This document shows, one piece after another, positions 1 through 34,785 of a stretch of DNA of 34,785 nt (position 1 is the first letter of the stretch; every line of letters begins with the position of its first letter). The translations under genes were made by a program, and so were the position numbers. Source of the stretch: Nitrosomonas sp. GTDB taxonomy: Bacteria > Pseudomonadota > Gammaproteobacteria > Burkholderiales > Nitrosomonadaceae. The notes under the pieces are model-generated. The model did no database searches, was not told where the DNA came from, and worked only from the letters and a program-made list of their open reading frames with translations. The stretch is from the NCBI GenBank assembly GCA_021604405.1, contig BQJA01000031.1:1-34785 (forward strand), read 5' to 3'.

Positions 1-84
1 GCGGCTTGACTTATATGCGCCACACATCAAACAGGCATTACCTGCGTTTTCTATTGATCATTTAATACACAAAAAGGACGTTTC

Positions 85-1374
85 TTGGAAGATATACCAT
101 TAGATATCATGCTAATCGCATTGATTATTTCGTTGATTCTATCTGGATTTTTTTCTCTTTCTGAAACCAGTATGATGGCGATTAACCGTTATCGTCTAAA
201 ACATCTTGTCAAGCAAGGACATCGTGGAGCGAGGCTGACAACGAAATTATTGGATCATACAGACAGGTTACTTGGCGTCATTTTGCTCGGAAACAATTTA
301 CTGAATACAGTGTCAGCAACGCTGGTAGCAGTGATTATTTCCACATTTTTTAGCCATAGCGAATTCGCGCTGTTGATAGGTACATTATGTGTCACGTTAG
401 CAATCTTGATTTTCAGCGAAATAACGCCGAAAGTCGTCGCTGCCGCTTATCCAGACCGCATTGCGCTGGCGGCGAGTTATATATTGACGCCGTTACTAAA
501 GATTTTTTACCCGATTGTCTGGTTCGTCAATTTGTTTGTTAGCGCAGTATTGTTTCTCTTACGGTTAAAGCCAAACAAAGCGGATAGTGCACATCCGATC
601 AGTTCGGAAGAACTCAAAACGCTGGTGCTGGAAGGCGGGCATTTTATCCAGAAAAAACATCAGAGCATGTTGCTGAATCTATTTGACCTAGAGTCCGCCA
701 CGGTTGATGACGTTATTGTGCCATGCAGTCAAATAGAAGCGATTGATCTGGATGCCAGCGATGAATTAATACATAACCAACTGTTGACATGTCATCATAC
801 CCGCCTGCCAGTTCATCGTGGACGTCAGGATAATATTGTAGGTATTGTTCACGTCCGTAATGTCCTCAATCAAATGAAAAAAGGGCAAATAACTGCCGGT
901 GCGCTTGAAAAAGTGATGAGCAGCCCCTATTTTATTCCGTCTGGTACGCCATTGTTCTCCCAATTGCAGCTATTTCAGGAGAACCAGAAACGTGTAGGTT
1001 TGGTTGTTGACGAGTACGGCGAGTGGCTGGGCTTGGTAACTATTGAAGATATTATCGAAGAAATTGTTGGTGAATTTACGACACAAGCCCCATCGCAAAC
1101 GGGTCTTTTCATGAAACAACAAGACGGCAGTATTCTGGTAGAAGGCAGCAGTTTGCTACGGGATCTTAACCGCAAGCTTGGTTTGCAACTCCCTTTGGAT
1201 GGCCCGAAAACGCTGAATGGTTTGATTGTCGAGCATTTTGAAGATATTCCCGAAGCGGGCATTGGATTAAACATTGCAGGTTATCCAATGGAAATTGTTC
1301 AGGCTAAAGATCAGGTAGTTAAGGTGGTTAGAATTTTTCCAGTGCGTCCATTGGTAAATCAGGGAACGGGTTAA
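85..1374 (+). CDS. CorC/HlyC-family (CNNM-type) CBS-domain membrane protein
   Basis: Integral inner-membrane protein of the HlyC/CorC (CNNM) family, which is linked to Mg2+ or Co2+ efflux. It has 429 residues. Residues about 5-170 form a DUF21 transmembrane domain, with hydrophobic helices near 8-22, 62-88 and 96-118. Residues about 205-325 are a pair of CBS domains: the first includes VDDVIVPCSQIEAID, and the second ends in VVDEYGEWLGLVTIEDIIEEIVGE, as is typical of the family. Residues about 340-420 are the CorC/HlyC C-terminal domain. The start is TTG at 85, chosen because AAAAAGGACG lies just upstream at normal spacing and no ATG precedes DUF21. The 84 bases before it are open in two plus-strand frames to the window edge, but neither gives a recognisable protein. 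The transported ion cannot be read from sequence. Confidence 0.9.
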   Translation: MEDIPLDIMLIALIISLILSGFFSLSETSMMAINRYRLKHLVKQGHRGARLTTKLLDHTDRLLGVILLGNNLLNTVSATLVAVIISTFFSHSEFALLIGTLCVTLAILIFSEITPKVVAAAYPDRIALAASYILTPLLKIFYPIVWFVNLFVSAVLFLLRLKPNKADSAHPISSEELKTLVLEGGHFIQKKHQSMLLNLFDLESATVDDVIVPCSQIEAIDLDASDELIHNQLLTCHHTRLPVHRGRQDNIVGIVHVRNVLNQMKKGQITAGALEKVMSSPYFIPSGTPLFSQLQLFQENQKRVGLVVDEYGEWLGLVTIEDIIEEIVGEFTTQAPSQTGLFMKQQDGSILVEGSSLLRDLNRKLGLQLPLDGPKTLNGLIVEHFEDIPEAGIGLNIAGYPMEIVQAKDQVVKVVRIFPVRPLVNQGTG

Positions 1375-1496
1375 TCTCAGGATATTGTTGGACGCGAGAT
1401 TCAAAAGCGGTTATCCTGTCGCCGGATTTGCTGCGTTAAATGAAATGTCTCCAGGCCATTCGTTTGTTAAAATTCAATATGGCTTCTGTTAGGTAT

Positions 1497-1573
1497 GCGC
1501 CCATAGCTCAGCTGGATAGAGTACCGCCCTCCGAAGGCGGGGGTCACACGTTCGAATCGTGTTGGGCGCGCCA
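1497..1573 (+). tRNA. tRNA-Arg (anticodon CCG)
   Basis: A complete cloverleaf is visible. The acceptor stem GCGCCCA pairs with TGGGCGC. The D-arm is GCTC/GAGT with one G-U closing pair. The anticodon stem CCGCC/GGCGG encloses loop CTCCGAA, with anticodon CCG at 1531-1533. The T-arm ACACG-TTCGAAT-CGTGT is intact. Discriminator G and the CCA end are encoded, giving 77 nt. CCG reads the CGG arginine codon. It is a single tRNA between two protein genes, with no integrase or attachment duplication visible nearby. Confidence 0.97.
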
Positions 1574-1661
1574 GTCACGTTAAGCGTTTTATTTTAAAAG
1601 ATTTCGTCTCATAGCTGATTGGTTTTCAGGCTAACTAGCAATTTATGGTAAGGATTGTTTA

Positions 1662-2267
1662 ATGTTTACTGGAATCATAGAAGCTGTTGGCAAAATTAAA
1701 CGGATCAAGAAGCCGGACAACTTGGCGGACAATGGTTTAAGCCTGGAAATTGCTGCTGGAAATTTGGATTTGAGTGATGTTGTAATGGGTGACAGCATTG
1801 CAGTCAATGGCGTCTGCCTTACCGTGACGAGTATGCATGCTGATTTTTTCTCAGTGCATGTTTCACGGGAAACTTTAGGTTGCACTTACGGCTTGGATCT
1901 GCCGGGCATTCAGGTCAATCTAGAAAAGGCAATGCGCTTGTCCGATCGCCTGGGCGGACATCTGGTTAGCGGACACGTTGATGGTATTGGCGCGGTTGTT
2001 AACCTTCAACCGACAGGAGAGAGCACGACGCTGACCATTCAGGCGGATGAAGCATTGTTTAAGTATATTGCCAAGAAAGGTTCCATTACTGTTAACGGCG
2101 TGAGTCTGACTGTTAATCAACTCTTTGATGATAAATTTTCGGTTAACTTAATTCCGCACACGCTTTCTGCCACGAACTTGACTGAATCGATACCCGGCGC
2201 CAAAGTCAATCTTGAAACAGATATGCTGGCACGGTATGTGGCTCGTTTAATAACCATTTCAAAGTAA
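1662..2267 (+). CDS. ribE: Riboflavin synthase, alpha subunit
   Basis: Catalyses dismutation of two 6,7-dimethyl-8-ribityllumazine molecules to riboflavin, the last step of the pathway. The 201 residues form two tandem lumazine-binding beta-barrels, about 1-97 and 98-195. The N-terminus [10 protein letters not shown] is diagnostic, and each barrel has its own NGVSLTV- or NGVCLTV-type strand. The first barrel carries the conserved VSRETLG loop. The start at 1662 has AAGGA about 10 bases upstream and matches the family's usual first residue. It is the first gene of a rib-nusB-thiL-pgpA-pncC run. The 88-base leader after the tRNA is too short for an FMN riboswitch and shows none. Confidence 0.97.
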
Positions 2268-2284
2268 AGCAGGATCTATCTGAT

Positions 2285-3415
2285 ATGACGATTAGCCCCA
2301 TCCAAGAGATTATTGCTGATCTAAAGAACGGTAAAATGGCCATTCTTGTCGACGAAGAAGATCGCGAGAATGAAGGTGATCTGGTACTTGCAGCAGATTT
2401 CATCACGCCTGAATCCATCAATTTTATGGCCAAGCATGGACGCGGCCTAATATGCCTGACGCTGACCGAGGCGCGATGTCATCAGCTAAATCTTCCATTA
2501 ATGGTATCTGCCAATTGCTCTCCGCTAGGAACGAATTTTACGATTTCTATTGAAGCGGCAGAAGGTGTAACCACCGGTATTTCGGCTGCTGATCGCGCCG
2601 CCACGATACAGGCAGCCGTAAAACCGGAAGCGAAACCCAAAGACCTTGTTCAACCAGGCCATATATTTCCGTTGATGGCGCAAAAGGGTGGGGTATTGGT
2701 TCGCGCTGGTCACACTGAAGCTGGTTGTGATCTGGCGAAAATGGCTGGTCTCACGGCCGCTTCAGTTATTTGTGAAATACTGAAAGATGATGGAAGCATG
2801 GCCCGGCTTCCAGATTTAGTAGAATTCGCCGCGAAACATCAACTTAAAATTGGAACGATTGCAGACCTCATCCATTATCGCAGCCTGACAGAAAGCCTGG
2901 TGACACGCGTGACTGAGCGTTCTCTGCAAACTGTGCACGGCGAATTTCTTCTTGCCGCATATCGTGATAAAACCGCAAATACGACACATCTTGCGCTGGT
3001 AAAAGGAGAAATATGCCCTGAAATGGAAACACTCGTGCGCGTTCATGAACCTTTGTCAGTGATCGACTTGCTGGATATTAACGATCATACGCATTCCTGG
3101 AGCATAAATGATGCAATGCGTGTCATTACCAAAGCGGGCCGAGGGGTTATTGTATTGCTGCACCGGCATAAAGACGCTGAAGAATTAATGACACGTTTAA
3201 AACTGACGCAGTCTGAACTTTCTTATAATGTCAAGGCGGACTTGCGGGATCATGGTATCGGCGCGCAAATACTCAAGGATCTTAATGTGGGGAAAATGCG
3301 GTTATTAGCAGCGCCACGAAAAATGCCAAGTGTCACGGGTTTTGGACTGGAAGTATCGGGCTACATGACACAAGATGACGATCCGAATTTATTCTTATCT
3401 GAAAATTCGCGCTAA
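2285..3415 (+). CDS. ribBA: 3,4-dihydroxy-2-butanone 4-phosphate synthase with a degenerate GTP cyclohydrolase II-like domain
   Basis: The N-terminal half (about 1-205) is DHBP synthase, making the four-carbon riboflavin precursor from ribulose 5-phosphate. It has the acidic loop [12 protein letters not shown] near residue 24, plus RGLICLTL and RAGHTEAG. The C-terminal half (about 206-370) has the fold of GTP cyclohydrolase II ([13 protein letters not shown], then [15 protein letters not shown]). The Zn-binding cysteine cluster of true RibA (C-x10-C-x-C in the segment after VRVHEP) is absent and replaced by a stretch without cysteine. The second activity is therefore probably lost, and a separate ribA would be expected elsewhere in the genome. 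Such RibB-RibA-like hybrids are known in Proteobacteria. It lies 17 bases after ribE. Confidence 0.93.
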
Positions 3416-3477
3416 AAAGATACGCACCGAAACGGCATGACATTCTCACTTAAAGACTGATGGTAAAAGGAATAGAT

Positions 3478-3960
3478 ATGGCATACTCTGATAATATTAA
3501 TGAAATTGATCCGGATCTTGATGGCGCCGAGTTGCATTTTGGTATTGTAATGAGCCGCTTCAATATTGAAATAGGAGAAGGATTGCTAGGCGCTTGTATC
3601 GCAGAGCTAAATAAATATGGCGTACAAGAAAGCAATCTATTGCTGGTGACAGTGCCGGGCGCACTGGAAATTCCTGTGGCATTGCAAAAAATGGCTTTAT
3701 TAGATCAATTTGATGCGATGATTGCTTTGGGTTCAGTGATACGGGGAGAGACCTATCACTTTGACGTTGTTTCGAACGAATCTACCAGTGGTTTAACCAA
3801 TGTGTCCCTTGACCTGGGAATTCCAATTGCTAACGGAATACTCACCACAGAAACTATTGATCAGGCTATTGCGCGCATGGGTAAAAAAGGCGCCGATGTG
3901 GCACGTGTAGCGATAGAAATGGGTAATCTTATAACGAAGCTGGATGAGATGGAGCAATGA
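3478..3960 (+). CDS. ribH: 6,7-dimethyl-8-ribityllumazine synthase
   Basis: Condenses the RibB product with 5-amino-6-ribitylaminouracil to give lumazine, the substrate of riboflavin synthase. Diagnostic segments are FGIVMSRFN (substrate pocket), [11 protein letters not shown], the [15 protein letters not shown] catalytic loop with its His, and [10 protein letters not shown]. The ATG at 3478 is preferred because AAAAGG ends seven bases upstream; an earlier in-frame ATG at 3460 has no such site. This gives 160 residues, the usual length. Its stop overlaps the nusB start as ATGA, so the two are probably translationally coupled. Confidence 0.96.
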
Positions 3961-4454
3961 CGCCAGATATACCCGCAACACCCTCCGTCGCTCACTCGAA
4001 ATCACGGCCAGGGCGAAAAAGCCGTCGTTACTGTGCACGCGAACTGGTTCTGCAAGGAATCTACCAGTGGCGGGTGACTGGTGGCACAGTTGCTTTTATC
4101 GAAGCGCAATTACGTGACACCGATGAATTTCAGAAGGCGGATGGCAAGTACTTCTCAAATTTACTGCGCCATGTTTTAAATAGTATTGAAGCCCTTGAAG
4201 AAAAAATTCAGCCTTGTCTTGACCGCCCCCTGAAAGAGCTCAGTCCGGTCGAATATGCCATTTTACTGATGAGTACTTGTGAATTAGTTCATTTTCCTGA
4301 TATACCATATCGAGCGGTTATTAATGAAGCGATTGAACTCGCCAAAAGCTATGGTGGCTCGGAAGGATATAAATATGTCAACGGCGTACTGGATAAATTG
4401 GCAGTCCAGTTACGCGCTACGGAAATCGGGCAGCAATTCAAACCGACGCGCTAA
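3957..4454 (+). CDS. nusB: Transcription antitermination factor NusB
   Basis: RNA-binding protein that joins NusE (S10) on boxA of rRNA leaders to form the antitermination complex. The 165 residues carry a basic N-terminal arm ([19 protein letters not shown], about 15-33) and an all-helical body. The body includes [15 protein letters not shown] and the conserved C-terminal motif [18 protein letters not shown]...[12 protein letters not shown]. The start overlaps the ribH stop by four bases. The ribH-nusB pairing is a very common bacterial arrangement. Confidence 0.96.
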
Positions 4455-4477
4455 ATTCGTTTGACTTAATTTTCATT

Positions 4478-5449
4478 TTGCGTTCAGAATTCGATATTAT
4501 CCGGCAGTATTTTACGCGGCCTGTTACCAGAGCGGCGTTAGGCGTCGGCGATGACGCTGCATTGATTTCCACGACGGCAGATAAAGAACTGGTAATTTCA
4601 GTGGATACAATGGTATCTGGTCGTCATTTTTATTCAGACACCGCACCCCGTCAGCTTGGCCATAAAGCACTCGCTGTAAATCTTTCCGACATCGCCGCTA
4701 TGGGCGCAATCCCCCGCTGGGTAACGCTTGCGCTAACGCTGCCCAAGCGTCTGATTGAGAAAAACGACACATGGCTTGATGAATTTGCTACGGGTTTCTT
4801 TGCACTGGCTGATTCTTATCAGATTGAACTGATTGGTGGCGACACGACATGTGGTCCGCTCAGTATCAGTGTGCAAATTATCGGGGAAGTGGAAAAAGGA
4901 AAAGCCTTGTTGCGCAGTGGCGCGAGACCAGGCGATGATATTTGGATATCCGGCCAACTTGGTGATGCCGCATTAGCGCTTGCCCATGAGCAACAACATA
5001 TTACTTTAGCTTCAGATGAGCTAATTCGGTGTTTAACCGCATTGCACGCACCAGTCGCCCGTGTTGAATTGGGCCGGCGGTTAATCAATCTGGCACATAG
5101 TGCCATTGATATTTCCGATGGATTAATGGCAGACTTGACACATATTCTGGATTGTTCCAATGTATCAGCGACGATTGATATCGATGAAATTTCCTGTTCG
5201 CATATTTTGCGCAGATATTTACCACAACCCATTGCGGTCAGTTGTCTGCTTACTGGCGGGGATGATTATGAATTATGTTTTACAGCGGCTACCAGAAAAC
5301 AAGAAGAAATTGAGAACCTTTCCCTGCAGCTCGCCATACCATTAACCCGTATCGGAACAATCAGGCAGGGTAAAGGCCTTACTGTTATGAATTCCGACGG
5401 TTCAGTGATAACGTTAGAGACGAGAGGATATGACCATTTCCGCACCTGA
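4478..5449 (+). CDS. thiL: Thiamine-monophosphate kinase
   Basis: Phosphorylates thiamine monophosphate to thiamine diphosphate with ATP. The 323 residues form an AIR-synthase-type fold: GVGDDAALI near 21-29 (Mg/ATP site), DTMVSGRHF, LSDIAAMGA, IGGDTTCGPLSISV and AIDISDGLMADL. The start is taken as TTG at 4478 because the family begins with S/G-EFDII close to the first residue and no ATG is available. No clear ribosome site precedes it, so coupling to nusB, which ends 23 bases upstream, is likely. The last 20 bases overlap pgpA. Confidence 0.94.
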   Translation: MRSEFDIIRQYFTRPVTRAALGVGDDAALISTTADKELVISVDTMVSGRHFYSDTAPRQLGHKALAVNLSDIAAMGAIPRWVTLALTLPKRLIEKNDTWLDEFATGFFALADSYQIELIGGDTTCGPLSISVQIIGEVEKGKALLRSGARPGDDIWISGQLGDAALALAHEQQHITLASDELIRCLTALHAPVARVELGRRLINLAHSAIDISDGLMADLTHILDCSNVSATIDIDEISCSHILRRYLPQPIAVSCLLTGGDDYELCFTAATRKQEEIENLSLQLAIPLTRIGTIRQGKGLTVMNSDGSVITLETRGYDHFRT

Positions 5450-5966
5450 TATCGAGAATCCAAACAGCAGCAAGCAACCGCTACCACATCCTGACTTTAA
5501 GTTTGTGTCGCGTCATCTTTCTCATTTTATCGCTTTCGGCGGCGGCGCAGGGTTAAGTGCTGTTGCGCCTGGTACGATTGGAACGCTGGTCGCATTTCCT
5601 CTCTACTGGTTATTGGATTATTACCTGGATCCAATCCTTTTTCTAATTCTCATAGATATTTTGTTTATCCTTGGTATCTGGGCCTGTGGAATCACTGGAA
5701 AAGCACTGGGTTCCCACGATCATGGCGGGATGGTGTGGGATGAGATTGTCGCTTTTCTACTTGTGCTGTATTTTATACCTGACGAGTGGACTTGGCAGCT
5801 GGCTGCATTTCTTCTGTTTCGTCTGTTTGATATTGCTAAACCACAGCCAATTAGATATTACGACAACAAACTTCGCGGTGGGTTTGGCGTTATGTTTGAT
5901 GACCTGCTTGCAGCTTTTTTCACATTGCTTTGCCTGGCTGGATGGAAAGCAATCGTACTCACGTAG
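5430..5966 (+). CDS. pgpA: Phosphatidylglycerophosphatase A
   Basis: Membrane lipid phosphatase that dephosphorylates phosphatidylglycerol phosphate to phosphatidylglycerol at the inner membrane. The 178 residues show the family motifs in order: GAGLSAVAPGTIGTLVAFPLY, then WDEIVAFLL, then FRLFDIAKPQPIRYYD and GGFGVMFDDLLAAFF, the last with the paired aspartates. Hydrophobic helices lie near 38-60, 72-92, 108-128 and 155-175. The ATG at 5430 lies inside the end of thiL and is preceded by GAGAGGA at good spacing. The thiL-pgpA overlap is a common proteobacterial arrangement. Confidence 0.94.
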   Translation: MTISAPDIENPNSSKQPLPHPDFKFVSRHLSHFIAFGGGAGLSAVAPGTIGTLVAFPLYWLLDYYLDPILFLILIDILFILGIWACGITGKALGSHDHGGMVWDEIVAFLLVLYFIPDEWTWQLAAFLLFRLFDIAKPQPIRYYDNKLRGGFGVMFDDLLAAFFTLLCLAGWKAIVLT

Positions 5967-6012
5967 CCGCATATCCGGTTTATCAATGGTATTGATTCAA
6001 AAGGGATAGCAA

Positions 6013-6528
6013 ATGCCTGTTGACAATGTCAACTTCACAAATCTGGCAAAGCAAACGGGGATATTCCTTACGCAACGCGGGTTAATGCTGGCCAGTGCTG
6101 AGTCATGTACCGGCGGCTGGCTAGGGCAGGTTGTCACAACGATACCCGGCAGTTCCATGTGGTACGAACGTGGTTTCATTACATATAGTAATAGTTCCAA
6201 GCAGGAAATGCTGGGTGTACTTCACAGTACGATAGAACAATTCGGCGCGGTGTCGGAGCAGACCGCCTATGAAATGGCAATGGGCGCAGTTACCAACAGT
6301 CATGCACAGATTGGCGTATCCATTACCGGTATTGCAGGTCCGGATGGCGGCACGAAAATAAAACCAGTCGGGACGGTCTGTTTTGCATGGGTAATGAAGG
6401 AAGGCCTGGCGCGGCGTGAAACTCAGTTTTTATCGGGTGACCGTGAATCAATCCGTCACCAGTCCGTTTCCATTGCTTTGCAGGGCGTCATCAATCTATT
6501 GCATAACGCTCTCCCTGCAATGGCGTAG
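6013..6528 (+). CDS. pncC: Nicotinamide-nucleotide amidohydrolase (PncC, CinA C-terminal family)
   Basis: Deamidates nicotinamide mononucleotide to nicotinate mononucleotide in NAD salvage. The 171 residues match the stand-alone CinA C-terminal domain. LASAESCTGGWLGQ near 25-38 carries the catalytic Ser region, followed by YERGFITYSNSSKQEMLGV with the conserved Tyr and Lys. GVSITGIAGPDGGTKIKPVGTVCFAW closes the nucleotide pocket. The N-terminal MoaB-like domain of full CinA is absent, as in E. coli YgaD. AAAAGGGA precedes the ATG at suitable spacing. It ends the plus-strand run and converges on mtkB with 36 bases between. Confidence 0.95.
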   Translation: MPVDNVNFTNLAKQTGIFLTQRGLMLASAESCTGGWLGQVVTTIPGSSMWYERGFITYSNSSKQEMLGVLHSTIEQFGAVSEQTAYEMAMGAVTNSHAQIGVSITGIAGPDGGTKIKPVGTVCFAWVMKEGLARRETQFLSGDRESIRHQSVSIALQGVINLLHNALPAMA

Positions 6529-6564
6529 TTTGTTTTATTTTGATGCGACTGTTTGCAACTGTAG

Positions 6565-7452
6565 CTAAATTTTCGCTAATACTTCCGCGACTGTTTTACC
6601 CATCATGGCGGGTGTTGAACAGATTGTAACACCCAATTCTTTTAGCGTAGCCACTTTTTCAGCGGCACTTTCGCCCGCAGAAGAAATAATTGCGCCAGCA
6701 TGCCCCATGCGTCTGCCTTCAGGTGCTGTTAAACCCGCAATATAAGCAACCAGTGGTTTGGTCATGTTTTCTTTGGCGAATATTCCCGCTTCTACCTCCT
6801 GCGGACCACCAATTTCACCGATCATAAGCGCAACTTTGGTTTCTGGGTCCTGTTCCAGTCTTTCGAGCACATCGCGATGCGAGCTGCCAATTATCGGGTC
6901 ACCACCAATGCCTACAGATGTAGAAATACCAATACCCAATAACCGCATTTGATCTGCAGCCTCATAACCCAGGGTACCTGAGCGTCCGACAACACCAACA
7001 TTGCCACGAATATAGATGTGACCCGGCATTATTCCCAACATCGCCCGGCCAGGGCTGATGGTGCCAGAACAATTGGGGCCCGTTAGCATCATTCGCTCTT
7101 TTTTGGGGAAACGGCGTAAAAAGTTTTTTACGGTCATCATGTCCTGAGTTGGTATGCCATCGGTAACCGCGACACAGTACTTTATTCCTGCATCGGCCGC
7201 TTCCATAATTGAATCCGCGGCAAATGCTGGCGGAACGAAAACGATACTTGCTTCTGCGCCGGCTTCTTGGACCGCTTCCTTAACGGTGTTGAAAACGGGT
7301 AAATTCAGATGTTTTTGGCCGCCTTTCCCTGGTGTTACACCGCCAACAACCTTGGAACCATAATCAATCATCTCCTGCGCATGAAAAGTGCCAATTCTTC
7401 CCGTAAAACCTTGTACAATAATACGTGTATTTTCATCAATTAATGTTGCCAA
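6565..7452 (-). CDS. mtkB: Malate-CoA ligase alpha subunit (MtkB-like; SucD family)
   Basis: CoA-binding and phosphohistidine subunit of an ADP-forming acyl-CoA ligase, 295 residues. The N-terminal Rossmann part has VQGFTGRIGTFH and GGVTPGKGG. The active-site His is His251 in RRMGHAGAII. Features I recall from malate-CoA ligase of serine-cycle methylotrophs rather than succinyl-CoA synthetase are the extra basic insert RRFPKKER at 113-120, MLGIMPGHIYI (residues about 138-148) and GIGISTSVGIGGDPI. SucD proteins lack the insert and read IGIQPGHIH there. The start is TTG at 7452 behind an AAGGAGAG ribosome site. It follows mtkA by 20 bases, so the two are one transcript. The family is certain; malate rather than succinate as substrate is a motif-based inference. 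Confidence 0.82.
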   Translation of the reverse strand: MATLIDENTRIIVQGFTGRIGTFHAQEMIDYGSKVVGGVTPGKGGQKHLNLPVFNTVKEAVQEAGAEASIVFVPPAFAADSIMEAADAGIKYCVAVTDGIPTQDMMTVKNFLRRFPKKERMMLTGPNCSGTISPGRAMLGIMPGHIYIRGNVGVVGRSGTLGYEAADQMRLLGIGISTSVGIGGDPIIGSSHRDVLERLEQDPETKVALMIGEIGGPQEVEAGIFAKENMTKPLVAYIAGLTAPEGRRMGHAGAIISSAGESAAEKVATLKELGVTICSTPAMMGKTVAEVLAKI

Positions 7453-7472
7453 TTTTCTCTCTCCTTGCTTTT

Positions 7473-8645
7473 CTACGCGGTCGCTTCATTACGGGCTTGT
7501 ACAACTTTCTCAGCAGCATCGGCCAAGGTGTCCGCAGTGATAATCGGTAAGCCACTCTCTGCAATAATACGGCGTCCTTCCTTCACATTAGTACCGGACA
7601 GACGCACCACTAATGGAACTTTCATGTCGATATTTTTAACTGCGTGCACAACACCTTCAGCAATCCAATCGCAACGGTTAATGCCTGCAAAAATATTCAC
7701 AAGCATTGCTTTGACTCGTTTATCAGCCAATACCAGGCGAAATGCCTTTTCAGTCCGTTCAGCCGATGCGCCGCCGCCCACATCGAGAAAATTAGCCGGT
7801 TCTCCTCCAGCTAATTTAATCATGTCCATCGTTGCCATGGCCAATCCTGCGCCGTTGATCATGCAACCGATATCCCCATCGAGGCCAACATAGCTTAAGC
7901 TGGACTCGGCCGCCGCAACTTCACGGGAATCAATTTGAGATTGGTCGCGTAATTCGGCTATTCTGTGGCGACGAAACAATGCATTTTCATCGAAATCCAT
8001 TTTGGCGTCCAGTGCGATCAATTCATTGTTTTCGGTAACAACCAGTGGATTAATTTCCACGGTATTTGCGTCAAGATCACGAAGTGCGCGGTAGCATCCT
8101 TTGATTGTTTTAACAGCATGATTCATTATTGACGTGTCAAGATCCAATGCAAACGCCATTTTACGGGCCTGAAAGTCCTGCAATCCGACTGCCGGCTCAA
8201 TATAGATTTTTTTTATGGCATCCGGGTCGGTTTCAGCCAGCTTTTCAATTTCCATTCCTCCCTGTGCTGATCCAATCATGATGACCCGTTCAGTGCTGCG
8301 GTCGATCAAAAATGACAGATACAATTCCTTGGTGATTTTTGATCCAGCTTCAACATAAAGCCTGGCGCACATCTTGCCACCCGGCCCGGTTTGATTCGTC
8401 ACTAATTTTTTTCCTAACAGCGCTTCCGCAGCTGTTTCAACCTCAGTGTGTGTTTTACAAACTTTAATCCCGCCTGCTTTGCCACGCGCGCCAGAATGAA
8501 TTTGCGCTTTAACTACCCAAGTATCACCCTCAATTTCCCTGGCACGTTGTACAGCTTCTTCGACACTGTAAGCCAAGCCCCCTTCAGCGATTTTAATGCC
8601 AAATTCCGTTAATATTTCTTTTGCCTGATATTCATGAATATTCAA
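7473..8645 (-). CDS. mtkA: Malate-CoA ligase beta subunit (MtkA-like; SucC family)
   Basis: ATP-grasp subunit of the same ligase, 390 residues. The ATP-grasp domain spans about 1-240, with [17 protein letters not shown] near 45-61 as the nucleotide loop and VEINPLVVT at 196-204. The C-terminal ligase domain follows, with [30 protein letters not shown] near 274-303. [11 protein letters not shown] at 316-326 is the form I associate with malate-CoA ligase; SucC normally has [22 protein letters not shown] at 150-161 and [16 protein letters not shown] at 221-236 also look MtkA-like. The TTG start at 8645 is preceded by GAGAGG and gives the family N-terminus HEYQAKE. The products of mtkA and mtkB would form malyl-CoA from malate, CoA and ATP, or run in reverse. 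Confidence 0.82.
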
Positions 8646-8805
8646 CGTATTTTCCTCTCAAATTTCAATAACTTCTAATACATACAGCAAGCAAAAAACA
8701 CAGTGCAGGCTATATATCTTTGCAAATTCCTGGTTTTAGCTAAAAATGACCGCTGCCAGTAATAGCCAGCATGGTTTCCGTTTATTTTTTGTTATTGTAT
8801 CCTCG

Positions 8806-8831
8806 TCAGAATCTCAATCTGAGACCTCTGA
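8806..8831. promoter_or_regulatory. Nested inverted repeat upstream of mtkA (possible operator)
   Basis: Two nested dyads share one centre: TCTCA-ATC-TGAGA (8812-8824), flanked by TCAGA (8806-8810) and TCTGA (8827-8831). No T-tract follows on either strand, so it does not look like a terminator. The inner unit fits the loose T-N11-A pattern of LysR-type regulators. It lies about 165 bases upstream of the mtkA start in the only non-coding stretch that could hold an mtkAB promoter. The role is inferred; only the symmetry is seen. Confidence 0.35.
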
Positions 8832-8863
8832 CCTTTTTCACTAAATCGTGCGCCTATTAAAAC

Positions 8864-8886
8864 AAAGGCCGCTAAACGCGGCCTTT
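8864..8886 (-). terminator. Rho-independent terminator after the malyl-CoA lyase gene
   Basis: A perfect 9-bp stem (AAAGGCCGC/GCGGCCTTT) has a 5-base loop. On the minus strand it is followed by GTTTTAATAG, a short U-rich run. It sits 11 bases past the lyase stop codon. It suggests that mcl is mostly transcribed separately from mtkAB, although the genes point the same way. Confidence 0.85.
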
Positions 8887-8897
8887 GGATATTAGTG

Positions 8898-9845
8898 CTA
8901 ATTTTTTGCCGCAATCGCTTCGGCAATTTTCACCACATTATTGGCCATCCTTTCCGATGCGGCATCAATCAATCTGCCATCAAGTGCGGCAGCACCTTTT
9001 CCTTGTGCGGCGGCTTCTTTCAGAGCACTCAAGATGCGTTTGGCTTTTTCAACTTCTGCAGTGGGTGGCGTAAAAATTTCATTTGCCAGTGTAATTTGAG
9101 AAGGATGAATCGCCCATTTACCCTCACAACCCAGTGCTGCCGCTCTTTTCGCGGCAAGCTTATACCCCTCAGGATCCTTGATATCACCAAATGGGCCGTC
9201 GATAGATCGCAATCCATAAGCCCGGCAAGCAACGGTCATGCGACTGATTGCGGCGTGCCACTGATCGCCAGGATAATCAGGATTGAGCCCGCCAATATTG
9301 GTGGTTCTGGCACGATTACTCGCCGCATAATCCGCCACGCCAAAATGTAACGCTTCAAGACGGCCGGTGGCGCCATTACGGGCGATATCCTCTACATTCG
9401 CCATGCCAAGCGCCGTTTCTATTAATGCCTCTAAGCCAATCCTGTTTTTCAATCCTTGTTGCATTTCCAGTTGGCTTACCATTGCTTCCACCATATAAAC
9501 ATCCGAATATACGCCAACTTTAGGTATCAAAATGATATCCAACCGGTGACCGGCCTGTTCAATCAGATCCACCACATCGCGAACCATATATTGCGTATCC
9601 AGGCCATTTATGCGTACCGACACGGTAATTCCATGCGCTTTCCAATCCAGGTCATTAATGGCTTGTATGACGTTCTTGCGTGCTTGTATTTTGTCATCGG
9701 GTGCGACCGCATCTTCCAAGTCAAGAAAAACAAAGTCAACACCACTATTCAGCGCTTTCTCAAACATTTCCGGGCTGGAACCAGGTACAGCCAATTCACA
9801 ACGTTGCACCCGTTGAATGTTTGTTTCGTATAGTGTGTGACTCAT
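8898..9845 (-). CDS. mcl: L-malyl-CoA (beta-methylmalyl-CoA) lyase, HpcH/HpaI aldolase family
   Basis: Reversibly cleaves malyl-CoA to acetyl-CoA and glyoxylate. The 315-residue TIM barrel shows FLDLEDAVAPDDK near 40-52, RINGLDT at 78-84 (CoA/substrate Arg), IETALGMANVE with Mg ligand Glu143, FGVADYAAS with Mg ligand Asp172, and the C-terminal cap GKWAIHPSQI and GRLIDAAS. These match malyl-CoA lyases more closely than citrate lyase CitE, which is shorter and lacks the conserved cap. The ATG has a strong GGAGGAAAA ribosome site. It stands upstream of mtkAB on the same strand and uses the product of that ligase, which supports both calls. Beta-methylmalyl-CoA activity is possible and cannot be excluded. 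Confidence 0.88.
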   Translation of the reverse strand: MSHTLYETNIQRVQRCELAVPGSSPEMFEKALNSGVDFVFLDLEDAVAPDDKIQARKNVIQAINDLDWKAHGITVSVRINGLDTQYMVRDVVDLIEQAGHRLDIILIPKVGVYSDVYMVEAMVSQLEMQQGLKNRIGLEALIETALGMANVEDIARNGATGRLEALHFGVADYAASNRARTTNIGGLNPDYPGDQWHAAISRMTVACRAYGLRSIDGPFGDIKDPEGYKLAAKRAAALGCEGKWAIHPSQITLANEIFTPPTAEVEKAKRILSALKEAAAQGKGAAALDGRLIDAASERMANNVVKIAEAIAAKN

Positions 9846-10326
9846 TTTTCCTCCAGAAATTAATAAGATAACGGCCGTACAGGCATGAATTTATCAAACC
9901 TGTTTTCCTACAGCCCGTTAATTTGGGTTTATAAAAGCGCAGTCATATGCAAACTTGACACAAACACCCGCGCATTGAATACAAATAACCCTATATTTCA
10001 ATGCATTAAAACTACATTAGTGTTTGATGCCAATAAAAATACGCATATATTGTTTTCTGGTCTTATTTTTAGTCTGCGATGGCTAATAAGAATCCGAGAT
10101 TAAATATGCGTACACTTTGCAAACAGTGATTATAACACCTGTAGCAAGTGGACTTTTAAGTTTGAGCTAGCTAAGCGGCGGTCAATAGCTTAAGATGTCA
10201 CGACATCTCGCTGCAAATAAATACTAACATATTGTATCACAAAGCTTTATTTAAGAAAAGATAGGATACTGTCGGACGATCACGCTGTGAAGTTCGCAGG
10301 ATATGTTGCATGACTCAGCAGCGTCG
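9846..10326. other. Gene-free stretch with one short palindrome
   Basis: 481 bases hold no convincing coding region on either strand. The part nearest 9845 must contain the promoter and leader of the malyl-CoA lyase gene, but no clear -35/-10 pair was identified. GATGTC-AC-GACATC at 10194-10207 is a perfect 6-bp inverted repeat with no T-tract. The sequence is AT-rich around 9960-10110 and 10200-10260. Confidence 0.5.
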
Positions 10327-11307
10327 TCATTCAGCTTCAAGCTGGACGCAGGCATCAGCGGCACTGACTAACTTGTTGTATCGAGCCATCCATGCCAACG
10401 GGATTGCAGAATCAGAGCGGCGATTTTTTGTATGGTACGATGCCATAATTGCACCGAGCATAATCGCGCGCCCACAACTGTCACCACTTGCGCGAATATT
10501 TGCTTCAACCGCGCTGCGATAATCAGGCGCATGCTGCGCAATATGAAAAATTACCGGCAAACCTTCGGTGACGTGGCACGACGAGCCAAAACGTTCCGCA
10601 GCTCCAACACTGTCGAGAGTATTAAATTTTAGCGCTTCATCAAGTAATGGTTTTAGTGTTGATCCCGCATACGGCAAAGATTCAGTCAGTGCCCGGTCTA
10701 TCGATGCTCCTTTTAATACTTCAAATAAAACCACGGCAGCACATTGTGCAGCAGCAACGGCAACCTCGTTATTATTCGTAATGCGCACAACTGAATCAAC
10801 CTGTTCAATCAATGCTTCCCGAACATCTCCTTGATGCGCTGCAACCAATACCGGTATCGTAGCTAAAGCGGCAAATTGATCATCATCCGCCCCTGATCTA
10901 GACGGATAATCCGCTGGCTTTAATGGAAGTAACGTTTGCAACGTTTTGCGGGTAGGGGAGTCAATATAACCAATGTAGGCGCCACCTGGACCAAAGTATG
11001 TACTATATTCGCTTTGATAATCGATCCGATTAAATTCGCCATGCTTAGCGATATGTTTAAGCATTAATAGACATAACTCTCCATAACCGGAGGACTCCCC
11101 AGACTTTTTGTTTGCGTGAGCAAAAAAACCTTTTGTATCCGTGTAATTATTCGGATCGGGTGGCACAAACGTCAAGCTATTGTTTACTTCAATTGTTGCA
11201 ATACGAGTTGGATCATACAGCCAGTGCAATCCAAGCGCAGCAGCATCAGCAACTAGCGCACCAATAACCGCAGCTATATTTGGTTTAACCATTACATTTG
11301 AATGCAT
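10327..11307 (-). CDS. ADP-ribosylglycohydrolase-like protein (divergent metal site)
   Basis: The 326-residue all-helical protein resembles the ADP-ribosylglycohydrolase (DraG/ARH, J1-crystallin) family. The start GALVADAAALGLHWLYD near 15-31 is the family's first helix, SGADDDQFAALA lies mid-protein, and SGDSCGRAIMLGAIMAS near 282-298 stands where active enzymes have GGDTDT...GAI.GA. The N-terminal T/S-D-D-T metal motif is replaced by GESSGYGE, and the C-terminal motif keeps only one Asp. The two-Mg site of active hydrolases is therefore not intact by eye. It may be a non-enzymatic or altered-substrate member, like jellyfish J1-crystallins. The ribosome site is weak (GGTAAAAAA). The gene stands alone. 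Confidence 0.7.
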   Translation of the reverse strand: MHSNVMVKPNIAAVIGALVADAAALGLHWLYDPTRIATIEVNNSLTFVPPDPNNYTDTKGFFAHANKKSGESSGYGELCLLMLKHIAKHGEFNRIDYQSEYSTYFGPGGAYIGYIDSPTRKTLQTLLPLKPADYPSRSGADDDQFAALATIPVLVAAHQGDVREALIEQVDSVVRITNNNEVAVAAAQCAAVVLFEVLKGASIDRALTESLPYAGSTLKPLLDEALKFNTLDSVGAAERFGSSCHVTEGLPVIFHIAQHAPDYRSAVEANIRASGDSCGRAIMLGAIMASYHTKNRRSDSAIPLAWMARYNKLVSAADACVQLEAE

Positions 11308-11437
11308 TTTTTTACCATTAATAATTTATTCATATTTTCGACTGGTTGCCATAGACAGACACTGCACCAGACGCAAAAAGTATTCCGCACCGTATGCTTA
11401 AGTACGCCTGGCACAGTTCCTATTAAGCGTGTTAAAA

Positions 11438-11617
11438 TTAGATTTCCTCTTCGTCGGGCAGCCGGCGTGCTTGCTCTTCAAGCATTACCGGAACGCCATC
11501 AGTTATGGTAAAAGCCAATCGATCCGCTTTGCAAATTAATTCATTCGCAGGTTTTCTGTATATTAGTGGGCCTTTGCATAGTGGACAAACTAATATATCG
11601 AGTAATTTTGTATTCAT
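11438..11617 (-). CDS. Trm112-like small zinc-ribbon protein
   Basis: A 59-residue protein that begins [18 protein letters not shown] and ends in an acidic LPDEEEI. The CPLC pair plus Cys29 ([11 protein letters not shown]) and the following [15 protein letters not shown] are the signature of the Trm112/YcaR (UPF0434) family. In other organisms Trm112 activates methyltransferases; the bacterial role is unclear. AAAGGA lies five bases before the ATG. In many betaproteobacteria this gene sits between lpxK and kdsB, but here it has neither neighbour. Confidence 0.88.
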
Positions 11618-11677
11618 ACTTTCCTTTGGTATTTTTACGATAAAAAATTTACCCGTGTCTTAAACAACCCTCGTAAA

Positions 11678-12520
11678 TCAAAATTTGGATAAAATTCCAT
11701 CGAGCTGGTCCAGACTTTTATAGTATATGACAATATTTCCTTCGCCATTTTTTCCTGGCTTAAATACGACTTGTGCACCTATTTTCTCTGACATTTCTTC
11801 TTGCAGTCGTAACAGATCAAGATCCTGCTTACTTGCTGTCTTTTTTGCAGGATATTCAGCGCGGTTTACTAACCGTTCAGTCTCCCGCACAGAGAGCTGT
11901 TTATGTACGATCAGATTTGCAATTTCGATTTGTTGCGCTGGAGATAGGGAAAGCAAAGCACGGCCATGGCCCATATCAATTTTACCTTGCATCATTAAAT
12001 TTTGTACTGGCGCAGACAAATTTAACAGACGTAACAGATTCGTAATTGAACTGCGGGAATTACCTAATGCCTGACCGGCCGATTGATGCGTCATACCAAA
12101 CTCTTTAATCAGACGTTGAATACCCAGCGCTTCTTCCAATGGATTCAGATCTTCTCGCTGAATATTCTCAATAAGTGACATGGCTAATGCCGATTCATCA
12201 GGTACTTCACGTATCAATACAGGGACCTCTGGCAGGCCCGCGATTTGAGCTGCACGCCAGCGCCGCTCTCCGGCAATAATTTCAAAGCGGCCGTCCGGTA
12301 TTGGGCGCACCAGAATTGGCTGCATAACCCCTTGAGCCTTAATAGACTCCGCCAACTCCGTTAAAGACGCCTGATCCATGCTGGTACGCGGTTGATATTT
12401 ACCCGGCTGAAGTAATGTAATGGACAGATTTTGCAATGACTCTTCAAGTCCATTGCTGCTGTCACGGCTACTTGATAACAATGCATCCAGCCCTTTTCCC
12501 AACCCTTTCAATTTCGCCAT
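11678..12520 (-). CDS. parB: Chromosome-partitioning protein ParB
   Basis: Binds parS sites near the origin, spreads along DNA as a CTP-dependent clamp, and directs origin segregation with ParA. The 280 residues start MAKLKGLGKGLDALLSS. The N-terminal CTP/ParB domain includes PGKYQPRT, GVMQPILVRP and the arginine patch GERRWRAAQ. NIQREDLNPLEEALGIQRL leads into the helix-turn-helix (HQSAGQALGNSRSSITNLLRLL), and a C-terminal dimer domain ends the protein. The ATG at 12520 is preferred over an in-frame TTG at 12547 because family members begin just before LGKGLDALL. Its cognate site is visible at 16380-16395. Confidence 0.95.
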   Translation of the reverse strand: MAKLKGLGKGLDALLSSSRDSSNGLEESLQNLSITLLQPGKYQPRTSMDQASLTELAESIKAQGVMQPILVRPIPDGRFEIIAGERRWRAAQIAGLPEVPVLIREVPDESALAMSLIENIQREDLNPLEEALGIQRLIKEFGMTHQSAGQALGNSRSSITNLLRLLNLSAPVQNLMMQGKIDMGHGRALLSLSPAQQIEIANLIVHKQLSVRETERLVNRAEYPAKKTASKQDLDLLRLQEEMSEKIGAQVVFKPGKNGEGNIVIYYKSLDQLDGILSKF

Positions 12521-12607
12521 TTTTTTACCAAGGTAATTAAATCTCAATAATGGTTATGATACAGTTCGATTGCTCGAGTTTATATTTACACCACGTTCGC
12601 CATGCGG

Positions 12608-13369
12608 CTATGCTGTCGAATTTAGTATTTCATTCGCTAACGCGAGGTATGCCTGGGCACCTTTAGATTCCTTATCATAATACAGTGCGGGTTTGCCAAA
12701 ACCTGGCGCTTCTGCTAATCGGACATTTCGCGGAATCGCGGTGCGGTAAACCTTATCCCCAAAATGCTGTTCCAATTGGTCTGAAACTTGTTGTGAGAGG
12801 ATATTACGCGGGTCAAACATGGTGCGCAAAAGACCTTCAATTCTAAGCGGGGGATTGAAATTTGCCCGCACCTTCTTAATAGTGTTGACAAGATCGCTGA
12901 GTCCTTCCAATGCGAAATATTCGCATTGCATGGGTATCATAACAGCATGAGCCGTACACAACCCATTAAGCGTGAGCAAATTAAGTGCGGGCGGGCAGTC
13001 TATCAGAATGTAATCATATTCATTCATAACATTCTGTAACGCAGATTTAAGCCTTGTTTCTCTCTCTGGCAGGTCAACCATTTCCACTTCGGCACCGGCA
13101 AGATTACGATTAGCGGGCAGTAGATCATATTTGCCATTGGTAACGTCTACACGCACTTCTCGAATAGACAGTTCGCCCAACAGAACATGATAAATCGTAT
13201 GCGTTAGCGCGTTTTTGTCAACACCACTTCCCATCGTCGCGTTACCTTGTGGATCAAGATCAACCAGCAAAACCCGCCGTCCAGCAGCGGCGAGACTTGC
13301 AGCCAGATTAATACTGGTCGTTGTTTTTCCTACCCCGCCTTTTTGATTGGTTATCGCCAGAATTTTCAC
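12608..13369 (-). CDS. parA: Chromosome-partitioning ATPase ParA (Soj family)
   Basis: Walker-type ATPase that moves the ParB-parS complex across the nucleoid. The 253 residues include the deviant Walker A KGGVGKTTTS at about 10-19, the switch VDLDPQGNATMG near 37-48, and Walker B YILIDCPPALNLLT near 120-132. The protein has no N-terminal DNA-binding extension, as expected for chromosomal ParA. It is followed 87 bases later by parB on the same strand. Confidence 0.96.
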   Translation of the reverse strand: MKILAITNQKGGVGKTTTSINLAASLAAAGRRVLLVDLDPQGNATMGSGVDKNALTHTIYHVLLGELSIREVRVDVTNGKYDLLPANRNLAGAEVEMVDLPERETRLKSALQNVMNEYDYILIDCPPALNLLTLNGLCTAHAVMIPMQCEYFALEGLSDLVNTIKKVRANFNPPLRIEGLLRTMFDPRNILSQQVSDQLEQHFGDKVYRTAIPRNVRLAEAPGFGKPALYYDKESKGAQAYLALANEILNSTA

Positions 13370-13454
13370 CAGAATATCTTCCTATAACATGATCTTAAGG
13401 GTAACGCGAGAGCAAACACCAATTGCGTTTATTTGCTTATCGCTAAATTGTTCT

Positions 13455-13470
13455 GATTCTCTCTAGAATC
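13455..13470. promoter_or_regulatory. Inverted repeat in the rsmG-parA gap
   Basis: GATTCT-CTCT-AGAATC is a perfect 6-bp dyad, partly extended by CTG/CAG outside. It lies about 85 bases upstream of the parA start and is not followed by a T-tract on either strand. It could be an operator for parAB or an RNA structure. Only the symmetry is observed. Confidence 0.3.
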
Positions 13471-13554
13471 ATCAGGTTAAAACATAAATGTAAGCTGCCA
13501 CGTATAATTATTGTGCAAAAACAAACGGGCAGATTATCGGACTATCATAAATAA

Positions 13555-14205
13555 TTAATTTACTTTATTGTTAATAACCACCAATTGCCGCTTCGCATCA
13601 AGCCCTGGAACAGTAATCGGGAAAATTTTCTCAACAAAATAATTGGCAGACAATTGACTTCGCTCATCTTCCGGCTTCGCTCCTTTCATCGCGACTAATC
13701 TGCTATCTTTTCTACTTTCGTCGCACAAGTGTCCAGCCAATATCACAAATTCCTGTAAGCTGCATAAAGCGCGAGAAATGACAGTATTAAACTTTTTAGC
13801 AGGCAAATAATCCTCTGCACGCCCTGAATAAACGTTTACATTATTTAATTCGAGTTCAATTTTGACTTGCTGAAGGAATGCTGCTTTTTTTTGGTTGCTC
13901 TCAATTAAAGCAACCTGCCAACTGGGCCGTGCGACAGCAATTGGGACTCCGGGCAAACCAGCGCCACTGCCAACATCGGCCAACCTTTGGCCCCCTAATA
14001 ACGGCAATACTGCCAAGCTATCCATGATATGGTAGATAAGCATATCCTCCGGTGAACGTATCGACGTTAAGTTGTGCACCCGATTCCATTTTTTAATCAA
14101 TTCTAAATACTGTATTAGTTTATTGGCTATTGATTGTGTATCCGTTGCAGACATATCGTAACCCAACATACGCATGTGCGCCGCTAGCTTTACTACCAGG
14201 CTCAT
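13555..14205 (-). CDS. rsmG: 16S rRNA (guanine527-N7)-methyltransferase RsmG (GidB)
   Basis: Methylates G527 of 16S rRNA using S-adenosylmethionine; loss in other bacteria gives low-level streptomycin resistance. The 216 residues contain [29 protein letters not shown] and the SAM motif [20 protein letters not shown] near 74-93. [15 protein letters not shown] and [12 protein letters not shown] follow, and MKGAKPEDE comes near the end. The start overlaps the mnmG stop as ATGA, indicating coupling in the classical gidA-gidB pair. Confidence 0.96.
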
Positions 14206-16100
14206 GCGCTTTGTTTATTTTCTTTATGAGTGAAACCACGCTTCAAATGAACCAGCAGCAATGAAATAGCCGCAGGTGTTATGCCGGACATCCTTCCAGC
14301 CTGTCCCACTGTCAGTGGTTTGTGTTGGTTTAATATTTGCTGCACCTCACGCGAAAGACCCACGACATCCCGGTAATCGAGGTCCTGCGGAAGATTCATT
14401 TCCTCAAACTGCAGATGACGTGCAATCTCTTCTTTTTGGCGCTGAATATAGCCTTGATATTTAGCTTGAATTTCGATTTGTTCCACCACCTTCGAATCTG
14501 TCAATATTTCTCCAGAACCCGGCAAACACATTAACTGCGCGTAGGTTATTTCGGGGCGCCGAAGAAGCTCATAGAGTGTGTAATCTTTGTCAATCCCCTT
14601 GCCAAGCACGCTGACCGCAACAGCATTCGGTAATTTTTCCGGACTGACACTAATGGACTTCAATCTTTCCTGCTCGCTACAAATGGCAGCTTGTTTGCTA
14701 GAAAAAGCTTGCCAGCGCGCCTCGTCAATCAGATCTAGCTTGTACCCGGTTTCTGTCAACCGTAAGTCTGCATTATCTTCTCTTAGCTGCAACCGGTATT
14801 CAGCGCGACTGGTAAACATTCGATACGGCTCCGTTACACCACGCATGATCAGATCATCGACCAGAACACCTAAATATGCTTCGTCCCGCCGCGGACACCA
14901 CGCCGTCCGCTGTTGCACCAAGAGACTTGCATTGATACCCGCCAGCAATCCTTGTGCGGCAGCTTCTTCATATCCGGTCGTTCCATTGATTTGGCCGGCA
15001 AAAAACAATCCCGCAATGGATTTTGTTTCTAACGAATTTTTCAGCGCACGCGGATCAAAATAATCGTATTCAATTGCATAACCTGGGCGCGTGATATGCG
15101 CCTTTTCAAGTCCGCGTATCGAACGCACTAATCTCACCTGTGTCTCATAAGGCAGGCTTGTCGAAATTCCGTTAGGATAAACTTCCTGGCTATCCAGGCC
15201 CTCAGGCTCAAGAAAGATGGAATGAGATTGCCTATCCGCAAACCGTACAATCTTATCTTCAATGGAAGGACAATAACGCGGCCCAACGCCTTCAATAGTC
15301 CCGGAATAAATAGGTGATTGATTTAATCCTCGCCGAATAATATCATGCGTCTTCTCATTGGTTTGTGTTATCCAGCAGGGTATTTGACGCGGATGTTGCG
15401 CACTGTTTCCTAGAAACGAGAAAGCTGGAGTTGGCGTATCGCCAGGTTGTTCGGTTAACACTGAGTAATCGATGCTGCGACTATCAATTCTTGGCGGCGT
15501 ACCTGTTTTTAAACGTCCGACCGGAAGATCCATGTCACGCAGACGATAAGCCAGTTTGTTTGCAGGCAGATCGCCTGCTCTTCCACCTTTGAAATTTGCG
15601 GTACCAATATGAGCAAGTCCAGCTAAAAAAGTACCAACGGTCAATATCACAGCTTGCGCATGGAATTTTATTCCCAGATGCGTTAAAACGCCTATAACAC
15701 GGTTATTTTCTACAATAAGATCATCCACGCCCTGCTGCATGATCCAGAGGTTAGTTTGATTTTCCAGGCGTCTTCTTACCGCCTGACGGTAAAGCACTCT
15801 GTCGGCTTGAGCTCTGGTCGCGCGTACTGCCGGCCCCTTACTCGCATTCAGGATGCGAAATTGAATTCCTGACTCATCAATAGCCTGGGCCATTGCACCG
15901 CCAAGAGCATCAATCTCTTTAACCAAATGACTTTTTCCTATTCCACCGATAGATGGATTACAAGACATTTGCCCCAAAGTCTCGAGATTATGTGTTAATA
16001 ATAATGTTTTTTGGCCCATACGCGCAGATGCAAGCGCCGCTTCTGTGCCCGCATGTCCGCCGCCCACTACAATTATTGCAAATGTATTGTCTTCTTCCAT
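14202..16100 (-). CDS. mnmG: tRNA uridine-5-carboxymethylaminomethyl modification enzyme MnmG (GidA)
   Basis: FAD enzyme that works with MnmE to modify the wobble uridine at C5 in tRNAs. The 632 residues start with a dinucleotide-binding loop [19 protein letters not shown]. The conserved [22 protein letters not shown] (about 47-68) follows, as do [12 protein letters not shown] and [22 protein letters not shown] (FAD site). The C-terminal helical domain ([19 protein letters not shown]) that binds MnmE is complete. Length and ends are normal for the family. It is followed directly by rsmG. Confidence 0.97.
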
Positions 16101-16418
16101 TTATCTTGTTTTTCGCACCGATCCAGATTTTTGATTATTTTTAAAACTGCGTATCAACAACTTATCCTATCAAAAAGAATTACGAATATCGCGTATTCCA
16201 ATCTCTTTCAGTTGTGACTGAGCCCACTCCTGTAACATCCCATTTGCCGACAGCGACATTATGCGCCCAGCCGAGCCTTTTCACAAAGAATATTGTTTTT
16301 TCAAGCTGATGTACTTCGACCTACTTCTGCTTGCACTGATACGCATCGAAACTCCACGAACAATTTCCTCTCATAGAGAGGTTTCACGTGAAACATTATT
16401 ATCCGTATCACAACGCAA
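16101..16418. other. mnmE-mnmG intergenic region carrying parS
   Basis: 318 bases without a supported gene. It contains the parS site and, overlapping it, a perfect hairpin CCTCTC-ATA-GAGAGG at 16367-16381. The minus strand has a 29-codon open frame from about 16260 that ends before mnmG; it has no ribosome site and no recognised similarity, so it is not called. No clear DnaA box was found. Confidence 0.6.
16380..16395. promoter_or_regulatory. parS centromere site (ParB binding)
   Basis: GGTTTCACGTGAAACA matches the conserved bacterial parS consensus TGTTTCACGTGAAACA at 15 of 16 positions, and the inner 14 bases are a perfect palindrome. It is non-coding, lies between mnmE and mnmG, and is about 3.9 kb from the parB gene in the same cluster. 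This is the expected origin-proximal location for a chromosomal ParABS system. Confidence 0.93.
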
Positions 16419-17771
16419 CTATTTTCCTATGCAAAAGCTGCTGAAGATTTCTCCCAGCAAGTCATCGGCTGTGTATTCGCCAGTAATTGTGGACAATGCC
16501 TGTTGTGCCAGGCGTAATTCTTCCGCCAGCAAATCTAATTGTGACAATTCTTCCGCCAATAATACAGCATTTCGCAGGCTGACTTTCGCTTGATACAGCG
16601 CTTCCAAGTGACGTTGACGTGCCATAAATATCCCCTCACCTGCAACACCGCCTTGCCAGCCGGCCATACTCAAAAGTTTCTGGCGAAGCAATGGCAATCC
16701 TTCACCAGTTTTAGCAGACAAACATATAACAGGCCCACCTGAATCCTCAGTTATAGCAGGTTCTTTTTTCAACAAATCAATTTTATTATAGATTGTTATT
16801 CTGGGGAGGGCAGAAGGTAAACCTTCAGGCAGTGCGATATCATCCGTGTTCATATTGCTGCTATCAACGACCAGCAGCAGCATGTCTGCTTTTTCTATGG
16901 CACTAAATGTCCGCACAATGCCACTTTGCTCAACAATATCGCCAGTTTCCCTTAATCCGGCTGTATCGATCAGATGCAATGGCACGCCGTTAATATGAAT
17001 GGTTTGTTGAACAGCGTCCCGCGTGGTGCCCGGAATTTCTGTTACAATAGAAACATCATCTTCAGCAAGCTGATTCATCAGGCTAGACTTTCCAACATTT
17101 GGTTCACCAACCAGCACGATTCGAATCCCTTCCTGCAGCAAACTTCCTTGTCTTGAAGAATCAAAAATCTGCTGCAATGTTGCGCAGATAGTAACAAGCC
17201 GTTTGGATATCTTAAGCGCATGCAGGTTTTCCGTTTCTTCTTCCGGGAAGTCCAGCGTTGCTTCGATAAGAACACGCAATTCTGTTATCGCCGCCACCAA
17301 ACCATAAATCTTTTTCGAGAAAATTCCCTGCAATGACTGAACAGCGCAATGCGCTGCTTGTTCGGAAGTAGCATTAATAATATCCGCCACACTTTCTGCT
17401 TGAATAAGATCTAATTTTCCGTTGAGAAAAGCACGAAGCGTAAATTCACCTGGCTGCGCAAGCCTAGCACCAACCGTCATGCAACGCGATAACAATAAAT
17501 TCATAATTGCAGGACTGCCATGTCCTTGCAACTCCAGCACATCTTCGCCAGTATACGAATGTGGTGTAACAAAATATATTGCAATTCCCCGATCGATAAC
17601 TTGCCCATCATTGCCGTAAAAATTGCTGTGATGTGCATAGCGTTGTTCTGGAACAAAACCGAGAATTACTTGAGCAAGTGGTTTTAAATTTTTACCGGAA
17701 ATGCGCACCACGCCAATACCGCCTTTTCCTGGCGGCGTGGCAATAGCAACGATTGTTTCTTGGTAATTCAT
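16419..17771 (-). CDS. mnmE: tRNA modification GTPase MnmE (TrmE)
   Basis: GTPase partner of MnmG in 5-carboxymethylaminomethyl-uridine formation. The 450 residues comprise three parts. The first is the N-terminal folate-binding domain (IVAIATPPGKGGIGVVRISG, then SYTGEDVLELQGHGSP). The second is a helical domain with an inserted G domain: GEPNVGKSSLMNQL, the DTAGLRETGD switch II with its conserved K-loop context, and NKIDLL. The third is the C-terminal CIGK, giving the catalytic Cys of the C-[IL]-G-K motif. The length is normal. The ATG at 17771 is preceded by a weak GAAG. Confidence 0.97.
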   Translation of the reverse strand: MNYQETIVAIATPPGKGGIGVVRISGKNLKPLAQVILGFVPEQRYAHHSNFYGNDGQVIDRGIAIYFVTPHSYTGEDVLELQGHGSPAIMNLLLSRCMTVGARLAQPGEFTLRAFLNGKLDLIQAESVADIINATSEQAAHCAVQSLQGIFSKKIYGLVAAITELRVLIEATLDFPEEETENLHALKISKRLVTICATLQQIFDSSRQGSLLQEGIRIVLVGEPNVGKSSLMNQLAEDDVSIVTEIPGTTRDAVQQTIHINGVPLHLIDTAGLRETGDIVEQSGIVRTFSAIEKADMLLLVVDSSNMNTDDIALPEGLPSALPRITIYNKIDLLKKEPAITEDSGGPVICLSAKTGEGLPLLRQKLLSMAGWQGGVAGEGIFMARQRHLEALYQAKVSLRNAVLLAEELSQLDLLAEELRLAQQALSTITGEYTADDLLGEIFSSFCIGK

Positions 17772-18104
17772 ACTTCGCTAAATCATTCCCACGAATGCCC
17801 GCTATTAATCCAAAAAATTTACAATGAAATATGCTTCCGGCTGTGAAGAATAAAGAGATAGTCAATAATGACAGAAATTCATCGAGATAATTATGACTGA
17901 TAATCGACAAGAAATCCGCAATATTTTCAGGCTTAGAATAAACTTTTTACCATGAAGAATACGAATACAATGAAATATATCTTTCACCGTAATCATGTCC
18001 CTCATGGCGTTCTGCTGGAATTGATAGCCGCTCGTTCAATATATTGACAGCAATTCGGCTTGACAAGTTTGTTAAGATTGTTGGCAAATATTAATTGCTA
18101 CATC
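17772..18104. other. Gene-free stretch between yidC and mnmE
   Basis: 333 AT-rich bases with no supported gene. A plus-strand 31-codon frame (about 17953-18048) has no ribosome site and no similarity that I recognise. The stretch should hold the yidC 3' end signal and the mnmE promoter, but I see no strong hairpin with T-tract and no clear promoter on the minus strand. Confidence 0.5.
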
Positions 18105-20030
18105 TTATTTTCTTTTTCTTCTCCTTCCTCCTCGGGCTTTACTTTTTCCTTTTGGAGCGCCTGCAGACTTAGCGGTTTCTTTTGTACTGTCTGGAGATGC
18201 ATCCGCCTTATTTTCTATTGCTGCAACAGTCGACTGCGTTTCAGACTCGCGCTCTTCTTTAACCTCACTTGCGTCCAGCAGCAATTGATCGTCTTCTTTG
18301 GCAGGCTTATCTTTACTTGTAATTTTTTCTTTTTCTGCACCAGCAGCTTTTTTTTCTAACATTCTGGTTATCTGCCACTGTTGCGCAATAGACAATATAT
18401 TATTACACAGCGAGTAAATAACCAGTCCAGATGGGAAGAAGAAGAAGAAAATGCTGAACGCGATCGGCATGATCTGCAATACTTTTGCTTGAATGGGATC
18501 TGCTGGTTTAGGACTAAGCTTGGATTGCACCCACATGGAAACGCCCATTAACAGTGGCAAAATATAATACGGGTCCGGGACTGACATGTCGGTAATCCAT
18601 AACGCAAAGGGTGCGTAGCGTAACTCTACAGCAGCTAACAAAGTCCAGAAGAGCGCGATAAACACGGGGATCTGAACAAGAATCGGCAAGCAGCCACCCA
18701 TAGGATTTATCTTTTCTTTCTTATAGAATTCCATCATCGCTTGATGCATCCGCTGGCGATCACTGCTGTACTGCTCGCGGATACGCTGTAATTTTGGCGT
18801 TACCACGCGCAGCTTTGCCATGGAGCGATAGCCCGCGGCAGATAATGGAAAAAATAACAGCTTGACTGTTAAGGTCAGCAGAATGATCGCGACACCCCAG
18901 TTGCCAACCCAGGAATGATAAAAGGAAAGCAACCAAAATAAAGGCTTTGCTATTACCGTCAACCAGCCATAATCCACTACCAATTCCAGGCCCGGTGATA
19001 ACTCCGCTAAAATGTCTTGCTCTTGTGGTCCTGCATAAAACGGCATCTCGACACTTGCCGCTTCACCGGGACCGATCGAACCAGCCGGCACGATCACCCC
19101 GGCAGTATAGAGATTATGCGCGATACGTTTAGCGAAATACTCGCGCGGCGTTTGCTGCTCAGGCAACCAGGCGGTCACAAAATAGTGTTCAACCATGGCA
19201 ATCCATCCATTGTCAGCATTGGGTGGATACTCGGCCTTGTTTTTATCTATATCGGAAAATTTAATTTTTTGAAACTTTTCATCTTCGGTATAAATTGCGG
19301 CACCAAGATAAGAAGGCAGCATCATTGCTGAACCTTTTGGTGGCGGGTTGTCATCGCGCAATACTTGGAAGTATGAAAAAGGCTGAATAAATGAATCGCT
19401 GTAGTTAACGATTTCAAACGTAACATCGACGACATAACTGCCACGATGAAAGGTGTACACTTTAGCGACTTGAACGTCATCCACTTCTTCCGCTAACAAC
19501 CTTACAACAACACGGTCTTCCCCGGCATTAAGCTCATAATTATATTTATTAGACTCAACTGAGTACCGCGTTTTGTGGCTCGGCAAATTATCGCCAATTA
19601 ACCCAGCTTGCGCTACGCTGATATGTGATGCTGTATTCTGCAATAAATCATAGGGTTTATCTTTATCTTCCCTGGATGGATGCTCCAGCAAACCAAGGCG
19701 GCGTATATCACCACCAGCTGTATCTATTTCAGCGACTATCAGGTCTGTAGTGACATAGATTTTCTCTCCGACGTCAAGCAGACGCGGCGTAATAGAGGGT
19801 GCGACCCCTTCAATGTCGGGTGCGACCTCGCTGCTATCGATATCTTGTGAAGCCATGAGCTCGTCGCCAGGCACTGGCAGCGGGTCATGACGTTGACTGT
19901 CAGGTCCTGCAGCGGCTCCAGATGTCGTTTGAGGCGGAACGGGAGGGGTTAATTCTTTTTGCCATGCATCCCATAGAAACAATAATGATGTTGAAAAGAT
20001 AATGATTAGTATAAGTTTTCTTGTTTCCAT
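18105..20030 (-). CDS. yidC: Membrane protein insertase YidC with an extended basic C-terminal tail
   Basis: Inserts and folds inner-membrane proteins, alone or with SecYEG. Residues about 5-22 are the first transmembrane helix, followed by the large periplasmic beta domain to about residue 350. The conserved five-helix insertase core runs from WLLSFYHSWVGNWGVAIILLT to residue 561, with YKKEKINPMGGCLPILVQIP and the hydrophilic groove region. The unusual part is an 80-residue tail (562-641): first acidic/lysine mixed, then strongly basic and ending in GGRRRKRK. E. coli YidC has 548 residues and a short tail. Long basic tails that bind ribosomes are known in mitochondrial Oxa1 and some bacteria. 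It lies 128 bases after yidD. Confidence 0.95.
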   Translation of the reverse strand: METRKLILIIIFSTSLLFLWDAWQKELTPPVPPQTTSGAAAGPDSQRHDPLPVPGDELMASQDIDSSEVAPDIEGVAPSITPRLLDVGEKIYVTTDLIVAEIDTAGGDIRRLGLLEHPSREDKDKPYDLLQNTASHISVAQAGLIGDNLPSHKTRYSVESNKYNYELNAGEDRVVVRLLAEEVDDVQVAKVYTFHRGSYVVDVTFEIVNYSDSFIQPFSYFQVLRDDNPPPKGSAMMLPSYLGAAIYTEDEKFQKIKFSDIDKNKAEYPPNADNGWIAMVEHYFVTAWLPEQQTPREYFAKRIAHNLYTAGVIVPAGSIGPGEAASVEMPFYAGPQEQDILAELSPGLELVVDYGWLTVIAKPLFWLLSFYHSWVGNWGVAIILLTLTVKLLFFPLSAAGYRSMAKLRVVTPKLQRIREQYSSDRQRMHQAMMEFYKKEKINPMGGCLPILVQIPVFIALFWTLLAAVELRYAPFALWITDMSVPDPYYILPLLMGVSMWVQSKLSPKPADPIQAKVLQIMPIAFSIFFFFFPSGLVIYSLCNNILSIAQQWQITRMLEKKAAGAEKEKITSKDKPAKEDDQLLLDASEVKEERESETQSTVAAIENKADASPDSTKETAKSAGAPKGKSKARGGRRRKRK

Positions 20031-20158
20031 TGTTATATTTGGTCAGGTTGTTTTCTTTGACAATAATTTACTAGCCGATATTGCATTTTAAAACAATAGG
20101 TTAGAAAGAAGTGCTGCAGCGTGTAGCTGGTCGAATCCGGAAAGTAGTAATGCAACGA

Positions 20159-20368
20159 CTACGGCACAGGTTCATATCCACCTCGATTCCAGGGATTACA
20201 ACGCAAGATGCGCCAGATACTCAACTTCATTCCTCGGATCAGGCCGTGCTTTTTTAGCGCCTCACAAGCATATTGTGAACACGTTGGACTGAACCGGCAC
20301 GAAGGGACCAGAAATGGGCTAATGCAGTATTGATAAAACTTAATAAAATAAATAATTATTCGTGACAT
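20159..20368 (-). CDS. yidD: Membrane protein insertion efficiency factor YidD
   Basis: A small 69-residue membrane-associated protein that aids YidC-dependent insertion. [31 protein letters not shown] carries the conserved CRFxPTCSxYA cysteine motif, and the C-terminus [18 protein letters not shown] is the family signature. The ATG at 20368 lies within the last codons of rnpA (13-base overlap) and gives the usual length. A longer frame from 20413 would add an unrelated N-terminus. Confidence 0.95.
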
Positions 20369-20700
20369 TGCTGTAGTTGAAGCATTAATGTTTTTGCTTC
20401 TGTTGTTAAACAACGTGTTTCATCTCGCGCAATAGAGCGTCTTAGCCGTATTACCCAATCCATATTCACAATCACATGGTTTTGATGATTAACGCGAAAA
20501 AATTCCCGTAAAAGGCGCTTCACTCTATTGCGATCTACCGCGCGTCTCGCAATCTTTTTTGCGACGATCAAACCCAATCGTGGATAGTTAATATTATTAG
20601 GTTTGGCATATATCTGGAGAAAATCACCAGTTGCAACGCATCGAAAACGGATTACTGCAGAAAATTCATCTGCTTTATGCAGCCGGTGACTTTTTGGCAA
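20356..20700 (-). CDS. rnpA: Ribonuclease P protein component
   Basis: Protein subunit that assists the RNase P RNA in tRNA 5' processing. The 114 residues show the hallmark RNR motif [19 protein letters not shown] near 51-69, plus the N-terminal [10 protein letters not shown] and [10 protein letters not shown]. The start is taken as TTG at 20700 (MPKSHRL) because no ATG is available and the family begins there; no clear ribosome site precedes it, so the exact start is uncertain. It lies in the conserved rpmH-rnpA-yidD-yidC order. Confidence 0.94.
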
Positions 20701-20774
20701 GGAATAAATAAAACGATTCTACGACGTTAATTAATACAAGCAATACCAAATGCACTTATCATGAGCTTCTGAAT

Positions 20775-20815
20775 AAAGGGTATATTGACTGCTCTAAACA
20801 CGCCAATATCCCTTT
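20775..20815. terminator. Hairpin between rpmH and rnpA (attenuator-like)
   Basis: Arms AAAGGG-T-ATATTG (20775-20787) and CAATAT-CCCTTT (20804-20815) can pair over 12 bp with one bulged base and a 16-base loop. On the minus strand, the direction of rpmH and rnpA, the stem is followed by ATTC and only weakly resembles a terminator. On the plus strand it runs into six T's. Partial termination here would explain the usual excess of L34 over RnpA. This is an inference from position and fold. Confidence 0.5.
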
Positions 20816-20822
20816 TTTACAT

Positions 20823-20960
20823 CTAATTAACACCGAGTCTAGTCCGGCCTTTTGCCCGTCGAGCCCGGATTATGGCTGCACCACTCCGTGTTTTCATGCG
20901 TACAAGAAATCCATGCGTGCGCTTTCTGCGTATAACAGACGGCTGATAAGTTCGTTTCAT
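20823..20960 (-). CDS. rpmH: Ribosomal protein bL34
   Basis: A 45-residue, highly basic protein that starts [19 protein letters not shown] and ends [14 protein letters not shown], the standard L34 pattern of the large ribosomal subunit. The ATG is preceded by GGGAGAGA at good spacing. It opens the rpmH-rnpA-yidD-yidC cluster. A typical sigma-70 promoter lies about 40 bases upstream. Confidence 0.97.
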
Positions 20961-21000
20961 TATTCTCTCCCAACCTCATGCTTCAGTAAATAAACCGCTT

Positions 21001-21030
21001 ATTACAACCTGTTATAGGGTCTAATGTCAA
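21001..21030 (-). promoter_or_regulatory. Sigma-70-type promoter of rpmH
   Basis: On the minus strand a perfect -35 box TTGACA (21025-21030) is followed after 18 bases by TGTAAT (21001-21006), five of six matches to the -10 consensus. The predicted start near 20994 gives a leader of about 34 bases. The rest of the 337-base gap 20961-21297 holds no gene I can support and no clear DnaA box. Confidence 0.75.
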
Positions 21031-21297
21031 CTTAATTTTTATTTTCTTTTATGTAACACAGCATGAGCACGACAGATACTTTTTTTGAATGTTGCAATTT
21101 ACATTGTAAATAATTAAACTGTTAATCTATCAAAGAAAAAATAAAATTGATCGGCGATCTGAATGTCGGGATAAAGGATGCGGATTGATTTTGTGATAAC
21201 TGAAAAAGATTGCAGTGGTTACACTAACCCAACGCTAACGACAGCAAGCAGTGGTTGAGTAACTTACATTGATATCCTAGCAGGGAGAATTCACACC

Positions 21298-21765
21298 ATG
21301 ACCAGTTATGCAGCTGTAATGGACAACCGCCAACAAGAGCGTCGTTCAAAGATGCCTTTTTTTTGCTTGTATCAGTTAGGCATAAAAAAAGGGCGGCGCA
21401 TGAAGGCCCGTAGATTAAATATTAAAGCCCCGGTATACGTTGACCGCTATGCAGGGCATCTGATGCTTTGTGCAATCGCCATCATGATGCTTAGTGCGGT
21501 GGATGCTTTTTTTACTTTAAATATTCTGGCCAGAGGCGGCGAGGAAATCAACCCATTTATGGCTGTTCTGATTGAGGACAGTGTTGGTAAGTTTATTGGC
21601 ATTAAGCTGGCGCTTACCTCACTGGCATTGATACTGTTAACCATGCACCATAATGTTCTACTTACAGAAAAAATTCGCGTCAGACATGTAGAGTATTTGG
21701 TCTTATCTGGTTATACTTTCTTAATAGGCTATGAATTGTTCTTGTTGCGTTTGGCGGCAGCCTAG
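21298..21765 (+). CDS. Small three-helix membrane protein (DUF5658-like)
   Basis: Unknown function. The 155 residues show a basic N-terminus and then three hydrophobic segments: about 53-78 (LMLCAIAIMMLSAVDAFFTL), 95-116 (FIGIKLALTSLALILLTM) and 131-153 (YLVLSGYTFLIGYELFLLRL). The polar loop ARGGEEINPFM between helices 1 and 2 recalls the DUF5658 pattern (A-D-...G-EEINP). The first ATG is preceded by GGGAG at a long spacing. An internal ATG at 21400 has AAGGG six bases before it and would give a 121-residue protein, which may be the true product. It is divergent from rpmH. Confidence 0.7.
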   Translation: MTSYAAVMDNRQQERRSKMPFFCLYQLGIKKGRRMKARRLNIKAPVYVDRYAGHLMLCAIAIMMLSAVDAFFTLNILARGGEEINPFMAVLIEDSVGKFIGIKLALTSLALILLTMHHNVLLTEKIRVRHVEYLVLSGYTFLIGYELFLLRLAAA

Positions 21766-21819
21766 TAAAAAGAAACAGCAAAAGATTTTACAAGTTGACT
21801 AATTATTTCAAGGGTTAAA

Positions 21820-22026
21820 ATGAGTGAAACCGAACAGAAGATAACAATAGACGGCACCGAATATTTATTGTCATCGTTGAGCGACGAGGCAAAAACACAG
21901 ATTACGAACTTGCGGTTTGTAGAAAGCGAGATTGCCAGACTCAAGGCACAACTGGCTATTGCCAATACAGCCAAACTGGCTTATCAAGCAGCTTTAAAAG
22001 GTGCAGTACCAAAGGATGTTCACTAG
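21820..22026 (+). CDS. Small coiled-coil protein (DUF6447-like)
   Basis: A 68-residue soluble protein. It opens with a short beta-type segment, KITIDGTEYLLSSLSDEAK, then a predicted helix, QITNLRFVESEIARLKAQLAIANTAKLAYQAAL, with hydrophobic residues at heptad spacing. It resembles small proteins grouped as DUF6447; this is from memory of the pattern and the function is unknown. AAGGG lies six bases before the ATG. It follows the DUF5658-like gene by 54 bases on the same strand, so they may form an operon, and it converges on the TolC-like gene. Confidence 0.7.
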   Translation: MSETEQKITIDGTEYLLSSLSDEAKTQITNLRFVESEIARLKAQLAIANTAKLAYQAALKGAVPKDVH

Positions 22027-22055
22027 CAGCACTCACATTGTAAGATTTTATGCCG

Positions 22056-22077
22056 TTAATTCAATTTGTTGAATTAA
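22056..22077. terminator. AT-rich hairpin between convergent genes
   Basis: TTAATTCAA-TTTG-TTGAATTAA is a perfect 9-bp stem with a 4-base loop. It overlaps the last codons of the TolC-like gene and lies 30 bases after the small plus-strand gene. It may act in both directions, but the stem has few G-C pairs and no long T-tract, so the terminator call is tentative. Confidence 0.45.
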
Positions 22078-23404
22078 AATAAGCAGCGATTCTTTGCAAA
22101 TCATCGAGAACGAGATCTCCTGCCGCTAGTTTTAGGCGCATATGGGCAAGTAAGTAATTATACCGGGCTTCCGAGAGTTCCCATTGAGCTGAAAATAATT
22201 GCTGCTGTGCATCCAGCAAATCCAAATTTATCCTTATCCCGCCTTTAATACTCTGTTCGGTTGCTTGAACCAAGAGCTTAGCTGATTCTACTGCAAGCTC
22301 GAGCGATTCTATTCGTCTGACACTGCTTAAGGTCAGCTGGTATTGTCTGCGCAATTCAACCAGGACATTATCGATCATCGTATTCAAGTCCTCTTCGGCT
22401 CGCGCATGGTTTGCGACTGATTGGCGGGTCACAGCATTAACCCGGCCGCCGGCATAGATGGGAACATTGACTTCTATGCCAATACTGGCAATATCCGCGT
22501 TACGATTAGCGGTTATAAATGACGCAGAATTATTTCGACTTAAGCTCGCGACCAGGTCAAGGCGTGGCATATGACCAGAACGGCTTCTATTTATCTCTTC
22601 CTTACTGGACGCAACAGTGTATCGCTGGGTAACCAGTTCAGCATTGCGATTAAGCGCCAATTCCTCCCAGCTTTCATAGTCAACCATTTGTATATTATTG
22701 ACTTGAAAATCGACTGGCAATCGGTCAAGCTGTTCGATGTCCCGATTTCCTACAATGGCAGCCAGCCTAAGCCGCGCCACTTCATATTCGTCCTGCGCTT
22801 CTATAGCCTCCGCTTGCGCTAAGGCATGCTGGGACTGTGTTTCAAGTACATCGGTGACCGTTCCCTCGCCCTTTTGCAGCATTTTCTCATTGACCTTTTT
22901 CCGCTCTTCAAGCGTTTTTTGTTGTGTCTGTGCAAGCATTAAACGGTCTTCCGCAAGAAGTGCCTCAAAGTACGCTTCCACAAGCCGAACAATCAATTGC
23001 TGACTGTGACCGGTAAACCTGGCCTGGCTGGAATTAGCCTGCGCTGCGCCTTGCCGGTATCCGGCGACCGCTTCCAGGTCAAGAATTGGCTGACGCAAAG
23101 ACAATGTACTGACTTGACTGTCAAAATCTAAAGGAGTTTCTGGTCCGAGTTCAAATTTTTGTCTTCCGGTATTCTTGCTCTGCGTGTGCGTAAAAGATAA
23201 ATTTGGCAGCAAACTGGAAAGACCAATCGCTTTTTCTTCCTGGCCCGCTTCATTTTCATGAATGGCCGCCCGATAAACAGGATCATTTTCCAGAGCCGCC
23301 GCATAAGCGTCCAGCAGTCCGAGCGCATGGCCACCGCTTACTGGTAATAACCAGACAGTTAATACTGAAATATAAATGCTACGTCGAGGAAATCGCATTG
23401 TCAT
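22061..23404 (-). CDS. TolC-family outer-membrane protein of a type I secretion system
   Basis: Outer-membrane channel-tunnel of the neighbouring exporter, 447 residues. A signal peptide (ISVLTVWLLPVSGGHALG, about 11-28) precedes the mature start LLDAYAAALENDPVYRAA, which is typical of the PrtF/TolC family. Two long-helix repeats follow (about 30-220 and 230-430), with conserved GxAxANSSQA and LxEARYNYLLAHMRLKLAAGDL patterns. Its start overlaps the stop of the membrane-fusion gene by one base (TAATG), so it is translated from the same message. The substrate is not in the window. Confidence 0.93.
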   Translation of the reverse strand: MTMRFPRRSIYISVLTVWLLPVSGGHALGLLDAYAAALENDPVYRAAIHENEAGQEEKAIGLSSLLPNLSFTHTQSKNTGRQKFELGPETPLDFDSQVSTLSLRQPILDLEAVAGYRQGAAQANSSQARFTGHSQQLIVRLVEAYFEALLAEDRLMLAQTQQKTLEERKKVNEKMLQKGEGTVTDVLETQSQHALAQAEAIEAQDEYEVARLRLAAIVGNRDIEQLDRLPVDFQVNNIQMVDYESWEELALNRNAELVTQRYTVASSKEEINRSRSGHMPRLDLVASLSRNNSASFITANRNADIASIGIEVNVPIYAGGRVNAVTRQSVANHARAEEDLNTMIDNVLVELRRQYQLTLSSVRRIESLELAVESAKLLVQATEQSIKGGIRINLDLLDAQQQLFSAQWELSEARYNYLLAHMRLKLAAGDLVLDDLQRIAAYFNSTN

Positions 23405-24756
23405 TACTCTTCACTCATTGATGCATGAAGTCGATCGAGAATCGGTTTGAACAGGTAATTCATCATAGACCGCTCCCCGGTTTTTATAAAAATTTCTACC
23501 GGCATCCCGGCCCGTATCTGATGATGCGTAAGCAGTTCCATTCCTGCAGGCGTAACTTTTGTTTTCACATTGTAGTAGGGCTCCCCAGTTTGTTCGTCCG
23601 TCAGTCGGTCGGCGGATACCTGTGTAACAATGCCAGGTATGTTAGGTGTTTTATTTTGATTAAATGCAGAAAAAATTAAATCGACATGCAGCCCGGGATG
23701 AACCTTGTCAATCAGGTGAACCGGCACTTGTCCCGTAACAACTAACAGATCCTCACTCGGCACGATATCCATCATACTGAATCCGGGTCCAACGACCCCA
23801 CCATGCGTAAAAATATTCACACCCACGACTGTTCCATCGACCGGGGCTTTGACCAACACATTCGCCAGCTCAAAATCATGGGCGACTAATTGGCTATGCA
23901 AATCTTCCGCTTCTCGCTGAATATCAGATAATTGTTGCCGAACTTCTTTTTGGAATTCTTGTTGGCGGTGAACTCGCTGCTGGTTCAATTCAGCAATCTG
24001 ACGCTGGATACGGCCAATATTGCCATTATCAGCGGAAATCTCACCTCGCAATTGAACGTAATCCCGTTCCAGCTCTAAAACACGGCTACGTGGAACAAAA
24101 CCATCCTTTGCCAAATCACGTAAATTAATAAGCTGTTCATTTAAAAATTGTAATTGTTGTTTTTTGCTTACAATTGATTCCTCCAGGCCACGCAACTGGA
24201 ATGTAAGGCCGGCAATATTTTCATCTAGCGCTGCCAATTCATGTCGCATTGATAAATTTCGTGACATGAAGAGCTGTCTTTGGGTACTGATTGTATTCGC
24301 GACACGCGGATCATTTGTAATCGACAATAATTCGGACGGAAAATCAATTGCAGTTTTTTCATCCCGTTCAGCAATCAGACGCGCTTCAATAGCGCGCGCT
24401 GAAAACAGTCGACTTCTGGTAATCTCTGCTTGCGATTTAACTTGAATGTCATTCATTCGAACCAATACTTGGCCGGCTTTGACACGATCACCTTCCGTAA
24501 CCAGAATTTCGTCAACAATACCACCCGTTTGATGCTGGACAGCTTTACGATTGCTGGCTACCGTAACTGTTCCGGAAAGTGGCACGCCCTTATCCAGTGG
24601 CGCAAAAAACGCCCATAAGAAAAAACCGCCAACACCCGCTAGCACAATCCACCAGCCAAGCCGAGCGTGGATCGTCTCATCCGTCTTGACCTGGTTTGTT
24701 TCGTCAAGTGAAAAATTATCTGGAATTGCTTCCTTTGCCTCAGCTAAAGCCTTCAT
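23404..24756 (-). CDS. HlyD-family membrane-fusion protein of a type I secretion system
   Basis: Periplasmic adaptor linking the ABC exporter to the TolC-like channel, 450 residues. The short cytoplasmic N-terminus is followed by one transmembrane helix (WIVLAGVGGFFLWAFFAPL, about 34-52). Then come a lipoyl half-domain (VQHQTGGIVDEILVTEGDRVKAGQVLVRMN), a long coiled-coil hairpin (about 145-295, with repeated Q/L/E heptads), the second lipoyl half (VKAPVDGTVVGVNIFTHGG) and a beta-barrel domain. The family is PrtE/HasE-like. AGGAA lies before the ATG. It is 67 bases downstream of the exporter gene. Confidence 0.94.
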   Translation of the reverse strand: MKALAEAKEAIPDNFSLDETNQVKTDETIHARLGWWIVLAGVGGFFLWAFFAPLDKGVPLSGTVTVASNRKAVQHQTGGIVDEILVTEGDRVKAGQVLVRMNDIQVKSQAEITRSRLFSARAIEARLIAERDEKTAIDFPSELLSITNDPRVANTISTQRQLFMSRNLSMRHELAALDENIAGLTFQLRGLEESIVSKKQQLQFLNEQLINLRDLAKDGFVPRSRVLELERDYVQLRGEISADNGNIGRIQRQIAELNQQRVHRQQEFQKEVRQQLSDIQREAEDLHSQLVAHDFELANVLVKAPVDGTVVGVNIFTHGGVVGPGFSMMDIVPSEDLLVVTGQVPVHLIDKVHPGLHVDLIFSAFNQNKTPNIPGIVTQVSADRLTDEQTGEPYYNVKTKVTPAGMELLTHHQIRAGMPVEIFIKTGERSMMNYLFKPILDRLHASMSEE

Positions 24757-24823
24757 GGTTAATTCCTGTCTGATTACCTAGATTCCTTCATAGCGAAACC
24801 GGATGGATTCACAGTTTATCCAT

Positions 24824-26614
24824 CTATGAAATATTCGGATCGACCACGCTCACGGTTGGTATTGCTTGCGTTTGCTTTTCTGTGTTGCTAACTTGTTGTG
24901 TCGGTGCCGCTTGCTGCCCAGATTGCTGTTGTTGCTTGGCAAGTGCTGACAAAACCTTCTGGCTCGGGCCAAACATTTTTGCAACGCCCGCCTGTAAAAA
25001 TAATAACTTGTTGGTTGCGCTAATAATACTGGTGCGGTGGGTAATCAGAACAATGGTTTTGCCCCGGTTGCGCAAATCAATAATGGCAGCCAATAATGCT
25101 TTTTCACCTGCATCATCCAGATTTGAATTTGGTTCATCCAGAACGATGAGCGATGGGTCGTCATAAAGGGCACGCGCCAAGCCAAGACGTTGCTTTTGGC
25201 CACCCGCGAGCCCCGCGCCACCATCTCCGAGTGGCGAGTCATATCCTTGTGGCATATTCAAGATCATTTCGTGCACGCCGGCACGTTTAGCGGCCTGAAT
25301 TACCTTTTCTGCATCAATGTTGCCAAAGCGGGCGATATTTTCTGAAACGGTGCCACTGAACAATTCAATATCTTGCGGCAGATAACCAATATGCGACCCT
25401 AGCTCGTTCTTGTTCCAAAGATAAACATCGGCGCCATCAAGCCGGACTTTTCCTACCGCTGATGACCACACACCAACCAATAAGCGTGCCAGTGTGGACT
25501 TTCCGGAACCACTGGGTCCAATAACGCCCAGGACTTCGCCGGCTGCAAGCGAAAAACTCAGTCCCTTAACAGCAGGGACAGAAGCACCCGGTGGTGCTGC
25601 TGTCACGTTTTCAACCGATATGATGCCCTTTGGTTTTGGAAGTGCCATGCCCGGCTCACGAGCTGGATTTTTTTCCAGCAATTCTGTAAGACGTTCATAA
25701 GCACTGCGCGTACTGCCAAACTGTTTCCAAACACTAATTAGTAACTGAATCGGGGCAATTGCCCGGCCCAATAAAATAGAACCGGCAATCATCATTCCGG
25801 GCGATATGCTGTTATCCAAAACCAATAATGCACCCAATCCAAGCATCAGTGATTGCAACGCAACAGAAGATGATTTCGAAATAGCCGTGAGAATACCTGA
25901 TTTCTCACTAGCCTCGGCTTGCAAGCCGAGAAAACGACTATGCAATTTATTCCAACGTGTCTGCAGATTAGGTAACATTCCCATGGCTTCGATAACTTCG
26001 GCGTTACGTAAGTTATTCGATGCTAAAGTGGTCGATGCAATGGCCATTGTGTTGGCTTCTTCCAAGGGCTTGCGTGATATTTTTTCATTGATATAAGCAA
26101 GTACAATCAATAACGTTGTGCCACATAATGCAAATACACCCAGCCAAGTGTGGAACATAAAAATAACAAAGATATAGATGGGAAACCAGGGTGTATCAAA
26201 GAATGCAAACAATGCATTGCCCGTCAAGAATTGACGTATGCTTGTTAAATCCTTTAAAGCCTGCCCGGCATTACCGCCACCTTGTTTCAAGCTTTGCTCG
26301 AAAGCGGCAGTGTAGACGCGCTTATTCAGCTTCATGTCGAGTTGCGCGCCTACGCGGATCAACACGAAGCTGCGCACGTATTCGAGTGCGCCCATAAAAA
26401 TATAAGCACCCAGCATTATCAGCGTCAGCATTAACAGCGTCATTTCGTTGCGGCTGGTCAATACACTGTCATACAACTGCAGCATGTATATCGCCGGCAT
26501 GAGCATAAGCAGGTTAATGACGGCACTGAAAACACCGATTGTGCGAAAGGCCTTTTTAAAGCTGGCCAATGCCTGTGCAACCTCATTTTGAGGAATCTTG
26601 ATTTTTGGTGTCAT
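24824..26614 (-). CDS. Type I secretion ABC permease/ATPase (PrtD-like)
   Basis: Exports an unfolded substrate with a C-terminal signal, using ATP, 596 residues. There is no N-terminal C39 peptidase or C39-like domain; the exporter-type membrane domain (about 25-320) begins almost at once, as in PrtD/HasD. The nucleotide-binding domain has Walker A GPSGSGKST (366-374), signature LAGGQ (469-473; the usual Ser is Ala), Walker B LIVLDE (489-494) and the H-loop LITHRTS. A Gln-rich tail of about 40 residues ends the protein. It is the first gene of the exporter-adaptor-channel operon. A CRP-type palindrome lies about 175 bases upstream. Confidence 0.94.
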   Translation of the reverse strand: MTPKIKIPQNEVAQALASFKKAFRTIGVFSAVINLLMLMPAIYMLQLYDSVLTSRNEMTLLMLTLIMLGAYIFMGALEYVRSFVLIRVGAQLDMKLNKRVYTAAFEQSLKQGGGNAGQALKDLTSIRQFLTGNALFAFFDTPWFPIYIFVIFMFHTWLGVFALCGTTLLIVLAYINEKISRKPLEEANTMAIASTTLASNNLRNAEVIEAMGMLPNLQTRWNKLHSRFLGLQAEASEKSGILTAISKSSSVALQSLMLGLGALLVLDNSISPGMMIAGSILLGRAIAPIQLLISVWKQFGSTRSAYERLTELLEKNPAREPGMALPKPKGIISVENVTAAPPGASVPAVKGLSFSLAAGEVLGVIGPSGSGKSTLARLLVGVWSSAVGKVRLDGADVYLWNKNELGSHIGYLPQDIELFSGTVSENIARFGNIDAEKVIQAAKRAGVHEMILNMPQGYDSPLGDGGAGLAGGQKQRLGLARALYDDPSLIVLDEPNSNLDDAGEKALLAAIIDLRNRGKTIVLITHRTSIISATNKLLFLQAGVAKMFGPSQKVLSALAKQQQQSGQQAAPTQQVSNTEKQTQAIPTVSVVDPNIS

Positions 26615-26788
26615 CTAAACGTTTAAAAGTTGCTAAAAATGATAAGCAAATGATCTCTGAAAATCAGCTTGCTCTAAGTGACAATTAAGATTACTTTCTT
26701 GCCTTTATAATAAAAAATCTATCTATAAATAAGCGAGTTAACGTCACAATGACATCAAACACCAGCAAACTTACGGTGAGAATACACT

Positions 26789-26812
26789 AAAATGTGATGT
26801 GTGTCACATTTT
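26789..26812. promoter_or_regulatory. CRP-type binding site upstream of the secretion operon
   Basis: TGTGA (26793-26797), six bases, TCACA (26804-26808), with AAAA and TTTT flanks completing 9-base arms. This equals the E. coli CRP core TGTGA-N6-TCACA and lies in the 227-base gap between the CRP-class regulator gene and the ABC exporter gene. On the minus strand it lies upstream of AT-rich -10-like stretches (TATTAT near 26710). It could also act as a weak hairpin terminator for the regulator gene, since the arm ends in T's on both strands. The palindrome is seen; the role is inferred. Confidence 0.65.
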
Positions 26813-26841
26813 TTAATTCTTGATTGTTAATTTTCAGATTG

Positions 26842-27612
26842 TTACAAATTTTTTGTCATTTTCTGCAAAGCTTCTGGCCTAACAATAATTAAGCGATGTG
26901 CATCTTTACGGATAATTCCTTGATGTGTCAGCGTCAATAGCGCTCTGGTTACCGTTTCGCGGCTGGTATTGATCATGCTGGCAATTTCCTGATGTGTCGG
27001 CAAGTTTTCTACGAGTTCCTGCTTTCCTACACTTTTCTGCTTCATAAGCACCAAAAATCGTGACAATCGTTTTGCAGTATTATTGATACTGAGCATAGCG
27101 CGGAATTTATTATCAAGCTGCACCTTTTGCGCCAGATGCTTTTGTATCTGGCTGGCGACCGGGGGTGAATGCGTAAATAAATGCAGTGCTGTCAAGCATG
27201 GCAAGAAAGCAACCAAAACTTCACTTAAAGCGATGACTGATGCGGTGTGTAAAGACTGATTAATGAGGGTGGTTTCGCCGAAAAATTCGCCAGCCGATAG
27301 CAGCTGCAGGCCAATGACCCTTCCTTCATCGGTCATATCAATCGCCTGCAGTCTTCCTGAAAGCAGAAACAGCAGGTGATCGCCATTCGCCTTCTTTTTT
27401 ATGATCACTTCCCGTCGTGCATAACGTCTCACCTGCAATTCTTTTTTGACCGTAGCCATTTCACTGGCAGTCAGTTGTGCCAGCAATGGAATTTTGCGCA
27501 AATTGACTGCTATATTAACGTTATTTCCGGTCTGTTCTGAAGCAAGTCCGTTCTCCGGCAGTTCAAGCTTTTTTCCTGCTGCTTCATATTGTTGTTTATT
27601 TCTGTCGATCAT
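26842..27612 (-). CDS. CRP/FNR-family transcription regulator (CRP class)
   Basis: DNA-binding regulator with an N-terminal cyclic-nucleotide-binding-type domain and a C-terminal winged helix. The jelly-roll includes RREVIIKKKANGDHLLFLLSGRLQAI and LSAGEFFGETTLINQSLHTASVIAL, close to the cNMP pocket pattern G-E-...-R-x-A-S, although the Arg is not conserved. The helix-turn-helix has THQEIASMINTSRETVTRAL; SRETVTR (217-223) carries the Arg-Glu-x3-Arg of CRP that reads TGTGA. No FNR-type cysteine cluster is present. The ATG at 27612 overlaps the epimerase by 17 bases. A GTG at 27687 with AAGG before it is an alternative, giving 281 residues and a 92-base overlap. Confidence 0.85.
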   Translation of the reverse strand: MIDRNKQQYEAAGKKLELPENGLASEQTGNNVNIAVNLRKIPLLAQLTASEMATVKKELQVRRYARREVIIKKKANGDHLLFLLSGRLQAIDMTDEGRVIGLQLLSAGEFFGETTLINQSLHTASVIALSEVLVAFLPCLTALHLFTHSPPVASQIQKHLAQKVQLDNKFRAMLSINNTAKRLSRFLVLMKQKSVGKQELVENLPTHQEIASMINTSRETVTRALLTLTHQGIIRKDAHRLIIVRPEALQKMTKNL

Positions 27613-28624
27613 GAGTTTCGGTTGGCAAATCCTTCGCGGCAAGTATATATTGTTTGACATTTTGGTGGTACCAAGCTGCTGTTGCACTTAAGCCTTGTTC
27701 TAATGTGTAAGGCGGTGTCCAGCCTAAATCATTACGCAGTTTTGCGTCATTCACACGCAATACCCCGAATAGCTTATCTATCTGATCCGCACGCCCGACT
27801 GCTGCTGCCGCAAAACGCAGCAGTGTTTCCGGAAAATAGAATAAGCGGTTGCTACGGCCCAACGCTGCAGACAGCTTTTTAACCAGCGACGCAGTCGACA
27901 TATTTTCACCATCACAAACCAAATAAGTCTGTCCCGACGCCGCGGGATGGGTTGTACAGGCGATAAGTACACTCACCAGATTTCCAACATACACGAGACT
28001 GCGAATATTGCGCGCGCCTGCCAGTGGCAACGGTACTCCCTTTTCAAGCGCGGCCAGCAAGCTGTAGAAATTTCCTTTTACGCCTGGGCCGTATACCAGC
28101 GGGGGGCGAATGGTCACCACTTGTAGACCCGATTCTTTTGCGATACGCCATAATGCTTGTTCGGCTTGCCATTTAGAGATGCCATATGGACTCTGCGGCG
28201 CGGGAAAATCCTGCGCAGTATAGCTGTGCTGATTGCGTGTTTCCTCGCCATTTACCTTGATCGAACTGACATAAACAAACCGTTTCGTCCCAGCGTGGGC
28301 CGCCTGCTGTGCCAGATTTTCAGTACCATGCAGATTGACCTTGAGGAACGACGCCAGTGGATCCGCAACATCGTCTTTCATCACATGCACACGTGCGGCA
28401 AGATGAATAACCACATCGACGCCACGCAGCGCGTTTGTCCAATCGGTATCCCCATCAATACCATCGATTACGGCAACTTCCATACCATCCAGTGATGAAA
28501 TAGACGATCGCACCGCTGCCCTGACTCGCCAGCCCTGGCGCAGCATCTCCCCGCACAAGTGTCTGCCAATGAAACCATTGGCGCCGGTAACAAGTACCCG
28601 GTTGCTTTGATTACCCGTTGCCAT
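27596..28624 (-). CDS. NAD-dependent nucleotide-sugar epimerase/dehydratase (extended SDR)
   Basis: Probable UDP-sugar 4-epimerase or reductase for surface polysaccharide synthesis. The 342 residues have the NAD loop VLVTGANGFIGRHL near 10-23, the DVVIHLAARVHV motif, VSSIKVNGE and the catalytic Tyr-x3-Lys in SPYGISKWQAEQ. RPPLVYGPGVKGNFYSLLAALEKG is typical of the WbpV/WbiG-like epimerase subgroup often found beside initiating glycosyltransferases. The ATG at 28624 is preferred over an in-frame TTG at 28633; neither has a strong ribosome site. The sugar cannot be read from sequence. Confidence 0.85.
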   Translation of the reverse strand: MATGNQSNRVLVTGANGFIGRHLCGEMLRQGWRVRAAVRSSISSLDGMEVAVIDGIDGDTDWTNALRGVDVVIHLAARVHVMKDDVADPLASFLKVNLHGTENLAQQAAHAGTKRFVYVSSIKVNGEETRNQHSYTAQDFPAPQSPYGISKWQAEQALWRIAKESGLQVVTIRPPLVYGPGVKGNFYSLLAALEKGVPLPLAGARNIRSLVYVGNLVSVLIACTTHPAASGQTYLVCDGENMSTASLVKKLSAALGRSNRLFYFPETLLRFAAAAVGRADQIDKLFGVLRVNDAKLRNDLGWTPPYTLEQGLSATAAWYHQNVKQYILAAKDLPTETHDRQK

Positions 28625-28729
28625 AAGCCGCAATTAGGGGGTTGTACAACAAAATTTTGTAACCAGACTGTATTAGTATGCACTGCAACATCAAGCTATC
28701 CCGTTACATCTAAATGATTTCTATATCGG

Positions 28730-29890
28730 TCAATCACTCATCTTGCCATGCTTGTGCAAGCGTTGAACTATCAATCTGTCATAAAACATCATCGTTTCTC
28801 CAATAATTTTTTTACTGGAGAATAGCCTGTTTGCTCGATGGCGGGCTTTTTCTCCCATTTGTTGTCGCAGGTCTTTTTCCACAATTAGCTTTAACAGACA
28901 TTTCGTCAGCGCCTCAACATCGCCGGCCGGGAACAAAAAACCGGTTTTACCGTCAGCCACTGCATCTGCAATTCCATGAATTCTTGAAGCCACGGTTGGT
29001 ACCGCGCATGCAGCTGCCTCAATGATGGTCATGCCGAATCCCTCACGATAACTCGGCAAACAATAGATGTCTGCCAGCATCATGTAATGCTCCGGATTAG
29101 CAGAAAAATTCACATGATATAACCGATCGGCAGCTGCACAACAAATTTCCTGCATTTTAACAAACGGCACGTCTTCTTCAGAACCAACTAATAGCAGCAC
29201 GACATTTGAATGATATTTTGCAATTTTGCCAAAGGCCGCTGCCAAATCCAGCATTCCTTTATCGTGATTAAGTCGTCCAACAAACAAAATAACATGCGCA
29301 TCATTGGCAATGCCTAAATTATTCCGCATCTTATTCCCAATAATCTTATCTGGATGAAATCGTGTTGTATCTACACCACATACCGAGCCTGCACCAATCA
29401 ATTTTGCTGTATTCGGTGGCAGGACACCTTCACTTTCTAAAAATCTTTTTTGCGAAAGACTGACCACCAGAATGTTTGTGGCAAGCAATACGATTAAACG
29501 ATCGATCAGTTTAAGCGCTGCCCGCCGCCAACCGCTTCGCGTTACCCATACTTCACCGTGGAATGTGTTGATACGAATTGGTATACCAGCCAACCATGCG
29601 GCTAACATCCCGAGCAGACCCGTTTTGGGCATATGGCTATGGACAATATCGAAACGTTCACAACGAAACAATCTGAATAATTGCAGCAGCACCAGCGCAT
29701 CTCCCAATGGGGAGGGTTTTCGCTTGATAGGCAACAAAATAAGGCGTCCACTAAGGTCATTGAGCAGATGCTTATCCGCAGAATTACATATAACCGTCAC
29801 TTCATATTTTTCTGCTGCCGCTTGCGCGTGACCACGCAAAAAAGCATGGACAACCGCGGGAATGGTAGCGACAAGACAAATTTTTTCCAT
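28730..29890 (-). CDS. Glycosyltransferase family 4 protein
   Basis: Retaining GT-B glycosyltransferase that transfers a sugar from a nucleotide donor, probably to a lipid-linked glycan on the cytoplasmic side. The N-terminal half has DIVHSHMPKTGLLGMLAAWL and RINTFHGEVW, and the hinge region is GVDTTRFHPD. The C-terminal donor domain has ILFVGRLNHDKGMLDLAAAF and the E-x7-E motif EGFGMTIIEAAACAVPTVAS near 285-304. The 386 residues show no gap in the fold. It follows the GT2 gene by 88 bases on the same strand. The acceptor and sugar are unknown. Confidence 0.88.
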   Translation of the reverse strand: MEKICLVATIPAVVHAFLRGHAQAAAEKYEVTVICNSADKHLLNDLSGRLILLPIKRKPSPLGDALVLLQLFRLFRCERFDIVHSHMPKTGLLGMLAAWLAGIPIRINTFHGEVWVTRSGWRRAALKLIDRLIVLLATNILVVSLSQKRFLESEGVLPPNTAKLIGAGSVCGVDTTRFHPDKIIGNKMRNNLGIANDAHVILFVGRLNHDKGMLDLAAAFGKIAKYHSNVVLLLVGSEEDVPFVKMQEICCAAADRLYHVNFSANPEHYMMLADIYCLPSYREGFGMTIIEAAACAVPTVASRIHGIADAVADGKTGFLFPAGDVEALTKCLLKLIVEKDLRQQMGEKARHRANRLFSSKKIIGETMMFYDRLIVQRLHKHGKMSD

Positions 29891-29978
29891 CTCAGTTTAG
29901 GATTAGCATAATGCGTTCCGGCAAGCCTTCCTTTTGCGGAGCATTTCGCAACACGATGTACTGACTAGCAACATCCGT

Positions 29979-30914
29979 TTAATAACGATTAATCAGTATC
30001 AGCAATCGCAGTAACAAATTATCCGACCATTTCTGCCGCCATATATCGCTGGACAATGCTAACTGCAGACGACGATACCAGGATGACTTCGCCGCGATAA
30101 AATCAACCAGAATCTGCCGATTGGAAACAGGAACACGATCTTTAAAAATACTTAAAAATCGGGAAGCCTGCGTGCTCATGCGCAGATGACCGCCACAGCC
30201 GCCAAAAAATCTATGGCATCTTCTGAAAAATTGTATATATATGTTTCCGGCCAAGCCGATGGCATTATTACCATGCTGACGATATTTCAGCGTCGCGGTC
30301 GAATCATAAATAATTTCGCCAAAACAAGACACGACCAAATAACACCACCAGTCATGCATCACACCGCTGATTGGCAGGTTCTTGCCGAGCAGGCGCACCG
30401 CCGCCCGGTTGAGAACTATTGTGCAGCCTGTTGTGACACATTCAACCAGTGCATTACCAAAACCAATTTTTCTTGGCGGCATTGTATAGCCAATATGTGC
30501 CAGCCGTTCATCGACAACCTCCACCCTGGAACAGTACATTGCAGGATGGTCAGATGGAACAGCTGCTAATCTTAGCGCTGCGCGAGCAACCTTTTCAGGA
30601 TCCCAGACATCATCCTGGTCACAAAACGCGACATATTCCGCCTTGTTTGCCGCTGCATTCTTCAGCAATTCAAAAAAACTAGATGCCGCGCCAAGGTTAC
30701 TATGTCCTTGGAGTAACGCTATGCGGCCTTTCACATGCTCTTCTTCCAACAGATTCCGGGTAGAATCAATAGAACCATCATCACGAACCAATATCCGGAC
30801 ATTCGGATAAGTTTGCTGATACAACGAATCGAGCTGCTCACGCAGAAATATGCTTCCATTATGGGTAGAAAGCAATACCGTGACTTTTCCATAACCGGCA
30901 CTTCCTGATGACAT
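29979..30914 (-). CDS. Glycosyltransferase family 2 protein (rhamnosyltransferase-like)
   Basis: Inverting GT-A transferase of 311 residues. VTVLLSTHNGSIFLREQLDSLYQQTY forms the donor-binding strand, VRDDGSIDSTRNLL carries the first acidic motif, and YVAFCDQDDVWDPEKV holds the DxD-type metal site. The MHDWWC segment supports the catalytic region. This layout resembles the RfbF/WsaE-type O-antigen rhamnosyltransferases, but the sugar is a guess. The ATG at 30914 is preferred because GGTGA lies eight bases before it; a GTG at 30926 would add four residues. It begins 36 bases after the WbsX-like gene ends. Confidence 0.87.
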   Translation of the reverse strand: MSSGSAGYGKVTVLLSTHNGSIFLREQLDSLYQQTYPNVRILVRDDGSIDSTRNLLEEEHVKGRIALLQGHSNLGAASSFFELLKNAAANKAEYVAFCDQDDVWDPEKVARAALRLAAVPSDHPAMYCSRVEVVDERLAHIGYTMPPRKIGFGNALVECVTTGCTIVLNRAAVRLLGKNLPISGVMHDWWCYLVVSCFGEIIYDSTATLKYRQHGNNAIGLAGNIYIQFFRRCHRFFGGCGGHLRMSTQASRFLSIFKDRVPVSNRQILVDFIAAKSSWYRRLQLALSSDIWRQKWSDNLLLRLLILINRY

Positions 30915-30950
30915 GGATTTATTCACCAGGACGGGAAATCGTATCCGTCT

Positions 30951-32117
30951 TCATGAAGCGCGCTCGTCCTCATAAAAACCACAATTTTCCAATACTTTAT
31001 TGATTGCTTCCAGATATTGATGCCCATACCGCTCATCCGGCTCGAGATAAGCACCTTCACTCCATTCATTCCAGGCATTGAGAAATATAAAATTCTCCAC
31101 CAGACCTCTGCGTGGCATCGTGTTCACCAGCCGCTCAAACCATGCAACGAAAATCTCCGGTGACGCCTCACGGAATATCGTCGCTCTGTCTTTATAACGT
31201 GCCGTGTTGTCCCAATCCACAAATGCACCTGGGTACGTCACCAGTTTCTGGTCCTCACGAATCCTGACAATTTGCTGCCAGGTCTTATTATAGTCATGAA
31301 AAGTCAGCTTCCTGATAAACTTAGCTTTTAATCCGCGCAGCATATCCTGATAATACTCGGGTAACTTGCGCACCAGGTTAAACATCAACGTACGGCGGAT
31401 CAAATTTATTTCATAGGTTGGCGAATTGATCGCTTCGAAAGGCTGAAACTGGAATAACGCATCGAATGAATTCAGGCAATCGCGATTGCGCAATTCGTAT
31501 TGTTTCTGGAATATAAAGTACAACCCTGGCAAGCCGCTTTGCTGCGCAAGTTCTCGCCAATATGCAAGCATCTCATCTATTTTAGGGATGCACTGCGGCC
31601 GATAGATCACAAAAACCGGTTTGCCGTCCACCTTTATCGCCCTCGGATCGGACCAGGCTTTTATTAAGTAATCAAAATGTTTTTTCCAGCTTTCCCGAGT
31701 CGGTGGATGGGTCTGTTGAATCAGGATTTGATGGTTCAGTCCGTCCCATCTTCTCGACCAAGTCTCGTTCGCCCATGACAAGCAAAACGGAAAATCGATG
31801 TCTTTATTTTCCATGAGAAGATTCGTCGGCAAATCAAGTAACTGCTTACCATCAAACCAGTAATGGTAATGACAAAATCCATATATCCCGTACTTCTTTG
31901 CCAGTTTAGTTTGCCTGCGTAACGTTTCGATTTTCGATTGGTCGTAATAATCGTGGTTTAAAGGCACGCGTGGCTGATAATGCCCATCGTACTGTGCGCT
32001 CGCTGACTTGACCTTGTCCCAGTCAGTAAAACCCTCGTGCCACCATGCATCATTTTCAGGAATCGCATGAAGCTGGGGAAAATACATCGCAATCAACTTG
32101 ACGCCGCGATTTTTCAA
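30951..32117 (-). CDS. WbsX/GH99-like glycan protein, copy 1
   Basis: A 388-residue protein of the WbsX family (glycoside hydrolase 99-like barrel), common in O-antigen and surface-glycan clusters. Conserved blocks are LIAMYFPQLHAIPENDAWW, GFTDWDKVKSA, KKYGIYGFCHYHYWFDGKQLL, PFCLSWANETWSRRWDG, GKPVFVIYRPQ, FVDWDNTARYKDRA and FLNAWNEWSEGAYLEPDERYG. The start is TTG at 32117, since no ATG precedes the first conserved strand. The family's reaction is not settled; it has been annotated both as transferase and as hydrolase-like. It is a paralog of the next gene upstream, separated from it by 229 bases without a gene. Confidence 0.87.
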   Translation of the reverse strand: MKNRGVKLIAMYFPQLHAIPENDAWWHEGFTDWDKVKSASAQYDGHYQPRVPLNHDYYDQSKIETLRRQTKLAKKYGIYGFCHYHYWFDGKQLLDLPTNLLMENKDIDFPFCLSWANETWSRRWDGLNHQILIQQTHPPTRESWKKHFDYLIKAWSDPRAIKVDGKPVFVIYRPQCIPKIDEMLAYWRELAQQSGLPGLYFIFQKQYELRNRDCLNSFDALFQFQPFEAINSPTYEINLIRRTLMFNLVRKLPEYYQDMLRGLKAKFIRKLTFHDYNKTWQQIVRIREDQKLVTYPGAFVDWDNTARYKDRATIFREASPEIFVAWFERLVNTMPRRGLVENFIFLNAWNEWSEGAYLEPDERYGHQYLEAINKVLENCGFYEDERAS

Positions 32118-32346
32118 TAGTCTGAGCCTAACGGTTATTTGATGTTTAATGGGTCAAAAATACTTCCGGGTTTTCTCCATCCATACCCAATGTCCGGTCT
32201 CGGGTTGCTTATACTGCGCAGCGTTAACGTTGATGAGGATTTATCATTCGGTACTAAATATATACGCGGCGAAACTTTGCGAGAAAGATTAATGACTCAC
32301 CCACTGAAAAATAGGCAAACTACCAATACAAACCGCGATCATTTCC

Positions 32347-33642
32347 CTATTTAACAATACTGTTTCTTGTTCGGTAGGCGCGTATCAGCTTCACTGCCGG
32401 CATCAATAATGAACGTAACCATGGCCGCTGGTTTGCAGCAAGTTTTAAGCTTCCAAGCTTCAACCAGGCATGATAATAAATCACATCCTTGATATCTTTC
32501 CAGAAGGTTCGATGGTGTATTTCATCCGTGTACGGCAAAGCCTTATCTGGAAATGTGGCAAATCTGCGCACCCCTTTTTTCGCATTCAAGGTGGCCTCAA
32601 GGAAACCGTGACCAAACCAGCGATCAGGCTCAAGATGGCAGCCCTCCGCCCATTCATTCCATGCGTTAATAAAAATTAATTGATCATTATTACTGGGTTG
32701 CTGCGTCATATTATCGATAGTCGTTGACAACCAGTACTCGTAATTCTCGGGGGTTCCATTCAGTACAACGAGTGCACGGTTCTGCGTGCGTGCCGTATTG
32801 TCCCAGGAAGGAAATACTGACTTAAAAACACGCGCTGTTCCATAGGTACGGTCAATATAAGACCGGGCAATGGTGGCATATTGCATTACATTTCCACTAA
32901 ACTCACCAAAAAAATTGATTGATTCATTGATGTTCCTATCTCTCAAATTGTGCGGTGGAAATTCAACGCCACTATCAAATCCAAATTGGCCATAATCTGT
33001 ATTGCCATGCGTTAATGCTGCACATAAATGGATCTCGCCCAGCCCAATGGCTCGGCAATATTCACGCCACACGCTTACTGTTTTCCGCGCATCCGGAAGA
33101 TGTTGCGGCCGATACACAATTAAGTACGGCTTACCATCGACCCTCATATAACGTTCATCCTTAAAAAAAGGTATGAGTGATTTGATAAAATTCAAATCAT
33201 CTTCAGGTAGATATTGCTGCGCAATCAGCACTTCATGATCGGCCGCATCCCAGCGTCGGGTCCAGTTTTCATTCGCCCAGCACAGACAAAAGGGCATATT
33301 GCTTTCCTGGTCGGCAAGCATGTCATCCAACGGTAAATTTAATATCCGTTTTCCGGAGAACCAGTAATAATGATAACAAAACCCATCGATACCATATTGT
33401 TTAGCTACTTGAATTTGTTCCCGGCGTGTTTCACGAACACGCAAATCATAAAAACCAAAATCACTGGGTAAATGCGGCTGGTAGTGACCTTGGAATAGCG
33501 GTTGCGCTTTGGTGACGTTAGTCCATTCGGTAAAACCTTTTCCCCACCATAGATCATTTTCCGGTGTCGGATGAAACTGCGTCAGATAAAACGCAATTAA
33601 TCTGGGGACAGTTTGATTTTCAGGCGAAGATTGAGAGGCCAT
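32347..33642 (-). CDS. WbsX/GH99-like glycan protein, copy 2
   Basis: A 431-residue paralog of the downstream gene with the same ordered blocks: LIAFYLTQFHPTPENDLWW, GFTEWTNVTKAQPLFQGHYQP, KQYGIDGFCYHYYWFSGKRIL, PFCLCWANENWTRRWD, GKPYLIVYRPQHLPD and FINAWNEWAEGCHLEPDRWFG. It differs in the middle, where FGFDSGVEFPPHNLRD follows the barrel strands, and in a longer basic C-terminus (RPWLRSLLMPAVKLIRAYRTRNSIVK). That tail has some amphipathic character and may contact the membrane. No ribosome site is obvious before the ATG. It is followed 54 bases upstream by the methyltransferase gene. Confidence 0.87.
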   Translation of the reverse strand: MASQSSPENQTVPRLIAFYLTQFHPTPENDLWWGKGFTEWTNVTKAQPLFQGHYQPHLPSDFGFYDLRVRETRREQIQVAKQYGIDGFCYHYYWFSGKRILNLPLDDMLADQESNMPFCLCWANENWTRRWDAADHEVLIAQQYLPEDDLNFIKSLIPFFKDERYMRVDGKPYLIVYRPQHLPDARKTVSVWREYCRAIGLGEIHLCAALTHGNTDYGQFGFDSGVEFPPHNLRDRNINESINFFGEFSGNVMQYATIARSYIDRTYGTARVFKSVFPSWDNTARTQNRALVVLNGTPENYEYWLSTTIDNMTQQPSNNDQLIFINAWNEWAEGCHLEPDRWFGHGFLEATLNAKKGVRRFATFPDKALPYTDEIHHRTFWKDIKDVIYYHAWLKLGSLKLAANQRPWLRSLLMPAVKLIRAYRTRNSIVK

Positions 33643-33696
33643 AGTTTATTTGTGTGTTGTTTTCTTGAGTCAAATGAAAATAAGTAATCAGAATGA

Positions 33697-34539
33697 TTAA
33701 ATGCGGATTCCAAAAAGCCCGAGACCAGCACGAATTCGCTGCTTGGTTTTGTAACTCAAATGCTTTGCAATACGCGCTTTCCACGACAGTGTACGATTGG
33801 CGAAAGAAGATTGCGGAGATTGCGCCAACGATATTGCTGTGCCAGGATGATTGTTGGGCACAGCTTTGACAACTACTTGATAAATATCGGAATGGTGACT
33901 ACTTCTTAACGCGCTTTGAACAGCAGCAGACAGTTTTTTCCAACCTTCAGCAAACTCAGTTTCCTCAGGTGTTCTAATAACATAATGTGCTTCAACGATT
34001 TTTAGATCAGCCTGTGAAAATAATTCTTCGACATTTTTCAGGCAAAAGAAGCGTATATGGGTGCGATCCAGCAATCCCCAGTCACGGTATTCGAAATCAC
34101 CATTAATGAGACATGACGCGATTGCCGCATGACCGACGTGAGGCAACGAAATAACAAGGTAGCCATTTGGTGCAATAAGTGGAACCATCTGTTTCAGCGT
34201 TGTCCAGGGGTTGTATAGGTGCTCGAGAACATCAGCTGCCACAACGACATCAAATAATGGCATGTTATCAAGTAAATGCGGCCATTCTGCATTGTTCAGG
34301 TCACCCTGTATAACAGTCTCGCAATATGGGGCCGCTTTCTCTATTGCAGTGGCATCCAATTCAATCCCCGTTACCCGGCATTTTCCCTGGTGTGCCAGTA
34401 TCTTGGCTATCGATCCTGGTCCGCAACCGATTTCCAGCACACGCTTGGACAAACCAACTAATTGGGCGACATAAGCTGGAGCGGTATTAGAATTAGGGTC
34501 AACCGTATATTCGTACAGATGTCGAGTACTGGTCTTCAT
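33697..34539 (-). CDS. Class I SAM-dependent methyltransferase of the glycan cluster
   Basis: A 280-residue methyltransferase. Motif I is VLEIGCGPGSIAKIL near 33-47, followed by the acidic VTGIELD strand end, then FDVVVAADVLEHLYNP (motif II region), LIAPNGYLVISLPHVGH and the GLLDRTHIRFFCLKNVEELF block. The last block is typical of methyltransferases in surface-polysaccharide clusters. It probably caps or modifies a sugar, but the substrate is not evident. The basic C-terminus ends LSYKTKQRIRAGLGLFGIRI. It begins 21 bases after the stop of the truncated gene at the window edge. Confidence 0.87.
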   Translation of the reverse strand: MKTSTRHLYEYTVDPNSNTAPAYVAQLVGLSKRVLEIGCGPGSIAKILAHQGKCRVTGIELDATAIEKAAPYCETVIQGDLNNAEWPHLLDNMPLFDVVVAADVLEHLYNPWTTLKQMVPLIAPNGYLVISLPHVGHAAIASCLINGDFEYRDWGLLDRTHIRFFCLKNVEELFSQADLKIVEAHYVIRTPEETEFAEGWKKLSAAVQSALRSSHHSDIYQVVVKAVPNNHPGTAISLAQSPQSSFANRTLSWKARIAKHLSYKTKQRIRAGLGLFGIRI

Positions 34540-34560
34540 TGTCGTATTTCTCGTTCTAGA

Positions 34561-34785
34561 TTATTGGTCGTCAGATAACCGACCACGTTGAAAAAAAGAT
34601 TTTATTGTACGTACTGGCCGGGTTATCTTCCAGCTTGTTGATGACAAAATATCTTCGATACGCTTATTTAATGCAGCAACCTGGGCGCCAAGTTCAGTTA
34701 TGCGGGTTTCGCGTTGCACTATCAAATTATCAAGCCTGGCAATACGGGCATCGCGATTGGCAATGGAAGTATCAAGCGCAGCAAT
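34561..34785 (-). CDS. C-terminal end of a coiled-coil glycan-cluster protein (cut by window edge)
   Basis: The last 74 codons of a minus-strand gene whose start lies beyond the window. The visible part has heptad-like spacing (IANRDARIARLDNLIVQRETRITELGAQVAALNKRIEDI), followed by the motif STSWKITRPVRTIKSFF. That ending, S-x-S-W-[KR]-[IL]-T-x-P-[VL]-R, is common after coiled coils in large glycosyltransferase or methyltransferase polypeptides of O-antigen and capsule clusters, where the coil may set chain length or scaffold the enzyme. The catalytic part is not visible, so no function is assigned. Confidence 0.75.
   Translation of the reverse strand: MAALDTSIANRDARIARLDNLIVQRETRITELGAQVAALNKRIEDILSSTSWKITRPVRTIKSFFQRGRLSDDQ

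Follow-up and report, generated by a model that had tools for sequence, protein, structure and literature searches.

Three consecutive genes on the minus strand of the window analysed here, a stretch of 34,785 nucleotides from a Nitrosomonas genome, very probably encode a malyl-CoA lyase (mcl) and a two-subunit malate-CoA ligase (mtkA and mtkB) of the methanotroph type (Table 1). The three reading frames lie where the original prediction had placed them.

Table 1. Genes and features of the mcl-mtkA-mtkB locus, in window coordinates
Feature	Predicted product or nature	Position	Strand	Remarks
mcl	malyl-CoA lyase	8898-9845	minus	315 aa; ATG start; GGAGG-like ribosome site upstream
hairpin	terminator-like	8863-8887	minus	in the gap from mcl to mtkA, immediately past the stop codon of mcl
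mtkA	malate-CoA ligase, beta subunit	7473-8645	minus	390 aa; TTG start
mtkB	malate-CoA ligase, alpha subunit	6565-7452	minus	295 aa; TTG start; 20 bases after mtkA

The hairpin has a stem of 10 pairs (CAAAGGCCGC-GTTTA-GCGGCCTTTG) followed by TTTT. A terminator scan of 4 kb returned four terminator-like sites against 5.0 expected in shuffled sequence, so the scan by itself is uninformative; the other three sites have stems of only 5-6 pairs. The pattern GGCCGCN{4,6}GCGGCC matched once within the window, where 0.01 matches were expected, and had no match across 147,420 bases from other stretches of the same genome. With a slightly looser pattern, 21 of 30 Nitrosomonas loci show a similar hairpin 3' of mcl.

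Identity of the ligase and the lyase

The original prediction held that the two ligase subunits, although resembling succinyl-CoA synthetase (SucCD), form a malate-CoA ligase, and our comparisons bear this out. MtkA scored 693 bits against the NCBIfam model PRK14046, 'malate--CoA ligase subunit beta' (cut-off 604), and 537 bits against the SucC model; the genome's own SucC reached 531.9 bits against PRK14046, under the cut-off. The only NCBIfam name given to MtkB was SucD (416 bits), with no malate-specific alpha model among its NCBIfam matches. A second sucCD, which the prediction had proposed looking for, is present as a separate pair (contig C1, 56.7-57.9 kb) that groups with the SucCD controls in both trees; the two ligase pairs of this genome are 44-52% identical.

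In the phylogenetic analysis, 34 rows linked to mcl or to the serine cycle, the window included, were split from 10 SucC controls in the beta tree (support 100/100) and from 11 SucD controls in the alpha tree (support 100/98), leaving both window subunits outside the SucCD clade. The 44 beta and 45 alpha rows were hand-picked from the fetched loci and from plasmid-record controls, with incomplete genes excluded; the full-length genes read comprised 100 MtkA-like, 71 MtkB-like and 115 Mcl-like sequences, with duplicates among overlapping loci. Control labels follow the record annotation, except that the unannotated loci L144 and L145 were labelled by their better match to this genome's SucC, and the E. 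coli control stretch supplied sucD only.

The peptides that had been put forward as markers of malate-CoA ligase are all present: in the beta subunit the 11-residue peptide (residue 316), and in the alpha subunit RRFPKKER (residue 113) and MLGIMPGHIYI (residue 138). Their diagnostic value differs. The beta peptide holds up well, as its AGIN core occurs in all 34 Mtk beta rows and in none of the 10 SucC controls, which carry GGIM or GGIV at that position; the longer form FAGIN occurs in 33 of the 34 rows and again in no control. We take this position to lie in the succinate-binding loop of SucCD. MtkA residues A320, N323 and W327 are likewise invariant in the 34 Mtk rows and absent from the 10 controls. 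The alpha pair proved weaker than claimed. A four-residue insert at RRFPKKER is found in 34/34 Mtk rows and 0/11 SucD controls, but no four-residue gap opens there in the alignment with mitochondrial SucD (query 4-290 against chain 10-297), and the insert is therefore not diagnostic by itself. In MLGIMPGHIYI, the core GIMPGHI is common to MtkB and SucD, and the two differ mainly in the flanks (ML...IY versus KI...IH). MtkB also contains GHAGAII, presumably its phosphohistidine site.

The adjoining gene had been read as a malyl-CoA lyase, and its matches to proteins of solved structure agree: the best match among solved structures is 5ugr_A, 'Malyl-CoA lyase/beta-methylmalyl-CoA lyase' (E 1.7e-113), and a second malyl-CoA lyase structure, 4l9y, also matches (E 5.1e-90). 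The protein belongs to the Pfam family HpcH_HpaI, and R78, E143 and D172, which we assume to be catalytic or metal-binding, are kept in all 34 Mcl rows, the window included. Its scores against NCBIfam equivalog models fall below the cut-offs (RipC, 175.9 against 375; CitE, 169 against 443.4), and the only NCBIfam malyl-CoA lyase model that matches it, a haloarchaeal one, gives 138.3 against a cut-off of 500.

A malate-CoA ligase disguised as SucCD is already known as a kind. According to the excerpts of the published accounts used here, Methylococcus capsulatus has a malyl-CoA lyase, MCA1739, and a ligase-like pair, MCA1740-1741, under consecutive locus numbers, and the resemblance of this pair to both malate-CoA ligase and SucCD was noted (PMC517821). 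The M. capsulatus SucCD-2, annotated as succinyl-CoA synthetase, was shown to be a malate thiokinase (PMC5964204, PMC6966089); we infer that SucCD-2 and MCA1740-1741 are the same. The lyase and ligase-like genes stand together there as in the window, but M. capsulatus is a methanotroph with the RuMP cycle and parts of the serine pathway, whereas the window comes from Nitrosomonas.

Distribution and gene neighbourhood

The predicted operon is common to methanotrophs and ammonia oxidisers. The order mcl-mtkA-mtkB spans Nitrosomonas, Methylococcales and alphaproteobacteria, and mcl and mtkA keep the same order and direction in all 81 loci in which both were read whole at more than 70% identity, a count that includes some genomes twice, the window's among them. 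Against the fetched Methylococcales homologues, among which M. capsulatus is not represented, the window proteins show 73-90% identity. Some of the named loci belong to metagenome bins and are possibly misbinned. In a test bearing on the direction of operon donation, Methylococcales as a single clade received a p-AU of 0.217. Within the genus, mcl was matched in 34 of 37 Nitrosomonas genomes, that of the window included; two of the three genomes with no mcl match are more than 90% complete, and mcl may therefore be non-essential.

The relatives' operons sit in serine-cycle clusters, together with genes for a class-V aminotransferase, a D-2-hydroxyacid dehydrogenase, PEP carboxylase, and glyA or folate genes, and the operon of this Nitrosomonas stands apart from such genes. 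Of 12 methanotroph-group loci, 8 have the aminotransferase flanking the operon; in the 14 ammonia-oxidiser loci it never lies nearby. The dehydrogenase is absent from the same 14 loci within the available flanks, which are unequal in length (521 bases upstream in L046, 778 downstream in L090 and 2,569 downstream in L071). In the gene-order comparison, L071, L110 and L120 also carry mcl, under an overlapping frame.

The serine-cycle MtkAB and Mcl of Methylobacterium belong to the same enzyme families as those of the window. MtkA and MtkB of M. bullatum are 60% and 66% identical to the window's and fall with them on the Mtk side in each tree. A long-loop Mcl with 15 extra residues, found in M. 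bullatum, two Paracoccus species and one further genome (G037), differs from the window Mcl, and the serine-cycle neighbours annotated beside mtkAB in Paracoccus and Aminobacter are missing at the window operon.

Glyoxylate metabolism and the probable direction of the proposed route

By its gene content the host is an autotroph, as had been supposed: of the two RuBisCO large subunits in the genome, one adjoins a small subunit and the other lies near a CbbQ-type gene. It also carries a glcD-glcE-glcF locus, adjoined by a tartronate-semialdehyde reductase-like gene. GlcE and GlcF score over their cut-offs, and GlcD falls just under both curated ones (552.4 against 567.9 and 814.8 against 897); with TIGR00387, no GlcD-like match over cut-off was found in 61 Nitrosomonas genomes. 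Malate synthase (PF01274) was matched in none of these 61 genomes, the present one included (controls matched in 6/14), as a replacement of this enzyme would predict. Glyoxylate carboligase passed the TIGR01504 cut-off in 0/61 genomes and in 1/14 controls, and the weaker matches in this genome that we considered as a glyoxylate sink (C2:96406 and C103:2728) are acetolactate synthases. The isocitrate lyase family exceeded the Pfam cut-off in 8 of 61 genomes, with matches covering only about 75-105 of 526 positions; the match in this genome has a malate dehydrogenase gene on one side and a 2-methylcitrate synthase gene on the other and passes methylisocitrate lyase models, and we rejected it as an isocitrate lyase. 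The ammonia monooxygenase profile PF02461 gave zero matches here, but zero in the controls as well.

Given this setting, the trio probably serves as an ATP-conserving route of glyoxylate uptake that stands in for malate synthase, a reading in which substrate, direction and role are drawn from gene content. MtkAB would interconvert malate, ATP and CoA with malyl-CoA, ADP and Pi, and Mcl would interconvert malyl-CoA with acetyl-CoA and glyoxylate; both steps are reversible. Oxygenation by RuBisCO would yield 2-phosphoglycolate and from it glycolate, which GlcDEF would oxidise to glyoxylate. Mcl would then condense glyoxylate with acetyl-CoA to malyl-CoA, and MtkAB would convert this to malate with the formation of ATP. 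The net result would be a 'malate cycle' with an ATP-conserving replacement of malate synthase, whose own step in that cycle makes no ATP. The setting of the operon, with RuBisCOs and glcDEF and with no match for malate synthase or glyoxylate carboligase, may be new. In its overall reaction, the proposed route resembles the malate cycle of Cupriavidus necator, an aerobic Calvin-cycle autotroph that converts glyoxylate and acetyl-CoA to malate, but that cycle, as described in the part of the report used here, relies on the malate synthase AceB, for which we found no counterpart in this or the other Nitrosomonas genomes (PMC7486775).

Serine-cycle methylotrophs run the MtkAB/Mcl pair in the cleaving direction, and the same could hold here, although we regard this as rather unlikely. 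PEP carboxylase and malate dehydrogenase would supply malate, MtkAB would spend ATP on its activation, and Mcl would release acetyl-CoA and glyoxylate, the latter passing on to glycine. PEP carboxylase is encoded in 59 of 61 Nitrosomonas genomes and malate dehydrogenase in this one. A class-V aminotransferase, the candidate enzyme from glyoxylate to glycine and thus for an alternative fate of glyoxylate, also has homologues in 59/61 genomes; these are only 29-33% identical to the operon-linked enzyme, and such a remote homologue could still catalyse the reaction. The reductase-like gene beside glcDEF would fit as well, and in E. coli, M. capsulatus Mtk together with an Mcl split malate and rescued an acetyl-CoA auxotroph (PMC5964204). 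Cleavage would nevertheless carry an ATP cost in an energy-poor autotroph, and glyoxylate arriving from GlcDEF would drive the reactions the opposite way. Run in this direction, the pair would amount to a naturally occurring, partial counterpart of the engineered malyl-CoA-glycerate pathway and would bypass the CO2 loss at pyruvate dehydrogenase. That synthetic pathway, in the sections of its report drawn on here, runs Mtk and Mcl alongside a Calvin cycle, as in this genome, but works in the cleaving direction and requires glyoxylate carboligase (PMC5964204). With no Nitrosomonas carboligase over the cut-off, the engineered cycle cannot be completed in its designed form.

A serine cycle, whether working or relict, that assimilates formate or other C1 units is improbable. 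It would agree with the gene clusters in which the relatives' operons lie and with the formate-tetrahydrofolate ligase of this genome, which, like PEP carboxylase, is a part of the cleaving, serine-cycle direction and points against uptake. However, just 20 of 61 genomes gave a ligase match over the cut-off (two of these matches partial, two with an in-frame stop), against 34 of 37 for mcl, and the aminotransferase and dehydrogenase neighbours are missing from the 14 ammonia-oxidiser loci within their available flanks. This patchiness, the missing neighbours and the lack of a close aminotransferase homologue in the genus weaken the case for a full cycle. The reading of the malate-CoA ligase as an ordinary second succinyl-CoA synthetase, placed beside mcl by chance, is very improbable. 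The SucD name of the alpha subunit and the identity still shared by the two ligase pairs would favour it, but the trees of the two subunits, the curated beta model and the presence of a separate sucCD led us to reject it, and the discriminating residues and the retained mcl-mtkA order and direction (81/81 loci, some genomes counted twice) also speak against it. Apart from these alternatives, we counted against the uptake route the sub-cut-off GlcD, the position of Mcl below the equivalog cut-offs and the 3/37 genomes with mcl unmatched.

Meaning for ammonia oxidisers

We found no description of an Mtk-Mcl route in ammonia oxidisers in the passages of open-licence literature examined, in which phosphoglycolate disposal in chemolithoautotrophic ammonia oxidisers has so far been inferred. 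A 2020 survey of the malate cycle, as far as its text was available to us, counts malate synthase (PF01274) genes and cites Nitrosomonas as a genus exemplifying the Burkholderiales (PMC7486775). Because its marker is malate synthase, a route that does without this enzyme escapes the survey. For annotation, AGIN in a SucC-like protein adjoining a CitE-like lyase flags a mislabelled malate-CoA ligase.

The operon connects methanotrophs with ammonia oxidisers. Tentatively, and with less assurance than for the uptake route itself, we suggest that ammonia-oxidising Nitrosomonadaceae share a fragment of the serine cycle with methanotrophs and use it for phosphoglycolate salvage through an ATP-yielding malate cycle. 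If MtkAB and Mcl do carry out this salvage, the step would return ATP and would be the natural counterpart of a module that, in the portion of the report consulted, was engineered into a cyanobacterium (PMC5964204).

Identity of the ligase and the lyase

Three minus-strand genes, mcl, mtkA and mtkB, lie in the window (contig 31 in a draft assembly of 3.74 Mb) where the original prediction had placed a malyl-CoA lyase beside a malate-CoA ligase resembling succinyl-CoA synthetase (SucCD). The gaps between them are 252 bases (mcl-mtkA) and 20 bases (mtkA-mtkB); an ADP-ribosylglycohydrolase-like gene is the upstream neighbour of mcl, and a convergent pncC-like gene lies beyond mtkB. Elsewhere in the window (22061-27687), the translations alone suggest a type I secretion set (outer-membrane channel, membrane-fusion protein, ABC transporter) with an adjoining Crp-like regulator gene.

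Features of the mcl-mtkAB region (window coordinates)
Feature	Position	Strand	Description
mcl	9845-8898	minus	malyl-CoA lyase
mtkA	8645-7473	minus	malate-CoA ligase beta subunit
mtkB	7452-6565	minus	malate-CoA ligase alpha subunit
Terminator-like hairpin	8863-8887		10 bases past the mcl stop; 10-pair G+C-rich stem, then T residues

MtkA scored 693 bits against the NCBIfam malate--CoA ligase beta model (cut-off 604) versus 537 bits against the SucC model, and the second SucC-like protein encoded by the genome, on contig 1, showed the reverse pattern (579.9 for SucC versus 531.9 for malate-CoA ligase, below the cut-off). MtkB is named SucD by NCBIfam, and its matches there include no malate-specific alpha model, a way in which mislabelling can arise. 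Control sequences for the trees, taken from plasmid records and this genome, comprised SucCD pairs from Methylobacterium bullatum, Paracoccus, Ruegeria, Rhizobium, Cupriavidus, Azospirillum, Bacillus, Sulfurovum and this genome itself, plus SucC alone from Sphingomonas and SucD alone from E. coli; the Ruegeria and Rhizobium pairs came from a stretch that also encodes malate dehydrogenase and 2-oxoglutarate dehydrogenase. The 34 mcl- or serine-cycle-linked (Mtk) sequences, the window's included, separated from all 10 SucC controls with support of 100/100 and from all 11 SucD controls with 100/98, and the split was present in 100% of 200 bootstrap trees for either subunit, in trees where the program flagged long branches for some rows, most of all Sulfurovum. 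M. bullatum and Paracoccus alcaliphilus have sequences on both sides of the split, providing a within-organism control. The beta model and both trees thus bear out the predicted malate-CoA ligase, and a second sucCD, proposed as a check on this identity, is present on contig 1 and falls on the SucCD side.

This second sucCD (locus L041:4138-9973 of the window's genome, G000) lies downstream of a large hybrid histidine kinase-like gene and clusters with the pair from Bacillus (98/95 and 99/92 in the two trees) on long branches. The SucCD-like pairs of loci L143 and L151 (Azospirillum and P. alcaliphilus) also fell on the SucCD side; they lie in stretches with oxalyl-CoA decarboxylase genes, that of L143 also with formyl-CoA transferase, and may serve oxalate metabolism.

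Residue comparison separated the same groups. MtkA A320, N323 and W327 are invariant in all 34 Mtk sequences, versus G; M or V; and V, I or R in the 10 SucC controls. The beta loop AGIN, which we take to correspond to the succinate-holding loop of the pig enzyme, occurs in 34/34 Mtk sequences (FAGIN in 33/34) and in none of the 10 SucC controls. In the alpha subunit, GPNCAG or GPNCSG is found in 34/34 Mtk sequences versus GPNCPG in 10 of the 11 SucD controls, and G162 in 34/34 versus T in 11/11. The four-residue alpha insert singled out in the original prediction likewise occurs in all 34 Mtk sequences and in 0/11 SucD controls, but mitochondrial SucD aligns without this four-residue gap, which limits its value as a mark.

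The closest solved protein to Mcl is 5ugr, a malyl-CoA lyase/beta-methylmalyl-CoA lyase (E 1.7e-113), followed by 4l9y, and R78, E143 and D172 are retained in 34/34 rows. Mcl reached none of the curated equivalog cut-offs, so its identity as malyl-CoA lyase rests on solved-enzyme similarity, these residues and gene context. The rows differ in one loop, which is short and GGLNPDYPGDQWH-like in 30/34 and has 15 extra residues in four (L140, L141, L152 and L037, from M. bullatum, two Paracoccus and genome G037). Enzymes of the Mcl type can act on beta-methylmalyl-CoA too.

Distribution, history and spacing of the operon

We found mcl in 34 of 37 Nitrosomonas genomes (the window's and 36 further ones). 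An mtkA-coding sequence follows it in 30/30 fetched Nitrosomonas loci, the window's included (one mtkA is cut by the locus end), and mtkA lies downstream and codirectional in 81/81 loci with both genes whole and above 70% identity, some genomes being counted twice. Among the best 80 of 582 Mcl matches, the closest from named genomes were Nitrosomonas (e.g. N. communis Nm44 and strains Nm132, Nm166, JL21 and Nm51), and we assign the window to this genus on these relatives; the closest outside Nitrosomonadaceae were mostly Methylococcales methanotrophs (83-90% identity), with a Gallionella bin at 85% and the listed alphaproteobacteria at 71-75%. In a concatenated tree of 34 loci, Nitrosomonadaceae formed one group with Methylococcales and the Gallionella bin at 100/100, and the ammonia oxidisers were nested within the methanotrophs. 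Constraining Methylococcales to one clade was not rejected (p-AU 0.217), so the tree fits more than one possible donor. In a comparison of neighbours across 38 loci, with family names each based on one member, class-V aminotransferase and D-2-hydroxyacid dehydrogenase families lay close to the operon in 8/12 and 7/12 methanotroph-group loci, respectively, and in 0/14 ammonia-oxidiser loci, the window included, within the available flanks. In other relatives the neighbourhood includes PEP carboxylase, glyA or folate genes.

The available text of the Methylococcus capsulatus genome paper gives MCA1739 as a malyl-CoA lyase candidate and MCA1740-1741 as similar to malate-CoA ligase and SucCD alike (PMC517821). 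Elsewhere, M. capsulatus SucCD-2 is described as having very good malate thiokinase activity (PMC6966089) and as more active than the others screened (PMC5964204); we infer that SucCD-2 is MCA1740-1741. By this precedent, the Nitrosomonas gene set belongs to an already known kind, and we found no description of it in ammonia oxidisers in the accessible portions of the open-licence literature searched.

The hairpin scan returned 4 terminator-like sites in 4 kb versus 5.0 expected in shuffles, so the weight of the hairpin after mcl rests on its conservation. A GGCCGC-loop-GCGGCC-like hairpin, its stem conserved and its loop variable, directly follows mcl in 21/30 Nitrosomonas loci (L005-L034); four of the nine loci lacking it have an mcl-mtkA gap below 50 bases. 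The exact stem pattern has no second occurrence in the window and none in 147,420 bases from other stretches of the genome. The hairpin may end part of the transcript, giving more lyase than ligase; alternatively, mtkAB may have its own promoter, and promoter-like sites were no commoner than in shuffles (7 versus 6.7).

Metabolic setting

This genome encodes two RuBisCO large subunits, one adjoining a small subunit and the other near a CbbQ-type gene. On contig 128 (L136:1095-5831), a tartronate-semialdehyde reductase-like gene lies immediately upstream of glcD-glcE-glcF. GlcE and GlcF are each well above cut-off, and GlcD is slightly below two (552.4 versus 567.9; 814.8 versus 897); GlcD-like matches occur in 59/61 Nitrosomonas genomes, none over cut-off. 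Malate synthase, whose absence was another proposed check, was found in 0/61. Glyoxylate carboligase was over cut-off in 0/61, with sub-cut-off matches in 61/61; the two weaker matches in this genome are acetolactate synthases. The tartronate-semialdehyde reductase-like gene (376.8 bits, above the 340.75 of TIGR01505 and below two other models of the same enzyme) is present although carboligase is not seen over cut-off. Isocitrate lyase family matches were short and confined to 8/61 genomes, and the match in this genome is methylisocitrate lyase; on contig 49 (L138:4010-7061), malate dehydrogenase, methylisocitrate lyase and 2-methylcitrate synthase genes are consecutive and constitute a propionyl-CoA route. 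PEP carboxylase occurs in 59/61 genomes. Formate-tetrahydrofolate ligase is patchy, over cut-off in 20/61 genomes including this one (two partial, two with an in-frame stop); here (L158:6886-8511, contig 29), it lies two genes from one that passes the L-lactate MFS transporter model.

Proposed role

The enzyme families are the right ones, the operon is common to a group with one proven malate thiokinase, and malate synthase went undetected. In the proposed route, RuBisCO oxygenation would supply glyoxylate, Mcl would join it to acetyl-CoA, and MtkAB would turn the thioester energy into ATP, yielding malate. Condensing acetyl-CoA and glyoxylate to malate yields more energy than is needed to make ATP, so the condensing direction should be mildly favourable. 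The main rival is that the pair works by cleavage, the direction built into the engineered malyl-CoA-glycerate pathway in the account available (PMC5964204). An aminotransferase acting parallel to or instead of Mcl-MtkAB is a serious contender as glyoxylate sink, because transamination with alanine was proposed for a gammaproteobacterial ammonia oxidiser in the accessible part of PMC8115276. A remote class-V aminotransferase (29-33% identity to the operon-linked one) occurs in 59/61 Nitrosomonas genomes; it resembles the aspartate-glyoxylate enzyme BhcA, far under cut-off (231 versus 650). We take EC 2.3.3.9 to be malate synthase. As far as their available text goes, a malate-cycle survey uses malate synthase (PF01274) as its marker (PMC7486775) and another study counts EC 2.3.3.9 (PMC7895386), so an MtkAB-Mcl route would go uncounted in both.

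Glyoxylate and glycolate were measured in a phage-infection study of N. europaea, in whose available text glyoxylate is linked to RuBisCO oxygenation (PMC13356812). Condensation of glyoxylate with acetyl-CoA to malate, with ATP recovery, is most likely how the trio works in Nitrosomonas, and the malate would then be decarboxylated back to acetyl-CoA, as described for the C. necator malate cycle (PMC7486775, in part).
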